64,000 nucleotides of DNA from Alloascoidea africana. Lineage: Eukaryota > Ascomycota > Alloascoideomycetes > Alloascoideales > Alloascoideaceae. The notes beneath the pieces were generated by a model, which saw nothing but the letters and a program-made list of their open reading frames with translations, had not been told where the DNA came from and made no database searches. Both the position numbers and the translations under genes were made by a program. Positions 1-64,000 of this stretch are shown piece after piece. Positions within the stretch are counted from its first letter, which is position 1. Each line of letters starts with the position of its first letter. The stretch covers positions 1 to 64,000 of the forward strand of contig JAKTTT010000071.1 of the NCBI GenBank assembly GCA_030581615.1. The letters run 5' to 3'.

Positions 1-259
1 AAACGTGTCAATAACAGATTATTGCTAGCAAGAAAAGAATATAGCTTGATAGCAATTAAGAAAGAAAAGATAATCAATAACAATAAAGAGTAATCGTAGC
101 AAGATTGAAATAAAGTAAATAAAAAGAAAAGAAGAAGTATAACGTTAAGAAGAACAAAAGATAAAGCATAACGTTAAGAAGAGAATAAAGGAAATAGTTT
201 GTAAAAGAAGGTAAAGTATAAAGACGCCAGAGCAATAATCGTCACAAACACAAGAAATG
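1..259. other. AT-rich tRNA 5' flank, no gene seen
   Basis: A-rich spacer upstream of the tRNA. The only structure seen is a short direct repeat: TAACGTTAAGAAGA occurs around 140-153 and again around 169-182. No open reading frame or RNA gene is recognisable. Confidence 0.6.
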
Positions 260-351
260 GGCCGTGTGGTCTAGTGGTATGATACTCGCTTTGGGACCCG
301 GACCTCCCATAAAAATGCGAGTGGCCCTGGGTTCAATTCCCAGCTCGGCCC
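260..351 (+). tRNA. tRNA-Pro (anticodon TGG) with intron
   Basis: A full cloverleaf can be drawn. The acceptor 5' arm GGCCGTG pairs with CTCGGCC; the single T-T mismatch at pair 6-67 is also found in yeast tRNA-Pro(UGG). The D arm follows TGGTCTAGTGGTATGA. The anticodon stem is CTCGC/GCGAG around loop TT-TGG-G, and the T arm is CTGGG-TTCAATT-CCCAG. An intron of about 20 nt (ACCCGGACC...AAAAA) lies one base 3' of the anticodon, the canonical site. Discriminator base is C. The spliced length of 72 nt is normal for tRNA-Pro. A T9 tract follows at 358-366. Confidence 0.95.
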
Positions 352-357
352 CCCCTC

Positions 358-366
358 TTTTTTTTC
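358..366 (+). terminator. RNA polymerase III T-tract terminator
   Basis: Nine consecutive T residues begin seven bases after the end of the mature tRNA-Pro, the usual Pol III termination signal. Confidence 0.8.
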
Positions 367-464
367 GTAAAACCATTTTTGAATTTCCAATTTTTGGAAT
401 GTCTTGAAGCCGATTTATGAAAGCAGTAACTATTTTTTTTTTCCTTTGTACGTTTTTTAATTAA

Positions 465-1483
465 ATGCTCTTTCGTAGAAGCGATTTTCTTTCCCTGTCC
501 AAAATGAGAAACTTTAAATTGACCATGTTCAGGTCAACCCCCCATTTAGTTCAAAAGTTTGGTTTCCCTGAAAGACTGTGCGTAAATTACTGGTTATTGT
601 ATAATCCGAAACACCAGCCATTCCATTCGAAGAAATTGATTTCAGTAGAAAAAATGGTTTTTAATCGAGGCTTATATTGCAACCTCTCTAACCAATATGC
701 TTCTCCTGTTTGCTATGTTAACGTTGAAATACTTGCATTCGTGTCTACTCAGAAGAGAATACCAAAAAATAATGGGGTTCTTGCTTCTTTCAGCGGTTGA
801 CAGAAAATTTAAGGCATAATATAAAGAGTCTGTAAGGCTATATGAGGACCAAACGGAAAGATCCAGCAGTAATTACAAACATGAAGAATGACAAGTATTT
901 AATCGATGATAAAGATTTCTACAACTTTGTCAAGACTGTGTATCTCCTCATCCGATGGTTGTTGTTGTTTTAAGCGCCGAAAAACAATAACCAATTACAG
1001 TCTAAAAATTGGGAATCTGCTAAAGTAATCCTGTTCATCAATTCTAAAGCTTATACACCCCCAGCATTCATTCCTGGTGAAAGAAATCCTACCATATCTA
1101 CAATTAGTTAACAGATTGTAACCTCCCAAATTCCTGGGTTATAGGAAATCCCCTTAAATTCTTTTTTTTTTTTCAGTATTAATCCTCTATTACCAGACTG
1201 GAACCACGAGATGAGGCCCATCATGAATGAATCCAAAGTTGTATATGTCTGCATTCTACAATTCCGTAATTTAACTTATTGTGTTTGTATAGTTATCTGG
1301 ATCTTTGTATTTGGGTCTCTTGTAGCTAGTTACATGGACAATTATGGTATTTTATTGAAGTTGGATTGTAATTGGACACCAAAAGTAAAGTTCTACAAGA
1401 AGGAGGTCGGTCATATGCCATCATCTCCTGGAAAAGATAGAACTGGGGAGGAAATAAAAAACATTCTTATACATCTAGCTTGA
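465..1483 (+). pseudogene. Decayed pogo/Fot1-type DDE transposase
   Basis: Degenerate coding remains of a Tc1/mariner-superfamily pogo/Fot1 transposase, readable only in pieces across all three frames with stops and frameshifts. An N-terminal helix-turn-helix region is in the open frame 465-800. A CENP-B-like piece matching the family pattern W-x5-F-x2-R follows in another frame around 775-840, then DPAVI...DDKDFYNF at 866-930 aligning with the family's DPxxI...DEDIYNFDE. Next come NWESAKVILFINS (about 1009-1050) and a TPPAFI piece, which align with the block before the second catalytic Asp, and a ...WVIGNP remnant near 1130-1150. No ends or target duplication were found. The alignment rests on remembered family consensus, so the call is moderate. 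It is an ordinary DNA transposon relic, too damaged to be active. Confidence 0.55.
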
Positions 1484-3818
1484 TAATTCACTTGCAAAAA
1501 AACGGGAAGGCATTGCTCTTTTCAATGGGGTACGACAGACAACGAATATCTTTTCAAATACTGAGCTGAGAAGTTGCACTTAATAGTTGAACATAAAATT
1601 TAAATTTCCCAATTACAAGATTCTCTCAGCATTGAGTTTTTGGAATACTTTTTTGCAAGGCCTAGGAAACAAAGATTATTCTCGGATTCTATTGTTTCAC
1701 AAGACATCATCATGTATGGCTAGAGATATTGAAATTTAAAAATGGACGATTAGGAAAATCTGTTGGAAACTGGATGAATTTCCAGTATTTGAATATCCTC
1801 AATCAATTGGTATTCTCCATGTTTATAATTGCATATGTCTAACGTTTGAAGTTATCTCACGCAACTGTGACATGATATAGTCTCATGATAACGTACAGAG
1901 ACTATTGATTGTGTTCATATTGCAAAGCCGTTTTTCAGATTTCGTAGTGAACATGTACATAAAACAAATGCATCTCTTTTTGTAACGACATCCCCACATC
2001 TGGTTATCATTAGTTGATGGACTACTACCAGTCTTGTGGTATAATAAAACATAATCTATTTGATCATTTATCTGCAAAGATCAAGAATTAGTCAACATTT
2101 GCTTTCATTGGACAGACCCATTATAAATCTTTCTTCAATACAAAATATATACACAGAAGCTTAAATGAATCGAGACGAAGACAAAATGTGTGTTGTTTGC
2201 TTATGCCTTTCTGTGCGTTGAAAAAAAAAAAAGCGTTAAACATTGAGGCTGCAGCGGTGGTTATACAACAAGTTTACTGCTTATATTGAGACGTGAGAGG
2301 TATACCAAAATTTTATCAATTCTAACTATACATACAGTAGTACATAAAGAAAAATGCAAATGTACATTGAATTAATTGACAATTGAGATATAGCGCACAG
2401 ATAGCAACTTCTTGTAAAGATAATTTTTCAAATAAATGTTCAATTAATTCAGTTTTAATAACCCAACACAATAAAGAAGCGCCTTCCCTTCCCCACCAGA
2501 TTAGAACAATGGTTCTTCATCAGTTACACAATTTATTGCAGTACTAACAGGTTTCTAGAGATCATTTATTGTGTGTCTATCTGTCAAAGTTCCGCAAATG
2601 AATCCATCTTCATTGAGTTGGAAATAGGTTTTTTGAGAATGCTCTAAGTGCACATATACCTCTTGGAAATCCTCTTATTATGAATATAATGATTGTGGTG
2701 ATTCTGGTAGAATTCATTCTTTCTTGAATATTCTGGCTATGATTGTCGATTAAATAATTCAGCGCTAAGGCCACAGTCGATATATCATGTGAAGAAGGAC
2801 CTTGAGAAAGCGCTGAAATTGTATTCCAACTGACTTCTATGTTGAGAGAATTCATTTTTTTCTAGCTACAGACAAAGGTTGTTGCGAACACAAAAAGGAA
2901 AGGTTTCCTCTGGTGGGGCAGGGCAGTTGGTTGTCCTTTAGATTCATATTTATATATCATATGCTAGTGCTTGCTAGTGACTATATAATCAAAAGTTTTG
3001 TCATTCTAGAACATGAGCATCATTTTTATCAGTTTTTGTTTTGTATTTCGTAATTTACCTTTTCTTTTACCGTTGTTAATGGTTTTCAAGAAATAGAAAG
3101 TTGTGAGTTGAATACTCAAAGGCTCCTTTCTCGTCCATGAGAAAAACATTGTCTCCTGACTAAAAAAACCAACAAAAAAAAAACCAAAAATCTCTAAACA
3201 AATTATTGGTCAAAGGTCTCAATCTAGACCAAATAAATGAATACAATATTTTTCTTTTGAGTAGTTTTCTAATTCGTATTAAGGTTTTGAAAAGCGAACA
3301 CATACATACATACATACATACATACATATCAAAGCATATTTTTTTTCAATTCTCCAAGATTATAAAAGAAAATTTGAACAATAAAGAACAAGAAGTAAAG
3401 AGCTCGTTTTGTTCTTGAAATCATATTGATTGGCAACTTGGAAATATACAGCCAAATTTATTGTTTCTAAGCAATTTCGTTCAAGCTTTCCACTCAATAA
3501 CATTTTTCAGTAAAAAGATTTCATCTTGTAAATAAAAATCTGTATATGTTGAACTTCCCTCACTCCAAAGTAGTCTCTTTTTTTTTTTGGTATTTAGATG
3601 TTTGCTTTTTTTGATTCTTATAGTTACCCGAAAACGTAAAGTTGACATGTTCATCTTTTTTTATATTTAAACCTAAATTGACCTTTGTGAAGCTCATCAT
3701 CACATAGAAAATCATAATTCAAAATGCAAATCAAAGTCAAAAAAAGCAAAAAAAAGCACAAATATTGAACAAACAAGAATGGTATTGGGATTTGATTGTT
3801 CTTTGGGGAAAATAAAAA
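1484..3818. other. Long AT-rich spacer without a supported gene
   Basis: No convincing gene. Only short open frames occur, such as 1883-2077 (minus) and 2610-2855 (minus, 81 codons, no family recognised). A (CATA)n microsatellite lies at about 3300-3328. The segment next to the transposase relic may hold its decayed 3' part, but nothing diagnostic was seen. Confidence 0.5.
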
Positions 3819-3829
3819 GTATATATAGA
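3819..3829 (+). promoter_or_regulatory. TATA box of the downstream acidic-protein gene
   Basis: GTATATATAGA lies about 90 bp upstream of the ATG at 3918, a usual yeast spacing. It supports 3918 rather than 3837 as the start, because 3837 is only a few bases from the TATA element. Confidence 0.5.
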
Positions 3830-3917
3830 GAGAAGAGTGAGAGGGAAAAATTCCTTTCTTCATTCTTTTCATCTATTTACTTTTCATCCATCAAAGGTGT
3901 TTTCCGTTTTCTTCAAA

Positions 3918-5000
3918 ATGTCTTCTCATCAATCTCAATCCAACTCAGAAGAATCTGACGACAATGTCAAAACTTCCGAAATTATCAATGAATCCGAAGA
4001 TGAAGAACAACATCTCAGTGAATCCGAAGATTTCAATAATGATTCTGAAATTGATCAAGCAATGGAAAATGCCAGTGGATTGACCTTTAGAGATATTCAA
4101 ACTCGGTTCGATTTCATAGAATTAAATGAATTTCGACAAAGACAAGCCTCAACCTCTTATGAATCAAATTCAGTCCCCAGGACCATTCCAACTACAGAAA
4201 TCGACCCTAGGTCAATCCCCAGGACCATGCCGCGTTCAGAAATCGACCCTAGGTCAATCCCCAGGACCATGCCGCGCTCAGAAATGGAACCAAGCACATC
4301 CAATAGAGACTATCCTGAAAATCCAACTGATGTTCACAATTATGAAGGCAGTTGGTATCAAGAACGTTTGAATTTTCCAGATTATGAAGAAGAGGCTTTT
4401 AGGGCAATTGGGAATACATTCCGAGGAATTATTCGAAACCTATCAGGAGAAGAATGGAATGAATTGGAAGAATGGAGAAAGGCCTTTGGAAGAAACATGG
4501 GTCTATCATATTTTCTTGGTCATGTCATTGCAGCTCAAGCAAGAGATGTATGGGGGACAACAGGTAATTACACCACAGCACCATATACAGGAGAATTTGA
4601 ACAAATTAGGAGAAATGATAACGATCCACTTTCTCGTATGTCTTTCCGTTCTCCAGAAACAAATGAATATGAAGTTGAACGTGTACCTGTTGATGAGTTC
4701 GATCCTTCTTCTTCTGATGATGGGAATGACCGTTTGGAACTCATGTGTCAAAATATTTTTGCCCGTCGCATTGCGTCCAGAATACCAGAACATTGGTGGC
4801 AAGCATTTGAAGAATTTGATTCCCGTTATGGTCCTGAAGCTGCCCTCTCCTTCTTTGCAACTTTTGTTGGAAGATCATATCCAGAAGAAGTGATCTATAG
4901 CTTCCCTCCCGAATATGATATAGACGATGAAAGAATTTTCGAGTTAATCCAGAACGGTTTGGAAATGTTGAGGATTCGAAGATCTTTGGATCGACGATAA
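3918..5000 (+). CDS. Unrecognised acidic protein with duplicated helical module
   Basis: Predicted 360 residues; no family recognised and no function proposed. The first 75 residues are Ser/Glu/Asp-rich and probably disordered. Residues about 88-130 hold three 14-residue units ending IPRTMPRSE; DNA period is 42 bp. The C-terminal two thirds seem to hold two related segments, about 153-208 and 269-320. Each runs from an acidic helix through W and EE-(W/F) to an LS-(Y/F)-F helix. The duplication is my reading of the protein and is weak at the sequence level. There is no signal peptide, membrane segment or zinc motif. The start at 3918 has AAA before ATG and fits the TATA box; an in-frame ATG at 3837 would add 27 hydrophobic residues. 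The gene lies between two DNA-transposon remnants, but nothing in it looks like a transposase. Confidence 0.7.
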   Translation: MSSHQSQSNSEESDDNVKTSEIINESEDEEQHLSESEDFNNDSEIDQAMENASGLTFRDIQTRFDFIELNEFRQRQASTSYESNSVPRTIPTTEIDPRSIPRTMPRSEIDPRSIPRTMPRSEMEPSTSNRDYPENPTDVHNYEGSWYQERLNFPDYEEEAFRAIGNTFRGIIRNLSGEEWNELEEWRKAFGRNMGLSYFLGHVIAAQARDVWGTTGNYTTAPYTGEFEQIRRNDNDPLSRMSFRSPETNEYEVERVPVDEFDPSSSDDGNDRLELMCQNIFARRIASRIPEHWWQAFEEFDSRYGPEAALSFFATFVGRSYPEEVIYSFPPEYDIDDERIFELIQNGLEMLRIRRSLDRR

Positions 5001-5157
5001 TTGTAGATTGAAGGTATAAACCATATAATACATATTGTATATTTGTGTTACATCTTCAATATAACATCTGGTTTTTTATTCTTAAAAGTACAAATAACAG
5101 TCTAAACTGAGCTTGGCCTTTTCACTACAAGGGGACAAGTCTTCCTTATATATTGTA

Positions 5158-5694
5158 GTTCACATGCGAGCTGCTCACTTTCCACAATTCTGCCAAGCTC
5201 TTTACTTAACTATTATTTTCTTCTGCCACATAACATGTATTCAAATTCTAAAGAAGCCAATCTCCTCTTTGCCATCCAGGCCATCAAACAAGACCCAAAA
5301 ACTCGGCATCCGGAAAGCTGCCCAGTTCTACTATGTTCCCAATTCAACACTACGCACTAGGATGAATGGAACCGGCGCTCGCGCTGATACTCCTGCCAAT
5401 TCAATGAGATTAAGTCTGCTAGAAGAGGAGACCCTAGTCAAGTTCATTCTTGACCTTGGTGCCGGAGGATTTTTTCCCCGCCTCTCTGGTGTTGAAGATA
5501 TGACCAATATCCTGCTCGCAGAGCGTGAGGGCTGACTTGTCGGGAAAGTTGGTCATAATTCGCGGACCTGTGCAATGTAGAAATGTCTGGAGATGCAGAT
5601 AAGGGTAACAACGGGTAGATTTTTATTGTGGTTGTGTTTTAATTGTCTGTTATATTAAGATTGGTTGTGGAAAGTGATCAGCTCGCATGTGAAC
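5158..5694 (+). mobile_element. 537-bp deletion derivative of a pogo/Fot1 element
   Basis: Both ends carry 30-bp terminal inverted repeats starting GTTCACATGCGAGCTG and ending TCACTTTCCACAA, with one mismatch (C in the left end, A in the right). They are flanked by TA on each side (5156-5157 and 5695-5696), the target-site duplication of Tc1/mariner-pogo elements. Inside, 5238-5303 and then 5295-5532 encode the N-terminal HTH of a Fot1/pogo transposase (AIQAIKQDPK, LGIRKAAQ, then LLEEETLVKFIL...MTNILLAERE), with one single-base frameshift near 5300. After a stop, the same frame gives VGKVGHNSRTC, the C-terminal zinc-knuckle signature of fungal members. The whole DDE catalytic core is missing, so this is a non-autonomous internally deleted copy. 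Confidence 0.85.
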
Positions 5695-5747
5695 TAGAAA
5701 CATGGTTACATTTTTTTTTTTTTAGGCTATTGAGAATTCTCCTCGAT

Positions 5748-6052
5748 ATTAAAGCATTTACAATTCAATTCTAATTAACTTACCAATGAGAAATTGTAGT
5801 TTGAGATATAAAACCCATATAAATACGCACCCACGAAGAATCAAGGAATAAACCACCAAACTGTGCTGATGGAGATTAGTACAAGGGAGAAGGCAAAGAT
5901 GAGGAGTTCTTGAGTGGGTTTTGTTATTGTCGATTATACTTTCCATTAGTACAGCGGTTGTTTTATTCTTTAATTTGTGTGTATTTATATGGGTTTCTAT
6001 TTCAAACTACCATTTTCATTGGTAATTAGAATTGAATTGTAAATGCTTTAAT
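5748..6052. mobile_element. Foldback/MITE-like element, long imperfect inverted repeats
   Basis: The left arm (5748 to about 5830) and the reverse complement of the right arm (about 5976 to 6052) match over roughly 75 bp with a few indels and substitutions. Both start ATTAAAGCATTTACAATTC and both later read ACCCATATAAATAC. A loop of about 145 bp separates them and holds no coding capacity. TTAA lies at both extremities (5749-5752 and 6048-6051), which would fit a piggyBac-type target duplication. Because TTAA is itself palindromic and inside the repeat, the family cannot be assigned. It starts about 50 bp after the pogo/Fot1 derivative. Confidence 0.7.
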
Positions 6053-6871
6053 TGAATTGGACTAATTTAAGCCTTTGATGTTAACATGAAAAAAATTGGC
6101 TGAAACCCCAAGGCTTTTTCAAGAGCTCATAACCTTGGGATTCACTTAACACTAGGACTCGTTTAATATTCTGGGTTACAAAGGGGAGGGGTTTGGGGGA
6201 AATGTTGTTGTTTTATTGACCGAGATACACTAAAGTGTAACGAGGACCAGTTTTGGCGAGGCAATTTGCTAATAGCCATTACCTCATTGATCTATTCTAT
6301 TCGGAACTATCTAGGATGATAACAGTAAGTTAATTAATGATTCTTCTTTTAGACATGATTCTACATCCCTTCATATTGTAACAAGTTCTAACGAGATCAA
6401 CTTTGCGGGCATGAAGAATAACACGATGATGCTTGTTGATCCCATAACTCTAAACCCATAATAAGTAAACTCTCAACCGAATAACTTTATAACTTGAACC
6501 AAAAATATCTTAGATGTAGCTAATCTTAGAACACACACACACACATAGACAAAAAAAAAACAATAAAAGATTCTGTAATTATATGGAAATTCCTACTTTA
6601 TCGAAAATTGATGATTGGCAATTTGGCATTTCCCATGTAATGCCCGATGAGATAATCTTGAGACAAGGAGAGGATATTTAGACAAACATTAAGAAAAGCG
6701 CAAAATGTCTAATAGGAAATGTTCAGTCCATATTCCATGACTGATTAATGAATACTATATCCACCCTTTAAATGGTCATAATAATGACAATTAATTGTCT
6801 TACATTTGTCACTGTTGATTGTTGATTGTTGATTGTTGGATTATGATTAGGAAGAACATGAATGAATGATA
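6053..6871. other. Intergenic spacer downstream of the GH76 gene
   Basis: No gene seen. It contains a (CA)n run near 6532-6546 and a (TTGATTG)-type tandem repeat near 6813-6840 just beyond the stop of the GH76 gene. Confidence 0.6.
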
Positions 6872-8293
6872 TTATATGGCCATCCATCCTGCCAAAGCCA
6901 CGAGTAGAAACAACACAACAGCGGTTAAAATACCAGCACCAGCTTTATCTTTACTTGTAATATCGATATCATTACCAGTCAACACTTTTTCATTCAAACC
7001 TGCTTCATCATCACCTTGGGATGAACCACCTGTTGAGGCAGTTAATACAACAGCTTTCTCTTTGATCAACAAACTTTGGATCACTTCAAGTGCACACATT
7101 TGTTCACCAAGACCGTATTTATCATCCCAACCACCTTTTGTCCAATCAAGACCACAGGTATGGCCATCAGAACCACCACTACAAGAGGCAGCAGCACCGG
7201 CGGCGGAAGCTTCAAACCAGGCTCTAATTGTGTCGTAAGTGGAAGGTACCAGGGACATTGTTAGACCCAAAAACCTGGAAAAGATTGCTTTGAAACAGCG
7301 TTGATCCGTATTACAAACGTTGTTTGTTTGACAGGCGGATTCGTACATTACACTATTTTTGAAAAATTGTGTTTCTGAGTGTTTCAGCATGCCCTCTACT
7401 CTTGCAAGCCATGTCTGGTCACCATCAGTGTAGTTGTACATGTAAGCGGCGCCTGAAATGTAGAGACCCATATTGTAGGACCATTGGGTTTTATCAAGGT
7501 CAGTACAGGCTTCATCGATTTCTGCACCGTCATAAACGTCATAGTTATCGGTAATGTAACCAATTTCCACCATCCAATTCCATACTTTTTCAGCAGTTTT
7601 GAAGTAGGTATCGTTTGAAGTATATCTGGCCAATCGAGCAGCTATTTGGAAAAGACAACCATTTGCAACAGTATTTTTGTAGTTGTAACCCGAATTCCAG
7701 GTGAAAATCTGCCACCTAAGACCGCCTCCACAATGCTCAGTATCCCATCTTACGGACATTGTATTGTAAACAGCTTGGGCTAGATAGAGCCACTGGGGCT
7801 CATCCTCTGGAGGGTTTGTAAAGTTTCGTTCGACAGCAGACATGGCCAAGATGCCCCAGAAGCCCTGATCATCGTTTCCCTCGGTGGTTGTTTGGTTTGA
7901 AGGCATGTAATTTTTGCCCTCGCCTACCTGGTAGAGCATTGCTTCCATCAACAGGTCTTCATAGGTGGTGTTTCCCGTCAGGTACCAGTTGTCGAGCATG
8001 CCGCCAAAAGCAGCACCGGCCTCCCACCAGTAGTAAGGGTATACGAACATGCCCACGACACCGCCGTACTTGGTGCCCTCGTAGTAGTCGAGCAGGCCGT
8101 CCTGAATCAGGGCGGTGGCGGCCTTGATGGAGTCGTCGCTGGAGACGTCCAGGTCCAGGGCCAGGACCCCCGCGGGCATCTGTTGCAGCAGCAGGGCCAG
8201 CAGGGCCAGCGGCAGCAGCGCCAGAGCCAGCGGCGGCAGCAGCAGCAGCACTCGCGACGGGGACAGCAGGATCGGGCTGGGACTGTTCGGCAT
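6872..8293 (-). CDS. GPI-anchored GH76 mannosidase-like wall enzyme (Dfg5/Dcw1)
   Basis: Predicted 473 residues. The family cross-links GPI-anchored mannoproteins to cell-wall glucan at the plasma membrane or wall, and yeasts need at least one member. Seen: a strongly hydrophobic signal peptide (LLLLPPLALALLPLALLALL), then a GH76 domain from about residue 55 with the conserved DDQGFWG motif, CGGGLRWQ, TQWSYNMG and CGLDWTKGGWD, and several N-x-S/T glycosylation sites. The C-terminal hydrophobic tail (ILTAVVLFLLVALAGWMAI) follows a small-residue stretch, a GPI-anchor signal. Start 8293 is chosen because it places the signal peptide at the N terminus. The frame stays open upstream to 8674 but encodes Arg-rich and (SI)n repeats. 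The 5' part is much more GC-rich than the 3' part. DFG5 and DCW1 cannot be told apart here. Confidence 0.9.
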   Translation of the reverse strand: MPNSPSPILLSPSRVLLLLPPLALALLPLALLALLLQQMPAGVLALDLDVSSDDSIKAATALIQDGLLDYYEGTKYGGVVGMFVYPYYWWEAGAAFGGMLDNWYLTGNTTYEDLLMEAMLYQVGEGKNYMPSNQTTTEGNDDQGFWGILAMSAVERNFTNPPEDEPQWLYLAQAVYNTMSVRWDTEHCGGGLRWQIFTWNSGYNYKNTVANGCLFQIAARLARYTSNDTYFKTAEKVWNWMVEIGYITDNYDVYDGAEIDEACTDLDKTQWSYNMGLYISGAAYMYNYTDGDQTWLARVEGMLKHSETQFFKNSVMYESACQTNNVCNTDQRCFKAIFSRFLGLTMSLVPSTYDTIRAWFEASAAGAAASCSGGSDGHTCGLDWTKGGWDDKYGLGEQMCALEVIQSLLIKEKAVVLTASTGGSSQGDDEAGLNEKVLTGNDIDITSKDKAGAGILTAVVLFLLVALAGWMAI

Positions 8294-8490
8294 AGCGAGA
8301 GACGAGAAGCTGGGAGTGGGAGGTCTCCAGGCAGCCCCGTCGCGAGCTGCTTGAGCTGGCCAGTCCTGCCGGGTCTTGGCATTTTCCTGTTGGCAGCACA
8401 GCCGCTGCCGGTCACGTGAGTGCTGTGGTGGTGCTGTGCTCTCGGCGCTTAGGAGGTGGAACAGCCCGGGACGGTCTGTGGCCGGGCTGG

Positions 8491-8524
8491 GGATGGAGAT
8501 GGAGATGGAGATGGAGATGGATGG
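8491..8524. repeat. (GGAGAT)n microsatellite
   Basis: About five tandem copies of a GGAGAT hexamer in the GC-rich upstream region of the GH76 gene. They produce the Ser-Ile run in the open frame upstream of its signal peptide. Confidence 0.85.
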
Positions 8525-9120
8525 GGAGCTGTGGTGGGACGGGGAGGCAGGCTCAGGCTCATCTCCCAGGCCCATACACCGTCTTCGCGGTCTTCGCGGT
8601 CTTCGCCTTCGCAGTTTGTGCCATGCCAGGACTCCGGGGAGACGAAACAGCAGCGAGGTGAAACGAAATCCCACCCACGCAGCTGCCCCAGTTCGCCAAC
8701 CACACCGCTGCTAGGACCTGGGACCTAGGACCTAGGACCTAGTACAAAGCACAGAGCAGCAGACGCCACGAGCACCGCGATGCCCGAAAACTGACGATGA
8801 AGATGAAGGTGGTGATGAAGATGATGAGAGCTCTCTGGCCGGCGCCGTTCCCGGCTTACCTCACGGCTGACGTCAGCAGCAACGCAGCCGGATCCCAAAG
8901 CGGATTCTAAGTTTTGCGTCCAGATTTGGTTGGCTTCTCTTTTTTCTCTCTGATTCTGACTCTGACTCTGATTCTGATTCTTCTATTTCTCTTTTCTTGC
9001 TGCTGCCCTCTCATCTTCTCCAGACCTTGATTTGTGGGTTTCTTCATTTCATCTGATAGTGCGTTTTTGTGTGTGTATATCCAGCACTATTTCTCTGCTC
9101 TTGTTATCGCTGCTCTGATC

Positions 9121-9220
9121 AGTTCAGTTCAGTTCAGTTCAGTTCAATTAGTTTTTGCCCTTTTTTCATCCCCCATTTCAATTTCAATTTCAATTTCAAT
9201 TTCTCATTTCTCATTTCTCA
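9121..9220. repeat. Adjacent TTCAG, ATTTCA and TTCTC-A tandem repeats
   Basis: AGTTC repeats at 9121-9147, ATTTCA repeats at about 9174-9203 and CATTTCT repeats at about 9200-9220 follow one another. They lie in the probable promoter or 5' leader of the RRM gene. Confidence 0.75.
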
Positions 9221-9752
9221 ACGTCTTCTTTAGGAACGACCAACAAAAGAAAGAAAAAAGCTTGTTTGGAAAGTGTCTGCGGTTATACCATCGATATCAG
9301 TCACCTCGCCTACCCACCATTGCTACCATTTCTGCCATAAACCCTCCCATTGTGACTTTTTTTTTTTCACACACCCCTCCCCTTTTTTCCTTTTTCCCTT
9401 TTGCCTTTTGCCTTTTCCCTTTTGGCTATTCTTCGACACACTTCCTTTGTCTCAGACCTTAACATTGGATAGCCTTTTTGTGCTTGTACCCCCCTTCTCA
9501 ACATCTTTGACCAATTGTCCCTTTTCTTTTCTTTTCTCTTTTAGTTTTTATTCCCTTTTCCTTTTCCTTTTCCTTTTCCCGTTTATTTCGTTGTATTTTT
9601 TTTTTCTTTTTCTTTTGGTTCCAATCTTGGAATTATCATTATTATTGCCTTTTCCTTTTGTGCAAATAATTACGAAATCGAAATCGAAATCCCTAGATCC
9701 CTGACAAACAAAGCAAAAAGGATCGGGTAGCAAGCACCAGACAACAATCATT

Positions 9753-11405
9753 ATGGCTTCTTACGATTACTCCACCGCCAACAACAACCCAACGGCCGGC
9801 GGCCCCAGCGGCGGTCCCAGCGGTCCCAGCGGCCCTAGTGGCCCCAGCGGCCCCAGCGGCGGTGTTTCTCAACCCCTCCAGATAATCGGTGTCAATGATC
9901 AATCCACCGTAGGAAATACCAACTCTCATGCTCCCGCAAACAACGCATCCACTAGTGCCAGCAACACAAATGTAAATGTAACCGTTCCTAGCAATACTTT
10001 GCCGAGAACAACTCTGTGGATGGGTGAACTGGACTTTTGGACTGATGAAGCAACTGTTAAACAACTATGGAATTCTCTAGGCTTCGAAAACGTCGTTGTC
10101 AAATTCATCAGAGATAAAACAACTGGCATCTCTCAAGGTTACTGCTTTGTGGAATTTGGCTCTTATGAACAGGCCCGAACTGCTCTTTCATATAATGACA
10201 CTCCTATCCCCAATACAAACAGAACTTTCAAGCTGAATTGGGCTTCAGGAGGTGGACTTCAGGATAGGAAAGAGGATAGACCTCCAGAATACAGCATTTT
10301 TGTAGGTGACCTTCCTCCAGATGCAACAGAACCCCAATTATTCCAACTGTTTAAACAAAATTATCCCAGTTGTAATATCGCCAAGATTATGACCGATCCC
10401 ATCTCCGGTGAATCGAAATGTTACGGCTTTGTCCGTTTTCTTGATGAACAGGAACGTTTAAGATCTCTTAATGAAATGCAAGGTGTTTATTGTGGTAATC
10501 GCCAAATGAGAATCTCATTGGCAACTCCAAAGAGTCAAACCCGTAATTCCCAAGTGGCAAGTCTACTACACCAGCATCGAATGTCCATGATCCAACAACC
10601 GCAACAGCAGGATCAATCCCAAGTTGCAAGAAACAACGGCATGCCAACCACTCCAAACATGTCAAACTCCCCATTCCCTATAACTCCTGGTAGTGTGGGT
10701 TCTCTAGGTTCCACCACGCCGGCAACGCCCATGAATCAATTCACGGATCCCAGCAACACGACGATTTTTGTCGGTGGGCTTTCCTCATTTGTATCCGAGA
10801 CTGAATTGTTATCTCTTTTCTCCGGATTTGGCGATATCATCTATGCAAAAATCCCACCGGGTAAAGGATGTGGGTTTGTTCAATTTGTTTCACGCCAATC
10901 TGCTGAAATGGCCATAGCAAGAATGCATGGCTTCCCAATTGGAACTTCCCGACTTCGTCTCTCCTGGGGTCGATCGCAAAATCAGAACAATCCAATGTCA
11001 CTGGCCGGTTCAAACAGTTCTGGTGGTGGAATGGCATCTCCTGGTGCCATGTATCCTGCGAATGTTGGATACATGAAATCAACTCCGACACCGGCACCGG
11101 CGCCTTTTGTCTCGGGAATGGCAACTTCCTCATCTTCCTATGCTCCTGTCACCTTGGTAGGACAACAACCTACTTATTATCAGACTCCGTATCAAGCTCC
11201 CGCACAGTTGATCCCAGGAGGAAATCTTTTCTACCAGGGGAATACAATCGCTCAACCTGGTTTCAGTTATCAACAACAACAGCAGCAGCAGCCACAACAG
11301 CAGCAGCAAACACAACAGACAAGTTTTAATGACTCGTACAATAGGTATGATGATTCTGTGAATGTTGAATCTACGAATGCTCGACAATCGACTAATGAAA
11401 AATGA
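9753..11405 (+). CDS. Three-RRM RNA-binding protein, Ngr1/Nam8/Csx1 type
   Basis: Predicted 550 residues. Members bind U-rich RNA and act in U1 snRNP-linked splicing (Nam8) or mRNA turnover (Ngr1, Csx1). After a Gly/Pro/Ser-repeat N terminus, three RRMs are seen. RRM1, about 86-166, has TLWMGELDFW and GYCFVEF. RRM2, about 179-258, has IFVGDLPPD and CYGFVRF. RRM3, about 335-408, has IFVGGLSSFV and GCGFVQF. The spacing (RRM1 and RRM2 close, RRM3 after a linker) and the family-typical RLSWGRSQ end of RRM3 fit this group. The tail is Gln-rich with QQQ runs from CAA/CAG repeats. The ATG at 9753 follows a long pyrimidine-rich leader. Ngr1 versus Nam8 orthology is not resolved. Confidence 0.9.
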   Translation: MASYDYSTANNNPTAGGPSGGPSGPSGPSGPSGPSGGVSQPLQIIGVNDQSTVGNTNSHAPANNASTSASNTNVNVTVPSNTLPRTTLWMGELDFWTDEATVKQLWNSLGFENVVVKFIRDKTTGISQGYCFVEFGSYEQARTALSYNDTPIPNTNRTFKLNWASGGGLQDRKEDRPPEYSIFVGDLPPDATEPQLFQLFKQNYPSCNIAKIMTDPISGESKCYGFVRFLDEQERLRSLNEMQGVYCGNRQMRISLATPKSQTRNSQVASLLHQHRMSMIQQPQQQDQSQVARNNGMPTTPNMSNSPFPITPGSVGSLGSTTPATPMNQFTDPSNTTIFVGGLSSFVSETELLSLFSGFGDIIYAKIPPGKGCGFVQFVSRQSAEMAIARMHGFPIGTSRLRLSWGRSQNQNNPMSLAGSNSSGGGMASPGAMYPANVGYMKSTPTPAPAPFVSGMATSSSSYAPVTLVGQQPTYYQTPYQAPAQLIPGGNLFYQGNTIAQPGFSYQQQQQQQPQQQQQTQQTSFNDSYNRYDDSVNVESTNARQSTNEK

Positions 11406-12319
11406 AAAATGAACAATTGCAATTGCAATTGCATAAGATGATATATATATCCAAAACTGATCCAATTTAGGGTTGATTTGTCCAAAAAGGGTCTTATAAC
11501 TATGCGAGTTAACAGTTGCACAAAATGATGAAAGGACAAACCCCAAACCCCAAACCCCAAACCCCAAATTCCCATATATAAAAAGACCAACAACAATAAC
11601 AACAACAACAACAAAAAAGCCAAAACAGGAAACACCTCTGTTGTAACTCTAGTTTTAAACCATAGAACTTCTTTTTTTATTATTTCCTTCCATCTTTTTA
11701 TCCCCTATTTCTTCTTCTTATATTTTTTTTACTTCCCCTTCTTTTTATTGATTGATTGTTTTCCCTAATGAAGACCCCCCACCCGACTGTTTTTTACTTT
11801 ATTATCCCATTATACATACATTATTCTTATTTGATTCAGGTTATTAACATCTATTCCTTTTTCGTGTTTTTTTTTTTTATTTTTTGTTTTTGTTTTGGAA
11901 GGATACTAACTAACCTTGATTGACTCGAAAAAATGTCGTTAATGGGATATATACAATACAATGAAAGTTGATCAGTTTCAAAGGTCTACTTTATCTTCTT
12001 TTTTTTTTATTTGTTAACACACACACACACACTCTCTCTCTTTCTCTTTTTTTCAATTTTTCTAATTTTTTTCTTTCTAATTTTCTATCAGTGTCTTGTG
12101 TATATGCATCTTGGGTTTTTTATCATCGTCATACTTTGATAGCGTATATATTTATTTGTGTTAGAAATAAAGAGAATAAAAAAATTTAAAGATATAACAA
12201 CTGTTGTTTATTCAAAATGCTGTTTCTGTTGGTGTAGTATCTTGCCCCCAGAATAGATATCCAATCTCCGCTGCCGGGTAACACCAACCCGATTTCAAAA
12301 GTAGTAGTGATCGCAACCC
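11406..12319. other. Intergenic region with CCCCAAA tandem repeat
   Basis: 3' region of the RRM gene and upstream region of the PY-motif gene. It holds (CAATTG)n near 11410-11432, about four copies of CCCCAAA at 11538-11568, an (ACA)n run near 11588-11615, then long T-rich tracts with (AC)n and (CT)n near 12015-12050. No gene seen. Confidence 0.6.
11538..11568. repeat. (CCCCAAA)n tandem repeat
   Basis: About four tandem copies of a seven-base CCCCAAA unit. It resembles telomere-type repeats but sits between ordinary genes and is short. Confidence 0.85.
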
Positions 12320-12376
12320 ATGTCTCTCCTGGTAGAGAGGGATATCTTCATCAAAAACTTAGACAAAACCACTACA

Positions 12377-13474
12377 ATGTCAGACTTGGCTTCTAATAAT
12401 CCATTTGCCAGAGATCTTGAATCTCGTGGAAGTAGAAATTCATCTCAGGATATAAGTCAGAGGGGGACACCTGAACCTCCACAACAGGCCATCTCAGGCT
12501 CTAACCCAGGAACAGCTCCAGTTCCAGCAACAGCAACATCAACATCAACCACACAAAGCTCAAATCCAACGACTACAGGTCATTTTATCCCCCCGGATGA
12601 AGAACAGACACATCCAGATGAGCCTCCACCTGCATATTCAGCGATTGATCCGTTGAAAGAGGCGGAACTGTCTGCAAATGGTCCTCCAGCATTGCCGCAA
12701 CGAAGGCCATATGATAATGCAAACAACAACAACAACAGTGTAAGTGGGAATCATCATCAATCTTCACCTCCATTGAAAACAGGAAGCGATTCCAATATTC
12801 CGGTTCTTCCCCCAAGACCAGGAATATCATCATCTTCTTCATCAACTTTGTATACTCCGCCCCCACCACCTCCGAATCGACCCACAAGCTCTTCCTCCTC
12901 CCATCCTCAGTCCAACTATAATTCTTCTCATTCCTATCGTCCACAGCAATATCAGAACCACTCGAATTTTGGATCCGGGTCGGGATCAGGATCAGGATCG
13001 GGATCAGGATCAGGATTCAGTAAAACCGGTACTTTTCCTTTCGACACACTTAACCAGGAGAAGTTGAAACTGCAAGCTCAGGCCCAGGCCCTCAAGCAAA
13101 AAACCTCGCATTGGCTTTCCAAGTATCAATCTCCAGGTTCATCATCCAGTAGTAGGCCCAACTCTCGACCATACCAGTCTTCTCATTTCCCCGGACAAGG
13201 GTTTGGTAATCTCACATATGGAGGACAATCTGCACAGCAAAACCAAGAAAGTACATTCCCTGTGAGTCGACCATACTATACAACGGGTACTGAGTATGGT
13301 ACGTATTCGAATCCTGTTTCAGCGAACACTGGCACTGGCGCTGGAACTGGTGGTGGTGCCAACGGTGGCGGCGGCGGTGGCGGCGGCGGTTATTACGTTC
13401 CACCAAACCAGCCGTATCCACAAGAAGGAAATCAACCACCTGCTGTGAATCCAAATACCAGACCAAGTAGATGA
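12377..13474 (+). CDS. Proline-rich PY-motif protein, function unknown
   Basis: Predicted 365 residues, low complexity throughout; no folded domain recognised. N-terminal MSDLASNNPF, then DEPPPAYSAI at about residues 81-90, a PPxY-type motif of the kind bound by WW domains of Rsp5/NEDD4 ubiquitin ligases. Proline-rich stretches (PPLPPRP-like and PPPPPPNRP), a (GS)n run encoded by a GGATCN repeat near 12969-13016, an amphipathic basic segment (LKLQAQAQALKQKTSHWLSKY) and a Gly-rich C-terminal part follow. A role as Rsp5 adaptor or SH3 ligand is inference from the motifs alone. Start 12377 has A at -3; an upstream in-frame ATG at 12320 has a poorer context and would add 19 residues. Confidence 0.75.
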   Translation: MSDLASNNPFARDLESRGSRNSSQDISQRGTPEPPQQAISGSNPGTAPVPATATSTSTTQSSNPTTTGHFIPPDEEQTHPDEPPPAYSAIDPLKEAELSANGPPALPQRRPYDNANNNNNSVSGNHHQSSPPLKTGSDSNIPVLPPRPGISSSSSSTLYTPPPPPPNRPTSSSSSHPQSNYNSSHSYRPQQYQNHSNFGSGSGSGSGSGSGSGFSKTGTFPFDTLNQEKLKLQAQAQALKQKTSHWLSKYQSPGSSSSSRPNSRPYQSSHFPGQGFGNLTYGGQSAQQNQESTFPVSRPYYTTGTEYGTYSNPVSANTGTGAGTGGGANGGGGGGGGGYYVPPNQPYPQEGNQPPAVNPNTRPSR

Positions 13475-14132
13475 ATTATGGGATAAAAGATAAAGACATT
13501 TCACGTTGTCATATGGGGTGTATTTATTCATCGGACATTGATTGATCGATTGATTGATTGATTGTACTACACGAATGAACAAGAAACAAGAGAATGACAT
13601 CTTTGTTTTTAGAAATATTTTGATAAAGTTAAGAAGCATGTGAAAATGCCAAGTATTGGGGTGGATTTCATTGTATATGTTTTAGGTAACGAGGGAAGAA
13701 AGCAAGATTTTTAACAGTAATAAGACATTACAACGTTTTTTAAACTTTTTTCGATCAATGAACTACATAAACAATATGGTTGAGATCGATCGATCGATTG
13801 AGATCAATCAATCAATCATATCTGAATGTATCAGATGAGATCAAAAATCAGAAACATTTACATACCCAGAGGAAACAATCAAAGGGGAAGTTTTTAACCT
13901 TAATACAAAGTAAGCTTTGAGGGTGTGTTTTGAGATGTCAACAGAATAATAACTATAACTTTGTTTGTGTTTTTTTGTTCTTCTCTTCCCGTTCACCAGC
14001 TAACGACATGCTTCGGTCCACTTGTGTCTTATCAGTAAAGTGACTGATTTGGATATGTTCCAGTATGTTGTTGTTTACATTTTTATGTTTCTGTTTATGT
14101 TTATGTTCTGATTCGAGACGTGACGTACCAAC

Positions 14133-14168
14133 TTTGCCTTTGCCTTTGCCTTTGCCTTTGCCTTTGCC
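14133..14168. repeat. (CCTTTG)n microsatellite
   Basis: Six tandem copies of a CCTTTG hexamer in the spacer between the PY-motif gene and the RhoGAP gene. Confidence 0.85.
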
Positions 14169-14893
14169 TCGCTTTACTTAATATCTTTTTCTCCTGCCTT
14201 GAACGGAACGGAACGTAACGCAACGCAACGCCTAGCTTTTCTATATTTAGTGAAGAAACAACGATTAGTCCCATACATAAGCACAAAGATACGGGAAGAA
14301 TTTGATGTGTTGGTACGCCAGAAGGGGGAATGAGAATGTGTAGACCTTTAACCTGAACGGCTCAACTCCACGAGTTCATAAGCCTTATGTTCTATGTCCT
14401 ATGTCCAAGAGCTGCTCCACTGGACCTGAACTCCTGGCCTACGTACCGGGGACATCGTCTAGTGTGTAGTGTGTAGTCTCTAGTCTCTAGTCTCTAGTCT
14501 GTAGACGCTGCCTACGCTTGTCCGACCTGGATCGATGACGTGAGACTCCCAGCCAGAGCTCACCAGTCCAGTTCTCCAGCTCCAGCTTCAGCGCCAGCTC
14601 CAGCGCCAGTTCTCCATCACCAACTCGCCAGCTCGTCAGCTCCCGCACCCAGCTTCCAGCCGGGCGCGTGTGCTTGTGCCTGTGCCTGTGTGCTGGCCGT
14701 GAGCTGGATGGGGATGGGGATGGAGATGAGGCGTGAAGCACAGAAGCATGTCGAGTGGTATTAAATTGCCGATTTGAAGCTGAGGGCCTCCATTCCACTG
14801 GGCCCGCCAGCCAGATCTCCAATCTCCAATTTCCAACTCTCCAAGTCTTGCACCTGTCAGATATAGATGTCTCCAGCTCTGTCTCTCCATTAG

Positions 14894-14935
14894 TCCTCCT
14901 CCTCCTCCTCCTCCTCCTCCTCCTCTCTCTCTCTC
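14894..14935. repeat. (CCT)n and (CT)n tract
   Basis: About ten CCT trinucleotides followed by a CT dinucleotide run, immediately upstream of the RhoGAP start codon. Confidence 0.85.
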
Positions 14936-14938
14936 GCC

Positions 14939-16980
14939 ATGACCGCCGCCTCTGCCCAGCTGCTCCGAAAGCGATCGACAGCCTTCCGGTCCCGCACATA
15001 CTCCAACGAGCCCAGCCCTGGCCGCCGCCCAAACAACTCGACCGAAAGCATTCCTCACTTCGCCAAAGCCGTCCGCAGACCCCATGACAGCGACCACTCG
15101 CTGCCTCTGCTCTCGCGAAACGACTCCTTCGCCAGTGCTCTGCGCAAGGACGACTCGCTGGCCCATGCCTCGCCCTGGGCGAGCCACCATCAGATAGCTT
15201 CCACCTCGCCCTCGCCCAATCCTCCAGATACATACCATCCAAAGCTCAACAAGAAAAAGTCCTTCTTCAAAACCCTGTCCACAAAGTTCTCCCGCTCGGC
15301 CTCGTCCTCGTCCTCGACCTCGACCTTTGCTGCCACCGGATCGGTCCCCCAGGCTCCCTCGTTGCCTCGGTCTGCCACTGCTTCTGACACAACTGCGATA
15401 TCCTCTTCAGCAACCTCGCAATCCCTCTCCCAGTCCAATACTAACAGCTCAACTCCAAAGCTAGCCCATCCCGATAGCACGCCCAACCACACCATCACCT
15501 CCTCCAGACCGCCCACCTCAACGAAACGAGGTGCTCTCAGAGCCCATAGACGAAAGGGAAGCTTCCTAGGCTTTGTGTTTGAGCGCGACACCACCACGAA
15601 GACGACGACGGCGACCACCACCAATCCTTCCAAATATTCTTCTCACCACTCCCAGCAGCACTACCACGGAGAATCTCCAGGGATACGTTCCCTCACTAAT
15701 AACTCGACTAGTCGCCTGGGCGTGAACGCGAACGTGAACGCGAGCTCTACAAGCTTACTGCCCCAAAGCGCCTCGATATCGATACACAACTCCAATGCAA
15801 ACACTCCTTATATCCACAACCACCGCAAAACAGACTCGGTCACCTCCGGCGCCTCCAGCGTCTTCAGCATAGGAGAGTCCGAGGTTACTCCTGTTAGCGT
15901 GCCCACCGTCATCGACAACTCGGTCCTAATCTCCCATGACGGAAGCCTACAACTTCGATCGAGCTTTGATCGGTCCGACTCGAGGGAGAAAGATCTACTA
16001 GTTCACCAAGAGTACGACGATGCCCCCGTTGAATCGAGCTCAAACTCAAACTCAAACTCAAACTCTACCCCTGGCAATTCTTCCGCTGCAAGCACAGAAA
16101 ACGACTATTACGACCCTGTTCTAAAGTCGTCCTCCTGTCCTACGGCGGCAGATTCTTCCACCAGCTTCGAACTCTTGAATAGTACCTTGGAAGAGGACGA
16201 GAAAACGCCGAGAGAATCTTGTAGACTGGGTGGTGCTAGTGCTGCCAATGATGATGATGATAATGATGGCTCGTCTAATGCTGTTTCTAACCACCACCAC
16301 CAAATGCTGGCGGTTGCTCCCGAAATGCAGAATTCCGTTAGCCAGGCATCCCATCAAACAGAGTATTCCATTATAAACAAGTACATGAACAACTCTTCTG
16401 CAAGCTTGCTTCTTTCGTCGAAAGATCACCTTCTAAACCCTGCTGCCCCCATAAAACCTTGTATTACACCTTCCTCTTTAAGCGATCATAATGAATTCTC
16501 AACGCCGCCAAACAAGTATTCAAAAAGCAGACCTGTTGTTCCACCAATTACTGGTGTTGGAGCAGCCAATGGCAATGCCAATGGATCCAAACGAAGACCA
16601 TCTCACGGCAAACGTGGTTCGATATCTTCCCTAGCCGCAATCTCTGGAATGGGACATAGCACCTCCAAATCTTTCTCAACGGCTTTAAACATGATCAAAA
16701 TGCATGCCTCGACTCCATCCTATTCTCCAGTTGTGAGTAGAAATGAAACCCCAACTGTACAGTCCACCACCGTTTCCAGTGCTATTCGAAACGATGGTGA
16801 TAGTGCAGTTGTTAGTCGTGCCTCGACTCCTAACAAATCAAGAGCTGCAATGAATAGACATTCGTATTGTTTTGATGGATTGGTGAAGGCTCAAGCTGAA
16901 GCAGAAGGAGATGAAAACACTTTTAAAACAGTTGGTCATATCTCCTCAAACAAAACAAATGATACTGTATCAAACACCAC

Positions 16981-17020
<40 letters not shown>

Positions 17021-18445
17021 CTTGCTGCTGCTGACGGTGATTTAAACAAAAACAAATCCAAAATAACCGAAACTTCATCGAATGAAACTTATTCAAGTTC
17101 ATTTTTCAACTTGAAAAGAAGCAAGTCAAAGTATAGGCACCAAGCACGAAGAGATTCTGCTTTAAACAGGTTAAATACCCCTCTTCCAATCGATACAGAA
17201 TTGGCAAATAATACTCAAGTATACGCCTCAATGAGAACTTCCAAATCTCTTTTCGATTATCAAACCACTTTTGAAGATAATGAGAATAAAGATGGGAGTT
17301 CTCCTCCTCCTTTACCAACTTTTAAAGATGATCAACAACAACAACAACAACAACAACAACAGGGGCAATTAATATCACATAAGGATAAAGAGCGTGGTGG
17401 GAAAAAATTGAAACGTGTATTATCCACATATTTTTTGAAAAGTAACGATATTGAAAAATCTCAAGCAAAACGTCATGGTAAATCTTCCTCTGTTTATCAA
17501 CAAAGACAGAATGATAAAATGAATAATGTGAAGGTTAAACCAATACAGGAAACCAAAGATCAACAACAACAACCCACATCAGCTTCAACATTAAGGGGAA
17601 ATAAAAGGACGGCAAATAATACGCCGACACCAGATGTTGCAAAATCGGGTAAACCCAGTAAACATCATCGGGGGAAAGTTCCACAAATGCCATTGGTTGG
17701 AACTGATCTATCCCAAAGATCCGAATTTGAACAATCTTTAGTTCCTTATATTGTTACCCGATGTTTAAAAGAAGTGGAAAAACGTGGTGTTGAAGAAGAA
17801 GGTATTTATCGAAAATCCGGTCGAAAATTGGAGGTTAATGAGATTTTGGCATGTTTTGAACGACCCGAAATCTACACAAAATTGAAAGCTGGTAATAATA
17901 ATAATAATAATTCTATGCTGAAGAATCCAGATGAAATCAAAGACAGTTCCGTTATCCAAAATTTGTTTGCTAAAGTTGACATTAATTCCGTCACTGGTGC
18001 ATTAAAAGAATATTTGAGGCAATTACCCGAGCCATTAATATCTTTTGATCATTATGAAGAGTTTTTAACAGTTGGTAAAATGAGTCAAAGTTTATCAACT
18101 ACTACTACTTCAGCACCACCTAATCCAGATTCCACAAAGGAAGAGATTGAACTTCATAAACAACAACATCAAGAAGCAATTAAAAAATCCCAATTGGAAG
18201 AATTACGTCGAATTACTCGAAGCTTACCCATTTCCCATATGTATTGTCTCAACATGATTATTCGACATTTGGGGAAAATCGCTGCAATGAGTGAATTGAA
18301 TAGAATGACAAATAGAACTTTGTCAATCATTTTTTCTCCAACTTTGGCATGGGATCCTCATAAAAGAATGGATATAATTGATTTACCGGGGAAAAGTATC
18401 GCTATTAATTTGATGATTGAAAATAGTGAATTGGTGTTTGATTAG
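14939..18445 (+). CDS. Rho GTPase-activating protein, Rga1/Rga2-type GAP domain
   Basis: Predicted 1168 residues. RhoGAPs switch off Rho/Cdc42 GTPases; Rga-type members act on Cdc42 in polarity and septins. Seen: about 900 residues of Ser/Thr/Asn-rich low-complexity sequence, then a RhoGAP domain at about 915-1168. It begins PLVGTDLSQR and has VPYIVTRCLKEVE, GIYRKSG with the catalytic Arg finger, VTGALKEYLRQLPEPLI and MTNRTLSIIFSPTL. Two low-complexity insertions break the domain: an Asn run near residue 985 and a Ser/Thr/Pro plus Gln-rich loop near 1055-1080. The LIM domains of Rga1/Rga2 are absent, so orthology is uncertain. Codon use shifts from GC-rich at the 5' end to AT-rich past about 16.9 kb. 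The start lies just after the (CCT)n tract. Confidence 0.85.
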
Positions 18446-19168
18446 CGGATATTTTTTTTGTCCCTTGGTTTTTGTGTTTTTTTGACTCTCTCTCTCTCTC
18501 TTCAGCAAAAGACAAAATACTCGGAGAGTAAGTTTAAACGGTGCATTTTGTTTTCTTTTAACTCTCAGTCATCGATCAGCCCAGAGACTTTTTCTCTTTT
18601 GTTGCAACCTGATTGCCAGATTTTTATTTTGCATTACAAACTTCATCTATCTTTTTTTTTTTTTGTGTTTATTTTGCGGCTCCCCTTATTTGTATTCTAT
18701 TTCATGCACTTGATGTTTTATCTATCTATCTATCTATATCCTATCGTTCCTCTTCTTACAATATATATCAATGCATGCTTTTGTTTCATTTTATCCATGA
18801 TCGACACTTTTCAGCCTTTTATTCTTTTTTTTTTTTGATCAAAAACAAAACAAACCAAAACCGAAAACCGAAAGCCGAACTGCAAAAAGCCAAAAAAAAA
18901 CGAAAACGAAAACACATCAACAAAAAAAAAAAAAAAACATTTAATTTCAATTTCAAATACATAGATGCAGAATGATTGCTTTTTATATACATAGTTCTGA
19001 CTGTTTTTGTCGCCCTTTTACCCCATTCCTATACTAATCATAATTGCATTATTTTATTGATCATCATCTCTCATCAGGGCAAAACTTTAGTTTTTTTTTT
19101 TTTTTTTTTCATTTTAAGTAAGTAACGGATTATCAAAATTTTCTTGGTGTAGGCGTGTAGAACAGTGG
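18446..19168. other. Convergent 3' spacer, T- and A-rich
   Basis: Region between the stops of the RhoGAP gene (plus) and MSH1 (minus). It holds (CT)n near 18484-18500, (CTAT)n near 18718-18737, long A tracts near 18893-18935 and a T20-like tract near 19090-19109. No gene seen. Confidence 0.6.
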
Positions 19169-22100
19169 TTATAAAGACTTTAGAGCTTTTTCGGCAATTC
19201 GAAGTGCTTCATTTGGAAGACCTGCCATTTCCGCAACAACCAATCCATGTGATTGTTTACTTATTCCAGGTCTTAAACAACGGCTAAAAGTAACTGCATC
19301 CCTTTCCTCCCCTTCTTCTTCACTTTGCGGGAATTTCATCGCTATCAAATCCGTACAGTAATAACCTGTTTTAGAAGCAATTTTCGGATCTTTTTCCAAG
19401 AAATTGTAAAGCTCAGGCCCAAAATGCGTAGCAAACAAGGTTCTACATTTGTTTTCTTGTAACAAATGACATAAAGTTCCAAATGCAATTGCAATTCCTT
19501 CTTTACTACTCGTACCTCTTCCAATTTCATCAACAATTGCCAAAGATTTGCAAGTTGCATTTTTCAAAATGTAACTCGTTTCAAGCATCTCAACCATAAA
19601 AGTACTCTGATCACGATACAAATCATCAGCAGCTCCAACCCTGCTGAATATCTTATCAACAAGACCCAAAGTTGCAGATTCAGCAGGCACAAAACATCCC
19701 ATCTGTGCCATTATAACAATCAATGCATTCTGTCTTAAAAAAGTGCTTTTGCCACCCATATTGGGACCCGTAATCATCCATAACCGCTCATTCAACCCAT
19801 CAATGACAGTATCATTTGGTGTGAAACTTTGAGAATGCTGCCAAAGACCTTCTTCAACAACAATATGTCTTCCTGCTTCAATATTCAGCTCTTGACCTTG
19901 TGTAAGAACAGGACGTACCAGATTTCTTTCCCTTGCCAATCTCGCAAATGAGCTTGTTACATCCAGATAATCAAGAGACCTGCTGATTTCTCTAATCAGC
20001 TTCAAATGTTGAATGACCTTGGCTTGTAAGTCTTCAAAAACTCTTCGCTCCTCTCTTCTGATTCGATCACGTAGATCATCTCTTTCTCTTCCAATTTCTG
20101 CCCATTTATCCGAATGTACCCATTTCATACTCTTTCGTTGTGAAATTAATCGTCCATCAATCGATGTAAGAAACTTTTGGAAATTCCCACTTCCAGAAAC
20201 CTGTAAACCATGTCCATAAGCGGGTTTCCATTTTAGTTCAACTTTGATTTTGCCCGGTGCCAATGAACTGAACAATTGTTCCAATTCTTGTTTTTCTTTC
20301 TCTTTAAATAAAAGTAAATCATGAAGACTTGCCAAAGTAGGTGAAGCATAAGGCTTCATAATCCACAACTCAGCAGGATCTTTCTTCTTTTGTATTTCAC
20401 TGCTTGAAGTTTTAACGCTTCCAAGATCTTCCAATTCCATGGTCTGTACATCTGCCAACATCTCCTCGTCTTTTTCTCGAAATTTGGTTAGAGCTTCCTC
20501 ATCAACACAATCCAAAATTTGATCAGCCAAGTCCAACGGCGCATTCAAATTCTGGGCCAATTTGTTTAGCGCTTCATGATCTTGGGTGTAATCTGCCAAA
20601 CTTTTGGATATCTTGTCTACCCATTTCAAACTTCGTGCCAATTGTAACAAATCGGAAGATCGACCCCTGTTTAAAGACAACTTTTGTAGTAGTCTGGTCA
20701 TGTCACTGGTTTTAGAAAGTATCTGTCTGATTTCTTGGTGTACAGAAGGTCTTTCCAGAAAAAAGGTGACCAGACTTTGTCTCATTGCAATTTCTTCAGA
20801 ATCCATTGAAGGCGCAGATACCCATTCACTTAAAAGTCGACCTCCAGATTGTGTTGAAGTCCGTCTTATAACACTCACAAAGGATCCCTTTTTACTGTCC
20901 TCTCGAATAGTCTTGTGAAGTTCCAAGGCGTCTCTAGTCCTTGGATCTATCAACATTATGTCCTCTCTCATTCTTCGCTCTGGTAATCCCAGAGTCACTT
21001 TACTCTCAGGTAAATGTTGCTTTAGGTATTCCATAGCGGCAAAGGAAGCAGCACGCTCTTTCTGAGTCAACTCTTTGAATCTATTTTCGGTAATCTTGAC
21101 GTCTTCATCAAACATGTTTTGAAACTTTAAAACATTGTGTCCCTTGGTTTGTTTTTGATAATTGATGAAATAACGTTTCAGTTCGATCAAATCGGAATAC
21201 CATTTCCCAGATTCCAGATTGAAAGGACGTAAATTATCATCCAGTAATACTTCACAAGGTCGAATTCTCGATATATCAGCAACAAGGTCTTTCAACGTGG
21301 TCTGTTGAGTGTAAAAATTTCCCAAAGAGAGATCAACCCAAGCCAATCCAATTGACAATGATGGATCAGCTATTTTCAATGTTGAATTTGAAGGAAAAGA
21401 TATCGAGAGTAAAAAATTATTCTCTTGTTGGTTTAAAAATGCCTCGTCAATTAACGTCCCTGCTGTAACGATTCTTGCCAATCTTCTATCAAATTTGAAA
21501 GAATCGTTACTTTCCTTCTCCTTTTCATATTGGTCCAATATCGCAACACTTAATCCCAAATCCTTGACCAGAATTTTTAAATAACGATCGAGCTGAAATA
21601 CAGGAAACCCGGCCATAGGAACCGGTCCCATACTGGTTGACTTGTGTGCCAGTCTAAGGTTCAGTTTGGAAGAGAATTCTTGAGCTTGTTCAAAATACAT
21701 CTGAAAAACAGTTAGAATGAGCTTTCTTTGTTTTTTTTTTTAGGTAGAGATTGAAGAAACAACAAAACTTACCTCATAAAAGCTCCCCACTTCCGTCAAC
21801 AGAACATGTTTGTTATAGGTATCCATCGCTTCTCTTATTTTCTTTAAAAGAGCAGGATAAGAAGCTTTCGAAGCTTTTGTTTTGGTCCCTTTTACACCAA
21901 CTTTTTCTCTCGTCATCTCTCCAATTTCAACTTTTATTTTCTTGTTGGCTTGTATTTCAACAATCTCCTCCATCCCAAGCTCATCAAAGCTGAATTGTTG
22001 CTCAACAACAGTGCTTTTCGTTCGTGCTCGAACAGGGGTTGATAATTTCATCCCTCTACTGTGAACAGCAGGACTCAACCGTGTCTGGTATTGTGCAGTT

Positions 22101-22177
22101 GATGCCCATTTCCATGAATTGACCAAGCTCAAGTTGTACCGCACTCTCAACGAACGATTGACCAAAACACAACTCAT
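19169..22177 (-). CDS. MSH1: Mitochondrial MutS homologue Msh1, one intron
   Basis: Predicted 978 residues from two exons (21773-22177 and 19169-21700) joined across a 72-nt intron (21701-21772; GTAAGT, CTAAC, CAG). Msh1 binds mismatches and maintains mitochondrial DNA. Seen: an Arg/Ser-rich N terminus like a mitochondrial presequence, then the domain-I mismatch motif GSFYE-MYFEQA. The intron falls directly after the Glu of Phe-x-Glu. Core and clamp helices follow, then the ATPase with GPNMGGKST (Walker A), the SRVGAADDLYRDQSTFMVEM signature, DEIGRGTSSKEG (Walker B) and FATHF. The phase-0 join restores the expected FYE-x-YF block without gap. Length matches fungal Msh1 proteins. Confidence 0.93.
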
Positions 22178-23138
22178 ACTGTTTTCCTCCTGCTCATAGT
22201 TCTCGGATCACTGGTACTATTGTCCGGTTTAAGAACGCTTGGGGAGGAAGGATCGGTCTCCATCTGGGTAGATGCACACACCCCAACACCTTTCCAAAAA
22301 TAAGGGAAAAATCCATACGGTGACTACATCTTCATGGATTTTGTTTCTTTTAAAGAAGTAAATAGACAGTTTATAATACGTCGTTTATCGCAATGGCCTA
22401 TAAAGGTTTCATGATCTATCAACAGGTCATTTTCATGTTTTTTTAAGACTCCATGGCAAAAGAGATTAGTCGATTTTTTTCTAATCAAGGATCTATTTGG
22501 AGAGAATCCCAACCTGTTCATTAAGCGCTGACAGACACCCTAGAAAACACTAAAAGAATTAACACGGTTTGGGAATAATGAAAAGACACGTAGTTTACTC
22601 CGTCTTCAAATCGAAATTGATGTGAGACTTTTAAACTCAACCTTTTCAGAGCTTACTTTCGAACATTTCGCTTACAGCATCAAGTTCTACTGAACTTGTC
22701 CAAAATACTCTCAAGAATTATGCCTAAATTTGATCAACGTCCTTGCAGTAAGTTATATATTTATCGCTGATTAGGTAATTAATCTCTAGACAATTGAACT
22801 CGGATCCACACACCCTCGCAATAACCAAAGCTACACAAAAACATTTAAGAGAGTGAAAACCGATATCTGTCAAAAAAAATGCGTTTTTGGTTAGAAAAGC
22901 TAATAGGTTGGAATTGGGTGTTTGGAGGTTTCTCATAATCTCAATCAAAGAGTTTTGGTGGTTTCAAGCACTTTGAAATTCGTTGATTATGCGATATTTT
23001 TCCTCCCTTAATACTGTTAAAATAGGGCCTTAAAGAGGGCTTCAAAATATTGAAGTTCATGTGTAACGTTACAGTACAAATATCATATTCATAGTGACTG
23101 ATGGCTATATAATAGTTGATGCTTGTAACGATTGTGGT
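22178..23138. other. Intergenic region without a supported gene
   Basis: Upstream of MSH1 and downstream of the gene at 23139-23965. Two short minus-strand frames (22324-22521, 22724-22948) have no recognisable domain and no splice pattern joining them to a longer protein. Confidence 0.55.
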
Positions 23139-23965
23139 CTATAAAAGCTTTTGAAGATCTTTTAAATGCTCATGAATTACTAGTAATTCACCTGTTAAAA
23201 GATCCGGATTTTCTTTATTTGTATTATTGGGAGGTTGTTGTCTTGTTATACTGTTTAGCTTTTGGTTAATCAGACTTTCATCAGGCCCTAGGCTGAGGGA
23301 TTGATATGCTGATCTGAGCAGTTGGACAATATGGTAAAACCTCATTTCTAATTCCATATGTTCATTGTATGCTTCGGTGAATGCGTTTTCTTTTTCTTGG
23401 AGTTGAGCAAAGTAGTCTTTGTGTAAGTTGAGGAAATCCATTACTCGGGTCGTCTTTTTATTCGGTTAGTTTGCTGCTGCTACCTAGACTAGAGCAAAGA
23501 ACAGGAACTCACAATTATTTGCCTGATTCTACCAAGACATTTTTCTATTCCCAGAATGTAGACCACTATCAGAGAAAAAGAGGCAGTATTTTTTTTAGCC
23601 TGACTCTTGATTCGATTGGCCAGCGCAAACCTTTTCTGTAAGAGTTCCTGGACATATGGGTCAGAACGGAGTGCAGCGCTCATCGCCGTTGCAGCTTGTT
23701 TGTCGGCTTCTTCTGAATTTGTATTACCTTCGGAAGATGTTTCATTCAGAACAATCTCTTCAAATCCTTCGATATCTGGTTCCCCGTTACTCTCAACCTC
23801 CGTGTACTCATCGTCTATATCGTCTATCGCCTGCAATATCCGATCTTTCGTCTCGCGATTCTCACGTAATATATCCGATAGTTGATCTACAAGACCTAAC
23901 AACAAGGTCAAATCCTCTGTTTGCGGTAGCAGTATCTGAGCTTGTTGTGGTTGGGGAAGAGGCAT
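23139..23965 (-). CDS. Unrecognised helical protein, two exons
   Basis: Predicted 255 residues. Exon 1 is 23513-23965 and exon 2 is 23139-23453, separated by a 59-nt intron (23454-23512; GTGAGT, ACTAAC, AAG) that joins IRQII to TTRVMDFLNLH in phase 0. The N-terminal half has a leucine-rich helix (DLTLLLGLVDQLSDIL), an acidic Glu/Asp/Asn stretch and a helix with RFALANRIKSQAKK. The C-terminal half (FAQLQEKENAFTEAYNEHMELE, MRFYHIVQLLRSAYQSL) looks coiled-coil. I do not recognise the family. Composition suggests a subunit of a coiled-coil assembly, which is only inference. It is divergently paired with the importin gene across 325 bp. Confidence 0.75.
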
Positions 23966-24290
23966 ATTCGTGCTATATCAGGAACGATGATGCTGAAGAA
24001 GTTGATGAATGCTATGCGAAACAGCCACCATCATCCATACATCCAGTGCAAATGAAACAAAAGACAATGATCTAGAAACAGAAACAACTAATCCAATCCC
24101 TCTCTCCCTTTAGGACAAATTAAATATTTCAGACTCAAGTCTCTACTTCATAGTGTTGGCCGTGTCGGATCCGTAGCATTCAGAAGGGTGTATAGATGAA
24201 TGTTTTTGCTTGGATTGGTGATACGCGCCATGGCTTTTTCTACTTTTTCAGTCCCAACGTCCCATCTGGTGCACCCAACTCCTACAAGCC
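23966..24290. other. Divergent promoter of helical protein and importin genes
   Basis: Short shared upstream region; no long open frame and no clear TATA box seen. Confidence 0.5.
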
Positions 24291-27200
24291 ATGGATAAAA
24301 ACACACTGTTGAAGCACTTGGCGAATACACTGAACCCTGATCCTGCAATTCGATTGGAAGCGGAACAGGGCCTCTTGGAAACTCGGCAGGTTCCAGGCTA
24401 CTGTGTTGCATCTCTTGAGCTGATGCTGGAAAATGCAATTGAGCCAGAAATTCAGATCTCAGTAGCTATTTATTTCAAGAATAGAGTTCTCCAGAATTGG
24501 AGGCCGTCTAAAACTGGCGGAAATGAAAGCAGCTTTACTATAGTTGAGGCCGAAAAGGATGTTATTCGAAATGAATGTGCCATGACTTTGGTCAAGTCTC
24601 CTGCCAAGATTAGACGAATTTTGCACGTAGCGCTGAGACATATAATAACTCTGGACTATCCAACACAGTGGACTTCATTGGAGTCAGACACCGTTAAATT
24701 ACTAAATTCTAGTGATGAAAATGAAGTATATGCTGGGCTTCTCTGCCTTTCAGAGATTACTAGGCACTTTAGATGGTCCCAAAATGAGGCCCGAGATCAA
24801 CTTAATGCGCTACTTGCGGAAACCTTTACCTTACTTGTTCATCTGGGACAACTGCTACTGAACCAGTCAAGTTGGCTCGCTGGAGAGATGATGAAATACA
24901 TTATGAAAATCTTCAAATTTGCTACCTATGTATGTATTCCCATATCATTTGACAATCGTTTGGTGGCATAAACTAACTCTTTTTCACAAAAAGCTCTCTC
25001 TTCCCCATTTTTTACAAAGTGAACCAGATGTACGGCCGTGGATAGAAATGCACATGTCCGTTATTAAACTGAGTCTTCCTCAAGAGGTGATGGCAATTAA
25101 TGAAGAAGAAAGACATGGCCATCCATGGGTAAAATGTAAAAAATGGGCTTTTGCAAACCTTACGAGATTGCAAATGAAACATGGTGGAGGCGAATTGACT
25201 TCAGCAAACGCAAAAGAGAACAGCTCATTTTGCACCTTTTTCAGCACAGAATATGCTCCTTTGATTCTTTCTGAATATTGGGGGGAACTGGCAAACTGGA
25301 AACAAGGCAAGGTTTGGTTTAGCAGTTCTTGCTTGTTCCATTTGATTACTTTTTTTGAGCAATGCATTACAAACAAATCGACTTGGAAACATATATCAAC
25401 TATTTTTGAATCTTTTCTGGTAGATACTGTATTCCCTCTTTTAAGACTAACAGATAAGGATCTGGAAATGTTCGAAGAAGATCCAGAAGAGTACATAAGG
25501 CTGAACTTTGATCTGGATGAGGAAACTTCAACTCCTAAGCTCGCAGCGTCAAATTTTCTACTGACTGCAGCGATAAAAAGAAGAAAGTCGGTGCTGGAAG
25601 TCATACTCAAGTTTGTAAGCGCTATTCTCCAAAGTACAGGCGGACCCATCGACAGTATGGCGAAAGATAAAGAGTGCGCTTTGCAAATAATGGACCTTGT
25701 ATCTGAGGTTTTGGCGAAACCGAAAAGCCCCTTTTTGGAAACAGCAGAAAGATTTATTTCCATCTTTCTGATTCCAGCATTGTCAGACGGGCCTATGTTT
25801 CTCCGAGCCCGAGCATGTCACACTATCGCCAGCTTTTTAAGTATCCCAATAGGAAAAGAATATACAATAGATGCTTGCACCAAAGTCTTGACATGCTTTG
25901 CATGCCCCGAGAAGTGTCTACCGGTGAAAATTGAGGCCGCACTTGCTCTTCCTGCGTTTGCAAAGAACCACGATTCTAAACCTATTGTTGCAGAACTGGC
26001 ATCAGACATTGTGAAGGAATTACTTGAACTTTCGAACTCTACTGATTCGGATTTACTGGCCTTGGTTATAGAGGACTTTGTTGATGAATTCCCTTCTCAA
26101 CTACTCCCATTCGCAGCCGAGTTGGCAGAAAGACTAAGCGGCCAATTTATTAAGCTTCTCAATGAATTGCTTGCCAATGGAAATGATCCAGATTCTCTAT
26201 CAAAAAATGAAGATAAAGCGGTTGCTGCTGGTGGGATTATTAACACTATGATAACATTATCAATGTCAATGCACGAACCATTACATTTCGAACAAAACTC
26301 ATCAGTGGACTACCATCAATATTTTTTGGTTGTTGTTAAAGCAGTGCTGCAAAACAGAGCGAGTGAATTTCTCAGCGAGGCTCTTACCTTGCTAGAAGGT
26401 TCCGTCAGTGGAAATGAAGCAGCTGAACCTGAAATGGATGAGACGTTTCTGATTGCCCTCAATGCTGCCACAGGTTGGGCTGAAGATTACTTTCTGGAGT
26501 TTAGCCCTTTCTTTTTAGACATGCTATCCTGTTGTTCAGAGTGCATAAAATCGTCCAGTTTCAGATCACAAAAGTATTCTGAGTGCTATTATCGGTTGCT
26601 ATCTCATTTTATGAGACCTGGAGAGCATATATTCTCTGTAAATTTTGAGGATCTATGCCGCATTTTCGAGTTCTTGGTTCTCAGTTTACCCGAGTCCAGC
26701 GAAAACTACATGAGCGATCTCTTCACAAGAGTGATCGCACATTACAAGAGCACCAACGGTGAAGAGACTGATTCAGATGTTATCACAGTCAAGGTGATTC
26801 TTGCTATGATCCAATACAAACCAATAGAAACTCTACAATTCCTCAGTCAAGAAATTGGTTTTCTCGATAGCTTTCTTGCTCTATGGCTACAAACCCCAAA
26901 TCTTTTTGCAAAAGGAGGACCCTATACCATGAAGTTAGAGGGCTTGGCAATATGTCAAATTCTATCATTACCAAATGAGTCCTTGCCTTCGGGCTTAGAA
27001 AAAGAACTTAACAAGCTCATTTCTAAGGTATTAATCATAGTTGATGAATTGCCAAAAGTAACACAACGATTAGATGACCTCGAAGCAATAGAGGATGGGC
27101 TCATGAAAAAAGGAAATACCGGATATTCATTCAGCGACGACGAAGAAAATTGGGATGCAGATGATGAAAGCACTGGAAGTTGGGATGCAGATGATGATGA

Positions 27201-27513
27201 GGACGCTGAAAGGTTGGCGAACAAAAGCATTTACTCTTTGGTTTCTGCTCTTGATAAATTAGACGAAGGAGAAGAGTATGACGAGGTTATGGACAATCCA
27301 TCGCAGCAAACGCCTCTCGATTTGATTTCGATGGATTTTGTTGTCATCAACCTAACTGCTGAACTTTGGATATCGAACCGACCAAGATGTAACGAAATCA
27401 TAGCCATATCACAAACAGTAAAAGGAAGATTGCATCTGAACCCAATAGATATAGCGTCTAAGGCTGAGAAACTCACTTGGGAAGGCAAACATGGGGACAT
27501 CGGAAACATTTAG
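24291..27513 (+). CDS. Importin-7/8-type karyopherin (Nmd5/Sxm1 group)
   Basis: Predicted 1052 residues. These karyopherin-betas carry cargo through the nuclear pore with RanGTP. Exon 1 is 24291-24929 and exon 2 is 24994-27513, joined in phase 0 (KFATY-LSLPHFLQSE) across a 64-nt intron (GTATGT, CTAAC, AAG). The N terminus is the importin-beta N domain (LANTLNPDPAIRLEAEQGL, SVAIYFKNRVLQNW). HPWVKCKKWA matches the W-x2-KKWA block of importin-7. HEAT-like helices fill the middle, and an acidic patch rich in D, E and W (about residues 913-940) matches the acidic loop of this group. Length agrees with yeast Nmd5. NMD5 versus SXM1 is not resolved. It converges with RPB2, with 153 bp between stops. 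Confidence 0.9.
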
Positions 27514-27666
27514 ACATCATTAATGTTCAATGGCACTAAAAAATTGTGTTGTAGGAACAGAGGTAGCATTTGACAGTTTTCTTCTATTCACGAGTTGAAC
27601 ATTTAGCATTCAGGGCCAACTTTACTTATAGCTTAATTAAAACTATCTATTAACTCGTATATTAAG

Positions 27667-30600
27667 CTAAGGATTTCTATCTAAGTGATCTGTAAATATT
27701 CTGGGTGCAATATTCATTGCCATCAACTCTTGAAACAGCAATTTCGCAGCATAAGGAAGGTGTATCTGGTATAGTTTGGTTTTATTTTTGCAAGCTCTGC
27801 ATTCAAACTGGTTTTTTTTCAAATTCGCAATGACACATACCAAGCCACAAACACCACAAACGTGAAGACGAAAGGCATCTGAGGAATCCATGAGTCGCTC
27901 TTTCAGAAATGATGCTGCGCCATGTGCAATCATACAATCACGCTCCATCTCACCAAATCGAAGCCCACCATCTCGAGATCTTCCCTCTACAGGTTGTCTG
28001 GTTAAAATTTGGACTGGTCCCCTAGCCCTGGCATGTATTTTGTCGTCAACCATGTGTCTTAGACGTTGATAGTAGGTAGGACCGAAAAACACTTGGACCA
28101 TTAGTTTCTTTCCTGTGTGTCCGTTAAACATAACCTCAAATCCTCTGGATTGATATCCATGATTGCGTAGTAGGTTTGAAATTGACTCCACTGTGACATC
28201 AGTAAACGGAGTGGCGTCTCCTTCTAAACCAGCCAGGGCCGACACTTTACTGAGGAGACACTCAATCAAATGTGCAACTGTCATACGTGATGGAATAGCA
28301 TGGGGGTTGATGATAATGTCAGGCACAATTCCTTCTGCTGTGAAAGGCATATCCTCATCCCTATAGGTTATCCCGATAGTCCCCTTTTGGCCATGCCGCG
28401 AAGCAAATTTATCACCAATCTGTGGTATTTTGGTTGTCCGCATACGGATTTTTACAAGTTTGAGACCTTCTTGATTGATGGTCAAAAGTACTTGATCTAT
28501 TATCCCACTCTCTGTACTCCTTAAAGCAGTTGAAGCGTCTCTCTTGGTGTGAAATTTGGTTCGTTGGCCAAGTTCTGTACTATCTGGAGAAATTGGAACC
28601 GTTTTACCTATTAATATGTCATCTCCTGAAACACGGACTCCAGGTGCGATCAAACCATCATCGTCCAATTTTTCATATGTTCCATGTTTAAGCCGTATTG
28701 TATTGTGAAACGTTGGTTTTTCAAAGTTTTCTAGAACAGTCATACCAACCCTTCGCTCTTGGTCCATATACGTTCTGAAGAATAGACTTCTAAACAAACC
28801 TCGGTCTATACTGCTTTGATTCATTATGACCGAGTCCTCTTGGTTGTAACCACTATAGCACGCAACAGCTACAACGGCGTTCTGGCCAGCAGGTAGCTCT
28901 CTGAATTTTAAAAACTCCATTGATCTTGTCGTAGTCAATGGCTTTTGGGGATAGTATAGAATGTTTGCCATTGTATCCATTCTATGACTATAATTTGTCA
29001 GGAAAACGCCCATGGCTTGCTTTCCCATGGCGGATTGGTACGTATTACGGGGCGACTGATTGTGATCAGGAAATGGGATAATACTGGCAGCAATTCCAAG
29101 AATCATACTGGGATGGATTTCGCAATGTGTCCAGGTGTGGTGGGTATTAGGATTATATTTTTGCTTGATTCGTTTCGCGGAATTTATTTGTTCTTCTTCC
29201 TCAGCCTCCTCAACGAGACCAAATTCAGAGGATTCCAAATCTTCTTGCGACATTGCAATCATAATTGTTTCTTCCTCTTCTGCATCAATGTACTCTACAA
29301 TCCCATCGGAGACCAAATCGTTCCATCCATAACGTTTCTCACAATATCCATACTCGCTTTGAATTATTTGGCGAATGTGTTTTTTTTGCAATTTTAGTTC
29401 ACCTTTCCTTGCACTATTTTTGTCATTGTCAACTATAAACAGTGGTCTGTATATACGACCAGCATCCGTAAATATTTTGAGCTCTTTTTCTCGAATATTG
29501 CTGATTATGCTGATTTCAGCACTAATGTCTCCTTTACGTCTCAAGGAACGCATCGTTTCAACCAGAACAGAAGGCGATCTATGAATACCTAGCCAAACAC
29601 CGTTAACAAATATTTTAGTTGCATCTGGTGTTGCGTGAGGTACAAAGTCTTCAAGAGATTCCATTCCCCATTCTTCAAGGAAATAGGAAATCGGTTCAGA
29701 TGGACTCCCAACTGAAATGCATGCCATAAGTGATAAATTTTTGACCAAACCACAGGCCTGTCCTTCAGGTGTTTCTGCGGGGCAAACCAACCCCCAATGG
29801 GTGTTGTGTAACTGACGAGGTTTAGCAATCTTGCCATCGTGGCCGATTGACGTGTTTGTTCTTCGTAAATGTGACAATGTGGAGGAGTAAGTGTATCTGT
29901 TCAAAACTTGGGAGACTCCTGCCCTCGAAGTCATTGCTTTCTTCTGCTCCCCCCAATTTCCAGTTGCGAGTGAATATTTTAACCCATTTGTTATTGTTGA
30001 AGGCTTCATGGCCAAAGTTAAGGTGAATTCTTTACTTTGCTCAACACATTTTTGCATGTTTCTAAGAATATCTTTGGTTAGTTTTTTGAAAAGAATACGG
30101 AAAAGAGTTGCGAGTAATGGACCAGCCAAATCCAGTCTTTTTCGCCCTAAATGATCACGATCATCTTGCTCTTTTCTACCAAGAGCACAAAGCAAGAGTT
30201 TGTGTGTCATGTATCCCAAGAAAAACGCTTTTCTAGACTCATATCCTTCCTTCTGTGAGATATTCGGCAAAAGCTCTTTTTGCAAAATGTCCCTTGCGTA
30301 TTGAATACGCCTGTCTCGTGGGGTATTGAGGGCACTTCCACGACGACCAATATAGTCTAAAGCAACTTCTCGATCCTGTATAACGAATGCCTCTTCTATA
30401 CATGGCTTTAACATTTCGAGCATCTGCCAGTCATTCGCTTCATAGCAGATATGCTCGAGAATATCGCCATCAGGAACGATTCCAAGAGCTCTGAAAAGAA
30501 TGAGCAAAGGGATATCATCTCTAATGTAAGGTATGGTCACTTTTAGAGTTCGCCCATTGACTTGTCCATTTCGACCATACAGTTTGATTTGCATACTAGA

Positions 30601-31446
30601 AATGAGCCTAGAGCCTCCTTCAACGGCACTTTTGATTTCAGCTACATGTGTGATTGGAGAAGGAAGCGATTTTTTGAAAACTTGGACTATATTCGCTGCA
30701 CTTCTTTCTTGAGCAATCAACACTTTCTCCGTCCCGTTTATCACGAAATAGCCGCCCGTATCGTAGGGGCATTCTTTGAGTTCGTAAAGCTCTGTTTCCG
30801 ATAAATCGCGCAGCATGCAAAACTTGGATCTCAACATTATGGGAACTTTACCAATATAGACTTGGGAGACAAGGTCTTCTTCTTCTTCTTCATCTGGATC
30901 TGATTCCCAAACCACCTCGCTGTTTGGGATTGAATCATCATCTCTAGAATAAACTACCTTCTTTTTCATATCTGCATATATAGGCGAGGAATATGTTAGA
31001 TTTTGAAGTCGTGCTTCCTGAGGGAACATGGGATGGGTAGAACCATCAGCTTCCGTCATTGTTGGCCTTGAAAGGTAAATCTTTCCAAAACTAATCAAGT
31101 ATCGTTTGTTTATGTCATCGTTTTGTGTCTTGTGCTGAGCAGGGACATCTAGAACAAGACTTGAATTTTCATTTACTATTTCTTGGATTGTGGTTTCAAT
31201 AAATTCATCAAAAGAATCCAGTTGTTGAGACACCAATCCTCTTTCCTCGAAAAAACTTGAGATTACGGTCCAGCAATCTTCTGTTGTTATGTCAGGTTCA
31301 TTTAAATTATAAGGATCATCATCGAATTTGTCTAAGACAACAAAGAGCAACAGTAATGATAAAGATTGATTACCAAAACACAGTAAGCTTTATTCAACAA
31401 TACCCAGAGAAAATAACTAGTTTGTACAAGGCTTACTGATGGGCAT
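27667..31446 (-). CDS. RPB2: RNA polymerase II second-largest subunit Rpb2
   Basis: Predicted 1224 residues. Seen: the beta-subunit order of protrusion, lobe, fork, hybrid-binding, wall and clamp regions; [32 protein letters not shown]; a C-terminal zinc site CGVC...CRAC; and the conserved end [16 protein letters not shown]. The main exon is 27667-31331. Its first in-frame ATG (31350) would give MLFVVLD before KFDDDPY. Instead GTCTTAG at 31332 looks like a 3' splice site, and a 10-nt first coding exon at 31437-31446 (ATG CCC ATC A) followed by GTAAGC joins in frame. This gives [12 protein letters not shown], close to the usual short Rpb2 N terminus. That exon is inferred; the rest is certain. 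Confidence 0.95.
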
Positions 31447-31789
31447 GTCTCCGGTAATGCCACAGGACTTGAATACTTGATGATAAGACAGGGGCAAAAC
31501 AATGATTAAAGAATTGAAGCCACTGATAAATATGTTTTGAACTCTATAAATTAAATAATGGATATTAAGATATCTCCTTTTGTGAACAGAATTCGGAATG
31601 TTTGTAGATAACGAGACATTTTGTCACGAGATTGTACACTTTATGTGTTATACTGTAAAGAGCGTGTTTCGACAAAAGAATAAATTTACTCAACTAGAGA
31701 ACCAAACAATAAGATAAACTCTTAAACTCCTTTTGACTGGATCATCGGAAACTATCTAAACTGATAGGAAGGAAAAGCTAAAGTGGACC
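31447..31789. other. RPB2 upstream region and hydrolase 3' region
   Basis: AT-rich; no gene or clear repeat seen. It carries the promoter of RPB2 (minus strand) and the 3' end of the upstream hydrolase gene on the same strand. Confidence 0.5.
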
Positions 31790-33297
31790 TCAGAACTTGG
31801 CAGACAAATAGTCGAGAACATCTGGACTAAGCTTTCCCAAATCGTTCTTCTCACCACTGTACGATTTCTCCTTTTCAATCCGAAGCTTGTAGATTCTTTC
31901 AATAAAAGGAGAAATTTGCTCAGCTAAGAAAAAAAAAGTTAGAGCAGTGTTATTTACATAATTAGAACGCTTTACAGACATACCTAGTTCCTCAGGAATT
32001 TCAAACGGTAGGCAATGCGATGCATCCTCGAGGAAAAGTACTTTAGACTCCTTATTTTTCAAGGATTTCTTAAAGTAATCAGTGTGATGGCCAAATGCAG
32101 ATCGGCCGGCCACAAACATCAACACCGGGATAGGAACTTCAGGCAATCTGTTAAACACTTCCACCGGCTCAGGTCGCTTGACTGTTTTGTCAGCTATCGG
32201 CCCATGAGGAGAAACAAACGTTGCAACTTCCTGTTTCCTGGTGGTACTCAATGTAACACCGGTAAGGTTTGGATAGGTTCGGGAAGGCAGATTTCTCAAA
32301 CCGTATTTCTAAAAAGGCGGCGGTTAAAAAACAGACCTGTTCTTCCTGTTTTCAATATAGGGAAAAGAAAAGCATACAACGTAATTTTCAAAAACCGCGG
32401 GGGTCCAAGGGGCATAGAATGGGTTCTTTGCCAGAGACTTTTGGGCTTGTTCTCTCGAGGCCCAAACGTCGCGCCTTCTCGAAGTTAGCGCCGCGATGGG
32501 TCTGGGATAGTGCACATTATCCATGATGACCGCATCGAGTGTAACAATCCCAGAGAACAGAGTTGGGTAAAGGATGGAAGCATAGAGCCTAGGACGAGGT
32601 CTCTAGTTAGTTCACAATTTCTCATGGTGCTTTTCTTCAGGCTCGGCCTCTCGTCCTGGCTCGGCCTCTCTCGTTCAGACCCCCAGGCCTCAGCCCCACT
32701 TTTCAAGCATGTTCATACAAAATTGCTCCACCCATCGAATGGCCGACGCCGATCAACGGGCCCTCGAAAAAGGAAGCGTGCTCTTTTCCAAGATCATGTA
32801 GAACCATAGCGAGGTCCCTAGACATGTCAAACCAGTGGACTGGATGTGACGTGAGCCGAAGGCCTGTTAGAAGCAAATAGATAGATAAGAGACATGCCGG
32901 GACTCACACGCTTCCCCCAATTTTTCCTCATTCAGGATACAGGATTCGCCCTGGTTGAAAGTGTCAATGGCCAGTATCTGGTTGATTGGAACAGATAAGC
33001 GCTTGCAAGAGGCATAAATGAAGTCGAGCATAGGCTCAAACAGCTCCTAGATATCGCCCGGCTGTTAGCATAGGTCCTGGCCCACAAACCCAAACGTGCA
33101 CAACCAACCTTCGGGAAGCCATTTCCCTGGCAAAACAGGAAAGAAGGAGCAGTCTTGGGAACAGCGCCTCCAGCTTTAGGAGTGTAGAGCTTGCCGGCGA
33201 TGCTCAGTCTCGCGTTGACGGGACGGACGGCCCGCAGAGAAGACCGCGGGAGGCTGGTTCTGAACAGGATCTTTTCGACGGAAAAATGGCTCGCCAT
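31790..33297 (-). CDS. Alpha/beta hydrolase, Lpx1/AKT2-like, six exons
   Basis: Predicted 380 residues from exons 33109-33297, 32908-33046, 32719-32863, 32378-32588, 31984-32308 and 31790-31923; introns of 62, 44, 130, 69 and 60 nt. All joins keep frame and rebuild a continuous fold: an N-terminal strand region, nucleophile elbow VGHSMGGAILLY (split inside a Leu codon), TLDAVIMD, a cap region with RRRDVWASREQA and YVKYGLRNLP, and LEDASHCLPFEIPEE with the probable catalytic His. The cap resembles fungal peroxisomal lipase-like proteins (Lpx1, AKT2 group), a family impression only. The C terminus SAKF is not a standard PTS1. The first intron has an unusual GTTGGT donor; the 44-nt intron ends CTAACAG. 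Substrate unknown. Confidence 0.8.
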
Positions 33298-33588
33298 GGC
33301 ACGGTTGGAAAGGTTGCAAATGTCCGACGCCAGAATTGGGTTTAGTCCTGGGCAGAAAGAATTGGGCCCGGTTCCCCAGGCCGCTGACTTTTGACATTTG
33401 GGCGGACACAAACACAGGCTGGAGCTCTGCTTACGTGGCCGCTGAGTCAGCCGCTGGTCTTGGCTTTTCTTTTTAGTCCCGACAGTGTAAAACTATTCCT
33501 TGCTTGACAGTGCTTATTTTCTCTCCATCGGCCATGGCCTTTGTTCCTCCTGCCATACTTTCTCAGCTTGTGTTGTTCGATTCCAGTA
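33298..33588. other. Divergent promoter of hydrolase and AGC kinase genes
   Basis: Shared upstream region of 291 bp, relatively GC-rich near 33330-33430. No TATA box seen. Nearby upstream frames on both strands lack an in-frame ATG or end early. Confidence 0.5.
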
Positions 33589-36012
33589 ATGCTTTCCACA
33601 CTCACTAAACATCTGACTCTGCGAAGAAAGCGAGGAAACTCGCATCACCAAGTCTATCCCTCCAACTCAAAGTCCGCCTCACACGTAAGCGAAGAAGAAG
33701 CACACTTTCAGAAACAACGGCCGCTCTCAAGGCACTTTTCGTTCCAGAAACTACGATCTAAAAGCAGCCGCGACCCTGAGGATGACGCTGAGGATGGACG
33801 TTCCAGTTCTTCCTTCAATGTGGCTCTGGATTTGTCCCATTCCGCAGAGGAGAAAATTACTGTGGGCACCAATCGCACGACTGATAACAGTGGGACTAAT
33901 AATAGCCTTACCATACCTTCCAGGACAGGTGTTGCGGCCAGCGATTTCTCCAGAAATTGGGCAGATGTCCTCGAAGACAATAGAACCCAAGAGTCTCCTG
34001 GAAAGCTTTTTGACGTGGACGAGTTTCTTTTGGCAAGATCCCAGTCTCCCCCTCTGGCACCTCAATCCCAAACACTGGCTTCTCCTGATGTATCTCACCC
34101 CTTGAAACCTAAATGTTCCGTACCACAAATCGAAATAGACACTACTCAGGTGGAACCGGTCAAGTCCCAGCAATCCCAAGCTTTCGATCGAATTAGAAAA
34201 GATCGAAGAATTCTAACCGTCTCGCTCGTAAAATCTACAGGAATGATCTCTGAGTTTATGCAGAGTAGACAAATGCGTGCAGACGTAACTGTTATCTGCG
34301 AACGAGACGACGACGAAGATGATGATGATGAAGACGATGACGACTACCACAATGATGACGATAATGATCACGACGACAAAAATTATGTGCATTCTAATAC
34401 CAATGGTCTTACCGGCGCAAACAAATTCCAAAAACAGAAGGTTCGAACATTCCAGTTTGTTGATAATCGGCACCCAAATCCAGCAATGGTGAAACGTTCA
34501 AATCCTCCTCCTCACATTACATGGAACTATAATGGGTCTCCTGCAATCCGCCATTTTAAAATAAGAGGCTCGTTCCAAGTCATAGTTAAATTTAGATACC
34601 TCGAATTCAATCAGGCTCAGGCAGATCCTCAGTACACACAGGGACCGACGCTCTTCGGGTTCTCCAGCAGCGATCCCAATACAGACCACCAATTAAAATG
34701 GAACTACTTTGGCGGCTTTGAGTTTTCTGGTGAGGGCTTGGAGGACAATATAGTTTTGAGAAAATGGCATGAACTACAAAAGGGAGGACAAACTTTAAAG
34801 GAAAAGCAGGTGTGCATTCAATATAACCTGCGGCCACTTCAACGAAATTTACACCTTGAGGACCTTGTGTTGAAGCGGCACTTGGGCATCGGAGCCTCTG
34901 GCGTTGTAGAGCTCATGGAGTATAAGCGGACTGGTAGTCTCTACGCGGTGAAGAGGCTGTCAAAGGGATTCCATTTCAACCAAGAGGCCAACGAGCGGGA
35001 CTTGCCTCTTTGTATGAAAGAGCGGAATCATCTGGTCAAATGTCTGGGGATAGGCAAGAACTCTCCCTTCTTGGTCAACATTCAATTTGCTCTTCAAACA
35101 AACAACAACTGCTACATGGGCTTGGATTACGTTGCAGGAGGCGAACTACATTATTATTTAAAAAAACATGGTGCTCTTCAAGAGCCAACAGCACGGTTTT
35201 ACTTGATCGAGCTTGTATCTGGATTGGAGGTTTTGCATAACTCAGGCATAATATTCCGAGATTTGAAACCGGAAAACATTCTAATAACCGATGAGGGTCA
35301 CATTAAACTGTGCGATCTGGGACTGTCAAAGTCAGGTCTTGATTTGGAAGAGGACCTGAGAAGTAGCTCTATGTGCGGCACTTCCGAATACATTGCGCCG
35401 GAAATGATCGATTCCTATTTTGGGCGCCATCCGGGCTACAGATATTCAATCGATATTTGGTCTTTGGGTATCGTCTATTATGAAATGATTTTTGGAAGGA
35501 CTCCGTATTCTGATCCAAACAACCATGTTCTCTTCAACAAGATTCTCCATGAGCCTCTGAGATTTCCCCGGGAATTTCTTGAACCGAACGCTGCTCCAGC
35601 AACTATCAATAACAATTCAAGGCGACGACGGGTCTCAAACGAGGCTCTAAAGTTTTTGTTAAAAGTTTTGGACAAGAATCCCGTTACTAGAGTAGGTTAC
35701 CAAAACGGTGCGCGTGAGCTCAAAAATTGCCAATACTTTCAAAACGTGGATTGGAACAAGGTGAATAAAAATTTACTAAAGCCTCCAAAAGAGATTCTTA
35801 TCAATCGGAAATACGATCGGCGTAACAACATCAATCTCGACACTGCGATAGTTGCGGAGTTTGTTAAGCAACAAAATAGCAATACAAACCAGTTCAAGAT
35901 TGTGGACGAGGCAGCTAATTGTAGAATGGGCGGGAAAGGAAGAAGAGAAAACTTTGCAGGCTTTTCATTCATCAATGAATTTAACGCTGATTTTAAAACC
36001 CCTGAATTATGA
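33589..36012 (+). CDS. AGC-family protein kinase, Ypk1/Gad8-like
   Basis: Predicted 807 residues. Ypk/Gad8 kinases act downstream of TORC2 and PDK1 in membrane and sphingolipid homeostasis. Seen: a Ser-rich N terminus, a long Asp/Glu/His run (about residues 243-265), a C2-like region (FKIRGSFQVIVKFRYLEF), then a kinase domain at about 425-725. It has GIGASGVV, YAVKRL, FRDLKPENILI, an activation segment CDLGLSKS with DLG instead of DFG, and the T-loop CGTSEYIAPE. FAGFSF near residue 789 matches the FxxF(S/T) hydrophobic motif. Start 33589 is the first ATG in frame; upstream the frame opens only with non-ATG codons. The DLG variant and acidic insert make it divergent, so exact orthology is not certain. 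Confidence 0.85.
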   Translation: MLSTLTKHLTLRRKRGNSHHQVYPSNSKSASHVSEEEAHFQKQRPLSRHFSFQKLRSKSSRDPEDDAEDGRSSSSFNVALDLSHSAEEKITVGTNRTTDNSGTNNSLTIPSRTGVAASDFSRNWADVLEDNRTQESPGKLFDVDEFLLARSQSPPLAPQSQTLASPDVSHPLKPKCSVPQIEIDTTQVEPVKSQQSQAFDRIRKDRRILTVSLVKSTGMISEFMQSRQMRADVTVICERDDDEDDDDEDDDDYHNDDDNDHDDKNYVHSNTNGLTGANKFQKQKVRTFQFVDNRHPNPAMVKRSNPPPHITWNYNGSPAIRHFKIRGSFQVIVKFRYLEFNQAQADPQYTQGPTLFGFSSSDPNTDHQLKWNYFGGFEFSGEGLEDNIVLRKWHELQKGGQTLKEKQVCIQYNLRPLQRNLHLEDLVLKRHLGIGASGVVELMEYKRTGSLYAVKRLSKGFHFNQEANERDLPLCMKERNHLVKCLGIGKNSPFLVNIQFALQTNNNCYMGLDYVAGGELHYYLKKHGALQEPTARFYLIELVSGLEVLHNSGIIFRDLKPENILITDEGHIKLCDLGLSKSGLDLEEDLRSSSMCGTSEYIAPEMIDSYFGRHPGYRYSIDIWSLGIVYYEMIFGRTPYSDPNNHVLFNKILHEPLRFPREFLEPNAAPATINNNSRRRRVSNEALKFLLKVLDKNPVTRVGYQNGARELKNCQYFQNVDWNKVNKNLLKPPKEILINRKYDRRNNINLDTAIVAEFVKQQNSNTNQFKIVDEAANCRMGGKGRRENFAGFSFINEFNADFKTPEL

Positions 36013-36263
36013 GCTAAAATTCCTTTCGCTATCATTTCTAATCGCCCTTACAATCAATCATCTTTACTATAAAACATTCTAGTTAATTATCAGCACTATA
36101 TCTACTACTTATTTTTTTGAGTTTAAGACATGATGCATTATTTCTCTGTACGATTGTGATTTTTCAGATTGATAACAGAGGGTTGTTTTTTTCCATTCTG
36201 GCGGTTACGCTTTGGGTGTAATGTTGAGAACAGAACACTTTCCCCAGTTTGCAAGAAGCAAAA

Positions 36264-37491
36264 ATGCTCTCAAAACGTATGAAGCTCATCAGGCCAATCT
36301 ACTTTTCAAAAACCGCAGCTCATAAAAGCTCAACCCTCGCCTTATACAGATTACTGTTGAGACATGCAGCCCATCTCGACCAGCTATCAACAGATTTAAA
36401 AACCAATTTACAAGAACCGGTGTCTATTTCAAGACTGGCAACGCAAAAAGTAAAACAGCATTTTCGTGAAAATAAAAACCTAAAGTCCTGGCACTCTAGT
36501 TCTCCCGAGAGGACTAAGGAAGCAATTGAGACTGCTTATAGAGTAAGGACACATGTAATTGTGGAGCACAATTATCAAACACCCCCCTGTTGACTAATGA
36601 CGTATTTGTTTATGCAAGTGGGAAGAGATTTTGCGATCAGCATATGATGAATCCTCGGATAAATCTCAACTTTTTGCGTTTCTGGAAATAGAACCCCATG
36701 CTAAATATAACCCAGCGAAAAAAGACTCTTCTGATGTTGTTGAGAAGACAGAAGTGCTGAAAAAGATCAGTCATGAGATGAATCAAGAGACCACCTCTCT
36801 AGTCACAATTCTCAAACATAATATCAAACAGCGGCAGAGAAAAGGTTTACTTCCTTTGAAAAGCAAACTTGACGACTCCTATTTACAAACTGTTCTTTTA
36901 TCCGAGGTCATGTATGAACGAGCTCAGAAAAGATTACGTACTATTGAGAGAATCGTTAAAAAGGGTCCTTATCAAACCCGTATGAACCGTTTTGATTTTA
37001 ATGCAAATACAAGTCTATACTATATAAAATACCCTTGGGATCAGAGTAAAGATATCAGTGATTTGATACAAAGGTTTCGAAAATCTATGCAAAAGAAACT
37101 GGACAATACAAACAAGATAGAAGAAACCGTTGTCCCCTGGTTAAAGCACGAGGCCATATGGGAACAATTGCTGAAAGAACCAGATAAGGATTTACGTGAA
37201 CGGAGAGTTGAAGTTCAGGAGGCCATCCACGAATGGGAAAAGAATACAAAAGCTGCTCAGCGGTACAGCAGTAAAAAACTTGACAAGTCACTTGCTCAGT
37301 TTTCACTTCACAATCCACTTCTAACCGAGAGACAAAAGGCAATACAAGCGTATCTGAATCAGCTCCATAAGCGTAAAATGGAAAGACTTGACGAACTAAG
37401 AGCAGAATTACCAGGAATGACACCACATTCTGACATTGTTGGCCCAACATTAGATATGACGTTACGAAAACACAAATTTGAAAAAAGTTAG
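36264..37491 (+). CDS. LYR-motif protein, probably mitochondrial, two exons
   Basis: Predicted 383 residues. Exon 1 is 36264-36542 and exon 2 is 36619-37491, joined in phase 0 (ETAYR-WEEILRSAYDE) across a 76-nt intron (GTAAGG, GACTAAT, CAAG). The N terminus is basic (LSKRMKLIRPIYFSK) and could be a mitochondrial presequence. ALYRLLLRHAAHL carries the LYR signature of the Complex1_LYR superfamily. The remainder is charged and helical with many Lys/Arg and Gln. LYR proteins bind acyl-ACP and act in Fe-S or respiratory-complex assembly or in the mitoribosome; which applies here is unknown. It converges with COX15, with 130 bp between stops. Confidence 0.8.
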
Positions 37492-37621
37492 GGGTAATCA
37501 CTATATTTCATATTCATAGTCGTAATTAATGTGGAGTATGAACTTCTGCCTATATATATATACACACAAAAAAGCAGACGTCATTGATTTCATGAATCTG
37601 AAAATAATCAGATTCCCATCT

Positions 37622-39241
37622 TTAGCTTTTGAGTACTGTGCTCGCCTTGCTTAAACTTTTCTTACTCATTTGCTTTGTAAATAGCCGGAATGCCATTCGG
37701 GGGCCCTGAAGTCTTGAGGACAAAACTAGAGCTCCAGTCAACAGCGCTAAACTTCCTGCCTGGTGAGCAGCTGCCAGAGGAATGGGTACCAGATAAATCA
37801 GAGTAGAAATGCCCAGGGCCACCTGTAGCGTTACCAGTCCCATTATTCCATGTGTTGCTCGTAAAGCTGGTTTCGGGATAATGGCCTTGTGTCTATTTGC
37901 ATACATGTGAAGAGCAAATATTGAGAAGAAAGAGGAGATGGCGAGCGTTCGGTGAACAAATTGAACAGTTGTTGGGTTCTCGAATAGATTTCTCCACCAC
38001 AAATCCGAATGGTCTTCTTTCCTGCTGTAGTAAGGATTCATCAACTCAACCAACGGTGGGATATATCCTTCTCCCATTTTGGGGAATTCGTTGTAGATCA
38101 AGCCGGCATCCAGTCCGGCAACAAAGCCTCCTGACATGGCAGTCATAAACACCAACAGACAAAGCCCTCCAACGGATCGCCTAAATGGTTTCAAAGCAGG
38201 ATTGTCAAGAGTCTTAAATTCCTTGAGAGCAGTGGTGGCATTCTTGGCCCACTTACTCTCGCGTAATATCTCAAATGCAGTCCATAGCTGGGCGACATAA
38301 AGGGCAAATGCTGCACCTAAATGGGTGGTAAGACGGTAAGGAGAAACAGTTGGCTTTGATTTGCGTTCAGCCAACTGTTTGGTATCCAAGCCTGAGTAAA
38401 CCATCCACCATCCAATAATACCTTGAAGACCTAGAAGAGCACCCAAGCCAAACAGTCGTTTTGTCACATGGGGAGTAACTCTCTTTTTCGCAATAAAATA
38501 TAGAGCAGGGAGCACCAAAAAGAGGCCAATCGTTCTTCCAATCTGGCGATGGGTCCATTCCATAAAAAAGATAAACTTAAAATCCTCTAAAGTCATATGT
38601 GAATTCAACTGTTTAAATTCGGGAGAATTTTTGTACTTTGAAAACTCTGCTTCCCATTCCTCTTCAGTTCTAGGAGGAACAGCACCAGTAACGGGTTTCC
38701 ATTCCGTGATGCTCAGGCCAGATTCCGTTAATCTTGTCAAACCGCCAAACACAACAATGAAAAAAACCAAACCGGAGGAACCAACAAGCCACAGCCCTAC
38801 AGATCTAGAAGACGTTTCGGGACCCTTTGATTTCGGTTCTTCTTTATCCGTCTCAGTCTCTGGTGCACTTTTCGTTTGAGAACTAATCGAATCCGCAATG
38901 TTTGTGAACGAAGCTGAAGGATTAGCAGTTTGAGCTGGGGTTTGAGTTGTCAAAAGTCGAGCCATGGTTGAAAAATGTGCCCTCCCATTGCTCATCAATT
39001 TTGAAGAAAGAGAGTTTCTGTTAATGGAATAGGTTGAGAAATTCCTCTTCAATGAGGGTACCCCACCAGAAAGCTTTCGTTCTCTAGGATAACTAAACAA
39101 CCGGCTTTTCAATGTAGAAACCGCTTTCACCTCTTGCTTAACACATGAAGCTAGGTTTAAACGAGTAGCGCAGCTTCCCCCATTACTCAAAACTAAGTTG
39201 TTCTTGATGAAAAAGAACTCGGATCGAGCTAGCGTAGTCAT
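37622..39241 (-). CDS. COX15: Heme A synthase Cox15
   Basis: Predicted 539 residues; no intron. Cox15 oxidises heme O to heme A in the mitochondrial inner membrane for cytochrome c oxidase. Seen: an Arg/Ser-rich, acid-poor N-terminal presequence of about 100 residues, then about eight membrane segments starting VGLWLVGSSGLVFFIVVFGG with GGLTRLTESGLS. The four conserved heme-ligand histidines lie in WTHRQIGR, RLTTHLGAA, VQFVHRTLA and AAAHQAGSLA. GWWMVYSGL and GGFVAGLDAG are further family blocks. Length is slightly above the family's usual size because of the long presequence and linker. It is divergently paired with LSM2. Confidence 0.97.
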   Translation of the reverse strand: MTTLARSEFFFIKNNLVLSNGGSCATRLNLASCVKQEVKAVSTLKSRLFSYPRERKLSGGVPSLKRNFSTYSINRNSLSSKLMSNGRAHFSTMARLLTTQTPAQTANPSASFTNIADSISSQTKSAPETETDKEEPKSKGPETSSRSVGLWLVGSSGLVFFIVVFGGLTRLTESGLSITEWKPVTGAVPPRTEEEWEAEFSKYKNSPEFKQLNSHMTLEDFKFIFFMEWTHRQIGRTIGLFLVLPALYFIAKKRVTPHVTKRLFGLGALLGLQGIIGWWMVYSGLDTKQLAERKSKPTVSPYRLTTHLGAAFALYVAQLWTAFEILRESKWAKNATTALKEFKTLDNPALKPFRRSVGGLCLLVFMTAMSGGFVAGLDAGLIYNEFPKMGEGYIPPLVELMNPYYSRKEDHSDLWWRNLFENPTTVQFVHRTLAISSFFSIFALHMYANRHKAIIPKPALRATHGIMGLVTLQVALGISTLIYLVPIPLAAAHQAGSLALLTGALVLSSRLQGPRMAFRLFTKQMSKKSLSKASTVLKS

Positions 39242-39444
39242 AAGTGTGTATGCCTCTCCACGTTCAAGCTACCTGCGAGTAGGATATGGCTTGTGAGAAC
39301 GACCTGAGCGAGGTTACAGGGGAAAAAAAGAGTATGCGACGGAGATAAATCACCAGTTTTTTCTAATCATCAGGCGAGATGTGATCTTAATGTTAGATAG
39401 AAATCTTCAACACGTGACTCGCATATGAGAAAGAGCGGCATGCG

Positions 39445-39449
39445 ATTGG
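39445..39449 (-). promoter_or_regulatory. CCAAT box upstream of COX15
   Basis: AGACCAATCGC on the minus strand, about 205 bp upstream of the COX15 ATG. CCAAT is the binding core of the HAP complex that activates respiratory genes in yeasts. Functional assignment is inference from motif and position. Confidence 0.35.
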
Positions 39450-39476
39450 TCTGAGAAATATCCCGGGTATTTCAGA
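39450..39476. promoter_or_regulatory. Imperfect 27-bp palindrome, CCCGGG centre
   Basis: TCTGAGAAATAT, then CCCGGG, then TATTTCAGA: the arms pair except for two extra bases in the left arm. It lies 84 bp upstream of the LSM2 ATG and next to the CCAAT box. It could bind a dimeric regulator; no family assigned. Confidence 0.35.
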
Positions 39477-39559
39477 CTGAAAGTTCCGGAGTTAACTAAA
39501 CTGATTGGAACTGATTTCACTTTGCGTTTTGCTTGGAGGTTAACAAGATCAAAAAAGCC

Positions 39560-40104
39560 ATGCTATTCTTTTCATTTTTCAAAACCCTAGTGGATCAGAC
39601 GGTATGAGACTTTGGATGTTGAAATTGATCTTATTGTGACTAATTTTGGACGTGTAGGTGACAGTAGAGGTACTTATTTCGCCAGATCCGGGAGATTGTT
39701 CACACATGCTAATAATGATTAATGTTTGCAGCTGAAAAACGATCTTTCAATACAAGGCACTTTAAAATCAGTGGATCAATATTTAAATCTGAAACTGGAT
39801 GAAATCAGTGTTTTAGAAGAAGCAAAATATCCACATTTGGTACGATATCCAATTGCTATTTGATTTTAAAGATCGAGTTTTGAAAGGCTAATTTGTTTCA
39901 GAGTGGTGTTAAAAATGTCTTCATTAGAGGATCTGTCGTGAGATATGTACATTTGCCTCCAAGTGCAGTGGATACAGCTCTACTAGAGGATGCAACGAGA
40001 AGAGGTAGGTAAAACAATTATTAGGTGAATTTGAAAGGCCGGTGTCTAATTGTTTTGATTTAGAAGCTATGGCGGCATCTGGAAGACCTATAACGGGAAA
40101 ATAG
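39560..40104 (+). CDS. LSM2: Sm-like protein Lsm2, five exons with a 12-nt exon
   Basis: Predicted 101 residues from exons 39560-39601, 39658-39669, 39732-39839, 39902-40004 and 40064-40104; introns of 56, 62, 62 and 59 nt with donors GTATGA, GTACTT, GTACGA and GTAGGT, CTAAT branch sites and TAG/CAG acceptors. Lsm2 is a ring subunit of Lsm1-7 (mRNA decapping) and Lsm2-8 (U6 snRNA). The spliced product starts MLFFSFFKTLVDQT-VTVE-LKNDL and continues Q(Y)LNLKLDEI, YPHL, NVFIRGSVVRYV and LLEDATRRE, matching yeast Lsm2 almost residue for residue. Exon 2 encodes only Val-Thr-Val-Glu; without it the family block between VDQ and LKND would be missing. Confidence 0.95.
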
Positions 40105-40497
40105 AGCAAAACAGGTTTGCAGTTTAATCTTTTTAATACTAGCTTAGATCAATTTGTTTTAATGCAAGGTAATGAACAGCGGTCAAGTATATAAATCCTG
40201 TAGATGTTCTTGGAGAGACATAGATTTCTTCTAAACACATCCCTTGGCTAAGTTTGGAGACGGCGTTACTAAAACTAAGAGAAAAAGCCCTAGCACTATA
40301 TAGGTTGATTCATAACAACTAGAAGAAAAGTAATTTCTTACACCAAGAAATAAAGAGAACCACGAAAAGACAAACCAAACATAAATCCGCTTTTGAGTTT
40401 TCACCACGCCAAACAGTGAGAATTAGTAGCGGCTAAAATCAATCAGCAAAACCAACAAAAAAACCAGTGCAAAAAAGTTAGCCATTCCAAATTTTGC
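40105..40497. other. LSM2-BUD6 convergent spacer
   Basis: 393 bp between the stops of LSM2 (plus) and BUD6 (minus); AT-rich, no gene seen. Confidence 0.55.
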
Positions 40498-43034
40498 CTA
40501 AAATTCAAGGGTCATATTCTGAAACTGTGCTTTTAGATTCTCTTCATCTTTAAGTCGTCGAAGTCTCTCCGTTTCCTCTATGCCTCCAGATTTCTTCAAC
40601 TTTTTAGCTCCAACAAAGGCTCCGAGCTCTTCCTCAAACTCGTCAATTCTAGTATCCAATTCTTTTTTCCTTAGCCTTTCAGCACGCTCAATAGCCTCTA
40701 CTCTACTTTGATGATCCGGTGTTAAAGACGAAAGCTGGATCATGAGCGCGTTCTTAACGTCAGAGACATCCTCGTCAGGCGATAACAGTGGCATCATGAC
40801 AGGCTGTTTGGGCTTTGAAACTTGGAATTGATCGCAACACTGTTGGACCAAACCAAACGTTTCAAGCGCTTTTTCGAGATCATCCGTCAAATCTCGAACA
40901 AGATCTTCCTGGAGATTGAAAAACTGCTGCTCATCACAAACAGTATCAAGTTCTTTCTCCCATACTTTCTTCCAGGAAGGCTTTGCCTTTACAATATAGT
41001 TACTCATTTTCTCAAGCTCCTCCTGTGCGTTCTTAATATCAACCTCTACCGCCGAAAGCTGCTTGGTATCCGGCCTGACGCCTCGCTGAGCAACGTCTTT
41101 GCGGAGCAACTCAATCGTATCCTGAATATCGTCCACTTTTGTGAGAAGCAAATCAGAATCCTTGGACAACTTTGAATGGCTGTTGTTAATGTAAATCCGA
41201 TCTGCAAATTTGTTCTGTGGGATATTATCGGGTTCTTTGAGATCTTGAAGTTTCTGTGATATGCCAGAGATGATGGATTTGTAGGTTGAGTAATGGTTGT
41301 TACTTATCTGCCTCATGACAGATAGTTCCCTAGCGAAAGCGTCTAAGCGTTCAATTCCATCTTTGTCATGTTTCAAAGAACGCGTAGGCTTCACTACACT
41401 ATCTTGTTTACTTGGTGTTTCCTTTGCTTGTGCCTCCTCCACTGGAACTTCTTTAGAGGGTTCGTTAACAGATATTACAGGAACAGACATAACTGTAGCT
41501 GCTGTTTCCTTCAACTTTTCTGGTAAATCTGTTTCCAATGTATCAATTTTAGACATGATCTTATCCTCCATTTCAGATATCTTTGTAACAAATGATGAAA
41601 ACTTGCTTTCGAGAGCTCTCATCTGCTTTGAGGCAGTTTCCTCTTCTTGAAGAATCAACAAACTTCTCTGCTGGAGGTTTCCAACTTCGTGTTCCTCAAG
41701 TTCGTACTTTACCCCAGATTGAGGGTCCATGACATAAATATCCGGGAAATTCTGATCAACTGGAGAATACGTAAATTTGTTTACAAATAACAGTTTGAGC
41801 GAAGCCAATGTCAATTCGTCGTTCTTAACCGTTACCTTTTTTACTTTAGACCCTAGTTGTAAAAACACCACAATCGAATCAGGCCTAGAAGCTACTGTTG
41901 CAACAGGAGGTGTCGTGGTAGGCGCGCTGACAGTCAAAGCAGCATTAGCCGCCGTTGGAATTGGAACAGACGGCGTGGGCAAAGGGTGTGGATCAGGACT
42001 AGGGGATAAGCTATCGGTAAAGCCCTTCCCATTCGGTAAAGCGAGATGTTCATCAGGACCATTTCTTAACGGAGGCCGTTGATCTGGATCTCTCAAGGAA
42101 GGAGAGGTATTGGTTAGTTTCGCATACTGATAAGCAGAGAACCTTCTTGACGCTCTTCGCTTAAGTGAATCACCATTTTGCAGTTGAGTCAGCGGGTCTT
42201 TTCTATTCTCAGAAGAAGGGCTCTGAGTCGTAGACCTTGGAGGTCTTGGAGCTTCCGGGGGATTTGTGTACGGTTGAGGAGGAGGAGGAGGAGGAGGCGG
42301 CGGCGGCGGCGGAGGGACCATTTTCTGAGAAGAAGCGCTATTGTGAGGTGATTCCTTGATGGGTATAGGGGCACTAATCTTGGGAGTGCGAGCCTTGGGG
42401 ACGCTTGACGGATCTCCATACTTGCGAGAGTGCTGGGTGCCTGAAGACGATACCGTGCTCACGGAAGATTGGGACTTGTGCGAACCAGCACCTGAGATAT
42501 CATCCTTCTTGGAGAGATTTCGAACGTTGGCCTGTTTCTTTTTCAGGTTCTGCAGCAGAGCGATGATTATTTCACGGATGCTGGGCAAGTACTTGTCGAG
42601 GTTTTCCTGACAGGGCACTTCACAAAGGGCCTCTTCCAACACAGTTCGCAAGGCCATCGGGACATCGCCCAGGTCACTAATCATCATTGTTAGATCTTGG
42701 TGGTGCAAAATGACATAAAAGAGTACGAACCTGACCTCCACGCCCGCGCTGGAGAACGCTCTACACGCCATCTTAAACTCATTGCCAAGGTAAACAAAGG
42801 CATCTGAAACGTCATTCTCTGTAAACTCTTGTCTAGCCCATCTTGTTAAACTTTCGAGTAGTCGTTTTGTAGCCAGAAGCAGATGGGTCACGCTGGACTC
42901 AATTGTGCTCATCTAAAGGCGGGATCCTGTGTCAGATAAATGCTATTTCAATCAATCATGTTTGGCATTCTTACAGTCTGGCTGGAGCTCGAGGAGGATC
43001 TCGAGCTCACTCGGACAGAATTGGGGGGAGACAT
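40498..43034 (-). CDS. BUD6: Actin-interacting polarity factor Bud6/Aip3, three exons
   Basis: Predicted 806 residues from exons 42975-43034, 42731-42912 and 40498-42676. Bud6 assists formins in actin-cable nucleation at polar sites. The first exon encodes an MSPPNSVRV...SSSQT start and joins MSTIESSVTHLLLATKRLLE, the conserved Aip3 N terminus, across a 62-nt intron (GTAAGA, TTTAG). The second intron (42677-42730) is 54 nt, a multiple of three and free of stops, so the frame reads through it. Removing it joins GVEV to SDLGDVP as in the family. The middle is Pro/Ser-rich with a polyproline run from GGA/GGC repeats, which could bind profilin. The C-terminal half is coiled coil (core Aip3 domain), ending LKDEENLKAQFQNM. 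Confidence 0.9.
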
Positions 43035-43453
43035 TGGGTAAGAATGTGCTGGATGGAGCGTGATAGAAGGAGAAGTGGCATTGGGAATCCACAATCGATG
43101 TCACCTGACCTTCTCAAATTTGGGTGCAAAATTGAAGGGACGCGAACTGCGAAAACCCAGGCAAATGAAAGGTGCTTTGGCGACTCGGACTTGGCTACAA
43201 TGATAATTGAAGGAGCTGGTTTCTTCTAAGAACGAAAACAAAACATTCATATTATGCGGCTATGCTTATTCCAGGACAAACACCACGCGAAATGTGTTCC
43301 AGGTGGCGTATGTAATAATACAAATCTATTAATGTTCCTTAAAAACTGAAGATGAGAGAGAAAAGAAGAGAAAAAAAAAATGACAAAAAAAATTAAAAAA
43401 AAATGGAGGCCAGAAGAAGAAGAACCACATAAGTAGATCATTAAAACGCGGAA

Positions 43454-44602
43454 TCATGTAGTCACGTCCAGTATAACACTTACATCGTCTACTTTCTCAG
43501 CAGCCAGATCTTTTAGAAACGGGATCAGATCGGTTAATTCACAATCGTGTAGATCAGAAAACCAACTCGATATCGGTATCGCATGCTGTGGGTGAAAGAT
43601 GTAGGAAGTAGGAGAGTTATCCAAAATGATAATGTCTTTGAGATCGCGTCCGAGCTGAGATAGGTTCTTGATAAAATTGCCCTGGTAGTTGTAACAGTTT
43701 TCTCTAAACAGTCGATGGTGTATTGAATTATGAACGTCAAGAACGTCAAGTAAGGGATCTCCATACCGGCTTACACTGGCAGTGAATACGACCACTTCAT
43801 AAAGTCCTCCAACAATCTTCATAAACTCGTCTACTCCAGGCCGTTTTATGACATAAACATCGTGCACTATTCCATCAATTTCCACGGGAATAACAAAGTC
43901 TGCCGTTCTCAGGTAACTGAAACTACTGTGCACTAATGTTTCGTCAAGATCCAGAACTAAACACTTTCTACCCGCCAAAGCTGGCCCTATTGGCGGTAGT
44001 AAAAAACCGGATGATTGGGTCACTTGGCTGGGTTGAATATCGGTAAATCCAAAGTTTTCGTCGTCTGCTGCCCCCAGTCCAGTTGGCGTGATATGATAAG
44101 GAGCACTTGGTAGATGGGTTGAATCAGTGTCTGATGGCGTCTGCATTGCATTTATTGTTCGTGTTTGAACCTCAGCATCTGCAACAGGCCCTTGTTCGGG
44201 TGCCATGTCAGTGTCAGAAGCGACATGATTCTGGATGATGGTGTTGTTAACGTGTGTGGTGGGGGATGTATTCGTTAGTGGCGTGTCACAGAGTTTCTCG
44301 TCGTCAGGAGTCGTCAGTGATGTTGCGGATTGATCAGTTAAATTGCTATTCTTTTCGGTGCTGGATTTAGAAGAGACTTCAAATCCTCCTTTGGCTTTAT
44401 GCTTCAGCCGGTTACTTTTGTTTATTTTTGTAACGTTTCGAATGCCCGTTACGCTTCGCCTTGACGGTGAATGTGATCGAGATTGGGAGTGGAGCATGTG
44501 AGCAGCATTATCTGAATGGATGGAGTTGGAGTCTGTATTCGGCGAGTAGCACAACACCAACGCTGCTATTCTCGACAGTATGGAATGCTTGCGGGTGGTC
44601 AT
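43454..44602 (-). CDS. Psr1/Psr2-type HAD phosphatase (NLI/FCP/SCP family)
   Basis: Predicted 382 residues. Psr1/Psr2 are plasma-membrane phosphatases of the sodium and general stress response. Seen: an N terminus with a hydrophobic stretch and one Cys (ALVLCYS), a Ser/Thr-rich linker, then the phosphatase domain from about residue 205. It has [14 protein letters not shown] (DxDxT), [72 protein letters not shown] and the terminal ILDV. Start 44602 is the first ATG; seven more codons upstream are open only from a GTG. The tandem N-terminal cysteines palmitoylated in yeast Psr1 are not present in this start, so a short upstream exon could be missing. Confidence 0.9.
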
Positions 44603-44853
44603 TTTGCAACACGGTGCTGGCACTAGCTTGGTGAACTGAAACTGCCTTGAAGAGGAGGTTGGGTGTACGGGTGTTTCACTGCAACCGCCTGCTCGTTTAA
44701 GGGAAATCTCTATATAGCGTAAGAAAGAGTCGAAAAGGCTAAAACGTAGACCTCTATTATCTATAGTACTAGGAACTCATGAACTCAATCAATATTACAT
44801 AAAACAAAAAATAAACATAGATTTATCTTTTTTTAGTGTGTGGCTTCGAGGAT

Positions 44854-46338
44854 TTAGTCCTCCTGGGCCTTCACCCCCACAGAGCCTCCCTTGGCGATTC
44901 TGTTAGCCGTCAACGCAGCGACCACCGCGGCCCCAACGCCTGAGCCATCTTCAGCTGGCACGATCTTAATAGGGTGATCTCTCAATGGCAGGTTCCAATC
45001 GAAGATCTCGTCGAGCCCGCGTGCGGCTCTTTCTTTGAACTTCGGGTACTTGTTGAACACCGAACCATCAGCGGCTGCGTTGCCCTTCTTCAGGTTCACT
45101 TTTTTGGCTAGAGCGGCTACTCCACAGACGGACAGCCTTGCGGCCCTGGTACCAATCAGCTCTGCCAAGCGCCTAACAAGGCGTCGCTCGGGATCGGTGG
45201 TGCTGACCCCCAGAACATGTAGAAACAGGTCCTCCACATCATTAAGGTTCTCGAAAGGGTCATCCTCGATGGCCGCGAGGAAAGAGGCATCGAGCTTGAA
45301 TGGGATCAACAGGTCTTTGATATCTTGGCCCACAAACAGGACACCCTGGTCGTGGAGGTCGACGAGAACCAGACGGCACACCTCGCCTAGGTAATAGCCG
45401 GATATCATCTTCTCAAATGACTGCTGCCCGGGTCTGGGAGAATCGGTATCGATCATCACGTCATACTTTGTTCGCGGTAGAATCTTATGCTCGTTATCGA
45501 AAGATCCGTATTCGCAGTTAATCACCATGGGACCATCGGCATCAATTGTATCGTCAAGCTTGCCCTCCAATTTTGGGACCTTCCCGGCAGTTTCCCAGTA
45601 AGCACCATTACATCCTGTCCCGAAAATGAGACCCATTTCTGCTTCTGGGTCTGTGTAACGGGAAGCTACCAAAGTGCCTGTGGTGTCATTGATTAAAGCA
45701 AAAACGCGAATAGGAACATCGGCTTCTTCTAGAGCTTCGTTGAGCATTGGCACAACATCTTCTCCTTCTACCCCGGGGATGTCAAAGCCCTTGGTCCAGC
45801 GCTGTAGATATCCTTCTGTAATTGCGTCCTGACTACAAGGGAAGGAAAAGGTAAAACCAAGAGCCAACTGTTTTGGCTCATCGTTCCCGTCCAGTTCTGC
45901 CACCTCAAGGAACACTCCTCTGTAAAAGCTTGCGACCGATTCAGCAATGAATTGGAACAGCTCATGTTTGTCATCTGTTGTTCTGATATAGGAAGGAATT
46001 CTGTACTTTGATTGTGAAACATCAAACTTCCCATTGCCTAGAAGTCGAACCAAAACCACTCTCAGATTGGTTCCGCCAAGGTCTATTGCAATATAGTCTC
46101 CCGTTTCCGAACCATCAGGGTAGTCCATGACCCAGGCTGGAATCATAGGAATGTTACCGCCTTCTTTAGAGAGCCCTTTTTCCAGTTCTGCCACAAAGTG
46201 CTCTGTGATCGCCTTTAGCTTTGCGCTGTCCACGGTGAAAAGCGCTTCCAGCTTTGCAATCTCAGTCAACAGGTTTACTGGCACTGCAGCCATGGAGCCC
46301 TTCCTTGCAGGAGGCTTTTTGGGACCGAGATGAACCAT
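44854..46338 (-). CDS. HXK2: Hexokinase, Hxk1/Hxk2 type
   Basis: Predicted 494 residues. It phosphorylates glucose and other hexoses at C6 with ATP, the first step of glycolysis. The N terminus MVHLGPKKPPARKGSM is nearly identical to yeast Hxk2, including the Lys/Met segment linked there to Mig1 binding and nuclear glucose signalling. Seen: AIDLGGTNLRVVLV (phosphate 1), the sugar-binding block LGFTFSFPCSQ and RWTKGFDI, INDTTGTLVA with the catalytic Asp, FGTGCNGAYWE, CEYGSFDNEH, and the C-terminal adenosine site PAEDGSGVGAAVVAAL. Length is typical of fungal hexokinase. A regulatory role in glucose repression is inferred from the conserved N terminus. The HXK1/HXK2 split is specific to Saccharomyces relatives. 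Confidence 0.95.
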   Translation of the reverse strand: MVHLGPKKPPARKGSMAAVPVNLLTEIAKLEALFTVDSAKLKAITEHFVAELEKGLSKEGGNIPMIPAWVMDYPDGSETGDYIAIDLGGTNLRVVLVRLLGNGKFDVSQSKYRIPSYIRTTDDKHELFQFIAESVASFYRGVFLEVAELDGNDEPKQLALGFTFSFPCSQDAITEGYLQRWTKGFDIPGVEGEDVVPMLNEALEEADVPIRVFALINDTTGTLVASRYTDPEAEMGLIFGTGCNGAYWETAGKVPKLEGKLDDTIDADGPMVINCEYGSFDNEHKILPRTKYDVMIDTDSPRPGQQSFEKMISGYYLGEVCRLVLVDLHDQGVLFVGQDIKDLLIPFKLDASFLAAIEDDPFENLNDVEDLFLHVLGVSTTDPERRLVRRLAELIGTRAARLSVCGVAALAKKVNLKKGNAAADGSVFNKYPKFKERAARGLDEIFDWNLPLRDHPIKIVPAEDGSGVGAAVVAALTANRIAKGGSVGVKAQED

Positions 46339-47202
46339 TTTTGTTTTTTAGTTGGGGTTTTGGATAAGGATTGATAGTTTTTATGTGCAAGAGCGAGTGA
46401 TTTTAAATGCGTTGGATTTTTCAAATAGCCCTTACTGATAGATCGACAATGCAGCCAAACTAGGTAGATTGTAAGGGGGGATTTTACAGAAAGGGAATAG
46501 GTCAAAGAGGCAGAAGAAAAGGGAAGAAGAAAGGAAAGGAAAAGAAAGCGCTGAAGAGTATTTATACAACAACGTCTGCGGCCATTATTGTTTGAGCCAT
46601 CGGTATTAAAATCACAGCTTAATATTTCGGCTTCTATTTTTGCAGATTTTGCAAAGAGTCACACAGCATTGGAACAAGAGAATTTGTACCAGCAGCAGAG
46701 GCAGCAGCAGACGACAGGTAGCGAATTCTGCCTCTGCTCCGCCCCATGTGCTGAAAGCGGATAGCCGTTAGAAAGACAGAGCTCCAATCTCATAGACAAG
46801 TTTAAGCCTGTCTGTTGTGATGGATGAGCATCACATCTCAATATTCCAACTTTTGTTCGAAAAACAAAGTGGATAGCTTGGCCTGTCTCGCGGATACCCA
46901 TAAACCTTTATCCGGAAGCCTCATCGAGAAGTGAAATGTGTGATGAATTTATTATTTTTAAAAAACAAGGCCTTCTGAATCAGAATTATGGAACTCGTGC
47001 CAAAATAAAAGAAACACAGCCAAATAGTAAATGCAATGATCAATATATACATACAAAAATGCTTCTATAAAAACACCAAGAACTATGCTGAACAAAATAA
47101 ACTAAAAGAAGAATTAGGACGAAGTTGTTGGATTCTCCGAGAGAAGCCAAGCGAGGAATAAATAAATGGTACAAGTGCAGAACTATTATAAACCACACGG
47201 TC
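46339..47202. other. Hexokinase upstream region and TPC1 3' spacer direction
   Basis: 864 bp without a supported gene. A TATTTATA element lies at 46559-46566, about 220 bp upstream of the hexokinase ATG on the minus strand. A purine-rich stretch follows at 46506-46550. The open frame at 46659-46901 (minus) has no recognisable domain. Confidence 0.5.
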
Positions 47203-48299
47203 TCAACCAGTATGTGAGAAGGGAATTTGATTACGAGACTTTTGGAGAAAACGTAGAGATGCTTCATAGGTCCAAATAGAAATAGCACTTGCAGGCGCAG
47301 ACTTAACAATAGCGACTGAAAATCCCTTGTATAGCCCTTTGACACCTTCATGGAGCAATATCTGTTTTGCACATTTCACAACACTGTTGGGATACTTGGG
47401 AATGTCTTGGACATATAGTTGGCGATACAAACCTTGGACCTGTAGTCTTCGCCTAACAACGTCTAACGGGAACACCATTCCTTTCCCGATCACAGTGGCC
47501 ACAAGACTAGAAACAGGTTCCGCAAACTTCCCCAGAGTCGCGCCTCCGTTCCTGTCCAGTAGTCTACGGATTGCTTCGTAACTTGTGAAGAAGATGCCCA
47601 TATAAGGAGTGATTGAGAGCACAGCTGGAGTGACTCCTTTGAAAAAACCTTGGATGCCCTCCTGGTGGTATACCATTGATATCGCTTGAGGAAGATTTTT
47701 GAATATTTTTTTGTCTCCATTTCCTTGCGCCGCGAATCGAGTTCTCAGTAGATCAAAAGGATATGTTGTTGCTGAACTTATCGATCCAGCACAAGCACCA
47801 GTTATAAACGTCTGCGTCGTCTCGGGTAGATGAATCCCCATAGTCTGTTGCATATTGTTAAGCGCTTGATTGGTATAGTTGTAAGTAGCGAATTGACAGG
47901 CCCCATATAACAAATACAGTATTTCAGCAGGGACGTTTCCCTTCCATAAAGCCTATAGATCCCAAGTTAGAAACCAAACATCCACAAGGATGACCAACGA
48001 GACAGTACTTTACCTTAATCCCCTCTTCTTTGAAGATCGTCCGCATAGACCTCCCTATGCCTGTGTATTTCTGGTTTATGACATCTATCTGGAGTTGTAG
48101 TCTTATCTTGACAGTGTCAAACGGAGCTGTGAGGAATCTGAATAAAAAATTAGCATGATGATGTATGGAACATTACGACTGGAGGGAAGTACCTTGCTAA
48201 AACGCCAGAGACGCTACCACTGATCACAGCATCGTAGCCGGAAACCACAGCGTCCCGGTGGAGATGATCCTCTGGGCTGTTACTGTTGTGCTGAGTCAT
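47203..48299 (-). CDS. TPC1: Mitochondrial thiamine pyrophosphate carrier Tpc1
   Basis: Predicted 326 residues from exons 48193-48299, 48014-48137 and 47203-47952; introns of 55 nt (GTACTT, GCTAAT, CAG) and 61 nt (GTAAAG, CTAAC, TAG). Mitochondrial carrier family protein that imports thiamine pyrophosphate across the inner membrane. The three carrier repeats are visible: SGSVSGVLAR-FLTAPFDTVKIRLQ (the first intron splits the Arg codon), ITGACAGSISSATTYPFDLLRTR, and LVATVIGKGMVFPLDVVRRRLQVQG. Each carries the P-x-[D/E]-x2-[K/R] signature. The order and substrate-contact region are typical of Tpc1, and length is close to yeast Tpc1. The in-frame upstream ATG at 48419 would add 40 residues with no family match. 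Confidence 0.9.
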
Positions 48300-48450
48300 G
48301 CTGGTAGTGGTGGTGAGGATGGTGCTGATGATGATGGGCGAGAAGAAGTTTTTCCTTGTCCGAGACCGCGCAGACGAGACAAGAAGATGCCGAGCTAATT
48401 TACCTGTGCACGAAAACACAACGTCCGAATGGTTCTTTCCTACTTTCTAT

Positions 48451-50571
48451 TTACATGTTACACGAGCCCATAGAATCTAGATTAGCAATAGGCACAATAG
48501 AAGGTCGCCCATGAGCACAAATAAACGGCAGTTGGCATGTTTCCAGCTGCTTGATCAGATACGAGCACTCCTCCAAAGTGAGCGGATCACCAAACATAAT
48601 AGCAGATCGGCATGCTTTGGAATTGATAGCGTTTATCAGAAAACCAGGCATACATGGAACTCGATGCCACCAGCTGTCATCAGTTGTCAATTTCTTGAAA
48701 GCCATAATTCGACCTTCCTCAAAATCGTATGCGTGCTGAGAGAGCCCGCTGCATAGAAAGTCCGAGTCTCTTCCAATCTTATCTCTCAGAATTGTTGGCA
48801 AATGCGTCACTTTAACAAAGTCCTCTTCCAGTTCGTAGTTAATCCCCCAGAGTTTGAGCTCAGGCTGGTACTTGTTCAACAGTCTTGTCATGTGTTTGGG
48901 AAAGCAAATGCTCAAAGGTGGTTCCAAATGATGCCCTATATCGGCACCTTCACGTCCACAAAGAATGCCATCGGCATTTGAAATATGTTGTTTCAATAGG
49001 CCCTCAACACGAATTCGCTCATCGCAAGCGTGCTGGTCAACCATTAGCACTGTGTCGTTACTAACTATCATTATAAATTTTTTATCAACTTGGCCAATGA
49101 CTCTACAGGAACAAAGTTGGTCTCTTGTTATTTGGACATCAGTTGGTTTCGAAAGATCAGTGAAAAAAGGAGAAACTGCCATAGCACTATCATTTTCGTT
49201 TCTCTTTGAAAAAGCAACAGACCTGATTTGATAACGGGAGGGAATGCTATTTTCCGGTCTTTGATATAATGATGAGGCCGGTTCTGAGCCTTTTCCCGGA
49301 TCAAAGGTCATTCTCCCACGAAGCTCCTTTTCATCCAATCTCCCCATTCGGGATTTTGATCCTACAATAAGGGCATCTGTTTTCTGAATTTTGGTTCCCC
49401 TTACTGATTCCGTAATCGGGTTTCCCATACTACAGCATCGTTTGCATGAATCTCCTTGATTCGCATACCCATGAGTTCCGAGAAAAGAATTGACCAATTT
49501 GACCACTACTTTTCGAATGCTATACTCAAATTCGCTCTGATAAGCAGCCTTTGAAGGATGTTGAAGAAGATCCGATTCTGAAGATGGGGATGAAACATGA
49601 AAGATAAACCCGGGATGAACACTAAACGCTTTCCCCACACTAGTGACTTTCTTAATACTCTCATCGCGAGCGCTTAATCCAGGAGAGAAAAAATCCGAAT
49701 TTACAAAAATCTGATCAATCTCTTTCAAAAGGCTCCCCAGATATTGTCTCCTGTTTAGAAACAGATATTGGAATTTGGTGGTCTGGAATGGCTCTAGAAA
49801 AATCGCACCTTTAACCTCGATTTTAGAATACCTGGCAGACACTTCTTCATGCTTTGCTTTTAAATCAAGTCCATAGAATTGACTGAGCGCCAAAAGATTA
49901 CGGTTCAGTCCAATAGGTCCATAAATCTTGAAATCCTTAGCCTTTTTGAAGTCGCCATTGTAGAGGACAGCCTTGATATCGACACTGCTAACTACAGATA
50001 TCTGAAATAGCAGATCTTTGAGCTCATTCAAAAGCTTCCCATTGTCTCTATCTTTTTCAATCTGAATCCTTCGTACTGGCGTGTTTCCAAAGATATTGAT
50101 TACTTTAACCGTCGTGCCATGTCCTTGTAAACAATTCGGAGAGTTTCTCGGTATAATTGTAGGCTTTTCTGTTATCTTATTTCCAAAATCGATCCGCGAG
50201 CTATAAGTGCCGTTGTAATTGAGTCTGCGGCTTGTCGCCACCAAGTGGGAAATCGATCCTATAGAATGAACCGCTTCGCCTCTGAAGCCAAGCGTGCGAA
50301 TAGAAGAAAAGTCTGTAACGCAGCTAATCTTCGAGGAATGGAAAGCATTTCCAAGCATCTCCAGATCGGTGGGAGTCATCCCCGCTCCATTGTCAGCAAC
50401 AGTAACATGAAGAGCTTCCAAGTTCACTGATATCGTTATGGATGTGCTATGGGCGTCTATGGAGTTATGAGCCAGCTCACGAACAACGTCTGTCACAGAG
50501 GTGATGTGTGTCTGAGAGCGTATCAGAGACTGTAGTTTGGGGTCCAGAAGCGTTATGGAACGGTGAGCCAT
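48451..50571 (-). CDS. MLH3: MutL homologue Mlh3
   Basis: Predicted 706 residues, no intron. With Mlh1 it forms MutL-gamma, an endonuclease for meiotic crossover resolution and some mismatch repair. Seen: the N-terminal GHKL ATPase with ELAHNSIDAHS (ATP-binding Asn), ADNGAGM, TLGFRGEAVHSIGS and GHGTTVKVINIFGNTPVR. A variable linker follows, then a C-terminal domain with the metal-binding motif DQHACDERIRVE (DQHAx2Ex4E pattern), CRSAIMFGDPLT and CAHGRPS. The complete endonuclease motif and the short length separate it from Mlh1 and favour Mlh3 over Pms1; Pms1 remains a weaker alternative. It is divergent from SHB17. Confidence 0.88.
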   Translation of the reverse strand: MAHRSITLLDPKLQSLIRSQTHITSVTDVVRELAHNSIDAHSTSITISVNLEALHVTVADNGAGMTPTDLEMLGNAFHSSKISCVTDFSSIRTLGFRGEAVHSIGSISHLVATSRRLNYNGTYSSRIDFGNKITEKPTIIPRNSPNCLQGHGTTVKVINIFGNTPVRRIQIEKDRDNGKLLNELKDLLFQISVVSSVDIKAVLYNGDFKKAKDFKIYGPIGLNRNLLALSQFYGLDLKAKHEEVSARYSKIEVKGAIFLEPFQTTKFQYLFLNRRQYLGSLLKEIDQIFVNSDFFSPGLSARDESIKKVTSVGKAFSVHPGFIFHVSSPSSESDLLQHPSKAAYQSEFEYSIRKVVVKLVNSFLGTHGYANQGDSCKRCCSMGNPITESVRGTKIQKTDALIVGSKSRMGRLDEKELRGRMTFDPGKGSEPASSLYQRPENSIPSRYQIRSVAFSKRNENDSAMAVSPFFTDLSKPTDVQITRDQLCSCRVIGQVDKKFIMIVSNDTVLMVDQHACDERIRVEGLLKQHISNADGILCGREGADIGHHLEPPLSICFPKHMTRLLNKYQPELKLWGINYELEEDFVKVTHLPTILRDKIGRDSDFLCSGLSQHAYDFEEGRIMAFKKLTTDDSWWHRVPCMPGFLINAINSKACRSAIMFGDPLTLEECSYLIKQLETCQLPFICAHGRPSIVPIANLDSMGSCNM

Positions 50572-51138
50572 GTCACATCGTCGTTGTGGATGTTTGTTCT
50601 TTTGTCGTCAGTTTTGATGATGGAGCTTGTGAGATGTGTGTGGGGGTAAGGTTTGAAGAGCCCACAAACTGAGCGAACGAAATGAAATGCCACTGGGCTG
50701 ACTGACATCAATTCCAGTATCAGATTTTGTTAGTCGACATAGAACTAACCTGCTTGTCTTTTGTATTGAAGTGGAAGCTCGAGTCTTTCCAGTGAGGTCG
50801 ATTTCTCCTGGCTATTCAAAATAGGGTTTCTGAAAATTGAAATGACACAAAGTACATGCTCCATTTTTTGTGTAAAATGTGACAATTGGCACTCTTTGAG
50901 TTAGTCCGGTGGCATTGAACTACTGGGAAAACCTTTTGTTTCCAGATGAGGCTTTTCGCATCATCCTTGAGAGACTAGCTCAATTAATAGCCCCAGCAAA
51001 CTCAGAATAAGCTTTCCAGTAATACATTGACGCCTAGGCCTGTGCATTTATGGTCTAAAGTCAAAGTCACGGCCGTGGTTATTAAAACCTGTTCTCTTCT
51101 TCTCCACATATTCTGCTAACTGGACAGTAGAAGAGATA
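50572..51138. other. MLH3-SHB17 divergent promoter
   Basis: 567 bp shared upstream region; no repeat, gene or clear TATA element seen. Confidence 0.5.
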
Positions 51139-51950
51139 ATGAGTGAAACTGTCAAAACAGCTCCCACTCCGCGTGTGATATTTGCAAGGCACGGGTATGT
51201 GTTGCAATTTCAAAGAATCAATTGCTCGAAGTATCAATGACCTAATTCTTGTATAGCGAAACTGAATGGTCAAAATGTGGAAAGCACACCTCGATAACTG
51301 ATCTGAGCTTGACAGAAAACGGCAAAAAAAGGATACACGCAACTGGAAGAGCGCTTGTTGGGAACGACCGTTTGATCGTTCCAAACTATCTTGATCACAT
51401 CTTTGTTTCTCCCCGGCTAAGGGCTCAACAGACATTAAAGCTGCTGATTAATGCTCATCACCACAAGGACTATCAATTGGCAGAAGCCGACGAGTCACAG
51501 CTTTTCCGGGAGCTCGAAAACGTACCAATCACAACAACAGATTTGATTCGGGAATGGGATTATGGCGAGTACGAGGGTCTCACTTCCACCGAAATAAGAA
51601 AAGAAAGGCTTGAACAAGGTCTCGATACCCCAGGCAGGTCCTGGAATATATGGCGAGATGGATGTAAAGGTGGAGAAAACGCACAAGACGTTACGAAAAG
51701 GCTGGATGAGTTGATTGCAAAAATCAAGAGTATCCATCGAGAGAAAATGTCCAAGAATGAACCCAGCGACATTCTAGTGGTTGCCCATGGTCATATTCTA
51801 AGAGCATTGACCCAGAGATGGGTTGGAGGAGACGTTTCGAACAGTTTGGCATTCATTCTAGAAGCGGGCGGTATTGGCGTGTTGAGCTACGAACACCACA
51901 ATGTAGAAGAGCCAGCAATTCTTCTTGGAGGTGCATTCATAGTACAATAG
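51139..51950 (+). CDS. SHB17: Sedoheptulose-1,7-bisphosphatase Shb17, two exons
   Basis: Predicted 249 residues. Histidine phosphatase that makes sedoheptulose-7-phosphate for non-oxidative ribose synthesis. Exon 1 is 51139-51194 and exon 2 is 51257-51950. The 62-nt intron (GTATGT, CTAAT, TAG) splits the Gly codon of the active-site block, which reads VIFARHG-ETEWS after splicing. Other motifs: LSLTENGKKRI, FVSPRLRAQQTL, REWDYGEYEGLTS, and VVAHGHILRAL with the second catalytic His. Length and motifs match Shb17; a different phosphoglycerate-mutase-like phosphatase is possible but less likely. It converges with MAM3, with 46 bp between stops. Confidence 0.9.
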
Positions 51951-51995
51951 ATTGTATGACAATGATAGAATTACTACTTTAAAAATATGTCATAA

Positions 51996-53849
51996 CTATT
52001 GGTTAGTAGAAGTGTTGGTGCCTGTCCTTTTCACCACAAAGTATTCTCTATCGGCTACAGCATTTACCAGGTTGCTTTGATCTGTTGCAGCCCGAGACAG
52101 TTTTGAACTATCAGTGCACTCAATAACAACTTTTCTTACTCCATTAACTTGCTTTTGTGTCTCCACAACACTGCCAGTACGAAAGGTGCGAGTCTTTGGT
52201 TGCTCATCTACCTCCTCTTGAAGGTCATTATTACTTAGAAGTTTATCATTCTCAGTAGAGTCACCAGCAAACACCTTGTTAAACTTGACAGAACTACGCT
52301 TGTTCAGTTTCAGCTTTGTCGCTGCGTGGACTACATCCTTTTCTGATCTTCCAATTGCACCATAAGACCTTTGAGAATTCAACGGTTTAACCTTTGGAAG
52401 GTCTTTTGTTGGAGCAAGAACAGGGGATTCATTCGGAGAAATGTTTTCGTCATCAACCGTCGCAGCTCTTTTAAGCGTAATGCTGGTATTAGAAGTCGGA
52501 TTTGGATTTGTTGCAAGATTCTTCGGTGCCAAAGCGGGTCCAGTCTGTTTCTTGCTAGTTTCTTGTTCCTGAGAAGAACCATCTGCTTTATTTCTCTCCT
52601 GTTCCAGCAAGTCCAGCTGCTTGAAATAATATTGGAGCTGCGCTTTTGAGAACGGCCCTGGTTGTTTTCTGCGAATAGAGTTGTGCACGTCAATGTAAAC
52701 GTCTGATTCATCCACAATTTCTTCTCCGATTAGTTCCTCAATCACATCTTCAAGCGTTAAAACGCCTATTGCTCCTTCTGGTGCACCTGGGTTCTCACTA
52801 ATTACAACCATATGAGATTTACCCTCTTGAAAGTAGTTTAGGATGTTGAGACAAGAGGTTGCCGGTTTGGTCTCTGGCAATGTCGCAAGCGGGAACGAAG
52901 ATATTTGCAAGTCATCTTCAGGGTCATAACTGATTAGGATCCTGACTAGCAGCATACCAACAAAATTAGTTGGTTCGCCAGGAGCATGAATAGGAATACG
53001 ATTGAAGCCTGTTGTCAGGATCTCTTCAACGGTAGCTTCATCGAGAACACGGTCAGACGAAAGTGTGTAGACCTTATCTAGCGGAGTCATGATGTGACCA
53101 ACCGGCTTCTCTTTGAGGTCAAGGACTGCAGAAATAATAGTGACTTCGTCTTCGTTTAGTCTCTCGACCGCTGTACCCATAGATTGATGCAGAGTTACCA
53201 ACGTCTTGAGACCTGCCCTCTTGTAAATGGTTCCATGATCTTCACCCAGTAAATAGTCAAGCAGAAGAGCAGTTGGATACGCTACCGGGTACATGAGATA
53301 CATCAAGGTCAGGACGAAAGGAGCCAAAGTTGCGCCGACTGCCAAGCCATAGCGGACACATAGAGACTGAGGAATAATCTCTCCAAAGATTACAATTGAC
53401 AATGTTGAGAATACAACCGCAAGATATCCGCCGCCAAGACATCTGTCCAATATGATGGGCAGAGTTTCATTGGTGATAACATTTCCAAGAAGGAGAGTTA
53501 CGAGGACCCAGTGTTTCCCACGATCAAGAAGAGACAGAACCTTTCCAGCGAGCTCGCGTTCTCTGGGTTCCCCGGATTGTAGAATAACTTTGAGATACAC
53601 TGTATCTTGACCCATTAATCCGAGAGTGAGACCAGCCATAACTCCACCAAGCACAACCAGAAATGCCGAGATTGTTAGATCTCTGTAGAACTCATAGGTA
53701 TATGGACTTTCGCCCAGCACCTCAGTGCCTCCACGGTCTTGGTTCAAGCCCAATGCCACAGAGATGATGGGATGGCAAAGGGCAGGCACTAAAAAAGTGA
53801 AGAGCAAAACAGATTTGTAAAGCACATGATGAACATGAGAAGATGCCAT
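51996..53849 (-). CDS. MAM3: CNNM/CorC-type membrane protein Mam3
   Basis: Predicted 617 residues. Yeast Mam3 is a vacuolar-membrane protein linked to metal (Mg, Mn) homeostasis. Seen: a signal-peptide-like N terminus (SVLLFTFLVPALC), a DUF21/CNNM domain with four membrane segments (AFLVVLGGVMAGLTLGLMG, VLVTLLLGNVITNETLP, VVFSTLSIVIFGEIIPQS, LAPFVLTLMYLMYP), then a CBS pair (VGHIMTPLDKVYTL, GFNRIPIHAP, KSHMVVISENPG, VLTLEDVIEELIGEEIVDE). A hydrophilic Ser/Lys/Gln-rich tail of about 210 residues follows. Motifs and order match fungal Mam3. No intron needed. Confidence 0.93.
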   Translation of the reverse strand: MASSHVHHVLYKSVLLFTFLVPALCHPIISVALGLNQDRGGTEVLGESPYTYEFYRDLTISAFLVVLGGVMAGLTLGLMGQDTVYLKVILQSGEPRERELAGKVLSLLDRGKHWVLVTLLLGNVITNETLPIILDRCLGGGYLAVVFSTLSIVIFGEIIPQSLCVRYGLAVGATLAPFVLTLMYLMYPVAYPTALLLDYLLGEDHGTIYKRAGLKTLVTLHQSMGTAVERLNEDEVTIISAVLDLKEKPVGHIMTPLDKVYTLSSDRVLDEATVEEILTTGFNRIPIHAPGEPTNFVGMLLVRILISYDPEDDLQISSFPLATLPETKPATSCLNILNYFQEGKSHMVVISENPGAPEGAIGVLTLEDVIEELIGEEIVDESDVYIDVHNSIRRKQPGPFSKAQLQYYFKQLDLLEQERNKADGSSQEQETSKKQTGPALAPKNLATNPNPTSNTSITLKRAATVDDENISPNESPVLAPTKDLPKVKPLNSQRSYGAIGRSEKDVVHAATKLKLNKRSSVKFNKVFAGDSTENDKLLSNNDLQEEVDEQPKTRTFRTGSVVETQKQVNGVRKVVIECTDSSKLSRAATDQSNLVNAVADREYFVVKRTGTNTSTNQ

Positions 53850-54255
53850 TAGTCTGGAGTTTGGGGGAGATGAAGAAGAATCAAACAGTTGTCGTCAGAG
53901 AATGGGTGTGCAAAAAACCTTTGATGCCAAGAAGAATCCGGACTACCACACATGATCAGTAAGCGCTATAGGCGGGCGGAGCACATAGAGAACAGCCAAT
54001 AGTGAATGACAGCCAGCCCTGTCGATCAAGTAGCCTATCTGGCTGGATTTTTGCCGCCTGGGTCGTGGAAAAGCGAGAAGTACTGGGAAGAGGCAAGCGT
54101 TGGAGGAGGATTGTTCTGTAGATATGCAGGACCCTTGATCGTTTTGTCCGGGTCCAAGTAAAGTTTAAGAGGAGACTTATTGTTATGATTCAATGTTTAT
54201 TAACCGAATTACAGTATAAGATGTTCTGGTTTCTAAAGCATGCAATTTTATAAGT
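53850..54255. other. MAM3 upstream region
   Basis: 406 bp between MAM3 and the RTA1-family gene on the same strand; no gene or repeat seen. Confidence 0.5.
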
Positions 54256-55389
54256 TTATGTAAAGATCGATCTTCTCAAGCCTCCTTTTTTTTTCTGCTC
54301 GTTCAAGCTATTCCCGCTATCCGTGTAATAGTCCGCAACAACGTTTGGTGGAACCTCTGATTGTTGAACCTCCAATTCCACTTCAAAATTTTGCATTCTC
54401 TTGGGCTTTGCATCTTTTTCTCTCAAAGGTACGTAGTTATCTCTGAATACAAACCCTGGATGATGGAGAGTCAATATTAGAATGGCCAGACCCACCATTA
54501 GAGACTCAAGGATAAAGTAGTATATCTCTGTGACTATCAAGTGTCCTTGCCAACCTTCTGCCAATTCCAAAATTCTGTAGATGGATCGCACAACAATAAG
54601 AATTGTTGCTGCCAAAACGGTGAAAGGGAAGTATTTGAATGATTTCTTCGCTCTCAACGATGTATAAGCTGGCTCAAACACTGCGTCTCCGCATCGAACA
54701 TAGGCCAAGTATATCTTGATCAAAAAATGTATCATGAAAAAAGTAAACAGACCAATCGCACCTAATTGGAAAGCTATTCCTGCGATCATAACATTTGTTC
54801 CAGTATCCTGGTCACTTTGAGTATCGGCGCTTGCGGCCAAACCTCCACCGGCACCTTGAGTAACAATTGAAACCAAATCGCACAGTATAAAAAGTTTAGA
54901 GTAGGTCATAGGTGCCAAAAATGAGTACTTGCGTCCGTAAACCACAACCAATTTCGCAAGTAAATAGTACAACCCTGCGGTGAGGAAAGACGGGGCTAGC
55001 GTCAATGTCGTCATCTGTAGTATGAAATAGTCTCTGTTTGTATAATCGTGGGAACTTAGAGTTCTTCCTAAGGAACCGGCGAACTCAAGAGCACACCCAC
55101 AAAAGAAACAACCGCCAAACCACCATTGTTTAAACCAAATCATCAAAATGGTTTGTGAGATCCAAAATAAAGTCATCACTATTGTTACTGCCAGATTTGT
55201 TTCGAATTCTGGTATCATCCCGTAAGAACTCTGTTCTTTGATGACTGCTTTGTAGATTGATTCAACTGCTTCCGAAATAGCGGATGTTTCGCTTGGGGAA
55301 GTCGCTGTTACCGTAGCGGTGACAGCTGCCTCGATCATTGAGTGTAAGCTGGCAGTATTTGTTACTGGAATCAAGGCTGTGATATTCAT
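54256..55389 (-). CDS. RTA1-family membrane protein (Rsb1-like)
   Basis: Predicted 377 residues with seven probable membrane segments after a Thr/Ser-rich N-terminal segment bearing an N-glycosylation site. RTA1 proteins (Rta1, Rsb1, Pug1, Ylr046c) are fungal plasma-membrane proteins; Rsb1 exports sphingoid long-chain bases. Seen: WWFGGCFFCGCALEFAGSLG, LAPSFLTAGLYYLLAKLV, LCDLVSIVTQGAGGGLAAS (the family hallmark), VRSIYRILELAEGW, and a membrane segment followed by HPGFVF, as in the family. Start 55389 is favoured over the in-frame 55491 because a TATATATA element lies at 55474-55481 between them, about 85 bp upstream of 55389. The cytosolic tail is charged. Which RTA1 member it is cannot be decided. 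Confidence 0.88.
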   Translation of the reverse strand: MNITALIPVTNTASLHSMIEAAVTATVTATSPSETSAISEAVESIYKAVIKEQSSYGMIPEFETNLAVTIVMTLFWISQTILMIWFKQWWFGGCFFCGCALEFAGSLGRTLSSHDYTNRDYFILQMTTLTLAPSFLTAGLYYLLAKLVVVYGRKYSFLAPMTYSKLFILCDLVSIVTQGAGGGLAASADTQSDQDTGTNVMIAGIAFQLGAIGLFTFFMIHFLIKIYLAYVRCGDAVFEPAYTSLRAKKSFKYFPFTVLAATILIVVRSIYRILELAEGWQGHLIVTEIYYFILESLMVGLAILILTLHHPGFVFRDNYVPLREKDAKPKRMQNFEVELEVQQSEVPPNVVADYYTDSGNSLNEQKKKGGLRRSIFT

Positions 55390-55473
55390 TATTGAAGTAG
55401 CGCCTAAATTTGAATGAAAGTTCTGGTAATTTGTTTTTGATGTCACTTTAGGAATATAAGGGAGAAAAGTGGC

Positions 55474-55481
55474 ATATATAT
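55474..55481 (-). promoter_or_regulatory. TATA box of the RTA1-family gene
   Basis: TATATATA (palindromic) about 85 bp upstream of the ATG at 55389 on the minus strand. It also shows that the longer frame starting at 55491 covers promoter sequence. Confidence 0.45.
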
Positions 55482-55780
55482 AGTAGTACATGGAGAGTGA
55501 TTTGATTCAAGCATAACATAAACTTGACTACCGTGCGTTTGAAAAAGATCAAAACTAAAGGTTTCCTAGCCGGTGTCAACTTATCGTCAACCACACATAA
55601 TGACAACACTGCCTCGAAAAAATTCTAAATACTCACATTTGTTATTCTACTTTGGGATAATTATTTATGTTTTGAAACCTTTCAAATGGACTTGTGCTTA
55701 CTAGAAACGGAAAGAGCGATTCGGTTTTTCCGGGGATGGTGGTGTAGGACCTATCGGTAATAAAGGCTGTTAGAATATCT

Positions 55781-55893
55781 GATATCGATATCACCAACTA
55801 GGCGGGTCGAAAAAGTGCCACACACCCTTTTCTTGTCCCTGAATGCATTTCAATTATAAATTGTATTGCCTAGGAGTATCCGATATCGATATC
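55781..55893. promoter_or_regulatory. Two copies of GATATCGATATC palindrome
   Basis: A perfect 12-bp palindrome GATATCGATATC occurs at 55781-55792 and again at 55882-55893, within similar surroundings (TATCTGATATCG.../TATCCGATATCG..., each followed by CA-CAA). Both lie upstream of the RTA1-family gene. Their length and repetition suggest a binding site for a dimeric zinc-cluster regulator; this is inference. Confidence 0.5.
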
Positions 55894-56182
55894 AACAATC
55901 TATTAAAAATAGAGGCTAGGTGTGGTTGTTTCTGTTGCATATCTGGCCCTTACGTGCGGACCGTTGTTGAAAATCTAAAAACGGAAATGAAGGACCTACC
56001 CTGAACACCAGGGTCTAACAATGTAGCGAGTTTACGTTGAAAAATACATCGCGGAATAACTTGATTCTTTTTATATACTTCAATACCCACGAAAACTAAT
56101 AAAGACCTGAAGCCATGAGGAATAATAGGAGACAATAGATTTGGGTGCAAAAATGCCGAGCAATAACTGTGAAGATTTTAGT

Positions 56183-57790
56183 TCACCCGGGTATGGTGGC
56201 AATTGAATCATCAGATGAGAAGCACGTCTCTATAGAGCTTTCTGTTGTTTTGGTTTTGTCAAAGGCTGAGCACTCATCATTCTCATCATAATCATCATCA
56301 GCATCATAGTTAGACAAACTGCGGTTTGAATTTGCCAACCACACTTCCTGTCGTCTTTGAATTCTATGGACAAGCATTCTTTTTAGGTACAGGTTCCAAT
56401 TCTCAAGGAGGTTCTCATCTTTCTCTTGCCTTGGGTCCATGTCCTCTTCAGTTTCTGTTTTCCGATTCCGTTTCTCTTCCTTTTCTTCTTCCTCAATCAC
56501 TTCATCATACCCCCCACTGGTACTTATAACAGAGCCTTCCTCAGTTGAACTAGAAAATATTGATGGATCTTTATTGACACAAATAAGCTCTTTCTCGGAG
56601 CTTTCATAACCATAGGGGCAAAGATATACAACGTCCACTGGCTTGTTAAAGCTCTCTCTAAGCTCTGTACTGGATTCATTATCATCATTGTTTTCCAGAG
56701 GCTGACCATCAACATTAATGGACGGTTTACCTTTTTCTTTGGCTTTCTCATAGTAGTAACTATTAGGAGGTCTGCCCATTAGAGCCTTGTTAAAGGCTAG
56801 TAGCAGTATTTCAGAAGATTTCGGAGTATGCTCCCCTTGGCGAAACTCATCATCTACAAGACTATAAGGCCCGTAGGCTTTTTCGACTTTTTTCTTACTA
56901 GAAAAAGATGTATCTTCAAAGCACGAATCCAGGTCAAAACTCAGATCCAGGTTCATTCCAAGATCGAGATCAAGTCCAAAGCCAAGGTCAAACTCGCTTT
57001 CCACAAGTGTCAGACCCAAACTTAACTTTTCGTCCCCTGCTGTCGCCGTCTCCCCATGATCGTCGCTTGAACTGTTCTTAAAAGTAGTCATAGTAGACCG
57101 TTTACTACTATAGTCTTGCACAATGGATCTGTTGTGGTACGAACTGTTTTCGCGCCGCATTTGCCTTTCCGAAACAGAACCCACTGTACTTGAAATGTTT
57201 AGATAGTTCTTTTTCTGCTTCTGGAGGTCAGAGCTTTTGATAAATCGAACGTTATCTCTTCTCGAAATGACTGAGCGGGTATAGGTCTGCCGCACTTTAT
57301 TGGTTATTTGCCGAAATGCATTTCCACAGAATGAAGGAATACTCCTTAGCGGTCCAGAAACGCTACAGCCAGGACTATATGGATGATATTCTCTGTTCAA
57401 GGAATTCATCCTGATGGACGTGAAGCGGTTGAAGGCTGGCATGGACCATTTTCGTTGTTGTTGTTGTTGTGCTGAATGGATCTGTTCCCGGTAATTAGGA
57501 CCTGAGCCTGAGTCCCACGTACTACTACGACAACGGCCATGAGAAAGACTTGGTGCATTATGGTGATAACCAAGCGAAGGTGCACCCGGGGAATGTGTCC
57601 ATTCAGTCTCGTTCGAAGAAGTGGACTTGGGAAAAGAGCAAATTGAAGCTGTGCAGGACGAGGACGACGAGAGGCATGCTTGCATGGCGGAAGGAGAATT
57701 GGACTCCGACTTCTTGTGATCCAGAATCATGTCGAAGGAGACCAGTCCTTCGAGCGAGGAGCAATCCGCCACTTGACAACTTCGATCCAT
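56183..57790 (-). CDS. Unrecognised acidic, Ser-rich protein
   Basis: Predicted 535 residues; no family recognised. The N-terminal 130 residues are Ser/His-rich with a QQQQQ run. A basic segment follows at about 160-200 (RQITNKVRQTYTRSVISRR). An unusual alternating Leu/Asp stretch lies near residues 265-285 (LGFGLDLDLG then MNLDLSFDLDS), and a Glu/Lys-rich acidic region near 435-470. A helical basic patch (NWNLYLKRMLVHRIQRRQEVW) precedes an acidic Ser/Thr tail. No membrane segment. The frame is long and intact and not antisense to another gene, so it is probably real. Its 5' end is divergent to KIP2. Confidence 0.65.
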   Translation of the reverse strand: MDRSCQVADCSSLEGLVSFDMILDHKKSESNSPSAMQACLSSSSSCTASICSFPKSTSSNETEWTHSPGAPSLGYHHNAPSLSHGRCRSSTWDSGSGPNYREQIHSAQQQQQRKWSMPAFNRFTSIRMNSLNREYHPYSPGCSVSGPLRSIPSFCGNAFRQITNKVRQTYTRSVISRRDNVRFIKSSDLQKQKKNYLNISSTVGSVSERQMRRENSSYHNRSIVQDYSSKRSTMTTFKNSSSDDHGETATAGDEKLSLGLTLVESEFDLGFGLDLDLGMNLDLSFDLDSCFEDTSFSSKKKVEKAYGPYSLVDDEFRQGEHTPKSSEILLLAFNKALMGRPPNSYYYEKAKEKGKPSINVDGQPLENNDDNESSTELRESFNKPVDVVYLCPYGYESSEKELICVNKDPSIFSSSTEEGSVISTSGGYDEVIEEEEKEEKRNRKTETEEDMDPRQEKDENLLENWNLYLKRMLVHRIQRRQEVWLANSNRSLSNYDADDDYDENDECSAFDKTKTTESSIETCFSSDDSIATIPG

Positions 57791-58253
57791 CGCCTGTGGA
57801 AAAGAGTGAAATAAAAAAATGGGAGAGAAGGAGAGGAGCTACAATGGGCAAAAGTGTGGGCGCTTTGTTCAGCAGGAGTGGATTTATCAGGAGCAGTGGT
57901 CGAATTCTTTGACAGACAGCTTCATTTCATCTCGCGAGGACGTGACTTTTCCCCTGAGCATGGGTGAGAACGACGATTCTCGCTCGAAGAGCAGCGGTCC
58001 CGGCTTTGACTGCGCTTCTCGAGGGCCATTCTCTGCACTGTTCATATTTCCCCATGAAAGTTCTCCATGGAGGTCTTATCGTCTTATCGCAGACCCTACC
58101 GCAAGCCCTAGAGCCCTATTCACATCACATGATCCACACGTGCCATCTGTTTGTTTAGAGTTTGCCTCTTTCTGGCTCACCAACATTTCCCTGCTCCTGG
58201 CCCAAAGAAGCCCTCACGAACCTGTTTCCGACTCGTTGTCGAACCCCCAGATC
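57791..58253. other. Divergent promoter of unknown gene and KIP2
   Basis: 463 bp shared upstream region. The KIP2 frame stays open across it to 57819, but the encoded sequence has no kinesin N-terminal character. Confidence 0.5.
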
Positions 58254-60935
58254 ATGGACAGAAGACCCCTATCGAGAACTTCGATCCAGATTGCCTCTCC
58301 GCGACCCAGTTCTCTGCGCTACTCCAGCGTACCGGCTGGTCTACAGGGTCTGCAATCTCCAAGACCCATTTCAAGGAATGCAAACAACAGAGCTTCACAA
58401 ATCAAACCCCCTGGGTCTCCGGCCTCTTCTGTCCATAGTTTTAGGAGGCCGATGAGTCCAGCGGTTTTCAAGCGCCCTGCCACTCCGGCTTCGGTCTCGG
58501 GGCGAAGTAGCTCCTGTGGCTCAATCAGTAGGAAAGGGAGCCTTGTCAGCCTGACTAAAGAGTCTGTATCTGACGAATCCAACGTTCTCAAAAGCACTAT
58601 ATCCGTCTCCGTTCGTGTTCGACCAGAGCTGGACCGTTTCGAAAACCCCAGCGAGTATAACAAAAGTCGCTGGGTTATAGATGCCGAGAGTAACACTATA
58701 ACGGCCCCCGACCTCCCAGAGTTCACTTTTGATAACGTTTTCAAAGGAACTGTTTCCAACAGACTTGTTTATGACCGTGTAGTTCACGACCTCATCCTTA
58801 ACGTGCTTGATGGGTACAATGGCACTGTGTTTGCCTATGGCATGACCGGCTCTGGGAAAACATACTCCATGCAAGGAAACGATGACGATCCTGGCATCAT
58901 TCCGCTTGCACTGGCTTCTCTGTTCGAGGCTATCGCCGATGCGCAAGTTTCTACTGACCGCACCTTCCAAGTTCGAATCTCCTATCTCGAAATTTACAAT
59001 GAAAAACTGAACGACTTGCTGTCCCCTGATACAAGCAGCGATGATATAAAACTTAGAGACGATCCAAAGACGGGGGAGGTCAAGCCGATCGGTTTACGAG
59101 AGATTCAGGTCTCGAGCACCGAGCAGGTTCTGAGCCTTATCCAACAGGGTGACATGTTTCGGCGAACAAGCACGACCGATTTTAATGCGCACAGTTCCAG
59201 AAGTCATGCTGTGGTGCAGATCCGTGTAAGCTCGTTCTCAAAGAGTGATGAGGTTCACGAACAGTATAGTACGCTTAGTCTTTGCGATCTGGCAGGAAGC
59301 GAAAGAGCCACGGCGCAGAGCGAGCGAAGGAAAGAAGGCAGCTATATCAACAAGTCTCTACTGGCTCTTGGCACTGTAATTGCAAAATTGAGTTCTCTGA
59401 GCTCGAACTCTGCGAATGGCTTTTCCTCAACAAACCTTTCTCATATCCCTTATAGAGATTCCAAGCTGACAAGACTTTTACAACATGCTCTTTCAGGAGA
59501 CTCTTTGGTGCGTGTACTTTGCACTATGCATACCTCTTATTCGACTGTAACGGAAACGATTAATACCCTACGGTTTGCCGCAAGAGCCAAAAACATTACT
59601 TTGAGGGCCAAAAAGAATGAGGCTTATACAGGTGCGGTAGATATGAAATACGTCGAGAAGTTACAGGCGACAATCGAACGACAGAAAGAGGAAATTGAGC
59701 TTTTGAGAAGTTCAAGTGGGAACGCGAAACGATTCTTTAGCACTAATTCTGACTATTATTCTAATGACATGGAGGAGGATGCACTGGGTCTGGCTTCTTC
59801 TATTGGTGGTAGGCCTACAAGCGTGATTGGTACCAGTTTTGAAGTCGGTGAGACAACTTTGACCCCTGAAAAAGTTCGAAAATCGCTTTCTGTATACTCG
59901 CCTTCTTTTAATGATGGTGGAATCAGATCATATAAGACCGACGAGCTTGTTAAGCAAGTGGCCCAAGCCGAGGCGAAAAACAACTTACTCAAAGTTCAAA
60001 TGGAACATCTTGTGAGGTTAAATGAAACTGCCAAGATGGAAACCTCTTTGCTCGGTTCTCAAGTTACAACAATGCTCTGCAGTTTGACGTCAATCTTGGA
60101 AAACTTACCTGAGCCTGAGGCCTCAGGAATCGGGAGAAACGGGGTCGAGGTGGTTAACAAGCTTCAAGAATATATCAAGGCCCAAGAGCTTGAATTGGAG
60201 GAGTACAAAAACCACACAAGCACTCTTGAATCAAGTCTTTACAAAGAGCAAGTGAAGAAAGTGAGTTCGCTTTTGGAAGAAGGCGGAAAAGATGCCTCTA
60301 GGAAACAAGATACCCCGGAAAGTCCAACCACGGATGCGTTACCGACCTCTTCAAATAGTCTAAGCAGTGATTCTTCAGACTCTTTGAAATCATCCAACAC
60401 TAGCGCTGAAATGATAGATGACGAGGCGAATATAACTTTAGGTCGGGTTGAATACCAAGTTGAATCATCACCAGTACGACAACGTACAGCGAGAAATGCT
60501 TTTTCTCCTGGTTCCGGGAGACAGCACTCGATAGATGGGTTGCTTCTCTCCTCGCCAATGCGTTCTGGTTCTCCGTTCCTGACCCCCTCATCTCCAGCTA
60601 CCACGGTACGTGGTGGGAACAGCAATGGGGTTGGTTCAAGTGAAGAAGAGCTGAGGAAGCTTCTTACAGAACGAGATGAAGAGATTCAAGAGTTGAAAGA
60701 AAGCAACAAGGATAAAGAACAAATAATCCGAGCGCTGAATTCGGTACGAAGAATCCAAGACTCTATTGTCAATTTTTCTTCCAGAAAGAGCTTCTCCAAG
60801 AACAGTAGGGAGTCATCACCATCGCCATCGCCAAATGGTAAAGTCAACAATATCAATAGCCGTTTTATTGAATCTGAAGCTGGCGATTTTAGAAAGCACG
60901 GATCTAGAGTATCATTCTCCAGTCTTTCAGGTTAA
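58254..60935 (+). CDS. KIP2: Kip2/Tea2-type plus-end kinesin
   Basis: Predicted 893 residues. Kip2/Tea2 kinesins walk to microtubule plus ends, stabilise them and deliver polarity or dynein factors. Seen: a basic Ser/Pro/Arg-rich N-terminal extension of about 110 residues, and a motor at about 112-450 with ISVSVRVRP, GMTGSGKTYSMQG (P loop), YLEIYNEKLNDLL, NAHSSRSHAVVQ (switch I), LCDLAGSERA (switch II), INKSLLALGTVIAKL and HIPYRDSKLTRLLQ. Coiled coils and a Ser-rich tail follow. The basic N-terminal extension and the short neck coil favour Kip2/Tea2 among fungal kinesins. Start 58254 opens directly with that extension (MDRRPLSRTSIQI); the frame is open further upstream. Confidence 0.9.
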   Translation: MDRRPLSRTSIQIASPRPSSLRYSSVPAGLQGLQSPRPISRNANNRASQIKPPGSPASSVHSFRRPMSPAVFKRPATPASVSGRSSSCGSISRKGSLVSLTKESVSDESNVLKSTISVSVRVRPELDRFENPSEYNKSRWVIDAESNTITAPDLPEFTFDNVFKGTVSNRLVYDRVVHDLILNVLDGYNGTVFAYGMTGSGKTYSMQGNDDDPGIIPLALASLFEAIADAQVSTDRTFQVRISYLEIYNEKLNDLLSPDTSSDDIKLRDDPKTGEVKPIGLREIQVSSTEQVLSLIQQGDMFRRTSTTDFNAHSSRSHAVVQIRVSSFSKSDEVHEQYSTLSLCDLAGSERATAQSERRKEGSYINKSLLALGTVIAKLSSLSSNSANGFSSTNLSHIPYRDSKLTRLLQHALSGDSLVRVLCTMHTSYSTVTETINTLRFAARAKNITLRAKKNEAYTGAVDMKYVEKLQATIERQKEEIELLRSSSGNAKRFFSTNSDYYSNDMEEDALGLASSIGGRPTSVIGTSFEVGETTLTPEKVRKSLSVYSPSFNDGGIRSYKTDELVKQVAQAEAKNNLLKVQMEHLVRLNETAKMETSLLGSQVTTMLCSLTSILENLPEPEASGIGRNGVEVVNKLQEYIKAQELELEEYKNHTSTLESSLYKEQVKKVSSLLEEGGKDASRKQDTPESPTTDALPTSSNSLSSDSSDSLKSSNTSAEMIDDEANITLGRVEYQVESSPVRQRTARNAFSPGSGRQHSIDGLLLSSPMRSGSPFLTPSSPATTVRGGNSNGVGSSEEELRKLLTERDEEIQELKESNKDKEQIIRALNSVRRIQDSIVNFSSRKSFSKNSRESSPSPSPNGKVNNINSRFIESEAGDFRKHGSRVSFSSLSG

Positions 60936-61551
60936 TACCATTTATGGCCGTCGTGTCTCTCTCTGCTTTGTCGCGCTCTCATAGGTAAATAGACAAGCAT
61001 GCCTTTTTTTTTCTCAGTGTGAGCAAGATAGAGGTTAAATTCATTTCATTTTATAGAATTCTGCTTTTCCAGTTTCAGAGAGAATTGTTTTTGATTGATT
61101 GAAATTGTCATTATCCTATATATCAACGCCACGGTTTGCCTTTTTGGATTTATTCTCCTAATCATTTTCTCTTTCTGTTTTCTTTTTTTATCTTCCATGA
61201 TCTTTGGTTTTGATACTTCGATTTAGCTGTCTTTTTTGCGCCGTTTTTTTATGGGACTTTCTTGATGATCGTACAAAAGCTGGGATTACTAACTATTTGG
61301 AATTCACAAATACTTTTGAAGAATTTAACTGCCGTTTAACTATTTCTTTCGGTGTTTATATCTTGATGTTTATCTTTTTTTTTTTTTTTTTTGCTTTACA
61401 AATGGAGATTGGTCATGGGCGAGAAGTGGCTTTATAAATATGTATACAGAATAAAAAATGATAAATCGGAAAAAGAAGATGCAGATGTCCCTTCATTAAA
61501 TAAATTTTACATGCCATCATCGTGGAGTTGAATTAGATTGTGGTTGGCTAT
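60936..61551. other. KIP2-RNase H1-like convergent spacer
   Basis: 616 bp between stops, T-rich on the plus strand with a T16-like tract near 61376-61392. No gene seen. Confidence 0.55.
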
Positions 61552-63575
61552 CTACTGCTCAAGAGCACCCAGAAAAGCAGTGGCCCTTGCCAGTCTATTT
61601 GCCATCTCCAACCCAGCAACACCAGAGGAATCTGGCAGATGGACCAGCTCCAGCTTGCCCAGTCCCTTCCACGAGTAATGCAGATTCAAATCGTAGAGCA
61701 TGACCAGACAAAGAATGAGGACATCGGTATCTTCAAAGTCCCTATCGAGCCGATGTAGTGTATCGCAAAGTAACAGTAAATCAACTGCCTCCTTGGAATT
61801 GCACACGACACGATATTGGGATATTGGTGGTGGTTTGTGGGCTTCGGCAGTTAACAGTTCAAGCGCTGTCTTAATTGCGCCCAAGGCGATCCTCGTTATT
61901 GATTGATTATTGGTGAATGGGACGCTGGAGGAAACGTTTCTTAAGTCGTTTTCTCCAAAGTAAATAGCATAAGCCCCTACGCCGTCATCTCTAGTACATA
62001 TCTCAACGTACACTGACAGTGTAGAGCTATCTGAGGTATCCTCTAAAAAGTTTGGAATTTTGCTCTCAAAGTGTGTTTGGTAATCATTTGTCTTGACACT
62101 TTTTTCTATTTCTTCATTTTCTTGCTGAGTATCCTGCTTTGTGTTTCCATTAACGTCTGTTGCGTCGTCTGTGACTGCTTCAGACTGTGTTTCGCTCATC
62201 CAAGGCTCAAATGTAACTATCTCATCGTCGTCATCTTCAAAATTGTAAGTTTCTTCTTCATCTTCTTTCGGCTTTTCTTTTTCTTCTGTATTTGCTTCGC
62301 TCTCCAGGTTTCCATTAGAATTTGGCAATTCTGAGTGACCAGACCCAGCATCACCATTTGGAGTTGTGCTATCTCTATCGCTCCATCCGTTAGAATCAAT
62401 GTGGTTAGTTGTATCTTCAAAATCATATTTTCGCCGTCTTGTTCGAGGTGACCACTCCTCTGCTTCCAAAATTCTCTTTCTCAGCATAGATATTACTGCT
62501 TGTTTTCTGGGCGAAGCAGAAGAAACCGAAACCGGGTCCTGATCTTCTTGAAATGTCCTGGATGGCGCGTATTTCTCTTGTTTAGGATACTTCCATGACC
62601 ACCCCGTTCCCTTATCCTCCTCCTTTGCAGCCGAAAAAATTGCAGATCCTTTACGAGAATAGTCCAGCGCTTCTTTATAGGTATCGAATCTCTTCATTTG
62701 TGCTTTTGGATATCCATCAGTTGAAGCCCTGGCTTCAGAAGCATACACAAACACACCCTTCTCGCGCCCTAAGTCTCCTGTTAGTGATGTGTATAGCCCA
62801 CATCTGTTTTCCAGTGGTAATGCTTACCAACGGCGACGCCATAATAGCTTCCTCTCTCCTTGAAAGATCGAAGGCTGTTTGGACCAGAATTCTCTCCCTT
62901 CCACACATAGCTCTGGGTTTCCTGGTATGGTGGTCGATTTTTAATCTGACCAGCATTCTCGCCAGTCAAAACAAAACTCTGGGCTTCCTTGTACGTTTCG
63001 AATTTTTTCCACCTTGCTTTTGGAAAGCCAGTAATTTGGGCTATAGCTTCGTAATGGTTGGAGTACACGCCAGGTTGTCTCCCTATCCCATGCGAGGAAC
63101 AAACGCGTCAGCCTCCATCAATTTTCAATCGTGAGAGCTCATTTCTTACCAACTTGAACACCATAGAAATAACAGGCCTTTGCATATCGTGGGTGAGCTG
63201 GCCTGGAACCATTTGTATCATCGCTGGTTTGTGATGTTGGCGATGAAAAGTCCGGGTTCTTGACTTCCGGACTAGAATTGCCGTTGACAAAGATATTGGC
63301 TTCTTCCTCGGTGTCGAACCGTTTCATAACCGCCTTTGGAAATCCTCGAGTCTGGTCCTGGCACTCGTTTAGACTCTTGTAGACGCCGGGTCGCCGTCCT
63401 AAAACGGATTGTTAGGAGGTGACGAAACAGAAAGGGCACAACAATTAAGCACCACAAGCAGAGAATGCCAAATCAATCATGACTTTTAGATAGTAAAGTT
63501 AAAAGTAACTAGCGGCTTGCCTTTTTGGACGGCATAGAATGCTACGGGACCTGGACATGGAGAATTATCACTCAT
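61552..63575 (-). CDS. RNase H1-like protein: three hybrid-binding domains, degenerate RNase H
   Basis: Predicted 591 residues from exons 63521-63575, 63150-63398, 62828-63082 and 61552-62768; introns of 122, 67 and 59 nt. Three hybrid-binding domains (about residues 12-57, 94-140 and 179-225) each show the family pattern FYxVxxG-R-x-PGVY...GFPKA...K(R/K)F-T-x-EA. Each is cut by a phase-1 intron in the same Gly codon (19, 102, 187). The first intron is GC-AG (GCAAGC donor). After an acidic linker, residues about 438-591 resemble the RNase H fold (VYVEICTRDDG, PFTNNQSITRIALGAIKTAL, VVCNSKEAVDLL, LVHLPDSSGVAGLEMANRLA). The DEDD positions read E442, I477, N510 and N577, so catalysis is unlikely. 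It may bind RNA:DNA hybrids or dsRNA without cutting. Whether a catalytic paralogue exists elsewhere is unknown. Confidence 0.88.
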
Positions 63576-63643
63576 TTGTGGGTGGCCTGCCTACGAGAAG
63601 GGGAGAAGAGAGGGAAAACACGAATGTGTGAGAGAAAAAAAAT

Positions 63644-64000
63644 CTAATGGTGAAGCGAGTCTGGGATTCTGCTCCCACCACCGCCATAATCGCCAGAATT
63701 CATATATATGTAATGGTTCAGAGTATAGTTTCTAGTCCTTGCGTGCTCTTCCAAGACGTAGCTCTCGCAGTCATCCACGGTCTCGAGGCGGCTCAAAACT
63801 GACTCTTCCTCGTCCTGCGTGGGCAAGCTCCAGTTTGATAACTTTGGTAGCTCCTGGTGAAAAACAACTCTCGCGACATCAAAGCAGTCCCGGCGATCGT
63901 AGCCCTGGACCCAGATTCGCAGCTGCGAGTTGAAGCTCCAAGATCTGAGAAGACTGCTGTATTCCCAGCCTTGGAACGTTGGGCTGGTCAGCCCAAAGGA
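63644..64000 (-). CDS. Partial gene at window edge, C-terminal 118 residues
   Basis: The frame runs open from the window end to a TAG at 63644-63646, giving 118 residues of a C terminus. Seen: RSWSFNSQLRIWVQGYDRRDCFDVARVVFH in two pieces of a possible alpha/beta region, then an acidic helix (QDEEESVLSRLETVDD) and a Tyr/Gly-rich end. No family recognised. The start and most of the protein lie outside the window. Confidence 0.6.
   Translation of the reverse strand, partial: SFGLTSPTFQGWEYSSLLRSWSFNSQLRIWVQGYDRRDCFDVARVVFHQELPKLSNWSLPTQDEEESVLSRLETVDDCESYVLEEHARTRNYTLNHYIYMNSGDYGGGGSRIPDSLHH

Follow-up and report, generated by a model that had tools for sequence, protein, structure and literature searches.

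A protein that joins three tandem hybrid-binding domains (HBDs) to a diverged RNase H-like domain raises two questions: whether it can still cut RNA, and what its HBDs now bind. These questions are posed by a gene of Alloascoidea africana located in a 64-kb stretch of contig C71 (the window). The first-pass annotation had described the product as an RNase H1-like protein that appears to have lost all four catalytic residues but kept three HBDs, and had proposed that it reads R-loops or competes for them. The gene and its main parts are as follows, in window coordinates.

61552-63575, minus strand: RNase H1-like HBD gene of Alloascoidea africana; 4 exons, 1776 nt, 591 codons plus stop
63521..63575, minus strand: exon 1, 55 nt; start codon and first part of HBD1, followed by a GC-AG intron
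63150..63398, minus strand: exon 2, 249 nt, both ends in phase 1; remaining HBD1, linker, start of HBD2
62828..63082, minus strand: exon 3, 255 nt, both ends in phase 1; remaining HBD2, linker, start of HBD3
61552..62768, minus strand: exon 4; remaining HBD3, acidic linker, RNase H-like domain, stop
62026..62607, minus strand: linker, residues 241-434; 47 D+E versus 22 K+R, pI 4.3, one basic cluster (RTRRRK)
61555..62025, minus strand: RNase H-like domain, residues 435-591; pI 5.0, catalytic site E/A/N/N

The placement of the gene in the first-pass annotation (63575-61552, minus strand) was correct, and the model has four exons (55, 249, 255 and 1217 nt) that encode 591 amino acids with no internal stop. 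Intron 1 (window positions about 63398-63520) has GC-AG boundaries, and introns 2 and 3 have GT-AG boundaries. The acidic linker is 194 residues long. Directly upstream of the gene, on the same strand, are two tandem LicD-family genes:

C71:66568-68670, minus strand: farther LicD-family gene (Pfam LicD, E 1e-26)
C71:63647-65965, minus strand: nearer LicD-family gene (Pfam LicD, E 2e-30)

The stop codon of the nearer one lies 68 bp from the ATG of the HBD gene, and a kinesin gene is found downstream on the plus strand. In this neighbourhood, we noticed no tie of the LicD genes or the kinesin gene to the HBD gene. The sole Rfam match above the gathering score in the 64-kb window is a tRNA gene at positions 260-351.

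Sequence comparison identifies the C-terminal domain as a strongly diverged homologue of RNase H. BLASTP against the two RNases H1 of the same genome gave 28% identity to the one on contig C44 (E=7e-16) and 23% to the one on contig C17 (E=4e-9), where both E-values refer to single comparisons. In a genome-wide search with the domain, the C44 gene was recovered at E=6.2e-9 and the C17 gene was not. The alignment with C44 contains 44 identities, and the maximum among 150 shuffled copies was 36. In addition, hhalign supports the homology at 97%. The RNase H-like character of the domain, as originally annotated, is borne out by these comparisons. On the other hand, Pfam RNase_H gave no match on this domain up to E 10, and a profile built from 39 bacterial RNases HI matched it at E 0.048, versus <=1e-19 for C17, C44 and human. 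A single-sequence search of the PDB returned no RNase H match and two hits at chance level. Relatives of the domain or of its exon were not confirmed in the genome contigs or in viral contigs, and none were found in plasmids.

Structure prediction depended on the alignment that was supplied. With the single sequence of residues 404-591, AlphaFold2 obtained no fold (pLDDT 39). With 39 bacterial relatives, it obtained the RNase H order of strands and helices (pLDDT 82, pTM 0.77); these relatives are true RNases H, and the model is not independent of their alignment. At E<=0.001, Foldseek matched this model to 302 PDB chains. Every one of the 50 matches listed is a structure of RNase H or of reverse transcriptase/RNase H, and human RNase H1 (8swc) is among them, with TM 0.63/0.66 and rmsd 5.1.

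The positions of the catalytic residues were located by several alignments, that is, with C44 and C17, with 39 bacterial sequences, and with C44, C17 and human, together with BLASTP. These assignments rest on sequence alignments and not on a superposition of the metal site.

62002..62004, minus strand: E442, opposite the first catalytic Asp
61885..61887, minus strand: A481, opposite the catalytic Glu
61798..61800, minus strand: N510, opposite the second Asp (the human chains, titled D210N mutant, have Asn here)
61597..61599, minus strand: N577, opposite the fourth catalytic residue (third Asp)

All four DEDD identities are changed in these alignments (D>E442, E>A481, D>N510, D>N577). The first change replaces an acid with an acid, so that one carboxylate of four is left. 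Accordingly, the claim that all four residues were lost holds in the sense that no identity is kept, with N510 and N577 as originally assigned, but E442 is still acidic. The human chains in the alignment, which are titled D210N mutant, themselves carry Asn at the N510 position. The lost catalytic Glu had been placed at I477, and this assignment was rejected: the four alignment and BLASTP comparisons give A481, and I477 faces the Asn/Thr of the T-N-N motif. In known RNases H, the catalytic Glu lies at a usual depth in its helix. Since the model helix starts at residue 475, residue 481, and not 477, lies at that depth. A missed frameshift or intron was also considered as the cause of the substitutions and rejected because the in-frame codons were read directly and four separate sites are changed.

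Other functional parts of the domain are altered as well. The conserved GH-x-G loop reads DSSG with S567 opposite the His, in agreement with its annotated loss. In the substrate handle (W..GW..GW), the two Trp columns common to C44, C17 and human are occupied by Cys and His, followed by a 7-residue gap. C44, C17 and human share 41 identical columns, and the domain retains 17 of these. The pI of the domain is 5.0, and those of its two paralogues with DEDD are 7.0 and 9.2. Judging from these residues, we hold it highly probable that the protein is dead as a nuclease; with E/A/N/N in the metal site, it very probably cannot cut RNA, in line with the loss of cleavage originally proposed.

The rest of the genome contains enzymes that could do this work. 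Pfam PF00075 matches only C44:154480-154977 and C17:224803-225324, whose proteins each carry the DEDD motifs and one HBD with Trp, and an RNase_HII match is found at C9:150739-151341. The search for a second RNase H1 with DEDD thus yielded two, and with the RNase_HII match they imply that removal of hybrids does not depend on the gene studied here. The HBD profile, PF01693, matches two further places, both on contig C6:

C6:278500-287500 locus, at about 1.3-3.1 kb and 3.5-5.5 kb: tandem pair of HBD-only genes, with at least two readable HBDs per gene

When half-HBDs are left out, the Trp is absent from all four readable HBDs of this pair. No RNase H domain was detected in the 9-kb locus (best E 2.3). 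The C6 HBDs share their intron position with those of the studied gene, and are 23-39% identical to the human HBD versus 41-52% for the latter. The dN/dS of the gene pair is 0.67, with an interval (0.38-1.34, 103 codons) that includes 1. The pair adjoins a gene with an N-terminal ubiquitin domain (Pfam ubiquitin), which we take to be DDI1-like.

Some other gene families of the genome were noted in passing. Two RPB2-type genes, which are 82.8% identical over 969 amino acids, are located at window positions 27973-29088 (minus strand) and at C11:59895-61010, and two other Rpb2-family genes are 38-39% and 28-40% identical to this pair. A second version of the second-largest subunit of RNA polymerase II is unusual in yeast. 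Besides eight strong Cpn60/TCP1 matches, there are two weaker full-length ones (C24:171807-173321 and C43:140439-141950), which are possibly two mitochondrial Hsp60-type genes.

We now turn to the HBDs. PF01693 matches the protein in three stretches (E 1.2e-42, 144.3 bits versus a cut-off of 21), each of which is above the cut-off individually (48.8, 49.0 and 30.2 bits for HBD1, HBD2 and HBD3, the last being the weakest). Below, positions are named after the human residues W43 and F58.

63286..63539, minus strand: HBD1, residues 13-56, split by intron 1; L28 at the W43 position, M43 at the F58 position
62970..63168, minus strand: HBD2, residues 96-139, split by intron 2; H111 at the W43 position, W126 at the F58 position
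62656..62846, minus strand: HBD3, residues 181-224, split by intron 3; A196 at the W43 position, M211 at the F58 position

The intron lies at an identical position in all three HBDs (phase 1, within the Gly preceding R35), and exons 2 and 3, both symmetric, have nearly the same length; the three HBDs would thus most simply have arisen by exon duplication. In a tree of 11 HBDs (44 columns), HBD2 and HBD3 cluster with 86% bootstrap support, and the remaining nodes are weak. Capture of the HBD by a transposon, as reported for Pleurotus helitrons (PMC4289320), was also considered, but no test result points to it.

Identity to the human HBD is 52%, 50% and 41% for HBD1, HBD2 and HBD3, respectively, and 52% and 50% for the HBDs of C44 and C17. 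Nevertheless, the Trp of the DNA groove (human W43) is found in none of the three HBDs, versus 22 of 22 comparison HBDs, which comprise those of human, yeast, C44 and C17 and 18 bacterial ones (every row found), the last being one phylum draw and not independent. The second groove aromatic (human F58) is aromatic only in HBD2 (W126), with M43 and M211 in the others. Human, yeast, C44 and C17 keep both the Trp and an aromatic at 58, as do all 18 bacterial HBDs. The RNase H profile matches all 18 bacterial proteins, and with narrow motif patterns the third catalytic Asp was detected in 3/18 of them and the fourth in 16/18. On the strength of the profile match, we refer to them as RNase H domain proteins, without asserting that every one is active.

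Other features of the HBD are retained. Y29 and R35 are kept in 3/3 HBDs, the RNA-side loop (G-F/Y-P-K) reads RGFPK, TGFPK and DGYPK, the basic pair K59/K60 reads KR, KK and KR, and the domains are basic (pI 9.0-9.5). W43 and F58 are reported to contact the DNA, and the main chain of R52 and A55, supported by R35, the 2'-OH of the RNA (PMC9603397). Together with these published roles, the loss of the Trp and the retention of R35, the loop and the basic pair suggest that the DNA side was lost and the RNA side kept in all three HBDs. Therefore, the originally proposed retention of three HBDs stands for the HBD fold, as recognized by PF01693, but does not extend to the Trp, which is gone in 3/3, or to the F58 aromatic, which is gone in 2/3.

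A further question is whether the gene has been maintained. We simulated neutral drift of the C44 domain (400 runs, substitutions only), in which the probability that 167 codons contain no stop was 0.005 at <=50% amino acid identity and 0.0025 at <=33%; an open frame is thus unlikely under neutral drift. Between the HBDs of the protein, pS and pN are 0.85 and 0.32 (HBD1 and HBD2) and 0.79 and 0.35 (HBD2 and HBD3), and no ratio of these is given because synonymous change is saturated. The corresponding values are 0.78 and 0.50 for the RNase H-like domain and C44, and 0.82 and 0.44 for the domains of C44 and C17. The codon score is highest in the coding frame for the HBDs, the linker and the RNase H-like part. 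Conservation of the hydrophobic core (34/39 versus 12/52) was dropped as evidence of constraint because 9/150 realigned shuffles reach it. These results speak for a gene that was long kept by selection, and do not indicate for which function.

Several explanations can be weighed against this evidence. That the protein has remained a nuclease in which E442 and other acids hold the metals is hardly credible: the carboxylate of E442 remains and Asp and Glu are frequent nearby, but the three other positions carry A, N and N, the His of the GH-x-G loop is Ser, and the two paralogues with DEDD make such an activity unneeded. Decay of a duplicate towards a pseudogene, with no selected function, would explain why the RNase H-like domain diverged past Pfam detection, and would be compatible with the dN/dS interval of the C6 HBD genes, which spans 1, and with the 68 bp between the upstream stop and the ATG, which leave little room for a promoter. 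We nevertheless consider it improbable, given 591 codons without a stop, intron ends that are all usable, the neutral simulation, the in-frame codon scores, and a pN well under the saturated pS among the HBDs of the protein itself. It is also improbable, in our view, that the HBDs are now modules for protein interaction, with binding of nucleic acid secondary or lost. Human RNase H1 is reported to bind P32 via its HBD (PMC3750045), HBDs without W43 and without a detected RNase H domain exist on C6, and the long acidic linker fits such a role; however, the HBDs are basic and have kept the basic pair and the RNA-side loop.

The originally proposed role, in which three HBDs bind hybrids and shield them from the two DEDD RNases H1 without cleavage, deserves closer attention. 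The HBDs score above the Pfam cut-off, retain Y29, R35 and the K59/K60-type basic residues, and in HBD2 have an aromatic at position 58, and the tandem arrangement would raise avidity, as reported for RHINO, an engineered R-loop sensor with three HBDs (PMC10639055). The difficulty lies in the groove, where the residues kept in 22/22 comparison HBDs are replaced in 3/3 (W43) and 2/3 (F58). In RHINO, the W43A mutation is reported to abolish R-loop foci, leaving diffuse staining and diffusion-limited recovery (PMC10639055). Moreover, the RNase H-like domain is acidic and has lost the Trp residues of the handle. The proposal is weakened by the loss of the Trp and by the W43A result, and we regard it as rather unlikely, although a weak or altered reader of hybrids would fit the retained basic residues, Y29, R35 and W126.

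A multivalent binder of the RNA side fits better than such an R-loop reader. According to this explanation, a duplicate of RNase H1 would have become a pseudoenzyme, with its metal-binding residues gone and two DEDD RNases H1 remaining in the genome. The sequence shows that the conserved Trp residues of the handle, with some of the segment around them, are lost or deleted and that the domain is acidic. Each of the three tandem HBDs has kept its overall sequence and RNA-side features and given up the Trp of the DNA groove, and RNA:DNA hybrids would then no longer be discriminated well. The protein would then be a multivalent binder of RNA-containing duplexes, with dsRNA or structured RNA first, in which the dead RNase H domain and the acidic linker would serve as docking parts for proteins, and which would regulate or scaffold rather than cleave. 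Preferences of HBDs are known to differ: yeast RNase H1 is reported to have an HBD with tighter binding to dsRNA than to hybrid (PMC7657459), and human RNase H1 one that prefers hybrid over dsRNA at least 25-fold (PMC8677849). Against the RNA-side reading, W126 of HBD2, Y29 and the K59/K60-type basic residues are kept, and hybrid binding may persist. For the whole statement, a pseudoenzyme that binds duplexes multivalently from the RNA side and acts as a scaffold or regulator, we put the chance somewhat short of even; that the protein is an RNA-binding regulator is more likely than that it is an enzyme.

Compared with known systems, the protein shares with eukaryotic RNase H1 the domain order, the intron phase inside the HBD and a homologous C-terminal domain. 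It differs in having three HBDs without W43, an E/A/N/N site and a 194-residue acidic linker, and in lacking the His loop and the handle Trp residues. To our knowledge, Prp8 has no HBD. Its RNase H-like domain (PMC3985635) belongs to an architecture that appears unrelated to that of the studied protein. The RNase H1 of S. cerevisiae carries two HBDs (PMC7657459). RHINO resembles the protein in its three tandem HBDs and in the absence of cleavage (here predicted), but it keeps and needs W43 (PMC10639055). N510 lies at the position mutated in the inactive reagent RNase H1 D210N (PMC8677849), whereas in the studied protein evolution also changed the other three catalytic positions and the handle. 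The C6 pair is alike in the loss of W43 (4/4 readable) and in intron position, and unlike in that no RNase H domain was detected in its locus and its HBDs are more diverged. In a literature search, which covered mostly titles and abstracts, no paper was found whose topic is a naturally occurring RNase H1 paralogue that has HBDs and is catalytically dead.

We therefore describe the protein as an RNase H1 paralogue turned pseudoenzyme, which stands out in that catalysis and the grip on DNA were lost in parallel. What is newly noted here is that the DNA-groove Trp was lost in all three HBDs alongside catalysis. RNase H1 with an HBD is reported to be usually single-copy, for which functional redundancy was the proposed reason (PMC1950709). 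This genome has three HBD-bearing RNase H1-type genes, of which the third seems to have escaped redundancy by giving up catalysis and the grip of its HBDs on DNA. It is possible, but doubtful, that RNase H1 here gave rise to a multivalent reader of RNA duplexes that forms, with the Trp-less HBD-only pair on C6, a small family of repurposed HBDs. In practice, HBD-like matches should not be read as R-loop binding before the Trp is checked. If the predicted switch in preference from hybrid to RNA duplex is true, the protein would provide a natural test of the HBD residues that set hybrid specificity, and would join Prp8 as a second example of a dead RNase H fold that was retained for another job.
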